NCBI GenBank assembly: GCA_035041965.1
Contig: JAPYMA010000892.1
Coordinates: 1-64,000 of the forward strand
Direction: 5' to 3'
Source of the DNA: Anisakis pegreffii
Lineage: Eukaryota; Nematoda; Chromadorea; Rhabditida; Anisakidae
Length of the DNA stretch: 64,000 nt
Below the pieces are notes generated by a model, which ran no database searches, was not told the origin of the DNA, and saw nothing but the letters and a program-made list of their open reading frames with translations. The first letter of the stretch is position 1; each line of letters begins with the position of its first letter. Position numbers and translations under genes: made by a program. This document shows positions 1-64,000 of this stretch, in pieces.

Positions 1-650
1 TTAATTAAATGCCTATATCTCCTCAACAAGGCCAAATTGCTTGGTAAAATTTTTAATATTCTGAATCTAGAGGTTCTGCTGGATCGAACGATGAAAAGAA
101 ATTCGCATGTTTCCGGGCAAACCTGAGAAGACGGTTAGCTTGAAGATCGCAATCCGCCTATTGCTGATGTGAACGTATTAATTGCTCTATAGTGATCAAT
201 TTGTATGAATGAGCGTGACTGCGCTATCGAATTGTGATAGATCTATGTAAATGGCTATAGCTCCTCAGGAAAGCAAAATCGCTCGACAAAATATATGTTT
301 TCCTGAATGAGGGCATTCAGCTGGATCGACTGATGCAAAAAATGCATATGTTAGTGGGCAAACTTGAGCTTACGGTAGCCTCGAAGGTGGCACCAGAGAT
401 AGTATTAATTAAATGCCCATATCTCCTCAACAAGGCCAAATTGCTTTGTAAAATTTTTAATATTTCGAATTTAGAGGTTCTGCTTGATCGGTTGGTGAAA
501 AGAAATTCACATGTTTCTGGGCAAAGTTGAGAAGACGGGTAGCCCGAAGAACGCAATCCGCCTATTGCTATATGAGCGTGTTGATTGATCTGTAGTGATC
601 AATTTGTGCGCTATCTCTGGAAAAAGTTCTCATGATTTTCAAGCTCAGAA
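1..650. repeat. Dispersed repeat family A, left cluster
   Basis: Three diverged units follow each other. Each has a landmark like CTATATCTCCTCAA (near 13, 253 and 414) and, about 105 bases later, a landmark like GGGCAAACTTGAG (near 115, 356 and 519) followed by an ACGGTAG-type tail. The same landmarks in the same order recur five times at 54.2-55.2 kb. Open frames on either strand shift between copies, so I read this as non-coding repeat. The cluster is cut by the left edge of the window. Confidence 0.75.
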
Positions 651-757
651 CGGAATGTGATAGAGCTTTTTATTCGCCTCAAAACGTGTATCTTCGATTT
701 CCCCAACAAGATTTCCTTCACACCGTAATCACGCCTCATATGTGTATCCGTCATTAA

Positions 758-1137
758 AGTTTGAGATAACGAGTCTGAGGAAAATTTTGGATTGATTACC
801 TAGATTTGACGTAACATTTGCTCCCATTACCCAAGTTTGAGGTACTAGCCGGTTCGATTACCCAAGTTTGATGTATTATTTGGTTCGTTTACCCATGCTT
901 GAGGTAGCAAACTTGAGGTATCATTTGGTTCAGCTACCCAACTTTGAGATAACATTTGCTTTGACTGCCCATATTTGAAGTAACATTTGGTTCCATTACC
1001 CAAATTTGAGGTAACATTTGGTTTAATTACCCAAGTTTGAGTCAACAATTGGTTTGATTACCCTAGTTTGAGGTAACTTTTGGCTTGATTACTCATGTTC
1101 GAGGAAACATTTCATGGTGTTACTGGACAAATTTGAG
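758..1137 (+). repeat. Tandem array of SL1-like sequences, 31-bp period
   Basis: Ten 22-nt SL1-like segments start at 789, 820, 851, 882, 927, 958, 989, 1020, 1051 and 1082. Every step is 31 bp except 882 to 927, which is 45 bp because 14 bp ending in TTGAGGTA are duplicated. The copy at 1020-1041 is identical to canonical nematode SL1; by my count the others match 15 to 20 of 22 positions. Most units continue with GTAACATTT, so the unit equals a leader plus a splice-donor-like start and a few bases. Seven of ten have GT directly after the leader. Degenerate edges run from about 758 to 1137. No SL RNA body with an Sm site and 3' stem follows any copy, so these are not standard SL RNA genes. 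Confidence 0.9.
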
Positions 1138-1482
1138 AACACGGGTAGTTTGAAAATGGTGCTCATGATATTCCCGCAAAACTGCATCATTGATCACACC
1201 AAAGTGGTCAAATGTGCAGGGTCTGGCAGTTTTACAGAACACCTTAAGTCATTTTACAAGCTATCAAAATCATGTTGTATCCGTTGAACTAAGCAAAATC
1301 CGTCGACAATATATATTATATTCTGAACGGAAAGGATCTGCTAAATCCGATGGTAACAAGAAATCACGGTGTTGCCGAGCAAACTTGACGGCATGTAGAA
1401 ATGAAGGAATTATCCGAAAAAAAATCGGCGATGAACACTTTGAATTACAGCTGGGAAGAACTGAAATTATGCTAAAAAAGTT
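1138..1482. repeat. Degenerate family A repeat copy
   Basis: Weak but ordered matches to family A flank the SL1-like array on its right. They include GGACAAATTTGAGAACACGGGTAG at about 1125, CAATATATATTATATTCTGAAC at about 1307, and GAGCAAACTTGACGGCATGTAG at about 1378 (landmarks given approximately). The short open frames here are unsupported. Confidence 0.5.
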
Positions 1483-2775
1483 GAAAGTGTGAATATGCTT
1501 CAAGAAAAATTTCTCGAAAACAAAAAAGATAGTAGCAATAAAGATTTATCTTTTCATCCACAGTATACGTACACGTTTGCAATTAATGTCCAAAAAAACC
1601 GGGATTCACTCGCGAACACGAAAACAGAGAGAGCAAGAGAGTTGGTTTTTTCTCTATTTTAAAACGAAATCTCGTGAATAATCCATCAAATATCAATGAG
1701 AGCGAGAAATAATTCTTGAGAAAACAATACAATACAATACAAAGAAATTCAAACAACGAAACTGATTACAAAAAAACCAAAACGAACGATAACAACAACG
1801 ACAACAACAAAACCATTACCACAAATTGAACGTCGTCGATTATAATCACTTCGAAATAATTGCAAAGCAATCAATTTCGAAGAAAATCTTTTCGGTGAAC
1901 ATAAATTAATCATGATCAACTTTTCTCATCTATTCTATCATATTTGGTGCATTCATGTTCGCAGTCCTATCGATGAGTTACTTGTTTTTGCTGATTTTGC
2001 CACATCAAACGCCGAATGTTCGATAACTTTTTTTGTAATCTTGATAGTTCACTGCTCGAAGTTTGTTTTATTTCGATTCGTCACTAATTTTGTTGGGCGA
2101 CCGTGCAGCAAACTGGTCAGAAATTTGTCATCATGAGAAGCAGAATTGAGGCAAATTTCGATATTTTCAGGGAGTTGATAAGAAGTTTTCAGCGATTCTA
2201 TTCAACTGCCTGGCTTTTTCAACTTCATTCTTCCGAGCACTAACAGACTATGTACTTAGTAGTTCCTGAAACTTACAACGTCTCACACACCACATATAAA
2301 TTACAAAAAACTCAAAATGATCGATGAAACGAACAAATACTCAATTCATTCTAAGCAAGATGGATTCATCAAGAAACGAACAAAAAATACCTTTGACCTG
2401 TCAAGCAAATAACAAATAACGAATAAATAAACAAACGAACAAACCAATATTTATGACACAACATTCAAAAAAGACTGTGATATCAGAACTGTGTCTCAAA
2501 TCCAGAAGACAAACCAATGAACTGAGAATAGCCAATCAGCAATACATATTGAAATCACCGGATTTTTCTTTTTCTTTTCAACAGAGAGCAAGCCGTTTTT
2601 CACACGAGACAAACAAAGTGAGACGAAAAAGAGACAATGAGAAAAGAAGAGAGAAAGAGATAGAAACGTGTGTGTGCGCGCGCAAAATTATTCGATAAAT
2701 TTTTCTTCAAAGCAAAATTTTCAGTATTCGTTGTTTCTGTGCAGTGAAATGCTTCTGCTAGTAGTTTCTTTTCAA
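1483..2775. other. Region downstream of akt-1, no gene seen
   Basis: AT-rich sequence between family A and the akt-1 stop codon on the minus strand. It holds A-rich and AACAA-type simple sequence near 1780-1810 and a purine-rich, then GTGTGTGCGCGC tract near 2640-2685. It probably includes the akt-1 3' UTR, but I see no clear poly(A) signal close to the stop. Confidence 0.5.
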
Positions 2776-17680
<14,905 letters not shown>

Positions 17681-19649
17681 CACGATCAAAACACTTACAC
17701 ACCGTCGTCTGACCACTTAGCTATCGCGATAGCAATTTCGGTGTGATGATGATTTGCAGCGAATATTTGAGAACGAATAAAATAGCGGCGGGTTATGTGA
17801 ATATATAATTGAGATGCACAATGATGTTGTTGGTGTTGGGAATATGCAACGAAAGGGTTTAGAGCCGTTCGTTCTCTGTGTTTTACAGCTGAATCTGAAA
17901 GTATCATTTTCATCAGATATCAGATGATGTGCATCACACTCAGAAATTGACCGGAATGGAGACAGCGCTATCGGAAATTACGCACGTTAAATTGAATTTT
18001 ACGCAGATGGCTGAATGTCCTCACATTGGCCACACAGAACCACTCGTCTGAGGTGATGTTCACAACATCCACTCTGCAACAACTGGCAATAAACGCACTA
18101 AACGGGTTTTATTCAGAGAGAATCGTAACTGAAAAATCGCTCGCCTAGGGTGGATTGTAATCTAGTGAACATTAACATTAAAATCCAAAAAGAAAAGGTG
18201 AACGGAACTCATTTCAATCCAAATAAAACGCTTGTTAGAAATGTTTTGGTGGGTAATTGAATCTATTCTCAAATGCGTCACTTACTTTTTCAAAATACTT
18301 TTTCAAAAAAAAACTCAATCTCAATTCGATTACTACTAGAATTGCTCCGCTCCCCCCCTCCTCACCCCGCAAAACATACCAAAACAAACAATACGTGGAT
18401 ATCAGCAGTAGCAAACAAACAAAAGTTTCACTAGAATCAGAACGAAATAAATCAGAACATACAAAGAATGCGGTCAAAAATTAGGATATGGGAACGCGAG
18501 CATCAATTCGAGTAACGAACGACACCATATGTGTGTGTTTGTTTGTGTGTGCTTTGGCGAAGCAGCACATCGATCGAATGCTGCTGCTTAATCACAAACA
18601 AATAATCATAATGGCCGTATGTGAATAAAATGAAACGTGAATCAATTACATATGCAAAAAAATGACACGAATTCTTGGAAAACTCTTCACAGCAGAAAAA
18701 TGACGGAAAAGTTTGTTGGCGAGAGAAATGTTCGTTTCGTTGCGTTGTTTTTTTGGCTGGTACCACTCATTCAATCAGAGCAATAACATCACATCATACG
18801 GCGCTGCTCGGTGCGCATATCGCTCGCTGTCAATAGCCAGTCACACAATTGAGTTGTCAACAACAAAACTGAATAATACACACATCGAATCGACAAGAGC
18901 ACGTCGTCAACAAATACGAGTGACGGGCGCCATCAACGATAATCTGATGATAGCATCATAAACACTTCGTTATATGCAAATAAGCTGCAAACAGCCGACA
19001 AAATCGTTCACAAAATCGTTTGCTGGGACAGCAGTCGCATATGGGATGGGGTGGTGTATGGGGCAATTACGGCGAGTGATTCCACCAGAAAAACAATCCT
19101 AAAAACGAATGTTCGAATGTTCGTTGCATTCTGCAAAAGTTTTGCACGAAGAACCGACCACGCGACGACTCCCTAAGGCGCCTTAAAATGTCTTCACTCG
19201 AAGTATTTTTTCAGCAGAACACACTTCAGCTAAGCCCAAACCTAAAGCTACACGCCCGCTTGAAACTAACAAGCCTAGTTTACGCTTCAAATGTACTCGC
19301 GTCTGGTACTAGGAACTCGTACCTCTCACAGCCAGTGACTTCAATCAATGACAGATTCTCAAGATACGCCTGATTTTTGCTTACAATTAGTTGAATATTT
19401 GAATAGAATTATGAATACAATTGAATACAATTAGTATTAGTTGAATATTATTGAATACAATTACAATTATATTACAATTATTATTGAATACAATTAGTTG
19501 AATACAATTTAGAATAGAATTTCTAAGTTATTGTTGTTCGATGCATGACAGTGTTGATTAAGAACTACAAATGCATGTATGTACAAGAAATCCGTACAAA
19601 AAAAACGGAAAAACGAATCAACGAGCAGAGGATATATGATCACTCTTTT
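17681..19649. other. Region upstream of akt-1, no gene seen
   Basis: The akt-1 promoter and 5' UTR should begin here. A possible trans-splice acceptor (GTGGTCAG) lies about 25 bases before the start codon. From 19380 to 19510 there is low-complexity sequence built from GAATACAATTA-like words. The short open frames on both strands show no recognisable protein. Confidence 0.45.
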
Positions 19650-19847
19650 CTTCACAGAGGTGAGCAGACCAAATCTCCAAAAAAAAAATCCGAGCGGGTC
19701 ACGAACTACACTTACGATGAGCAAGGGCACAAGAGCATTGAGCACAAACTTCACAGAGGTGAGCAGACCAAATCTCCAAAAAAAAAATCCGAGCGGGTCA
19801 CGAACTACACTTACGATGAGCAAGGGCACAAGAGCATTGAGCACAAA
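19650..19847. repeat. Perfect 99-bp tandem duplication
   Basis: 19650-19748 and 19749-19847 appear identical, including a run of ten A. Each copy begins CTTCACAGAGGTGAGCAG and ends GAGCACAAA. Because 99 is a multiple of three, plus-strand frames stay open through both copies, but the encoded peptides are not recognisable. The lack of differences implies a recent event or strong homogenisation. Confidence 0.92.
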
Positions 19848-21339
19848 TTCCAATGTTTCAATCGTTTTTCAAAATTTCAAATTCGCCACCAATAACATAC
19901 TTGTTGACCGCATCAATGAAAAACATTTACATGACATTCGTTTACGCATGGCTGCTAGTCACCTGTTGCACTGTATGAATCATCTGCTAAACTCAAACAT
20001 TTCCAGAAAGGTTCTTCAGTGAAATAGTGCAAATAAAGACAAAAACACAATGAAAATAAACCAAATCAAACAGTTTTGTGGTTATGTCTCAACAACAGCG
20101 ACAACTTCGAATGAAATTTCAGTCGAAGTGAAGGAAAGAAAATTCGAATTTGCCCCTCAAACGATTGAATGTGCACTAAATTCGTACAGCAACGAAAACA
20201 GCAATAATTCTGCAGAATTAATGTGTAATCATCTAATGTAAGTTCCTTGCTCATTGAGCAATTGAACTGGATTGTACATCATCACTTCAGTGAATCATGC
20301 AACAACAATGTATCTGAATCCTATTTCCAGGTCACTTCCTTCCTAAAAAATCATTTGGAGCGAGCCTTCCGAAGAGGAATCACTCACCTTTTTGAATGCA
20401 CTTCCCTTAATCATTAACAATATTCATTTAAGGCTTAGAAAAGGCAACATCAGCACCAACAATCTCGAAAAAAAGAACGGTCGCCATTAACACAATGTTC
20501 GGTTATTTCTAGCGGTGATGCACATTTGATTCGATGCCTATTCGAATAAAAGGAGACATCTTGCAGACTCTACATTGATTAAATTCCAAATTTAATGATT
20601 CTAATACAAGATTCAAAAAATCACTATCTCAACCTATACAATTCACACTGTTTTCAAGAAACCAATAAAAGCTGTCGTGTGCAACAAATACACAAAGCTG
20701 CTACGAAAGAGGCTTGCAAAAGCTTGATAAATTTCACGTGAGCGAGTATAACTTAGAGTATATATTGCAAAAACTAATGATTTCAGCAATTTTTCGAATG
20801 AATGAAAATTTCTGAATGACGCAGATAAGATAAATAGGAAAGAGGCACGTTTATTATCAGTGTGGTTTTTGAGGAGTTAATCGTTTGAATTGCATTCACA
20901 TTTCAAGTTTCCTTTCCGAACACCGAAACGTGCTTGCGAGTTTTTTGAAAGCACGAGCATTGCGGAAAATCATTTGAAAACGCATGACAAAAAGTTTTTC
21001 GAGTACCATATAACAGGGCGATCGGCTGGATGAGTGAATGCAAGCAAGCAAGCATGCACGAACAGATTTATTTTTGCTTATGTGTGTCTTACGGAGTACA
21101 TCTAATGAGCACGGAGATTACTGCTCGAATGGGTCTGAAAAACAAAATGCTTCGTTTAAATAACGAAATGAAAAATATTATTCAAATAAAAGACACATTC
21201 AATTAAACGCAAACTACAGAAAAGGTCAGCGAGCACGACAATAACAATAATAGTGGTATTCAGAATAATAATTTTATTATTGTAAAGTAATACAGCGATA
21301 ACAATGCTATAATAATAATATATACCAAAACGTATAACA

Positions 21340-21381
<42 letters not shown>

Positions 21382-24300
21382 TTGATAATAATAGTAACAA
21401 TGATAATAATACTTACAATAATATCATCAACAGTAATAATACTAACAATAATATTGATAGGGCAAAAAGATAGAATTCGATAATTTCATGGCGAAATAGT
21501 AAAAACAGCAGGAATAAGAAGAAAAACGAGCAGAATATATTTTTCATTCAATTTTCATTGCCCTCTCAAGAAAACGTTATGGAGTTTTTTGGGTATTTTC
21601 TTAGTATTATCAGTTACCAAATCACTTTGTTTCCGGCCAGTCTCAGCTAAATGCGTCAACTTCGAAAACGCACTTAAATACCTAAAGCAGCATTAAATGC
21701 CTTCACACGAAGCAGCATTTAATCATCCTCAAAAAATTGCTTCGTTCGTAAAAGATTGCTTTGCTTCATTCATTTACGGTGTGATCCATCATTGAAAAAT
21801 TTGCAGAACCGCGAAATGAGACAGTCGACTTGAATTATTTCATACGATATAAATACTGGTGAAAAAAGAAAGGTTTCAAATTTCAGTTATACAAGCACGC
21901 AGGCGGCAGTTTCATGTGCTTGATCACAGCACATTATGTCACACTGACCAATGCATGGTAAATATTGTTGCAATAGAGTATTTACCATGTAAAATCATAC
22001 CGGTATTAGCAGTAGTCAATACTGCTCACATGGTTATAAACAATCGTATATTGAGCGATTAGAAATTAATGTCAGTCTCTTTATAACAAATAAATCAAAA
22101 GAACCACTTTGATGTTTTGTTGAGAGGCATGATAAATAAGGAAAAAATTCAATGCTGATTGCTCATGCATAGTTGATAGTGTCGACGACGACGTGTGACT
22201 GACTTTATATGCCCATCCATCTATTCATGCATCCAGCAGCCGGCAGCCGTCTCATGCATAAATATCGCACAGATCAATATCGCACGATATCGCCGCACAT
22301 CTTTCTTGTTTATTTATCATCAGAACAACCAACAACGTCTCTGATGAAACATCACCACTTCGCAGACAAAATATTCTTCTCCTTTTTTTTCGCTTGTTGT
22401 TTGTACAATAACAACAACCAATCAAAACATTCCAAAAACTCATTATGAATAATCTGACAACAGTGGCAGACAACATATCAAAATTCTATTCATCATATAC
22501 ATTTTCGAGCAGAAAAATCATAAAACCAGTCACTCATCTCGCTGAAGAAAACCCTTGTTTCAGCAGCACATTCCTTAACTGTTCTCTTTTGAGGTGAACT
22601 TTTGGAGAGCTTTCCCTTTCAATGAATACGACAATTTTTTCGAACTGATTGCAACAAGCATTTGCAGAGGATCAACAAAATGTGATCTAGTGAAACAGAG
22701 GATGTGAAATACAGTCTGGCTGTCTTGCATAGAGGGAATATATTCAAATTGGGACATTCAAATCCGAAGAGGACACTGAGCGACTGGTTTGCCGATCGCT
22801 CTTAGCATGAGAATGCTTTCTGCGGTTGTCCAGCCTGAAGTTCTGTTAGGCTCTTTTTAGGATCTGTACTGAGAACTTGACGCAGACGAAGCCTCAGTGA
22901 TAATCTCAAGCTAAGTCTCTTAAGAAATACGCTAAAATATGCCCTTGAAGCAGACGACTAATACAACAGGATGTGGTCTCATTGAGGCTGTAAACATTCA
23001 ACTTGAGCATATCCGCCGTTCGGCGAGACGACGGCACTTCAGTTCTGGTTTGCAAATCTTGATTGTGTAATAAAAGATAAGTGTGTGTGTGTGTTATATT
23101 AGCAATCAATAACGAGACATAAAATGCGCAAAAAATTTTCCGCTTTTCTTTTGAACAGCTTCTTGTTCTGATAAGATTTGCGCTCGGAAAATCCACCCAA
23201 AAATATTCTGAATTCATAGAATAATTAACTAAAGTTTCATTCATCACAGTTTTCACATGAACACGGTATGACAGCTTACAGTTGACACACTTCTAGCAAT
23301 AAGCGAAATGTTCCTGGACAACAAATTTGTTGGAAGAAACTGAAGTGGCAACACTCGTTCAACAGAGTTTTGAAACACTTCGAGAAACGTTCACAATTCA
23401 GTGGTCTTTGATAAAAATGCTTCGATAAATCTTTCGAATAGTGAAAAATTCAGAATTTCGATCAGTGAACTCTTAAATCAAACAATCACATATTCAATAA
23501 CAAAGATGAGTAAGAGTAAGAGACCGAAACAAAATTCTGGAGTAAACGTTGTCAACGGCGAAATTCCTAATTGTAAGAAGTGGGTCGAAATGGGAGAGGA
23601 AAAGTGCCGAGTATTGTTTAATAGAAAAATGTCTGGAGATTGATGGTGAGGTTGCGAGCAAGCATTAGCTCCAGATCAGATGTTAGTCTAAGGCCAGGAC
23701 TAAGCTTGTCAGTTTAATTCAGTTCGAACTCCATCGTTTCCGACTCTTTTACGCTAGCATCAGGCCTAGTAGAGGCTAGTGTCAACTAGTGCGAACGTTA
23801 ATAAGTAAGCATGAATTGTTTATAGTTTAAGAAATGCGCATACACAAACACATAAGTAATCCACTGCTTTTCTAGCATTCAATTCAGCGCACACAGAGCA
23901 TCGCCAACACATGATACAAAAAGCACAGACAGACACGAAGATGAGGATCGCTGGACGACTAGAGCGGTCGGTTACTGACCAGTATGAAGAACGTTTATTT
24001 GTTGGATAGCTGCTGGATTCTCTGTGAGAAACCCTAGCAGCATCATCCATCGGCTGATGAGTATTTGGCCATACTCTGTTCACATGCTCTTCGCTGGAAT
24101 AGTACACACAATCTTAGTGTGACATTGAAGGGCACGACAATTCGAGCGAGGCCAAATGTCCTAGACTCGTAGCAGCGATGAACATAGGAAATAAAATGTG
24201 TGATGTGAACGAGTTAGTAGTAGCAGTTTAGTGATTTGTAACGTTTGCCTACATATTATTACCTCAGAATGAATACATACACACAAACAACACTGTGATG

Positions 24301-27300
24301 TATACATACACACAAACAACACCTATAAAATGCCGTCAAATGACGAATAAATCGGAGAGAATTTGACGAAGAGAAACAACGAAACAGGCACGAGAATAAG
24401 ATGGAAGAAGGAACGTTCGAATGCTAGCGGAAGGAGTGAGTGAGGAGCGGCGTGTGATTCGATCGTTTGTGTGTTGCATTCGGCAACAACGTTGATGCAG
24501 AAAAATGTAGAGCACGATGATAACATGAAATTATATACGACAACGATAATAATAATAATAATATCAGATCAAGTATCAAATAACATAAGAGATAACATGA
24601 GAGAAGTAACAATCGTAGTGATGATATCTTCGATGAATGAATGATTCATTTCACTTGAGATTGGCCGCAAACGAAGCTTGAGATGTTGCTGCTGCTGCTG
24701 CTGTTACTGATGGACACCACGAAAACATCCGAGTGAATCTGATTAAAGACTCGCCGTGCTGCTTTTGGCCAGGATAAAGGAGAAGAAAACATTTTTTGCG
24801 ACCAGAAAACATCACGTAAACATGAGAGAGGGCAGAGAAGAGAGCGATCAGAAGTACAGTTAGCACATAGAGAGTTGGGGGATATTCTGATATGAAATGA
24901 ATGTGTTTTCATCACATATTTCAAAGTGCACAATTGTCGTAAACAAAAATCGTCACATAAATACACACATTCATTCTAATCTTCCGATGCTACCGATTCT
25001 GAATTTTTCTCTCTCTTTCTTTGCTTCTCTCTCCGTTTGCGTTCATTTTTTGTCTCTTTCCTGCACTCTCTTTCTCTGTCTCATTCCTTGCCCCATATAA
25101 ACAGAATAAAATCGAGATGAAATAAATCCAAAAGAACACAATATAAACATCGTCTTTGTGCTACTGCTATATAAATGAATATGCGTCTTACCGTAGAAGC
25201 CACATTTCATTCATAAGTCGCAATGTCGATGGACGAGGTCCGATACAATTGGGTCTTAGCTGGAGTTGTCGTTTAGCCGTAAGTAATATCGATGAGTAAT
25301 AATAAGCTGTGGCCGCAGAGCAACAAGTAACTTTGAGTTGTATTCGACTTTAAGTAAGTCGCAAGTCTTGAAATGAACACACTTTTTCTTGGGATTTCTT
25401 CAAAATATCCAAAAAAAGCGGTGAAAAAAGTTTTGTGATTGATATGTGCAGTTGACGACAAGCAGCGTTTGATAAAATTAATTTAACACGACTGCGAGAA
25501 AGAACGAAAGGAAAGAAGAAAGAAAGATATTGTAAAGATCTGGAAAATGAACTGGCGCTAGATGTGTTCAGAAGAAGAAGCAGGCATTGCAACAATTATT
25601 TCTGTACGTGCTGAGCACGTAAGCACGTAATCAAAGTGGAGCAGTTTTGTTGAATGTACGTCACAAATGTGAAAATGCATGAAATCCATTGCAGAAGATC
25701 AGATGAATTCGATGAAATCAGCTGCACTAGCAGCAGTTCGATGAGAGAAGAAGCATTTGTTGAATCAGCCTCTTAAGCCGAACGGAATCGTTCAGCACTT
25801 CGTTCACTCATTATGAGATCAAAAAACTGCTCCAATTAATGCATCATCCATTAACGCATTCTTCGTACCCATCCATGCGAAATTGATGAAGCCCATCAAA
25901 GAGATGGTGTGACATAAATTGCGTTCGTTCAACGTCAATGAATGCTTTTTTGTCCAAATTGAATTCTGCCTAATCGGACAATCTGGATACATCTAATCCC
26001 TTAGTATATCCGCTTTGGTGCAGTTGTGAGAGTTGAAAATCTCAGAAATTGGATAGCGGATAAACGTTTCAGCCTGGAGAATACGAAAAGTTGAGAAAAT
26101 TTGGGACAAGTGATTTCCTCGAAAACAGCGAAACGAGGCAGCTAGCACTAGTAAGACCCACAAATGAGCTGCAGATGAGTGCGCTGGTGAACAAACAAAC
26201 ATCTGCAATCGCTTCGTGTTATCTGCATATTCGTGCATGTTTGAAACTAATGTGAAGTAACAGCGTATGGCCACTGCAACAACAAAAAATCTAATTAAAA
26301 TTCATTGTTCAGAGTTAATCATGATCATCATACATAATTGCATCACATGGCCAATCGCAAACGACCACCACAACTTGAGTCCCACTGGCAATATTTAAGA
26401 CTTGTATGGAGTGTATGTATGAGAGCTCATAAAGATGTTGATGAGTCTCATCTGCTCGAAACAAACACGGGCTTAGAGTCAGCCTTAGTTACGCTCGCTG
26501 AGACTTGTGCTTAAGGTCTGGTTCATAAGGAACTACGATAGACACTTGTTTACGTATGTCCGCACTCGTGCGATGTTTACAAATTGCTGAGTACCACATC
26601 ACCAAACAGCATTCGAGCACCCTTTTTGCACCCATTACGCATCCATAACATTCAGAATCCATAAAAGATGTATTTTTTCTTACCAAATAGTCAATCAGCA
26701 AAAAATGCATAGCTAAACCAATTTTTGAGTCAACAACAGGATGTGACATGAATGCAAATTTTGGAACGGGGATATGCAGTCAATCCAGCTCGATCAGAAG
26801 TGATAGAAAAAGCATAAAAAAACCCCACAAATGCCTGCATAAGTACGAGTTTTTTCTTACCTTTTCTGCTCTGTCCACATTTCCATGAAGAAATTTCCCC
26901 TGGTACTCAAGTGGAAATTTTTTCTTCTTTGACGACAGTTTTCTTCTAGGCAGTTTTCTTAAGATGAATTCGTTGGTATGTTCCAAGGAGTACCGTACTG
27001 AAATGTATCATAACCCAGAGAATTGAACCCTAATCAATGACACCACACGATCCTCTCACGTAACTCGAAGTCCAAACCACAACAGAACGTACACACCATT
27101 CCCCCCAACAACGAATACTTGGTGTTTGCTGGGGTCAGAATTCAATGTTTTCCATTTCATGATTTTTCATATAGATTCCCACTTCATTTGTTACATCATA
27201 CCCGTCTGTTGTCTCGGCTTTGGTGAGACCCTGCTGAGTGAAATCAACACTGAGTGGGTTCATCTATCTACAAGCAGACACACAAAGGAAAAACTATATA

Positions 27301-29782
27301 CGTGTACTAAGTTGATGCAATCATGATGAAATGGAAAGGATATTTTCAGGTTTGTACTTTTATTGAAGCAGAGTGAATGAAATGTTTCAGGATCAATGGT
27401 CACTCATCTGTCAAAGAGTCTAGCAGCAGAAAGTATTGCCGGAGGGATTGCACACCGTAAACTACCTCAGATGCCGTCGTCTCCAAACAGACACCGGAAA
27501 AGTTTATTTCATTTCAGAAATTTTATTTCAAAATGACTCATTCACCCATCAATCCACAGAATTTTTTTACCCATATCGTTGTGTTCAAGCAGAATGTTAT
27601 TTCAGAATGTCAGTTCATTTTTCAGAACGGAACCAATTAATTTCTCGATTATCAGCAATTAGTAAGACAATACGATTGTTTATTCTATCCAGAGTCATCT
27701 ATCTTCTTTAATGATCATCTTCCGGTATTGATCGTACAGCAACAGTTGTCACTTTTTTGCAGTTTTTTGCTGTGAATCTTCTGAATCTCACGTGATTATC
27801 GTGATACTCTTGCGCTATTGCAGTGGTGGAACGGAGCATAAACAAACAAACTGTACAGAATTTGTAAGAAATTGAATTAGTCTTGCAAGCATTCGAACCT
27901 AATATCTTTACAAAATATGTGACAGTCATTCACTTCGAACGCTTTCTTGGGGACATACTGAATGTTGCAAACAAATAAAACATTGAATTGATTATATGCA
28001 TATTCATAATCCAAATGTTACTTTTTCCATTCATTGTGCAATCAAAATTGACTATTTGATGGAAATTTCAGAGGAAAGTGTTGCGCTAATGAAATTGATG
28101 TTGAATGCAATCAGTATTGGTTTAAGGTTGGCAGTGTGATGACGTGGATGGGATGGATCTGTGAACAATCCAAACGAATGCCACCATTCATTAATGTTTA
28201 GCTACAATCCAACTAGGCTGATCCATTTGAGAGTGAATGTTAAACATCTAAAATTGCCTATATGATTCTAATCACTGTTGTCGAACAGTTATTTTCGTAT
28301 GAAAATATTTGTGATTGTAAAGTAGTGCCACATCAATGACACGACTAAATATGCTCAGAGTTAACAGAATGACGACGCCAGAACGTTGGCGATGAACACA
28401 GCTAAAACATCTATTGCAAGCATGTCACAAGATCAGCTAAACGCTTTCATGAACGCAGATGAAATGATTGATAAAGTAATGCTGTGATAATTTAATAGTT
28501 TAGAAACTTATTAGATGTAGTAACAATTGTTACACCATATGGCATATGTCCTTTCGTATCGATGAAGCTAACTTCTATCTCTTTTGTTATCAATAAACCA
28601 CACTTTTGTTACATTCAGCAATGAAATTCAACACCTGTCATGAAATTCCGTTCAGCATTTCCACTGGTGTTGATAAGTAGATGATAAAAAATGCGATGAT
28701 CATTTGGAGCGATTGAGAAGGAACGAAACTCCACAGTAGTGATCGCATCTGATCGACAGTCGATCGGAAAAATCCGGCAAATTTCGATTGGAATTTCGAC
28801 ATTCGGATTGCGATCGACATGAAATTTCGCTTGGATGCCATCACTGGCCCATAGGTTTAGGTACAACTTGGATGGCTTTTATGCATATGAATTAGATGCA
28901 GTTGAAGCACTTTTCAGAGCTGATTTCATATACTGTGAAAAGAGATGTCACGTCACCACTGATGTGATCATCGATTTTGACTTCAGATTGCTTCCGGTCA
29001 GAGAAAATACAACATTTTTTCATCTTTAACTGAGCAGATATGAATACCAGGGAATGAACAAAACCTTTACGTTTTCTTCAAATAAGTCGCTGAGACTGGA
29101 AGCTTTAGGATTCATTTCTCTGAACTCCATTTCACTGATCTCAATTTATTAATGAATTATCATTGAATTCGTCAGCTAAACACACATTTCGAGCAAATTA
29201 TTGTTCAAATTATCAAATTCCAAGACTCACATGGCCTTGTTGAACAACCTAACAAAAAGTCTCCAAAAGATTTTGATCTAATGACACTAAGAAGTCGATT
29301 AGTCTCGAACGTAATTTTGAAATCAGTTCCGTTCAATCGGAATGAAAAGAATCATGCATGAAGAATCAAAAGAATTTAACAATTTTTGGTGTTGAACAGT
29401 ACGAAACTTGCTAGAAGTATTATGTGATGTTTGATCCATTGAATTCAACGATATGTTCGTAGTACCCGTGACACATTTGACATGATAATGAACTGACTGA
29501 TGATAGCTTATTTCTAAAATGCAACCTTTAAAATAGAAAAATAGAGTTGTGTTGTCATTCGTTGACTTTCATCCATAATAATGTCATAAGTAGAGTAAAC
29601 TACAGGTATGGATTATTTCCATATACAATAAATATAGGTAGGGTTGAGATTACATTACACATGCAAACTGAAATAACAGAATGTGGAATAACAACTGAAA
29701 GGTATGGACAATGAGCAAGCTGAGCTAACAAAATTGCGAACAAAACGATATCGCCGGGATGCTTTCAGGTAATCATTCGGAA
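19848..29782. other. About 10 kb without a supported gene
   Basis: Contains a TAA/AAT microsatellite (about 21341-21380, with degenerate flanks from 21240 to 21450), a GT run near 23081-23094, a short TGC run near 24685-24703 and a pyrimidine-rich stretch near 25010-25085. Open frames are short, occur on both strands and lack conserved motifs or good exon borders. It may be long upstream regulatory sequence, or hold exons too short or diverged for me to see. Confidence 0.4.
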
Positions 29783-32156
29783 ATGTTTCCAGTCGAATCG
29801 CTCCTTATTATCATCGTCTCGTTCGTTCTACTTGCAATTCAGCCCAATCAAGCACAATGGCTCTGTGGTGCAAATACTCCTCTCAATGTTCCATGCAGTA
29901 ACAGTGGTAGCTGTACACTATATACCAATGATTTGACGACGTGTTGTAACGGACAGTGTGTTTCTTACAAATGTCCTCAAGGTGGCATTGTGGTGAGCGT
30001 TAACAAATGCGCATTCAGCTCTCAATGCGTACCTAATAAATACGCTAAACCGGCCAAATGCATCAAAAAATCTCCTCAGCACCACTCTCTGTGCTGTACA
30101 ATTGTAAGTTGCTATCGTCATCTCGCTTTGATCCTTTGATGGACCAACATGATTAACTAGGCGATTCCATCAAAAAAAAACTGTGGTTGGCAGATTCGTT
30201 ATGTGCGAATTTCAGAATCCGTATGAAAAATTATTACCGAACCAAAATATTTAGTAACCCAAAGTGATAGTTGATTCGCTTTCAATGTAATCTAATAGCC
30301 ACCTGATAACTGAGAATTAGTTGCAAGAGGATGCTCGAACAATTGCATTGCTGCGATTTCGGTCGTAACTTCATCATTTCATTTGATCATATTTTGTACC
30401 GCTAAGTCCATGATCAGAACTAGTGTTCGTCGGGAAGCAGTTTTTCGCACGGGGGTGGGGTCCCCGCGGGGAGAAAATTGGACGAGAGGGTCCCCGTGAA
30501 AAAGTCGGGGAGCAAATTGCGCGGGGCGAGGAGCGCTCCCGCATTCCCTGCCGGGGTCCTTGACGGGGAGTCCGTTCCACGACGACCACTAGTCAGAACT
30601 GCTTCCCTGTGTGTGTGGCAATTAAATATGGATCGCACGGGATCAAAACATTTAGTAACATAAATTAAGAGATGGATTTGTTTTCAGCCGACAACACCTT
30701 CCAATAAGTGCCCTAATAATCGGACACTAGTTGGAAGAGGATGCTCGCAAACTGCTGACTGCACTCGACAACTACAACGCAATGATGTTGAGTGTCTTAA
30801 CGGAAATTGTTGCGCTAAGGTGAGACTTTAATGAATCGAATTCTCCGCTCGTTTGCATCTTGTACCGCCAAGTCCATGCTCAAATTTGCTTCCTCACGTT
30901 TAGAAATTGAATATGGATCGTATATGGACACAAAATATTCAATTCCTGAAATTAAGAGATGGTTAGCTTTCAGCCGCCAGCGCCTTTGAATAAGTGTCCT
31001 AACAACTGGGAATTAGTCGGAAGAGGATGTTCAAAAACCACTGAATGCACTCAGCAACTGCATCGCAATGATGTTGAGTGTCGTAACGGAAGTTGTTGCG
31101 CTAAGGTGAGACTTTAATGAATCGACTTCTTTGCTCGTTAGCATCCTGTGCGAATAGTTCCATACACTGAGTTGAGGGCTGGTGAGGCTGTGAGGTGATT
31201 TCTTGGTGATTTCGCTCAGATCATGTCATTCGCAACACCTTTCTTCATATTTCAGTCAAGTGAATTAGGCGAATTCGAGTTGCGCTATTCTTTCGTTTCA
31301 ATCTTCAAGCATAAGGCAGTTTCATTCGATGAAGAAATTCCATAAAGTTTTGTAACAGATTCATAGTTAGCTGAAACGTTGTTGAAATTGCGTGCAGGTA
31401 TGAGTCTCAGTGGGATATTGCACACTCAAGTGATCATATAAGTATAATAATTACACTGGTATAACGAAAATATATACCGCTTGTGTTAGAATAGTAATGT
31501 GCAATTTAGTCAGCCTATATATATAAATATCAGTAATTTATCGCTGAGCAATTTCTTATCCACGAGTGGCAACTGAATATGGATCGTACGAAATCAAGAT
31601 ATGCAGTTCTTTAAATTAAGAGATGGGTTTGTTTTCAGCCGACAGCACCTTCCAATAACTGCCCTAATGATTGGGCACTAGTTGGAAGAGGATGCTCGCA
31701 AACCGCTGAATGCACTAAACAGTTGAATCGCAGTGATGTTGAATGTCGTAACGGAAGTTGCTGTGCTCACGATCAGGTAAGTCTTTACTGAGTCGAACTC
31801 TTTGTTTGCACCGTTATTACGATATCATTTAAAATAATGTTTTAGCCTGTATGCCCGTATAATTGGTTACACGTTGGAGGAACATGCACACAAACCTCTC
31901 AGTGCTCAACAAATTGGAATGGCAGAAGAACTGGGTGTTATAACGGAAAATGTTGTGTTGAGGTGAATTTTGAACAAATCGAATTTTTTGTTTGCTTATT
32001 TCCGAGCGAAAAAGAACAAATATTTTCGAAATTCAGGGGTGTAGCAAATTGGTAGCAATGAACTGTCAGAGGGACAATCAATGTAAACCTCATGCTGGGG
32101 CATTTGCTTCGAGTGTGAAATGTTTGAAAAATAACTGCTGGATTCCGATGTGTTAG
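29783..32156 (+). CDS. Secreted cysteine-rich multi-module protein, 6 exons
   Basis: Exons 29783-30103, 30688-30819, 30974-31105, 31639-31776, 31846-31962 and 32037-32156 join in phase 0 and encode 319 residues. The start is the ATG at 29783; CTTTCAG 17 bases upstream may be a trans-splice acceptor. Residues 1-24 form a signal peptide (hydrophobic LLIIIVSFVLLAI, probable cut after NQA). Exon 1 encodes an N-terminal Cys-rich part. Exons 2-4 each encode one closely similar module: CPN-x-W-x(4)-GRGC-x(4-5)-C-x(10)-ECxNGxCC. Exons 5 and 6 encode more diverged modules. There is no transmembrane segment, so the product should be secreted and disulphide-rich. The spacing recalls EB or lustrin-like nematode modules, but I cannot assign the family. 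Intron 1 holds a decayed extra module exon and a MITE. Confidence 0.88.
30238..30366 (+). pseudogene. Decayed module exon in intron 1 of the cysteine-rich gene
   Basis: GAGAATTAGTTGCAAGAGGA followed by TGCTC aligns with the module coding sequence GGxxxTAGTTGGAAGAGGATGCTC of the live exons. The Trp codon of CPNNW is TGA here, the downstream part is shortened, and the acceptor region is degraded. The flanks also match: upstream CCAAAATATTTAGTAAC resembles sequence before exon 2, and downstream TTGTACCGCTAAGTCCATG resembles the intron after exon 2. So a whole exon-plus-intron unit was duplicated and later died. Confidence 0.8.
30421..30592. mobile_element. GC-rich MITE-like element, copy 2 (intron of cysteine-rich gene)
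   Basis: Starts TAGTGTTCGTCGGGAAGC; its end reads inward as CTAGTGGTCGTCG, giving short terminal inverted repeats. It is flanked by exact 7-bp duplications TCAGAAC (30414-30420 and 30593-30599). The paralogous intron after exon 2 carries an uninterrupted site (CCATGCTCAAATTTGCTTCC near 30875-30893), which supports a real insertion. It is GC-rich and has no coding capacity. Confidence 0.85.
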
Positions 32157-32910
32157 ATGAGGTTAGTACTGTTTTATATTCAATTAATCGTATAACTGTA
32201 ATGATTACAATTGTATAGTGCTATAAGGATTAATAGTCAGTTGAAATGTTGCTGAACTTGCGTGCGAGTTATATGAGGTGGACACTGCTATTTTATATTT
32301 AATCAGTCTGCGAAACAATTCAACGAAACATCTTCGGAATTTAGTCGTTTTGTCGCATCATTGCCCAGAAGTGCAATTTCGCGATCAAATGGCTGTAATT
32401 ATGAGAATTCCTTCTCAGTTTGCAGATCTACTCAATGAGATCAAAAGTTCGTTTCAAAAACAGTTTTTAGAGGAGTAACGGAAGGCTATCAATCATAATT
32501 GATTATAGTGAAAGCTCGAAATATTTCCCAATAGGTCACTACAACGCGCCAACAACTTGAGCACCATAAATTGTCACTATTAATCAACATATTTCTTTAT
32601 TCATTTAATAGTCTGAAATTTTGAAAAGTGAACGGTGTCGTGGCTGTTTCATATATTTGAATAATTGGAATCACACGAAATATTATACATTTGCAAAAAA
32701 AACTAAATGAACATATCGATAGTTTCAGATAAAGACGTTACAAATGGATGAATCGAATGAAAAGTTCGAGAATACGAAGAAAATAAGCAATTATTATTAT
32801 TGCTTAATGTACGACTGTTCAATGGTCATACGATTTTTTTCTATTATTTGAATAAATTGTTGATCATGTTTGGCTATGTTTGGTGATGCGTCTGGTGCAG
32901 TCAAATTGTT
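32157..32910. other. Spacer between cysteine-rich gene and LTR element
   Basis: Sequence near 32170-32290 (TTGAAATGTTGCTGAACTTG, GTGCGAGT) resembles part of intron 3 near 31370-31400 of the preceding gene, so the tail of the locus seems to share the duplicated units. No further exon with the module pattern is visible. Confidence 0.4.
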
Positions 32911-32915
32911 CCGTC

Positions 32916-33625
32916 TGTCGAGAAGAATAAAATTAGGAAAGATTTGTTCTCGACGACAAATCTTATGTTGTTGAGTGGCGTTGTGTTGTGCGGTAACGAG
33001 GGAACGAGTAGTAGGATTTTATTTGACAATATGATGATGATGTAAGGTTATATTATACAATAGTGAGAAACTGATTGATGGGGATAGGTTACGCAAAAAG
33101 GGAAGGTGACGGCTCCTTGTTAAAGGTGATGACAAGATAACGGATAGAGTATCCGTTTATCTTATGTCGTTGGGTCAGTCGTTGATTATCGTAACGCAGT
33201 TGTCGTTGTATTGTTTGTCGAGTGATCGCAATGATCCATGTGATTGTATTTATACCCTTCTTGATTCGGAACTGCGTGCTGTTCCGACAAATTCCATTTA
33301 GAAGATCCAGGTTACAATCACCGGCTGTGGTGCGTAGATTTGTTTTCCGACAAATTCCATTTAGAAGATCCAGGTTACAATAACCGGCTGTGGTGCGTAG
33401 ATTTGTTCCTTGAAGACAACGGGCTGATCTCAATACGTGTATTGCTCCAATTGTCCTGCTGTTCAAACGGTTTTTGGGACCGTTATTTGATTGATCACTG
33501 TTTACGTATTTATTACTAGTTTGGAGATTTGCTTAAAATGACATTTGAATGTCATTAATCATTTCACTAATTTAACTCTATTATTTATAAATTTATGGAG
33601 GATCTGACTCGCGGACTTCGCGACA
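32916..33625. repeat. LTR (left copy)
   Basis: Starts TGTCGAGAAGAATAAAA and ends GGACTTCGCGACA. From about 33127 to the end it is nearly identical to the right LTR, with about six differences in 499 bases. The first 200 bases are far more diverged. Confidence 0.92.
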
Positions 33626-33807
33626 CTCCCGAGCGGAAAAAGTCTCACATTTATCATAGTGGACTTATCAAAGGTGAAAAATATTGATGCTGGCTTTTGG
33701 AGTAGGATCCCAGGTTTCGCATCTGATTGTCTCGGGGGTTGTACCGCCGGAGTTGCATTTGTTGATTTGACGACGGTTTGTATCGGCGAGTTGGGTAGTA
33801 GTTTTTC

Positions 33808-34470
33808 GATTGCCACCGCTTGTATGCTGATAGCTCGATTGTCGTACATCTCGATTGCCACCGCTTGTATGCTGATAGCTCGATTGTCGTGCATCTCGAT
33901 TGCCACCGCTTGTATGCTGATAGCTCGATTGTCGTGCATCTCGATTGCCACCGCTTGTATGCTGATAGCTCGATTGTCGTGCATCTCGATTGCCACCGCT
34001 TGTATGCTGATAGCTCGATTGTCGTGCATCTCGATTGCCACCGCTTGTATGCTGATAGCTCGATTGTCGTGCATCTCGATTGCCACCGCTTGTATGCTGA
34101 TAGCTCGATTGTCGTGCATCTCGATTGCCACCGCTTGTATGCTGATAGCTCGATTGTCGTGCATCTCGATTGCCACCGCTTGTATGCTGATAGCTCGATT
34201 GTCGTGCATCTCGATTGCCACCGCTTGTATGCTGATAGCTCGATTGTCGTGCATCTCGATTGCCACCGCTTGTATGCTGATAGCTCGATTGTCGTGCATC
34301 TCGATTGCCACCGCTTGTATGCTGATAGCTCGATTGTCGTGCATCTCGATTGCCACCGCTTGTATGCTGATAGCTCGATTGTCGTGCATTTCGATTGCCA
34401 CCGCTTGTATGCTGATAGCTCGATTGTCGTGCATCTCGATTGCCACCGCTTGTATGCTGATAGCTCGATT
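33808..34470. repeat. 45-bp minisatellite, about 15 copies, inside the LTR element
   Basis: The unit starts TCGATTGCCACCGCTTGTAT and ends TTGTCGTGCATC. Copies are almost identical; variants sit near the ends (GTCGTACATC in the first, GTCGTGCATT in a late copy). Since 45 is a multiple of three and the unit has no stop in five of six frames, long open frames appear on both strands. On the minus strand these read as 15-residue repeats such as NRAISIQAVAIEMHD or QSSYQHTSGGNRDAR. None looks like a known Gag. Confidence 0.93.
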
Positions 34471-34751
34471 GTTGTTTCCTTCGCAGCTTTGTTGTAGCAG
34501 AAGGCCTGGTCGTCGTTGTTGTTGCTGCTGAGTCTTCGTGAACGCGGAGCTGGATTCCACGTCCTTGTCTCGACCAATTGATTGTTGTCGTTCGACCGGA
34601 TGTGACCATTTCATATTTTCGCGCACTATCACTTGTCCAATCGATACCACTGGTGCTGTCGAGCATTCCCGTCAGCGTAGCAGTTGATTAATAATTGGAA
34701 TAATAATGGCAGACATGGTGAGTTTCTTACCTCACCGGCTGGGCCCCCAAA

Positions 34752-35463
34752 TGTCGAGAAGAGTAATAAATAAGAACGATTGATGATAAGATTTGTTCTC
34801 GACAACAAATCTTAAGTTGTTGAGAGGCGTTGTAGTGCGGTAACAAGAGCACGAACAATAAGATAATTTTATTGGATAAGGGCAAATAGATACAATATGA
34901 GGTGTAAAGTTGATTTACGGCGACAGATTATGTCAAAGGGGAAAGTGGCGACTCCTTGTTGAAGGTGATGACAAGATAACGGATAGAGTATCCGTTTATC
35001 TTATGTCGTTGGGTCAGTCGTTGATTATCGTAACGCAGTTGTCGTTGTATTGTTTGTCGAGTGATCGCAATGATCCATGTGATTGTATTTATACCCTTCT
35101 TGATTCGGAACTGCGTGCTGTTCCGACAAATTCCATTTAGAAGATCCAGGTTACGATAACCGGCTGTGGTGCGTAGATTTGTTTTCCGACAAATTCCATT
35201 TAGAAGATCCAGGTTACAATAACCGGCTGTGGTGCGTAGATTTGTTCCTTGAAGACAACGAGCTGATCTCAAAACGTGTATTGCTCCAATTGTCCTGCTG
35301 TTCAAACGGTTTTTGGACCGTTATTTGATTGATCACTGTTTACGTATTTATTACTAGTTTGGAGATTTGCTTAAAATGACATTTGAATGTCATTAATCAT
35401 TTCACTAATTTAACTCTATTATTTATAAATTTATGGAGGATCTGACTCGCGGACTTCGCGACA
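34752..35463. repeat. LTR (right copy)
   Basis: Starts TGTCGAGAAGAGTAATAAA and ends GGACTTCGCGACA. It is the 5' LTR if the element is read on the minus strand, because the primer-binding-like sequence adjoins it. Confidence 0.92.
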
Positions 35464-35468
35464 CCGTC

Positions 35469-36719
35469 CCAGTGCTGGGGAATAGAACGGTTTTAGAATT
35501 TGAGATGCTGGAATGGAACACAAAGTTATAAAAGCATGGAAGATCGGATTCTTTGGAAATTTTAGCACAATCGTATAAGAAGTTCGAAAAAGGAGAATGC
35601 AGGATGGAGCCGAATGAATAATTGAGAATAATTAAGAGAGAAGAACAGAACAAATTAAAATAATCCATCAAAATTGTGAACAAAGACATTTTCAGTTATA
35701 CAGCGAATGTGTATTTGCTTATGCAAATCAAACCTGAAGATCAGTGAACACATGCCAAATGTTAACCAATCAACATCCGTGACATCGATCCTTTCCTCAT
35801 TTCAGTTACACTTGAATGGATACGGATGAAACTTTCACGCGCATATGAAATAAATTGGAAATTTCTTCTAATTACGCATCTTTTGCTATAAAGACACGCT
35901 TAATGAGTGAACGCTATAACGTGAGATTGCAATTTTATAAAATGCTATGTGGATATGAAGGTGTATGGCATAACTTCACCATCTGATTTGTTTGAAATTG
36001 TCTGCACTTTCTGTTGTTAAAGCAACTTTCGCATTTTACTTTCCGAAAGGAAAAATTCGAGAGAATTCTCATAACTAATTTCAGAGATGATTCAGCAATT
36101 ACTTGTCCGAGTGTATTCCAGAGAGAGCTTCTAACATTTAATTGTCCATCGTATCTGTTGTTCAGATTGTATCTGAGTTTCACATTTCATACTGTAATCA
36201 GCAAAATGAGAGCAAATTATTCAGCCATTAGTCACATGCCATGAGCAATTTTGGAACAGTAAAAAATTTTATTGGTTCAAAACGGGTGTGGTCGACTTTG
36301 AAAAATGTCACCGCGAACATTTTCGAAGAAAATTAACATTTGGTGATTTTGTCGTTTGATGATAATTAACCAAAACTGAAATGTTATCATTGAAATTAAT
36401 TTCGCAGTTTTTCATGAGTTCTTACTTAATTGACAGTCAAATATAATGGCCGATTTCAGACAACATTCTCAGCAAGCGATGCTTTTAGAAAAGACGCTTA
36501 TTTTTCGATTATCTTTTCTGTTTGACATGCTAAAAGACATTTGCAGAAAACGTTGGTAGATCAGTTGCATGAGACGTGAAGATCAGGTATTCCGAGTTTC
36601 AGCTGGAGATCCTCTTCAGTCACGAATAAAAAAGACTGCACGTCAATAAATCATTAAGTTTCACCATGCGAAATCCTAAAACAAACGGAATATTTTGATG
36701 ATATAATCTTCGTCTAAAT
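35469..36719. other. Intergenic, no gene seen
   Basis: AT-rich DNA between the LTR element and family B repeats. Short open frames on both strands carry no recognisable motif. Confidence 0.4.
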
Positions 36720-37396
36720 CAGTGTTCTCATAGAGGATGAAATTACCCATTTTGGGTAATTTGAAGGTGTCAAGTGGGAGTGGAGGGGGTCGGGAAATTA
36801 CTATTTTGAGCAGTTGTTATGTTATGATAGAACGCCATTGTGATGGTGTTTTTTAATTCGAGTATTTAAATGCGGTTAGTTGACGGCAACACTCTTTACT
36901 CTCCTATTTTCTGAGTATCATTAACTCGTCCGGGCTTAACGGGGTTTTCATTCGTTTTAACATGGTTTTCATTCTTTTCCTTGCTGCTACAATCGCTCTC
37001 ATAGCTTTTACCACCAAAAGTGTTCTCTTTTGCTAATTTCTCATTCATTTCACTCAACAGTTGAAGTTAAATTCTCATTCTATCCAACGCACTACATAAT
37101 CATTTGACTGTTGAACGTTGTTGAACAATAATATTCGATTGCTGTGTTGCTGATTTCGTCTGTCAACACTAGTCAACGTATTGTCAGTAAGAATGAGAAA
37201 TTGATTCGAACTGTGAAGTGAACTGAGACGAAGTGAATGAGAAAAACTCATCAAGAGAACGATATTCGCATGAAATAGCTATGAGAGTGAATAGAACACG
37301 CCTGAAAAGAATGAGAATTCATCTAAATCAGTTTGAGCGTTTCATAGTGAATAGCTTTGCATGCAATCATAATCGACTGTAATAATGAGTCTAGGA
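36720..37396. repeat. Dispersed repeat family B, copy 1
   Basis: Begins CAGTGTTCTCATAGAGG, then a GGGTAATTT motif, then ACGCCATTGTGATGGTGTTTT and CTTAACGGGGTTTTCATTCG. The same order is found at 43.9 kb, and its first part again at 37397. The CAGTG start and TTCTCA run resemble hAT-type transposon ends. Confidence 0.75.
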
Positions 37397-38160
37397 CAGT
37401 GGCCTTCATAGGGAGTAAAATTACCTGTTTTGGGTAATTCGCGGCTGTCGGGGCTATGGAGGGAGTTGGGAAATCAGTATTCCATACAGTTGTTAGTTAT
37501 GATACGACTCCATTGTGATGGTGTAATTTTCACTCGGATATTTAAACGCGGCTCGCTCATGTAAACGCTCTTCTTTATCCTACTTTCTGAGTATCTCTTG
37601 CTGGCTTCGGTCTGAAAGGAAGTCAGTCTCAGTTAATCACATTTATTTCATAGATTCTTTAACGTATTGGTTGACATCCTTTCTCATAAACAGTAAGAAT
37701 TGATTGAAATGTTTAGCACGACAGAAAAGATCATTCGTTTGGTGTGGGACGATCGAGTGTATCTGAATTCATCCGTCATTATTATTTGGTTGCACTGAAA
37801 AGTTTTGATAAGTTCTTTAATTACTGCATATAAAGGAATTTCGGTTCGTAAATGAATTTTTGTGAATGAACCAACTGCCCAACCGTGTCATAGGCATCTG
37901 TTTTATGACAAATATGTACCAAGTGGTCATTTTGCTTTTGGATTCTACAGCGAAAATTATTTTCCGTACTTGTGAATGAGATGACTGGTTTTCGTTTTTG
38001 ATTACAGAGGTCCATATTGTTTGTGCAGTGGACAAACAAAGTTCTGAAAATACTTCTCTTATTACAGAAAACAAATTTCTTTCACACCGCTGATAAACTT
38101 CCTGAGCGGTTTCCGTTTGTTCCTGACGTTATACATAGAAATAGTAAGTTCTTGTATCAG
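37397..38160. repeat. Dispersed repeat family B, copy 2
   Basis: Directly follows copy 1 and restarts with CAGTGGCCTTCATAGGGAG, GGGTAATTC and CTCCATTGTGATGGTGTAAT. It lacks the CTTAACGGGG middle. Its far part (GAGCGGTTTCCGTTTGTTCC near 38104) resembles 44758-44780. Confidence 0.65.
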
Positions 38161-41100
38161 GGAAGGGGGAGGTAGTAACTGCGGCCTGCCAGATCGTCAA
38201 AAGAGGTAATAGTGCATCCAAACTTGAGAATCAGTGATGGAAATTTGCGCAGTGAAAATTATTTCCAATGAAAACGTTCTGTTTACACCGATATAGTTTT
38301 ATTGTACGACATGATGAAAGCAAAAATTATGGTCTCATAAATACTTTATTCAACGCCACTAATAAAGGAATATTCTCACTTAATCAGTCACTAATGAAGG
38401 ATTATTCAGCTATTGATTGCCACTATTCGCAGTTTTAACATGAAAATCAGCAAAAAAATGCGCAAGAACGACTACCATGTGGTTTTGCTTTTGCAGATAT
38501 GTGGCAGTAGAAAAGTGACCAAAACACAGAGGTTTAAACTCGATTACGCTGAACTCAAGCTTGATCCTAGACTATAAGCTAGTTTTAGGCTAACACTCAG
38601 CCTCTGGTGCCTTTAAGCTCATAAATACGCTTCAGGTGAGCATATTTTTTGCATTCGACAATAACCGACGCCGTTCCGAGTTGATCTTCTGCACTTTCAA
38701 GGAATCTTTAGGGAATATGTCCTCGAGCAGTACAACTGCAGTGCTTACCGCAAATCATTGCTTATGTTTGTTTCTCGTTCGAAGTTGAATAGTTTTCCTT
38801 GACTCCAGCAATGAAAATGATTCTGGTGTCCTCATTTCGAAGTAGAATCAGGCTCAAAGACCAAACCATCCAGATTGTCAGCAATTCCAGCTTTTGTCGC
38901 AGATATTAAATGCTATTTTGTCTACAATACGAAAGTTCGTTTCCGCGTGTGCAAAACATCGTCCACATCATTCACAGCTCTCTAAAAATATCATACCACT
39001 TTTGTGACACAACTAAATAGCCACAAAATGAATTCAAGCGGAATTCGAATGTCTTAAAGAATTGATAGTTTAGTCGAGTTGTAAGGCTAAGCCAGACGAT
39101 GAAATGCTAGAAAATGAATTGTAGCTGAATGAATTCACGAACGATAGCTCGAGACGTTATCGTGCTGAATTCTCTAAATTTACTGCCATACTTTTATCGT
39201 TTGTTTCTTCTCCTTAGCTGCCAGACACAGCCATCTGACGATAATTATCAGTAATTGGCATTTTTCAACTTCCCAACAAGGCGCCCTCACTGCAAATGTT
39301 CACCAACAATCCGCTGTCTGGCTACGCATTTGACCACTCCACTAGAATCTCAAATGATACTATCTTAAAAATTTGATATTGTCATGAACTTGTGAAAGTA
39401 TTTGAATGCTCAATCACCAAAAAAACTTTGCTAAAAACTGCGTTTTATTTCGCATGAAAAGGATGTTTGTGATTTTTTTCACCATCTTTTTGTTTTTCTT
39501 CTTCTTCTTCTTCAGCAGCAATGCTCTCCTCTTATTGCTTTATATATGAAGTGGTCAGACGACATTCTTTTGAATCAATTAAAAATGTGAAGCATTCAAC
39601 TCCAAATAACATCACATCACATCATTCGTCCCGTTGTCCCTATATAAATGGAAGTTTTGTGATCAAACGCGTTACATTCTCACAATACAATACACATATC
39701 CAAACGCCCATTCACATTCTGTTGATTCCAGAGATTATTTACGCAATTATCGCACGCAAAGTTTGTATTCGGTCGTCATCCGTTGAGCATTTCCACCGAT
39801 AACAACTCCGTGTTGGGTATTGTTCCGTTGCACATATTTAGTGGCCAAATAATATTCCATTCCAAGAATGCGTCTCCGGGAATCGCTAATAAATATGCTC
39901 AGCGAGTTCGTTGGCTTGAATAAGACACCAGACTTTAAATTGAACGCCAAATCGACGCAATTCATCGCTGAAGCAGTAGCTGCAGAGTCGAGACGCTATT
40001 CGAAGATTGAGCTTAGAGTTTGTTGATTTTTTTTTTGAATTGTTCATTTGATTCATTTGATATTCATTCATTTGATTAATTGCTCGTTTATTTGTTCATG
40101 TTTTCTTTTTTGAAAATATATTCGTTGGAATTTGATTGAAATAATACATTCGAGAGAATTTTTAGTGAAAAACAAGAGTGACCTTGTAGGTGAATCTGTT
40201 AGTGTAATTGAATTGTTCAGATAGTATCCAAAAATAAGTTCAGAGCAGAATCAGATATGTGGTTTGCGCATAATGTTAGTGACTATTCATATCCTGGTTT
40301 GGCTGGGAGGCAGATCTGATTTCAGAGAGGGATCTAACCTCTCTGGTGTCACATTGTTCCTATGGCTGAGGCAAGAGCTTGTTGAATCGGTGCAAAGTTG
40401 ATTTTTGAAATTCTGATCAATCATTGTATTTTGTGGTGTGCATAATGCAGATTTCGTACGATCGAAACTTGCTGTATTTAATAATATCATTCTTACTGCT
40501 GAAAATGCGTTTGAGATTTTTGCTGTACTTAATATGTGAACTTTCGTTCCGTGAAGCATTTTGTTTTTAACTGTAGAAGAGAGTTGTGTTCTCTGGATTC
40601 ACTCCAGACTTCAACACACCTTGAAAAAGGGCATTTATTGATATGATACTGATGTTGGGAGTGTTTCTGTCAATGCAATATTTTAAGAATGACAATAATA
40701 CAAAATTACTAGAATGAATTTTGTGAATGACTAAAATTCTTCTGTAATCTCAAAAACAATCTTGCTGCAAAGTTTTGAGTATCGTTGCGGCTGGAAGCTT
40801 TATTATAGAATTCTATAAGTTTTATTAACATTTACAAAAGATATGATTTCTGAAATTCACTTTAGAAGTTAATGAAAAAATCTTCTTTGAATGGTAATTT
40901 TTCTAAAGTAGTGATTCTTGCTGATAGATTCCTGTTTTCCTGAGAACCATACAAAATCGGGCAATAAATTTCCAAGTGAAATATTTTGTCAAAAACTGAA
41001 AAATGTTGCGGTCAAAAACTGGTGAAACTTGTCAAAGACTCAGACAGTCAAAATGAAAAAATTCAACCACTTTGATGTTGATATTCTGGTTTTTTTTTCC

Positions 41101-41368
41101 AAATTTATTTCCGTTGGTATAACGAAGAGTTTCGACATGTTCCAGTGAGACAAATAAAACTTCACTAGAATAGAAAAAACTTTTCCAGGTACTTCCCATC
41201 ATCAATTACCTAAAAAACCGTAGTGAATAAGTGATAAAAACGATTTCTTACGATCAGTTTTTCGTCTAATTGATATCCGCTAATGAGCAATAGCTCAGGG
41301 GCCAACTTACTTCAGTCCAAGCATATGTCTGCAGTTGCCTTTTGCTGGGAAATAAGCTCTAAGCAAGC
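38161..41368. other. Intergenic, no gene seen
   Basis: AT-rich with a CTT run near 39497-39513. No exon-like conserved coding segment found on either strand. Confidence 0.4.
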
Positions 41369-41712
41369 ATGAAATTAGCTCCGCTCACAAGCGGAAACAC
41401 ACTTCAACTTCATGTCGGTAAAGCTTGTTCGACTAAAGAATGCATCCGATCCATCAGTTCATGTAACGAAATAGAATTCCTAACTGAAAATAAGCAACTT
41501 TACTTTAAGACTTCACCGGACGCTCAAATGCGTCACCGAACGCACTCAATGAACACCGAACACCACCGTCGTCCATCCCAAGAAGTCAGTCTAAATCCGT
41601 CGTTCAGACGCCTCTCTGAGCCATCCGTACCGACGCCACGTGCAGCCACAATGTCTTTGATGCCAAAACTTGATAGAATCCGAAAGCGCATCTCGCAGTC
41701 ATTCGGTAAACT
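41369..41712 (+). CDS. Candidate exon of an unrecognised Ser/Arg-rich protein
   Basis: Open from ATG at 41369 to a good donor (TTCG|GTAAAC) at 41712. The second half is clearly protein-like, with RHRTHS, HHRRPSQE, FRRLSEPSVPTPR and RIRKRISQSF, several of them basophilic-kinase or 14-3-3-type sites. An upstream in-frame stop lies nine bases before the ATG. The real exon may start later, for example after TTTACTTTAAG at 41510. Family unknown. It does not join the candidate exon at 42349 directly, because the phases do not fit. Confidence 0.4.
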
Positions 41713-42348
41713 TTAATTAATTTCATCAACCAATCATGTCACTTCGATTGTGATTTGCACTCGTTTTTGACGAAGAGTTGCAATTTGCAAATGATTGTAT
41801 TGCCAGCGAATGAACCTAATTGAAATCATCGTGCAACACTATTATCAAGTGTTTTTTGTGCGGCGATTGTCAATGCTCATTTCGCTGCTTCAGTTGAGAA
41901 GTTAAGCAGAAAATTTGATGGCAAAAAAGTTCTCTGCGTGTCAAAATTGTAAAGATTCATACCACTATGGTGATCATTTCGATGAGACTTGCGCTAATAT
42001 TAAACTCATCGCTAATGACACATGAAATATTCGAAAATTTTAGGCATGCAATGAATTGGTGATCAAATTATTACTGCAATATCAAATAATATTTACAAGA
42101 ACATTACATAAATTTTCATCAATATCAGTGCATAGGAATTTATTTAGCTGATTCAAAACGTTCAGTTCGATAATGATTTGCTTTTTGCATGCAACTTTCA
42201 ACCGCAAATTTACTTTGATAAATCATCGTAATGAAAGGATGTTTCGAATATGAATTAAACTAGTGATCGAAATAAGAAGTGGTAGTCAAGATGAGAGATC
42301 AAATATTATAGTAGAGCCATACTGAATTGACGTTTTCGATTGAACAGA

Positions 42349-42537
42349 CAACATGAACACTCAGTTTCAGAGCGTGATGACAAACGAAGAGATTCGATGT
42401 TGTCTGAAGAAGACGCTGAAATTGAAAGTATGTTGAAGTATCGTCGCCAAAGACATCAACGACGCGGTTCTGAAACATTTTGTGGTTCGGTTGCAGTTTA
42501 TTCGAATAATTTCGGTGCTATCAATACACGTCTTTGA
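42349..42537 (+). CDS. Candidate second exon, Ser/Arg/Glu-rich, ends at stop
   Basis: After the acceptor GATTGAACAG, one frame reads QHEHSVSERDDKRRD, then a stretch ending MLKYRRQRHQRRGSETFC and a stop at 42535-42537. Its RRDS and RRGS sites resemble the candidate exon at 41.4 kb. That exon ends in phase 1 and this frame needs two bases from the previous exon, so an unseen exon would have to lie between them. A different frame (phase-compatible, ending at a GTATGT donor near 42429) is possible but gives a less protein-like peptide. Confidence 0.4.
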   Translation, partial: QHEHSVSERDDKRRDSMLSEEDAEIESMLKYRRQRHQRRGSETFCGSVAVYSNNFGAINTRL

Positions 42538-43919
42538 AATTATTCAACCAAACAAAAAGCACATGCACATTGATCACGCACATAAATTTCATCAGACACG
42601 TCTCTTTTCCATTGAATTTTCCAATTTCATTGAAAAATTTTCCATTTTCTCGTCGCAATTTTTTGTTTTTCTCTTTTTTGTTCCATATTTTTATTCCGCG
42701 GTTATTTGTTGGAGCGTCATTTTCAAAGCGGAAATTCTCCCATCAAAATTTGTCGCTCTTCGTTTGGATTCAAGCAAAAATGAGTGAGAGGATAACTCGC
42801 AATAGGAGTTTGCATTTTCCGAAGTCTCTCTCGAATCTGTTATCTAATTCATGCGCACGCTAGTAATGCATGTCTTTAGTCGGTCACGGGGTCACGATAA
42901 GCACAACGTTTTGCAAGTTTTGTGCTGACTTTTGCATAGGACAATATAAGTGAATGAATTATCAAGAAATGAAAATAAATTTGACTAAATAGTTTCGATT
43001 CACTACTCCATCGCAAAAATTTGTTCGTTCATCTAACAGATTGTACTCCAAACGATGCATATTCATATTTCTGAATTTCATTTATAATTCCTTTTCTAAA
43101 TGTCGAATATTTGCCTCATCATACCCACTCATCATTCATCATTTTTACGTGTAAACCACTTTTGATAAAATGATCTCTTTTCATGTCGTTAATGAAACAC
43201 CATTATTTTGTAATATTCCCGTTGTTTGTTTATTATTATTGAATTTCTACTCGCTGAATTCCATTGAAGTTGTTTATTACTTGTTTATTGAAGTTGTTTA
43301 TTACAGTTATTTTGCGATTGTAATTAATTATTCCTCGCTCTGTTGTGATTGTTTTTATTTGATGCATTCATCGTACTGTTTTTACTTGATGCAATCGGCA
43401 GTGATGCTGTTTAAAAGGCCGCAAAAAACGAAATAAACGTTAATAAACGTTTTAATTGGTGTAAAAATCAATCCACAGAGCAGTAAAGTGAAAGGAGTGG
43501 AATGGAATGGATGTGGAGAAATTCCGATGGAAATGATATCGTTTCACTGCATTCTTCATGTGCACTCAACTCAATTTTCACGAATTTCTTATGCTGTTTG
43601 TTCCAACTATCAGTGTATTAATTTCTCATAAGCATGTAAAATCAGTGCGAGGGGAGAGCAGAAAACTCAATCAATCGAGAATGATTTAATTGAATTATAT
43701 TTCATTTGATCGCGTACATGAAAACAATATACAATACGAATGCATCGTTGAATTTGTCAATGCCAGATGTCTGTTCACATTTCATGATCAAAGAAACCAG
43801 TTCCAGTTGAAAGTTCACGTCATACCTAAACATTCCAAGTCATCATTCCGATACCCCTTGCTGACAAAGTGCATGAGTGCAATCAAGACTTTGAGTTAGA
43901 AAGGCTTCACAAACGAAAT
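42538..43919. other. Intergenic, no gene seen
   Basis: T-rich sequence. A 20-bp word around TTGAAGTTGTTTATTACT is repeated near 43265 and 43289, and TTTGATGCA/TTGATGCA words repeat near 43360-43395. No supported gene. Confidence 0.4.
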
Positions 43920-44790
43920 TATAAGATTATATGAAAAATTATATGGTAGAACGCCGTTGTGATGGTGTTTTTTAACTCGAGTATTTAAATGCGGTTAGTT
44001 GATGGCAACACTCTCCTTCTCCTATTTTCTGACTATCATTAGCTCGTCTGGGCTTAACGGGGTTTTCATTCGTTTTAACATGGTTTTCATTCTTTTCCTT
44101 GTTGTTACAATCACTCTCATAGCTTTTATCACCAACAGTGTTCTCTTCCGCTAATTTCTCAATCATTTCACTCAACAATTAAAGTCGAATTCTCATTCTA
44201 TCAAATACACTCTATAATTGATCATTTGACTGTCGAACGTTGTTGAGCAATGATATTTGATTGTTGTATTGTTGATTTCGGCTGTCAACACATCCAATGA
44301 ATAGTATATGCTACAGAATAAGAAACTGATTCGAACTGTGAAGTGAAATGAAACAAAGTGAATGAGAAAAACTCATCAAGAGAACGATATTCGCAGGTAA
44401 TAGCTATGAGAGCGAATAGAACACGTCTGAAAAGAATGAGAGTTCATCTGAATCAGTTTGAAGTGAGCGTATCAGAGACAATAGCTTTTTATGCAATCAT
44501 GATTGATTGCAATGCTGAGAACACAACGTTGAATACCATCATGAACGTGCTAACAAGATCTGAAGTTAACCTATGCGATTCCCATATGCAATGATAATGA
44601 AGGAAAGTGATCAAGAAGATCCGGGAATTGACATCACCTAGAACCGATTCATGAAATGTGATTCCAAGAAGGCTCATTGCCACCGTGTACAAATTAAACT
44701 GATTATGAGAGCAATAAACTTTCAAACATTGTGTTTAAAATCGGTGAGAAATTTCCAGACCGGTTTTCGTTCGTTCCTGATGTTTAATTA
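43920..44790. repeat. Dispersed repeat family B, copy 3
   Basis: Collinear with copy 1: AGAACGCCGTTGTGATGGTG, GTATTTAAATGCGGTTAGTT, GGCTTAACGGGGTTTTCATT and later AACTCATCAAGAGAACGATA. It lacks the CAGTG end, so it is truncated on the left. Confidence 0.8.
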
Positions 44791-47722
44791 CAAATATTTA
44801 GCATCGATTCTGATTTGGCGTTGAATTTTTGTGCCTAAACCAGTCAAAGGGATGGCCAAAGAAATATTCACGAGAACTAATAGCAAAACATCCCGACATC
44901 CAATGTTATTATCACATGCACATCATGGACAAAGTGAACTTCATGTTGCGAAAATTCATAAATAACAAATCTCCAAAGTAATTCGTGCGTGCAAAACAGA
45001 ATAATGCGATTTATTTGAATGCTTCCTTATGAACTGAAGGAACGTGAACGAAAAACTGAGACAATCCAAAAATAATTGCTTCTTCATAAGATTTCTTAAG
45101 CAATTTATCATTGTGCTGTTCATTTTCTTAATTTCGTTTTCTTACGAATTCTTCCATTAAAATAAAATGTATAACAAAAGTTTTTATGCATTACATTGTT
45201 GATTTATATATGGATTGATCACACTGAATGCTGATAGCGGAGAATTGTTGCGCATTAATTAACTTGATTTTTAAATTCTTGTTCGAACGACAAAACAACG
45301 ACAGAGACCTTCGAGGTTCTCTTTTATTCACAGTTTCACAATGACTCGAAGCGTTTTGCAAATTATAAATTGACAGGGTGATTTAATTAAGGATCTAGCG
45401 AGATCATTCAAGATTCAAGATCATTCAAGACAATCGATACTGTGATGTTTATTAATGCCTAGTGACCTTTACCGAATTCGTCATAATTTATCGAAGATTG
45501 ACGAATTTGAAGGAGAATGGGACGAATTTCAAATGTTACTCCATTTCAGTTATTGTCAAATGTCATCACTGCTCTCGTTATAAAAACTCACTGAATTCGG
45601 ATGGAATTTTTTGTCGTGCTGGCACGCAGATGAGACAGATAGTGAATTGCCGCCAGGTGTCATTGCCGAGGTGCTGATTTTCCGTGAACCACTCAAGGAT
45701 ATCAGGTGGTAAATGGGTCAGAAAGTTTATCAATGAGACCGGATATTGTTGAGTAAATGTACGAGATGCATTTGTGAATGATTTGTGAATGATTTTGAAA
45801 TGATAATTTTTTGAGCGAGAAATATCAGTTTGAGCAACAAAAAAAAAGATGTTAAAAATCTCTCGCACGAAACTGCGTAAAAGCCGTCTGAATGGCGCCT
45901 GTGAATGAAGTGCAACTATTCGTGCTCTGTCACCAAATCGGGTTGAGTCTTCAACTGAAACGACATATCGAATCAGTCATTCGTGTTTGATTTAAACAAC
46001 ATCATTATTCTTCATCTTATCATTTCGACTTTTAACACCAATGAATTGTTTCTGATACTTGAAAATGGTGAACTCATTAATCCAACGAGTGTATTTGATT
46101 ATTTCAAATGATGAACATGGAGATTAATGGAGAGTATTTCGGAAGACACTCGATCTTGATTTGTTCTTTCATCGCAAAATGTATTTTAGTAGTGTAAGGT
46201 TTATTGCCGACTAAAAAATATGTACTCGGAGCTGACTTCAGCAATAGAGTTCTTAATTAAAATCCATCAGCTTAATTAAAATCCATCAACCTAGTTACAT
46301 TTATTGCTTAATAAAAATTGACTGCGATCTGCTTGCTCACTCAGCTAGTGGAATGGTTCGCTATGGCAACTCTCATTAGTGCTGCACAACCAGATGAAAA
46401 TCTGATTAATCTAAGTAATCAAGATAATTACCGTTGATCAAAGCACTAATTGAAATTAATTGTGAACTTAACAGAAATTTGTCGAATTCAACTACTTCCA
46501 ATCCAATCTAGTTTTAAGTGATATCACGTGATAACATCTAATAATAGCAAATAATGGTATTGTTTTCTCTACACTCGGATCGCACGACGACAGCTTCAAG
46601 TGAAAATAACAATGTTTTTATGTCACTTACGATTAGAGTTTAATTGGTTATTTTTATAATCATTCACGCCATTGATCATTGATAGCAACTAAGCTTTGAT
46701 CACTTAGAGTATTTCGAGTGATAATTATGATAATAACATCAACAATTCATCACTTTCGTTATAATCATACATACATAGCATAACAGGGATCAGAAACCAT
46801 TTCTTTCTCACCAACAACACATCTGAATAATTCAGAGATGTCGAATAGGCTGACTTTAATTCTATTTGCTATTTGATTTGAACTATCTGATTTGGATCAT
46901 ATTAGATCGATCGTTCTCACAAAAGAACTATTCCCCTTCATTGAATTTAAAGATATCATAGGAGGGACTAAGGTTGATTGGTTCTGTTTTCACAGATCTT
47001 CCACAATTGTCCAATAATGTTTGCAAAATGCTTCTCCGGCCGTATGAAATTGATTCCACCAATAAGACTTCAAATTATGGCAATTCAATCCATTGATATC
47101 ATTCTGATTTGTTGCTAAGAAGTGATGGGTTGTTAGAAGGTACCATTATGTACATTGTTGGAAGGGGAATGACGGTGTGCGACATGCTCAAAGAGGTGCC
47201 CATGCAATCCAAGAGTGTGAGGAGAACCAGTGTATTGGACTGAATGATTTGGCATCTGATCATGTGTGCTTGCGATCAAACTCCTCTGTTATTATTTCAG
47301 TTGCCGCAAATATTCAACCTTGAATGTTTCGTGAACTGAATACATTCCGATCTGTTGTTTTCAAAACAAAAATCAATTTGCTTAATTGATTGCTTCAAAA
47401 ATAGCAAAATCCCAATATTCCCAAATGTACTTCTAGCATGGATATTATTCTCAAAAGAGTCGAAAATGCGGAATTAAACAAATCAGATGAAAAGTACATT
47501 TTGAAATATTATTACATTGACTGCAATAGGCCTTGCGCTTTAACAAATAAACACATGCGATCGAAAATGATTGAAACTATTTGAAATCGCAATCAAAAAA
47601 AAACGAAGTGATTAGAAAAAAAGCAAAATTACAAGTAATAAGATCACAAATATGCTCTCACAATACGAATGGCGAGGTTCAGAGGCAATCTTATGTTCGA
47701 CTCAAAACTTGCGACAGATGAA
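44791..47722. other. Intergenic, no gene seen
   Basis: Contains a small duplication TTAATTAAAATCCATCA near 46255-46288 and repeated ATTCAAGAT words near 45405-45430. A minus-strand open frame at 45578-45868 has no recognisable domain. The proximal part near 47722 should be the 3' UTR of the glycohydrolase gene. Confidence 0.4.
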
Positions 47723-49892
47723 TTAAGAAAGCTCGAGGAGTTGTGGCACTATTTCGTCGACATTGTACGACAGGCCGAGTGAGGATGGTCGAGGTGTTGC
47801 CTGACGAACGGTTTGCAACCAAGCCGATGGAATTGCATCAACGCCGAAACGAGCACCTTAAATTGTTGAACACTTCAACGATTCTGGGATCTTATTGTGG
47901 CTAGATGAAGTCGAAATCAATGGAGTCATGAAAAAGGGAAAAAAATAAATATTTCAATTTGTGGCGCATTGAAATATAGACGAGTTGAAACATATAAAAT
48001 CAAATTTGGAAAAAGGCTCAAAGAAGTTCCAGGAACGACCGACCAAGCATTGCAGCGACAATACATCCGTTCGTATCTGTGTCACCACCGCGTGAAACTG
48101 CATTCAAAAGGCCCGTATAAAATGATGGCGCATTTAGCAATTCATGAAAAGCACTCTGAAATTTGCTTTTGTGATTTAGAAGTGACCGAAATGACAACGA
48201 ATTTCAAGGAATTCGGGCAAGACATCGGAAACTGAAAGCCTTCAAAGTCTCCGTTGAGATTTTGTCTTGTGAGTTTGTTGGATAAGAGTAAGCGTAATGA
48301 TGACCTGAAGTGCTACACCAATATAACCCATCATCTTGGTGTCACCGTTTATCAACACTCCTCTCGCTTTCACCGGAATTGCTTCGCGTTTCGCACATCT
48401 GAGAATATCTTTCACTGTATCATTCTGAGAAATTTCAACGGCTGCTTTGAACGCTTCCTGCAGCAGATATCGTGAATGGGAGAAAACTCTCAATTAAAAT
48501 GATGTTGATTCCCACTTCTCTGATTCCGCATTTGAGTATGTAATCAATCACCAAAACTGCTGGTAATGATCGAATACACTTCACTGAAAAAATGAAGGCC
48601 CGAGGAGTTTATGGTTTCTGAGTAGTCTATTGCTTTAAGATTAACAATTCTCTGAGACTTTATGATCTCTGGTTTTACGGATCTTCGGCTCTTAAAAAGG
48701 ATTTTGTTGATGACTGAAAAGTTGAGCTCCAATTATTTAGAGAAAGCCATACAAGTGGCGTTCTATCGTTGATAAGTTCGCGAACTGCTGCCACATAAGC
48801 CGTTACGGCATCGACACAGACTGGAGCACAGTGCGTTAGGATACAGTCTTCCCTTACCATCTCTTTCATTCTAAATTTTGAACTCCACATTATTCAAATG
48901 AAAAGCAATTAATTTTGAAACAGTTCTGGATGAGCTGCATGACTTTCGAGAAGATAATTTCAGAGGAGTGTCCTCTCATTTTGGCATTTTTTGAAATGCT
49001 ATCAATGATTGAATGACCATTTTAGATGGGTCAGCAAGAAAAAAGCAGCCATTAACTTGAGGATGCACAGCAAACTTGATAAGATTTGAAAGTGTGGTGT
49101 TGTTGCAGCTGAATGCTTTCTTTGATTTCACTCATTAACTGATAAGCTGAGACTGACTCACTTATCAACTGATAAATGCGCCGAGGCGATGGCAATTGGT
49201 GAGATCCGCATTAGACATCCATTACTGGCACTGTCCGCGTTATGCTGACGAACGTTTTCGATCACTTCCTTGTGGACTGCACATTTCGCCTTGGCATCGA
49301 GCGTGTCGATCCAGTTGCTTGGTAAACGAGATTCTGAATTCAACTTCTAAGCTTCCTCAATCATTCACACTTTGCAAATCTTCTTCAACGTCGGACCTCT
49401 TAAAGTGACCAGCTCTATCATCTACTCGAAACTTTATACGAACTAACTGATTTCAAGAGCATTTCTTGTGGCAACACCAATATCCGGTGGTGTGGATTGT
49501 TGCCATGCGACATAGGCGCATGCAACGTCCGGAGCGTTGAAGCTCTTACAACGACACAAACTTGCGGCCAATGAAAATGCCATTTCTGAATCATCGGTTA
49601 TCTGAAAGAGTTATGAATACGATCTGAACTATGTGCAATATCATCTAATTCCATTTCAATTTCATGATGGGTAAGCTGCATGGGATAGCATAAGGCAAGC
49701 ATTCCGGCTCACCTGTCCAGGTGTCATCTTGAAAGGTCCACCACCAAGAATTGGCAAGAACTGTTGCTTTGAGTCGAGATCTTTTTTGATCTTTGCCTGA
49801 GTGTTTACGGCTGATAGAAACTCGTAGCGAGTACCGAGTGCGTCACCGATTAATTGACCATAAAGGCATCCGATTGCCTTGTTTCTATTCAT
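47723..49892 (-). CDS. ADP-ribosylglycohydrolase (ARH/DraG family), 7 exons
   Basis: Exons 49892-49713, 49601-49448, 49333-49162, 48870-48753, 48457-48305, 48155-48044 and 47856-47723 join with matching phases to a 340-residue protein, the normal size for this family. ARH enzymes are binuclear-metal hydrolases that remove ADP-ribose from proteins or small molecules. Visible motifs are GQLIGDALG (12-20), metal-binding ITDDSEM (61-67), SNGCLMRISPIAIA in exon 3, ILTHCAP in exon 4, and metal-binding GGDTDTN (282-288) in exon 6. The last exon has ARFGVDAIPSAW, a common C-terminal motif of the family. All catalytic ligands are present. The acceptor of the last exon is TTTAAG. The start ATG has TTTAAG two bases upstream, a possible trans-splice site. 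It is divergent from TBCA. Arginine, serine or O-acetyl-ADP-ribose specificity cannot be told from sequence alone. Confidence 0.92.
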
Positions 49893-50888
49893 CTCTTAAA
49901 TTTTCAATTATTTGTCTCTTTTGTGGAGATTCATTTTGGATTTCGATTCATTATTGAGCTGAATGTGAATCATCAATTTGAATTTAATCATGAACTGTTA
50001 CGGATTAAACGATGAATAATTGATCAATTTTTGACGAATTCGATTCGTTCATATTAGCTTTCACATCGACAATATCACAATCTTTCACATTACCATACAT
50101 CAAGTGAACTATTAATCTCAAAAATCAGCTGCAAGCCAGGCCGCATGATCACGGGAATAGCACATTTAACAGAGGCAAACATTGGATAAAATGCGTAATT
50201 GCATGATTCATCAACAGTTTTGATTTTACACATTCAATTTTTTAAGGAATTATTTTATTTGCTCTAAAATCCATTCGAAAAGACTATCTCAGTCTGACTT
50301 CTAACCGTTTATTTAAGTCCGATTCATTTACTCTTACTGAATGCGGGTTTCGATGGGGAAGAAAAAAGAAAAGGGGGAGGAAGGGGCAAGTAAAAAGAGT
50401 ACCAGTGAAGTGACAGCTGCATAATATTTAGCTGTGAGAGAGAGTTCGTTGAAAATTCGTAGCATTCACGCAAAAAGCATATGCCTTTGCAAATTGCATT
50501 GAAATTGCTGTCTTATTGCAATGCTGCAAAGAAGTTTTGTTTTCCTATAGTTTTCAGTGGAATTTAAGTGTTGGGGATTGGAATTCTTGTGGCAGGGATA
50601 TTGTTAATATCATATTACAGAAAATAAATGTGTGTTTCTATTAAGACGAACTGTTTTAAATGAGCATTCGGTCGATAATTTATATTATTTTCTTTTCCTT
50701 CGCATAATTTTGTGCAACGGTTGCGCAATATTTTGTCATAAACCGACAAGTTTCTTGTTGTATCAACCGTGATCACAGATTATTTATTCAGTTTTTTGAT
50801 TTGTTCATTTTAAGATTCTCCGATGAATCCGAGTACGTTTGTCTGGAGAAGATTTTCGTCTTCATACATTATGCTGTGTTATTTTCAG
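49893..50888. promoter_or_regulatory. Shared upstream region of two divergent genes
   Basis: About 1 kb separates the start codons of the glycohydrolase (minus) and TBCA (plus). It must hold both promoters. There is a purine-rich tract near 50355-50400. I recognise no specific factor site. Confidence 0.5.
50880..50888 (+). promoter_or_regulatory. Probable trans-splice acceptor at the TBCA start codon
   Basis: TATTTTCAG ends exactly one base before the ATG at 50889. With SL1 added, the mRNA would have no 5' UTR of its own. An upstream cis-spliced non-coding exon is the alternative. Confidence 0.6.
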
Positions 50889-51845
50889 ATGGCAGATCCA
50901 CAGCTCTTGAAGGAAATCACCATCAAAACAGGTGTAGTAAAAAGACTGCTCAAGGAAATATCCTATTACAAGAAAGAATCTGAAGGAGAAGCCGCAAAAT
51001 TGGAGAAAATGAAAGCCGATTCTAATGCTGATGAATATATGGTGAAGAAACAAGCTGAGATTGTTCAGGTTTCCAATAATTTACCACCAAAAGTCTTTTA
51101 ATTTATTGCGCCCGAATTTTATGCTTTCTACGAGAATCAATCGTTTGCACATTAGCTCACATTCGCATGAACTGTTGGCTGCATAGATATTCTGTTGCCA
51201 TCTTTCTAAGCAAAACAAAATTCTACTGATACGTTTTGAATGAATGAAGAAATCTATGTTTATAATATTTTGGTATTTAGGCGCTGTTATACTCTGGATA
51301 GTCCATATTTAGCCGAGCTTTCAGTGGTTCCGATGAAGAAGTTCAAGTTTCTTAATAGGGTAAAAGAATTTTAGGCGGCTTGCCCAAACTGCATCAGCAC
51401 CAGAAGGTGTTGCTGAAGTGCTCAAAAATGCTGAATTGCAGATCAATTGTTTTGATTTCATTTCAGGAGTCAAAAAGTATGATACCGGATTCTTTTCGTA
51501 GATTGCAGAAAGCGGCTAACGAGCTGAAAACGGTTCCGTGCACTTTTTCTACTTATTTCTTGTTCAAACAGTTTTCTTCTTTAATTTCCAGAAACTGAAA
51601 CAGCAAAGAACGTTCAAAATGCTTTGTAATATCTCAAAACACAATGGCACTGCAAAAGTTGCAAAGTCTACTTCGAAATCATTCGAGTTCATCGAGTTTC
51701 ATTTAAAACATTTGTTTGGAAAGGTTCACCCGGAAATATAATTCTAAATTTGCAGTTGCTCGATGCGAACTCAACAAGTCTGGATGGTTCAAAAGAATAT
51801 ACGGCCGCTTGTGAACAAATACAAGCCGTATCTTCAGTGGACTGA
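50889..51845 (+). CDS. tbca: Tubulin-folding cofactor A (TBCA), 3 exons
   Basis: Exons 50889-51068, 51467-51532 and 51756-51845 join in phase 0 to a 111-residue protein; human TBCA has 108. It captures beta-tubulin folding intermediates after the chaperonin. The N-terminus MADPQLLKEITIKTGVVKRL matches the family signature (IKTGVVKRL). KKQAEIVQ joins ESKSMIPDSFRRLQKAA, equivalent to the QES(R/K)MMIPDxxRRL segment. The rest is charged helix, as expected for a three-helix bundle. The last exon (LLDANSTSLDGSKEYTAA) is less conserved but ends at the expected length. The ATG directly follows TATTTTCAG, so the transcript is probably trans-spliced at the start codon. Confidence 0.93.
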
Positions 51846-54189
51846 AAAGTGTGCTGATTTCTTTGTGTAAATCTCATTTTTGTTCTCTCATCCGCGTAAG
51901 CTTACCCTGAGCACTGTATCATGAATCTTATTCATTGTTAAGCTGATTCATCAACAATTTCAAACTCTTTCTCGATATTTTGGGCATGTGATTTCATTCC
52001 GGTCAGTCCCGTGTTTAGTATAATCGTTTGAGAATTCCAGAACATTGATTTGGTTTCCAATCCCGTCTGCAAATTCCACTTCTTGTGTCCAAATTTGCTT
52101 CAGTGAATGGCTGTTTTCAAAAGGTTTCGCCGTTGTTCCAGTGGGAACGTTCGAAATTTTTTGCTCATATTCCACTGAATTTTTTTGCTTTGATTTTTCT
52201 ATCACTTTGCATGTTATTGCGGCCAATTCGAAAGTGGTGTTTTATATGTTCAGTAAACGTGTTACATATTGTTTACGGATCTCTAGGAAATGATATTTTC
52301 TCTTTTTTCCAACAGTTTTTATTTGTTTTTCTTTCCTTTATTTTGTTGGCTGTCGGAAATGTTTTTATGTAACTGAATATCCTTCTTTTCAGTCTTTTTA
52401 TTCAGTTTTCCTCACTGCTTTTTGCTTTTCAAAGAAAAATTTCTTTTCCCAAAGAACACTCGAAAATGTATTCTTTCAGCGATAACTTTAAATAATCGGG
52501 GTTATCGTTTCAATCTTAAAAAATAACTGAACACTTTCGAGGAATTTTCCGCTTTCTTCAATTTATTTTCATATCGTTTCATCGTCTCTTAAGTTGCCAA
52601 CTCGATGAAAGTCTCACGTAGAAGATTTTCTGGGTCCTCATTGAATTTCCGAATGTAAGATTGGTTTTCAAACTGACTGAGTCGAAAATCATTCAAAAGT
52701 ACATCCGCTCTTGATCTGATAATGAAGTTGTTTGTGTTTTTAAATTGAGAAGAATGTCATAGTTGTAAGTTCACATTGAATTCCTTAAAATCAAGCGATC
52801 ATACAGTAATTGAATTAGTGAAATGCGTTCACTGTCGTGTCGTTGAAGCGTAATTCTTATCGATTTCTCAACGAGACCGTGTAATTTGTTTGATGTTAAG
52901 ATTTTGATACAATGATTCATTGTAATATGAAGTTTTTATGATGGGAATTTCAAATAATTTATCAATTTTTATAGTTTTATGCATTATCATTGTAAGTTGA
53001 TTCTTGTTTTGCTTATAAATAAACTGAACACCTTTCATTCGTTCAAATCTGTCACACCGCACGATAATTTTGTATCTAACATCCACGTTGAATGGAGGCC
53101 GCGGCCAAAGATTTTGCTTCATCGTTGTCCCATTATGAGTAAATTTCAAATTTCAAATTAGTTTTTATGCTTGTAACTTAAAGCTTCACATCAGAACTGA
53201 ACAGTGTTCCAAACGACCATCTGAACAAAAATTGTTGGGCTAAAGAAGTTGAAAATTTGAACTTATTTGCTGTCAAATAACTTTTCCGGATGAGTCAATA
53301 CAATTGCATTCAAGTAGTATGACATATCGAATCAAAGCAGTATCGTAATGGGCTGATCCCGCAGTATCATAGCGCAGTATCACATTGCCATCATCATAGT
53401 ACATTATTCCTTCCTTAACATCCCTATTTCCACACAGTTGATCATAATAACATTGGGAAATGTCCGTTTCCCGAAAGTTCAATCCCGATTATTGACTTAG
53501 CGACCGTAAGAATGTAGAGCTGTTTTCCATATTATCTATTGATTCCTAGGGAAAGGCATTTGAAATGAATTCAAGAATCCGCTCCACTTGATGTAGAGAA
53601 AATCCATGCAATGATCACTCGAGAAGCTGTAACTGAGCTCATCTAATGCTGCCAATCATTGTACATGTGTTCGGAAGTGAAAGTAAGCAGTAATAGTGCA
53701 GAAAAAGTTTGCAATTTTTTTTGCTTGAACTTGTTCACGACAAATTTCCTGTGTCGTCACCATACATTCTCATCAAATGTGAGATTTCGTTTAAACTCGT
53801 CAAAAGATGAAATATTTTCTCGCTCAATGCATTGACATTTGTTTTGAGGGTTTCTTTTTTGCACGTTTTTTTGATCCAAAATTATTGCTCTAACAGAAGA
53901 AACAGTTCCGGTGGTTTGATTGGTTTGTCGGAGCCGATCAGAATCTTACCATGAGTAAATTTAGACAACTGAAACGATTAATTTCGTTTCCGATTTAGAT
54001 GCACACCTCCTAATTCCTGACAGCCGATTTGGTTTCCTATTAGTTTTTGAGCTGAATTACGGATCGACTCATGCTCAATTTAACTGATGGATGACAAATG
54101 AGTTCAAATGCACGCAAAACTTATTCGAGTTAATACCGACGACGGTTTCACGAATTTTCTTGACCAAACATATGCAAATCATCATAGAG
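51846..54189. other. Intergenic, no gene seen
   Basis: T-rich in places (52290-52450). Open frames on both strands are unsupported by conserved motifs. It likely includes the TBCA 3' UTR at the left. Confidence 0.4.
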
Positions 54190-55215
54190 CCCAATATGTT
54201 ATTGTGACAAAAACCTGAGAGTGAGAGTACCGTTAGCAAACCTGAATCTGGAGGTTCCGCGAAATCGAATGATGTATAGAAATCGACATGTTACTGGGCA
54301 AACCTGAGAATATGGTAGCCTCGAAGACGGCAACCCTATACTGCTATAGTGAAGCACATATTGATCTATAGAGATACGATGTTTATGAATGAGCGCCACT
54401 GCGCTGGTTGAGAGAGCTTTAATAAAATAGCTATATCTTCTCAATTAAGCCGAATCGCTCAGCAAAATATATATTTTTCTGAATGCAGAGATTCCGCTGA
54501 ATCGAATGATGCAAGGAAGTCTATATGTTACTGGGCAAAGCTGAGAGTACGGTAGGTTTGAAGATGGTAACTCCTATATTGATATAGCATTAGGAAAATA
54601 GCTACATCTCCTCAAATACGCAATATTGCTAAGCAAAATATATAATATTCTGAATCTAGAGGTTTAGCTGGATCGAACGGTGTAAAGAGGTTCACATGTT
54701 ACTGGGCAAACTTGAGAGTATGGTAGCCTCGAAGATGGCAACCCTATACTGCTATAGTAAGGCATATATTGATCTATAGTGACACAATTTAGATGAATGA
54801 GCGCGAATGCGCTAGTTGTGATAGCTTCAATAAAATCGCTATATCTCCTCGTGTAAGCAAGATTCCTCAGCAAAATATATGATTTTATGAATCTGGAGAT
54901 TCCGCTGCATCGAACGGTGTAGAGAAATTGCTGTGTTACTAGGCAAACCTGAGAGTACGGTTAGCCTGAAAATGGTAACCCACATAGTTTGAGATAGCTC
55001 TAAGAAAATAGCTAGATCTCATCAAGTAGCAGAATTGCTCAACTATATATATTTGTCTTTCTGAATCCAAAGATTCTGCAGAATCGAACGGTGTATATAA
55101 ATTACTATGTTACTGGGCAAACCTGAGAGTACCGTTAGGTTGAACATGGTGACCTCTATAGTGCGACAGTAATGTATAAATTGATTTACAGTGATAGCAA
55201 CGACCTGTATTACCA
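54190..55215. repeat. Dispersed repeat family A, right cluster
   Basis: Landmarks GGGCAAACCTGAGAGTACGG occur at about 54297, 54533, 54705, 54941 and 55114, and GCTATATCTCCTC-like landmarks at about 54430, 54600, 54838 and 55010. Spacing alternates between about 170 and 237 bp, because alternate units carry an extra segment (GAATGAGCGC..TGCGCTAGTTG). Units are the same family as at 1-650. Similar peptides read from the minus strand reflect repeat similarity rather than a supported gene. Confidence 0.85.
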
Positions 55216-58000
55216 ATGTGAATGGAACAGCAAGCAATTACGATCAAAATAACATCCATCAATTATCGACTGCATTCTTCAAATACTTTCTTAATTCAAC
55301 TACAATTTCGAATAACATCAATTCAAATAACTCATAAAAACATGCTCTTGTATATTTATAAATAGACAGCAACAATGAGGAACATTAATAAATTGAACGT
55401 TATTAATCGTGTTTGTTTCAAAACGGCTGTATGAGTTAGTCTTGATTCGATCATTTATTTATTACTGTTGACTTAACTAATTTGAGAATTACTATTTTCA
55501 CGTTCAAGGTCGTAGGAAGAATTGATTTACACTCATGCACGTTTTGATTAAAACAAATTCTGTCACACCTGGAAGTATTCAAAAAAAATTGAATGTTTGA
55601 CACTATTGCTTTTTTGACGAGTCACGATGCTTTATGGGCATATCATAAACTGTCATGGAATACACTGCAACAAGAATGTTGCATAGTTAATTTTCCAGTT
55701 AGCACTGGTATCATAGAATATACGAATTGTCAGTCGTGATATTTGACAGTTTTCAGAGTCGAATGAACATTTCCCCTTCAAACGGCTTTGAAGTGGATAT
55801 AATATCTTAACATCGAGAATGAACTGGTCCTCACTAACGCTAGAAGATTATTAGCAACCTTCGTTTACTCATAATCTTGCCGGCTTCATTCCACGAGCTT
55901 CATTACCATTTTAATATTTGTTAACCTTAACTAACTGCTGTGGCTCCCGTCGTTTGAGTGAGTTAAGAACCTTAGCAATGAGCTGCCGTCATTCTGCTTC
56001 CTCCCTCGTCTCCGTAGATGCCAATTCCTTGTGCTCCGATGAGAAACTTCAGTTTGTTGCAATCTTTTGCATATGTGTTTGTTTCAACGTGTTCACACAG
56101 GATACCCGTCATGAATTGTGTAAACATTCCACTACTTCTATGAGGCTTAGAACTAGCACTAAAAGCTACCCAATCTTGACCGTAGCAGTCGATAACTTTT
56201 GAATGAATCACGTTAGTAAGTTGAAGATGTTATTGTTGATAACTAATTAAGGACAGTAATGTCACATGATCGTTCATCAAACTATCACTGAATTATTATG
56301 CGACTAATATATTGTTTCAACACATGAGTCCTTATGCCGTACAGGTCGACGATCATCATTGCCGTCTTTTCGTAGCTCTACGCTGAATGTTTGCTTGACC
56401 ATCGCATGTTAGGGTTGCTTGGAAATATTGAAAATCAACCTTTAATCAAATCTCGTAATTTGATTTAATCAATCAGTCAATCAATCAAATAATCCCTCGT
56501 ATTGAATAATTGGGATTTGAAACGAAATTACTAACATCCATGAGTTTTTGAGATCATTTTTAAGACGTACAACTTCCTTCGGTCTTAGAACGGGTAGTTC
56601 AGAAACGACTCGCTGAGTTTCTAAATTCATGGAATAACTCGAATTCCTATCAGACGATCTACACATGGAAGGGATGTGGTTGTAATTGTTGATAATTTTA
56701 TGACGTCAGGTATGGGTTGGCTGATTAGGTTTAAAGATTAGTAGAACAGGAAAACAATGATAATGGTTGTAATATGATGAAACAACAACTCACTTCAATT
56801 AACTTCACTTCAACCAAAACAGGTTCAATGATATGTGAAGGGCTTTTTGATTTATTTGGTTAGGAAACTTTATTATTGAATCAAATGAACAACACATCAA
56901 CTACACACATCAACAAATAACACAAATTTTTTGATGAGATAAAAATTGATAATTGGACCACGAAGAAAGCATTGTTTTAGCTTGTTTTTCTTCATTCGAC
57001 TGATCAAACTGATGAGACGATAATCATTCGAAAACAAAAAACCGAACTGAAAATGAATATGAAGTTGACGTTTCCTTCATCACTATCACTTTCAGTTATC
57101 ACTAACTTAACATTCCACAACGATATTTACATTCAAGCAAATGCTGCCAATCCCTCAATCACAACAAGCAAATTTCATAGCGGTTTTTTTGCTATGAACA
57201 CCATCAACTGTCCCACTAATTTCATTAATTACATCTTTTTTGTGGTTTTCTGGAAAACGTGAACAACAAACTGAAGGTGGAGCTCGCAGTCATGTTGCTG
57301 GAGATCACGCTTATCCCAACCCTCGAATCATCTCAAACGTGATCCCAGTTTCGGTTCAGGAAGTGGAGATTCGTAAATAAAAAATTATATCACTACTGAA
57401 ATCTGCTTGCTCATGGAAACTATTCATCTGATCACTCGATCAAATTTACTTGATAAAATCGCCTGTAATGCTAACAACAGTCACTGAATCGTCACTGATC
57501 TTCAAAGCAGATTATTAGTTCCTCTCAAACCATATCCATGGTTTCAATGAAATTTTTTGTAAACTTCAAAATTCTGTCGAATTCATGTTATTTTACAAAC
57601 AACATATAAGACATATTTGAAACAATATACACCGTATGAAACGATCATAAAATCACAACATTATTTGAATATTTCACATACATTAATTAATTGAAACAAA
57701 AAAACCACTGGTTATTTAGGATGACAAATAGACCAGACCTGCTGCTGACTATGAAACCATCTAGGTGCGATTCGCAACTGAACATGGATAGTTTTCCAAA
57801 GCACTGCGAAAACATTTTCATTGCCTTCGGTGTTCACTCGTTTCGTTTCGCACTTGATTTATCTATCTATTATACTTAATCTCAAAACCGCTCATGGCTT
57901 CGCACGAATGAGTGCTTATAATCGAAAGTAGTTGATTGATGAGGCGACGATCCAATGCATTCGCGTAAAACAATCAAGTTGGCGAATATTGTGAGGGTAA
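55216..58000. other. Intergenic, no gene seen
   Basis: No repeat or conserved coding exon recognised. A minus-strand open frame at 55972-56211 is not homologous to anything I know. Low-complexity AACAA/ATCAA words occur near 56770-56910. Confidence 0.4.
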
Positions 58001-61000
58001 TCAAAATTGCGCTGACGAGTGGATGGAAGCCGTATCATCGTCATCTATACACACGATTGATGCTCGATGTGCGTACATACGATCTGCGCCAGATTTCGTT
58101 GACGCCGATCCTGTGCGTCGACGCATCTTCACTTCTGTTCGTTCCCCTCTTTCACAGTCCTCTGCCTCTGGCTTCGCTTTTGCACTTGATTCCCCATCTG
58201 GCTGATTCTCTTTTGGGGACTCCCTTTCATCTTGTGTCCGTTCCGGCAGATCCATAAATGCTTGCTTGGAATCACGACGTGATCTGACCTTAAATTCATT
58301 CATTTGAGGCGCCACAGAAACAGATACTGATAAATTAAATCTGAGATAACAATTCATTGCTAGCTGCCTCATGATGCGGTAAAATTTCCAGTGCAACAAA
58401 CTGACAAGACCAAGTGTATCATCATTTTTACTCATACTTATGAAATAACCATTTACTTTAAAAATGACGAAACCTGCATTTTTCCACGTGTTCTCCATGT
58501 TACATTCTAATCAAATACCTTAACATCAACGCTAAGAAATTTCCCAAAGGGAAGTTGCTCGCAAGATACAAATCAACTTCTCTCAACGGATGAATTCTAT
58601 GCGAAATTCCTCTTGGTTTCCTCAAAAAGTTAGCAGAAAAACTTCCAGAAGTCAGAAATTCCGGAAGAGTCAGAAAGTCCGTGAAAGATCATCGAATTGT
58701 GGAAAATTTCTTTGAGAAAACGTTACGCTAACTAGAAACGAACCTTTTCTTCAGCCTCTTCATCCTCTTCGTCTGCACTGCTCAGCGAATTGCTCTGTCT
58801 CAAATGTGCCAACTTTCGATGAAAATCGCTGGATCGTCCAAAAACAGGCGCTGACTGCCTGCGTCCTTTGTCTCTGATCTTCGTCCATTCCAGTGCGGTC
58901 GCATCGATTCCCTCATCTGAGGTGCACGCCACTGATTGACGTCGATTCTTGTTTCTCAACTGCGGCGGATTAAATGGTGGTAAATCGCTCTGAAATTGCT
59001 TATTTATTTCCATTTTTGACGCACGCTTTCTACAATACAATTGAACACACGTTCTACAATCTTTCTACAATTGAATAAAGAATTTTAGTGAGAGTGAAGG
59101 AAGTATTTCTAGTTCCGTTAGCAGCATCACGACACCAATTGTATCCAAAAAATAGCCATGAACGAACAAGACGATCAATTGATGCGATACTGTAATCAGT
59201 CATTTCAAAGAATGTTTTACTGCCATCAATTTTTCTGTGTTAAATTGTAAAAACAGTGAAGGCTGAAGGGTGCATTGAAGATGAACGTACGCGTGTTCGA
59301 TAATTATTGAATTTGATAGAAGAATCATGAAACATACACACGAAAATGCAACAAATTGGAAGTGCATTCTCCAAATAATGTCGTAATTATGCCAATTATT
59401 TTTCAGTTTGTTGTTCGATGTCAAAACTTTTTGGTTTTTCAACTTATATTCACGAAACCCGTCTGGCTGAGAAGTTTAAGAGGCGCATGAACCGTTAGAG
59501 ACTGAAAATAATTCGCATTCTTCAAATTTCATTTTTTTCGGTCGTTGCGCGAAGAATACTCAAGAAAGTGATTGACTGACTGATCAAATCCACTAGCATC
59601 ATTCCTTTCGCGATGCTAACGAAAAACAACAAAACCAGAGGAAATCGATGCTACTCGTAATTTCGAACACATTCACAATATCACGATGGCAAGTAGCTTG
59701 TGTCCACTTACTTCGAAGAACGTACAAAGGCATGAAAACGGGAAAATGGAGATAATGAATCAGAATAGTGAAAAAATCGAAAAATGAGTCCATTGAATGC
59801 TTCCAATTAATAGTTCTTTTCGTAATCAAATTCCATTTGGTGATGTTCAATCAATAAGATCTTCCACTAAGTTTTTCAGTTTGTTTTTTCAAGCCTTCAG
59901 TTAGATTTTTCGAATGTGAAGATATGATATTCATTGTGATCGATCAACGATGAGAATTGCGATGAAGGGCTTTCTTCATTTTATGATGTTTAGGGTAAGG
60001 GTACGCAATGGAAGCTCATAATTAATAAGTTGACGTTTTCATCACTCAATAAAGTTGTTGCGGTCAACAATGAAGTTTAAGCGAATTTTAGGCTATCCGA
60101 TGTGTTAGGGCTATGAGAGGCTGTTGATTCTCTGTTTCAGTCAATAATATGTGATCAAGGAGAAGCATTAAAGCACTGATCGAAACGCTGATCAAGTACA
60201 CTTTTCAAAAGCGTCACTAAACGGGATTTATTCACACAACCGTTTGCATCCAGTACTGAACAGTGATCATAACAACAAGAAAAACTGTTTCTTCAACTCG
60301 TTTTTCAACTAAATCGCCTATACCAGTTTGTTGAATATTTAAATGCATTGAGTGCGCTTGAAAAGTATTTTCCAATTTCATCGGACACGAAAAACTAGAA
60401 GTGAAGCTGTTTTAGTAAGACAATTCATCTGTTTTGAACGTTACAAATCATGGAGTATTTGACGTGAAACTATAATCATTGAGTGGAGTGAGTGTTTTTG
60501 TTGATAAAAATGACTGTGAATTAAGAGAAATGAATTACCTTGAGATGGTTCGACCGATGGATGCGCACAGTGCGCATCCATCGGTCGAACCATCTCAAGG
60601 TAATTCATTTCTCTTAATTCATTATCAATATGCGCATAAACCCACACATTTATCATTATATTCAAAAATGACTGTGTTCAACAAGCTCAATGAATGATCA
60701 ATTGGCTGTGAGCATTCAAGAAAAATCTGCTCATTTTGAGGAACTGAATGCAAAATTTTGTTTTTGAACAATTCTTTGGCGTCCTTCTGAATGAACTGTC
60801 GTTAATTTTCGAGTGGCAACAAATTGTTTTCTTCAACCGCTTTGGTACATTATGAACGATGGCTTTACTTTGCAGTTTCTGGTTTATTACGATGAAGTTT
60901 TCGATGTATTGACACTTCTCGCATGCCATCAGTCGTTCTCTTTTGAAAGATAATAATTGTAAATTTGCTTGCTGGAATGCTTGAAATTTGATCTGTTCGC

Positions 61001-62915
61001 ATCAAAAACCATCAGAAAGCGAAAATTTTCACTTGTATTGTTCGAAACAAATAAGCTTTGCGGTGAGAAAGTGAGGAATTGGTCGATGCATGATGCCAGA
61101 ATCAAATTTTTGCTTTTCTAGCAACCTTTTTAAAGTCGCTGTTTGAATGGATAGTGAGTAATCTGCGAGAATTTTCTGAAATCAAATTTATGTCTAAAAT
61201 TTTGTGTCTAAAATTCGATACCTTTATCATCTGCGTTCTAGAATTAACCTAAAAGTGGACTTATCCATGAAAATATACCTGCTTTCAATAACAAATTATT
61301 CATTGAATAGTCAAACACTTCAGAGTTTTCATAACGAATGTTTTGGGATGATATGGGTTGTTAAACGGGGGCATTTTGACGAGCGTAGTACGTGTTATTG
61401 AATGCAATAAGGACAATCAATTTAATTCGAATTATCTCACTGCAACTGTGATACGAACAACCAAACCAACTGATCAGCATTCGTCTCAAATTACATTCTA
61501 TCTTTAAGGTGAACAATTTGCATACGTATTCTATCAGAACGATTTTTTGTCGATACGATCAGAAACTTTCTCGCATTATCATTGCAAGAATTCAGCACTG
61601 AATTAACGAAATTCCATCAGGAATTCAGAGCTAAAATCCATTTGTATTGTTTTCTTAGCTGTATTGAAACTCGACGAAGAAAGGATCAACAAACTCAACG
61701 AGGAAATGATCATGAATTCTTAAGAATTGAATGAAAGTTCTTAAAGTGAATCGTTCTTATTGCTTTCTCACTAGGTTCACAATTGAATTCATCACTTTAC
61801 ACCAACTGTCAATCTCTGACAACCGTAGATAAATATTATTATTTATGCTCTAAGTGTTCAATATCTGCAGTGCATTTTCACAATTCGCACGGACCGAAAA
61901 TTTTTCCATCCTCACAATTTTACAATTTTTACACTTAAAATTTTTCCAACTGTAATTCGCAATTTCCCAGACTAATCACACAACTAACCCAGAACTTTAA
62001 CATTCCGACAATTTCGTTCTAATTCGAAATTGACCGCTGAAATCAAAGAAGTGGGTGACATTCCAGTGAGTTCCAACAAGAATAATCGGTCTTTTGTAGT
62101 ACTTTTTATAGTGCAATGTAACACCCAACTGAGCGCACTGACACAACGAAACATAGTGAATCGAAAGTGAAAGTAATTAGTTTCCACAAAGAAGAGCAAT
62201 AAAAATAGAAATTTAATATGATGAATTAATTCGTAAAATTGTGAAGAATTTGCGAAGTGAATGAGAAAATTAATTGAAGGTCGCACGATGTCAACAGATT
62301 ACATTCTCTTACAGTGATGCTTAGTTCCGCATACATTTAGGAAAGAAGTCAAACATCAAACGCTAAAGACAAGTGGGTCATGTGACAATTTGAATTAGAA
62401 ATTGGTGGAAAAGAGGGAATAATTTAACATGACACTTGAGAAAATTAGAAGAATTTTAGTGAAACTGTCGAATAACAACCGATCAAATGACGAAAATTGA
62501 GAAAATATCCCCGTAATAAGTTATAAGAAGTTATCAGGAAACTGATAAAGCGTGGATTTGCGACTGTTGCAGTGATCACAAACTTGATGTGCTGATTTAA
62601 AGTTGTACGCATGAAGCGTGGAAAAGTGAATGAGATCGAATAATTCATATGTTCATCCATTTAGAATGACAGACTTCAAGAGTGATATGAAGCTAATGTA
62701 AGTCAAGTGAAAGATCATGTGCAATTCAAGTTGAAAACCATGAAACTCACCGAGACGCCGACTGTCAGATTCAATGAGTGTCGTCGATTAGTAATACGAG
62801 CGCCTCCTGGTAAAGACGGATCTGTGTTGGTGGTGGACTGCGGATTTTTTGCTTTATAATCCGGAGTTCGATTCATATTGGCGAAGTCACCGATTAAATT
62901 GACGAATGACTTCAT
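58001..62915 (-). CDS. Unrecognised protein rich in basophilic-kinase sites, 3 exons
   Basis: Exons 62915-62751, 58989-58744 and 58288-58001 join in phase 0 (GTGAGT and GTTCGT donors, AATTTCAG and AATTTAAG acceptors) to 232 residues ending in SSAQF and a TGA. The protein is hydrophilic with no signal peptide or transmembrane segment. It carries many R-R-x-S/T type sites: TNRRHSLN, KNRRQSVA, KGRRQSAP, RSRRDSKQ and MRRRTGSAS, plus an acidic stretch SSADEEDEEAEEK. The start MKSFVNLIGDFANMN is chosen as the first plausible ATG, and an upstream exon is possible. The first intron is 3.8 kb and could hide another exon. I do not recognise the family. A cytosolic regulatory phosphoprotein is an inference from composition only. 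Confidence 0.65.
60518..60620. repeat. Perfect palindrome, 51-bp arms, 1-nt centre
   Basis: The left arm 60518-60568 (GAATTAAGAGAAATG..GATGCGCAC) and right arm 60570-60620 are exact reverse complements with a single A at 60569 between them. It lies in the large intron of the unrecognised minus-strand gene. Both strands read the same peptide (EMNYLEMVRPMDAH), which is just a result of the symmetry. Confidence 0.95.
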
Positions 62916-62942
62916 GATAGAGCTTGGATGAATTCTTTCAAG

Positions 62943-62980
62943 CAAGTAACACACACACACACAATAACAAGCACACACGT
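62943..62980. repeat. AC microsatellite
   Basis: A run of AC dinucleotides with interruptions (ACACACACACACAC, AATAACAAGCACACAC), just upstream of the first exon of the minus-strand unrecognised gene. Confidence 0.8.
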
Positions 62981-63835
62981 AGCTGAAGGACCGAATCGAA
63001 GTTGAATGAACACACAACGACAACAAATTCAAAATGGACCACAAACAATTATCACCACTTTAAACAACCATCCATATTCAAATAACCTGTTCTTAAGGTT
63101 CTGATTGTTCAAGTGTCATTCATTCATTAGTCAATTAGTCACTCCCTTCGATTGGTTATCATACAAAAATGCATAATGCGCTTGTTGTACAATAAATCAT
63201 GTGCATCAACATTTCCTTCTCTACAATACTACGCTAACCCAGTTGATGTCTTACACCTGTCACGTCTTTACAACATCTAATTCAATCTCTCAACTATTTA
63301 AAAACAACCGCATGTCAATGCAATTACAATAAAGATGAGTAATTGCAAGCAGTTGATAAACCATAGATCAAATGCGCGAAAATACTCCATCTACGCTTCA
63401 TGAGTTAATGGCTTCACGCTATTTGCGTTTTCAAGTTTGGCCAGCAAGGCTATGAAAGTGGGTGAAATTTTGATGCAGATGATCCAAGTGATCTGAATAC
63501 TATAAATATTTGGTTTAACAATAAACATCGTCCTCAATCGAGAACCGTGCATTTCAATTTCATTTGCTTTGGCATCTCATTAATCTCATGTTCAGGGTCA
63601 AGAGAATAGGTTTGATCAGTGGCATGGTTGTGATGATGTATGATATGTTATGTGTTTAGCAAATTGATGAAATCATTCAAACATATTGAAGCAAATCTAA
63701 ATTGCAACATTCCAATCCAACAAAATAAACTTTTGTATTCTCAAACAATCGACCAGCAATACACACAATGAAAGCTTCATCTCCAACAAAAAATGTCAGA
63801 TCATGGATAGTTCTTAACTATCGCAAAGGATAAAA

Positions 63836-64000
63836 CAGTGGTTTTCACATTCGGGTGCTCCATTACCCCTTTTGAAGATCCGCCAGACCACCGTTACCAC
63901 ACTCCCAAATTTCTCAAAACGGGTAATTTCAGTCCCTATGAGAAACACTGTCCTAAATTGCAATCCATTATGATTGCATGAAAAGCTGTCGCCTGTGACA
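63836..64000 (-). repeat. Dispersed repeat family B, inverted partial copy with hAT-like ends
   Basis: 63836-63950 starts CAGTGGTTTTCAC and ends TGAGAAACACTG, so both ends carry CAGTG-type inverted termini. Its reverse complement (CAGTGTTTCTCATAGGGACT, GAAATTACCCGTTTTG) matches the start of copy 1 at 36720. Sequence beyond 63950 matches what precedes copy 2 at 37397, and it runs off the window. No clear 8-bp target duplication. Confidence 0.7.

Follow-up and report, generated by a model that had tools for sequence, protein, structure and literature searches.

SL1-like minisatellites at about 20 loci of the Anisakis pegreffii genome and their probable descent from the 5′ end of SL1 RNA

A short tandem array of units resembling the 22-nt spliced leader SL1 was analysed in Anisakis pegreffii (assembly GCA_035041965.1, contig JAPYMA010000892.1, here C637). 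The window is the whole 64,000-nt stretch that was analysed, positions 1 to 64,000 of the forward strand. The array belongs to a dispersed minisatellite family, whose unit probably derives from the 5′ part of the SL1 RNA. The repeat family is real, with good though incomplete evidence for its derivation from SL1, and function is probably absent. We regard the family as mildly surprising. The most interesting lead is that 5S-SL1 units meet copies of SL1 located in mobile or LTR-like repeats.

An array of SL1-like units on contig C637

The array and its surroundings comprise the following features, all on the plus strand.

1..608, +: SAT-A, a dispersed satellite (unit ~405 bp) on the left side of the array
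789..1112, +: minisatellite with a 31-bp period, made of ten SL1-like 22-nt units and their spacers (SL1 mismatch scan, Tandem Repeats Finder)
904..926, +: spacer with 14 bp extra, giving the sole 45-bp step (unit spacing)
1020..1041, +: unit identical to SL1, 22/22 (exact search)
1113..1400, +: right flank, repeat-like (matches to the flank of locus L050 and pieces of six array loci)
1116..1137, +: satellite segment after the last unit, weak SL1 likeness with 7 mismatches

The contig begins 0.8 kb before the array. Its units start at 789, 820, 851, 882, 927, 958, 989, 1020, 1051 and 1082, and the SL1-like 22-mers span 789-1103. All steps are 31 bp save that from 882 to 927, which is 45 bp (31+14). 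Tandem Repeats Finder reported 826-906 and 908-1112 with a period of 31, which is the same stretch. Taken in order, the units carry 6, 4, 3, 5, 4, 7, 3, 0, 2 and 5 mismatches to SL1 (mean identity 82%). The majority consensus, GGTT[T/C]GATTACCCAAGTTTGAG, has T in five units and C in five at position 5 and is 1-2 changes away from SL1. The spacer GTAACATTT is found exactly in three of the ten units, GT starts the spacer in seven, and the unit identical to SL1 continues with TCAACAATT. Hence the preliminary description was right about the ten segments, the 31-bp period with one interruption of 14 bp, the copy identical to SL1 at 1020-1041 and a consensus one or two positions off canonical SL1.

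Given the base composition of the window, the expected number of exact SL1 copies is 1.6e-8 for the window and 3e-5 for the genome (122.7 Mb); an exact chance match to the 22-mer in 64 kb is indeed negligible, as had been stated. No site with ≤5 mismatches to SL1 occurred in 20 random windows that kept the dinucleotide steps. For the whole genome, 0.06 sites are expected at ≤2 differences from SL1 and 1.3 at ≤3, so that a single unrelated satellite family resembling SL1 would not be impossibly rare. Such a chance resemblance is nevertheless highly unlikely. The likeness extends past the leader into bases that pair in stem-loop I, and it is seen again in 28-, 29- and 31-bp arrays and in the interspersed B repeat described below.

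Comparison with the SL RNA genes of the species

The genome contains 132 exact copies of SL1 and none of the reversed sequence used as a control. RF00198 gave at least 31 genome matches, at least 24 of them above the cut-off; these counts are lower bounds from 50 scored of 35954 first-look candidates. Most matches above the cut-off are found in tandem arrays with unit lengths of 552 or about 559 bp, and in the L001 tandem unit 5S rRNA is present alongside the SL RNA. The species' own SL1 is canonical. Therefore the likeness of the array to the leader of its own species, which the preliminary description had wanted compared, holds. After the leader, the SL RNA continues with GTAATTACATG and not with GTAACATTT. 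The spacer is therefore not simply the next nine bases, and the proposal that the unit corresponds to the leader plus about nine following SL RNA bases is not supported as it was put.

The exact SL1 in the array and the GT behind the leader in seven of ten units would also be expected if the 5′ end of an SL RNA gene had been duplicated and multiplied in place. This origin is unlikely, however, given that the SL RNA of the species continues differently and that related arrays exist at other loci. Moreover, a scan of the window against Rfam at gathering scores returned zero families and no whole SL RNA, and none of the 27 promoter-SL1 sites of the 5S-SL1 type found genome-wide (≤3 mismatches) is on C637. 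Likewise, no match to the RF00198 covariance model was obtained in 12 array loci (L010-L017, L019-L022). The absence of a whole SL RNA from the window thus agrees with the earlier account, whereas its statement that the unit lacks the stem-loops does not wholly hold, as the inner stem-loop I is largely kept. An SL RNA-like locus below the Rfam cut-off (59.8 bits) was seen at C521:3867 (L050); it has a variant leader with 2 mismatches. Positions 1112-1388 of the window resemble the flank of L050.

A dispersed family of related arrays

The preliminary description treated the array as a single truncated-leader array and proposed a genome search for the unit. This search found it dispersed: related SL1-like repeats are present at about 20 loci in one genome, with periods of 28, 29 or 31 bp. 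The window array as query gave 15 matches on 13 contigs, the 28-bp array L013 added six contigs, and a pattern search added one more related locus on C89. Two or more SL1-like units (≤7 mismatches) were found in 17 of 18 compared loci, L104 having one unit. The steps are 31 bp in ten of these loci (L016 being mixed) and 28 or 29 bp in seven. C1505 and C89, outside the 18-locus set, have one unit each at ≤5 mismatches. Both unit orientations occur within L015, L017, L022, L099 and L105, and the 18-locus comparison revealed partial units and flips among the arrays.

Controls with reversed patterns were empty. For the 13-nt core, 13 exact tandem pairs were counted at four loci, none of them the window array, compared to 0 for the reversed core. 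The 31-bp unit pattern (≤3 mismatches) had 43 genome matches against 0, and the 28-bp unit pattern 140 against 0, the latter count consisting mainly of SL RNA genes and further dispersed copies of SL1. Because related arrays lie on other contigs, misassembly at this locus is an unlikely source of the pattern. Neither the tandem pattern nor SL1 was found in viral contigs, a collection from which records near this genome may be absent.

SAT-A is present inside the fetched stretch at 8 of 13 loci (the window and 12 others) and absent at five. It is abundant (scoring 39 out of 1258 candidates gave at least 217 matches), and therefore its neighbourhood alone proves little. The right flank of the window shares pieces with six array loci (L010, L015, L016, L020, L021 and L022). 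L016 and L021 have an identical array/satellite junction, so joint spread with satellite DNA has occurred. The unit phase at the array ends varies among loci.

Two kinds of carrier were considered and rejected. For an array inside one transposon, SAT-A at only 8 of 13 loci and the differing end phases left no single carrier. A foldback element was tested at four loci: the inverted arms of L017 consist of array units from the same locus in opposite orientation (28 nt, 93%), those of L014 lie away from the array, and L015 and L022 showed no arms.

Unit anatomy and decay

Each unit consists of an SL1-like 22-mer and a short spacer that mostly begins with GT. When 85 units were pooled, the majority base agreed with SL1 at 20 of 22 positions, a result that is partly circular since units were selected at ≤7 mismatches to SL1. 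The exceptions are position 5 (C 57, T 18) and position 6 (G 44, A 37), and the pooled unit centre is 1-2 changes from SL1. If the columns are treated as independent, their base frequencies predict 0.87 exact SL1 copies in a set of 85 units, and 1 was observed. Recent copying is therefore not required, and the idea that the exact copy is a sign of youth was dropped as unneeded.

Many units extend beyond the leader by GTRA, the closing strand of stem-loop I of the SL RNA. Among 68 distinct units, 79-85% have standard pairs at 8-26 to 12-22 of this stem-loop, a figure that retention of the bases alone would produce; at 5-29 to 7-27 the share is 26-41%. A stem-loop maintained as a selected RNA structure was rejected. 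Among the listed types, change on both sides of an inner pair was seen in one unit only (pair 9-25, CG for TA), and the pairs therefore look kept by descent. In five stretches compared with shuffles, folding was better in the 28-bp array L013 (z -5.25) and in a true SL RNA (z -2.19), but not in the window piece (z +0.82), L010 (z -0.89) or L061 (z -0.03).

Within the window array, diversity is 0.247 in the core and 0.313 in the spacer (8 of 10 units usable). Across six arrays, the core is less diverse than the spacer in three, more diverse in L012 and L013, and equal in L019 (both 0). These values bear on the idea that the arrays are under selection, as clusters of protein-binding SL boxes or initiators or as tandem starts for short leader RNAs. 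The presence of SL1-like cores in several kinds of repeat, and in LTRs close to the expected start of R (a placement that we infer), would suit such a job. In Ascaris, the leader is reported to act within SL RNA genes as an internal promoter element. Selection is, however, very improbable, as the core is not consistently better conserved than the spacer within arrays, the end phase varies between loci, and flips and partial units are present. The arrays probably have no present role and would be dead, ordinary satellite DNA. The stretch GGTTCGATTACC may resemble a tRNA B box.

The B repeat and a proposed origin of the unit

An interspersed repeat, termed B (L106-L113 and L116), has an SL1-like core with palindromic flanking words. 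The core is preceded by a CATTT-like end and followed by GTAAGC in most copies. Most B-repeat copies share the C at position 5 with the pooled array units. The claim that the unit looks like an SL RNA 5′ end has to be amended accordingly: the unit does resemble SL1 beyond chance, but the pooled difference is mostly this C. At L016 a B-type long spacer, GTAAGTATAGAGCACTATATGTGCTTTAGTTTTT, separates two SL1-like units. The copy L109 has GAGCACTATTTGTGCTTTAACATTT ahead of the core and GTAAGCATGCAGCACTATA behind it, and deleting what lies between GTAA and the TAA that precedes CATTT in the L109 type leaves GTAACATTT. The 31-bp unit would accordingly represent a shortened B spacer; that the change ran in this direction is our reading of the two sequences.

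Descent of the family from the SL1 RNA may be pictured as follows. The ancestral unit would have comprised the 22-nt exon and the bases immediately downstream, which supply the opposite strand of stem-loop I. A segment resembling SL1 but with C as its fifth base would first have entered the interspersed repeat B, and loss of the palindromic spacer stretch of B could then have left the compact spacer GTAACATTT. Slippage or unequal exchange would have produced short arrays, some of which may have spread together with satellite DNA, and the arrays would be decaying at present. The order from B repeat to 31-bp array is suggested by the spacers, and the reverse order is possible. Two further repeats with an SL1-like core (2 mismatches), L114:240-678 and L115:237-675, are 97.7% identical to each other and unlike the other families seen.

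A different source would be an SL1-bearing LTR or LTR-like element, with the core coming from solo or broken copies rather than from an SL RNA gene or B. Five LTR pairs carry exact SL1 37-46 bp ahead of the LTR end. In addition, the family L061, L062 and L067, which is probably an LTR and lies outside the pairs checked, reads SL1+GTGATC. The 28-bp unit is one base apart from this sequence (27/28), so this dispersed family could be its source. We nonetheless consider an LTR origin a rather doubtful possibility. A second SL1-like site (≤6 mismatches) occurred in 0 of 40 dispersed exact-SL1 stretches (L054-L093, ≤701 bases), and GTAACATTT followed SL1 in 0 of the same 40. Stem-loop I also predicts GTRAT after SL1, so that the extra bases weigh little. 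The array units furthermore lack features of an SL1-bearing BEL/Pao LTR, as the bases after the units differ from the primer-binding-like context TGGTGCC.

Exact SL1 copies in LTRs and Pao elements

At least 93 exact SL1 places were listed outside the 5S contigs and the window (at least 87 from the exact search and 6 from the 28-bp pattern search). Among the matches listed, at least 10 same-strand exact SL1 pairs lie within 12 kb. The Pao protease domain PF05380 gave 43 genome matches from 48 candidates scored, 0 of the 43 being on C637. Exact SL1 was found within 12 kb of 10 of the 43, while 33 had none among the matches listed. Five Pao domains lie between same-strand SL1 copies 6.4-10.2 kb apart (C55:10232/20408, C57:31247/39954, C130:141526/148828, C400:123179/131579 and C986:4260/10676). 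Three of these five flanking pairs aligned clearly or in full length, the C130 pair along the whole stretch; the C986 pair was outside the comparison. On C1048 a nearby Pao match is on the opposite strand to SL1.

Clear LTR pairs were obtained in five of eight comparisons (L056/L057, L059/L058, L086/L087, L088/L089 and L081/L080; 92-100% identical), and in these the primer-binding-like TGGTGCC stands behind one copy only, the 5′ one. Of the other pairs, L065/L066 match over the full stretch, L063/L064 over 123 bp, and L091/L092 gave no match. The LTR loci were found by exact match, and a perfect SL1 there is therefore uninformative on constraint. Exact copies are not all in LTRs, as L084 is a lone copy adjoining SAT-A. 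LTRs of the Ascaris element Tas carry the leader. SL1 copies also flank Pao retrotransposons in Brugia malayi, according to the available part of that report (PMC7181701), and the LTR/Pao part of our results is therefore known in kind.

5S-SL1 units joined to SL1-bearing repeats

At L052 on C671 (reversed locus about 1092-2285), one 5S-SL1 unit has an SL1-bearing dispersed family on both sides and is joined to it exactly at SL1. The order on the minus strand is L120-like sequence (76.9%) up to SL1, the 5S-SL1 unit (95%) and again L120-like sequence (96.5%, 227 bp). The 5S-SL1 unit is complete, with 558 bp from SL1 to SL1. In view of the 76.9% and 96.5% identities, the flanks may derive from different copies and perhaps not from one element. 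The L120 family is probably an LTR, an assignment made without an LTR pair. On C14 (L007:1501-1915, C14:3861 on), a 5S-SL1 run switches at SL1 to another SL1-bearing family, with 97% identity over 415 bp. The SL RNA body is absent at three of the 27 promoter-SL1 sites, namely those on C14, C671 and C1485; the C1485 sequence after SL1 had no recognised match among the compared loci. On C283 the left end falls within SL1 (position 7) and the right end away from SL1. The ends of the 5S-SL1 segments at C1052, C521 and C1599 (right) are away from SL1 as well.

The joints at SL1 point to recombination between SL1 copies, with template switching during reverse transcription as an alternative source. 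If the C671 and C14 junctions hold, 5S-SL1 units may reach new sites by recombination at the leader, and such movement bears on the spread and likeness of SL RNA genes. A tentative idea, to which we give little probability, is that SL RNA genes move by way of leader copies scattered in repeats, with these copies as their landing sites. By conjecture, the SL1-like arrays might contribute to such a pool of short homologies. A 5S-SL1 unit flanked at SL1 by a repeat, or inside an LTR, was not reported in the partly accessible literature that was searched.

Relation to known systems

The window array shares with the nematode SL1 RNA gene (RF00198, 5S-linked) the 22-nt exon, a GT donor in most units and the inner stem-loop I. 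It differs from the gene in having no 5S-SL1 promoter on C637, no whole-RNA match and decayed units, one of ten being exact and the others having 2-7 mismatches to the SL1 exon. As in other minisatellites, units of about 10-100 bp are arranged head to tail and related arrays are found at other loci. The SL1 copies around Pao elements of Brugia malayi likewise lie outside SL RNA arrays and form same-strand pairs, as far as the available text tells (PMC7181701). That text describes single SL1 sites, whereas tandem arrays and five pairs with SL1 inside the LTR are found here. In flatworms, partial leaders lie near LTR and LINE elements (PMC12582326), which is similar to our case in that leader-only sequence travels with repeats; unlike here, the available part of that account gives no minisatellites.

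Relict leaders of dinoflagellates are tandem genomic leader copies too, going by the accessible portion of PMC3229502. Repeated trans-splicing followed by cDNA reinsertion could in principle have generated the arrays in the same manner. This is extremely unlikely, since the dinoflagellate relicts, as described there, are AG-truncated, sit at mRNA 5′ ends directly behind the canonical leader and have no donor spacer, while the units here keep a mostly GT-initial spacer. A nematode SL1 minisatellite was not found in the literature searched, which was available in part and left most subscription papers outside its scope. The arrays show SL1-like sequence within several distinct repeat backgrounds of one genome. 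Scans for SL genes that use the 22-nt leader alone will catch these arrays as well as the LTR copies.

Other repeats in the window

A 45-bp tandem repeat with 14.8 copies and 99% matches occupies 33806-34472 of the window and stays open in several reading frames of both strands. Two 63-bp duplications with a common consensus lie 1.8 kb apart at 33282-33407 and 35121-35246, an arrangement that suggests local segmental duplication.
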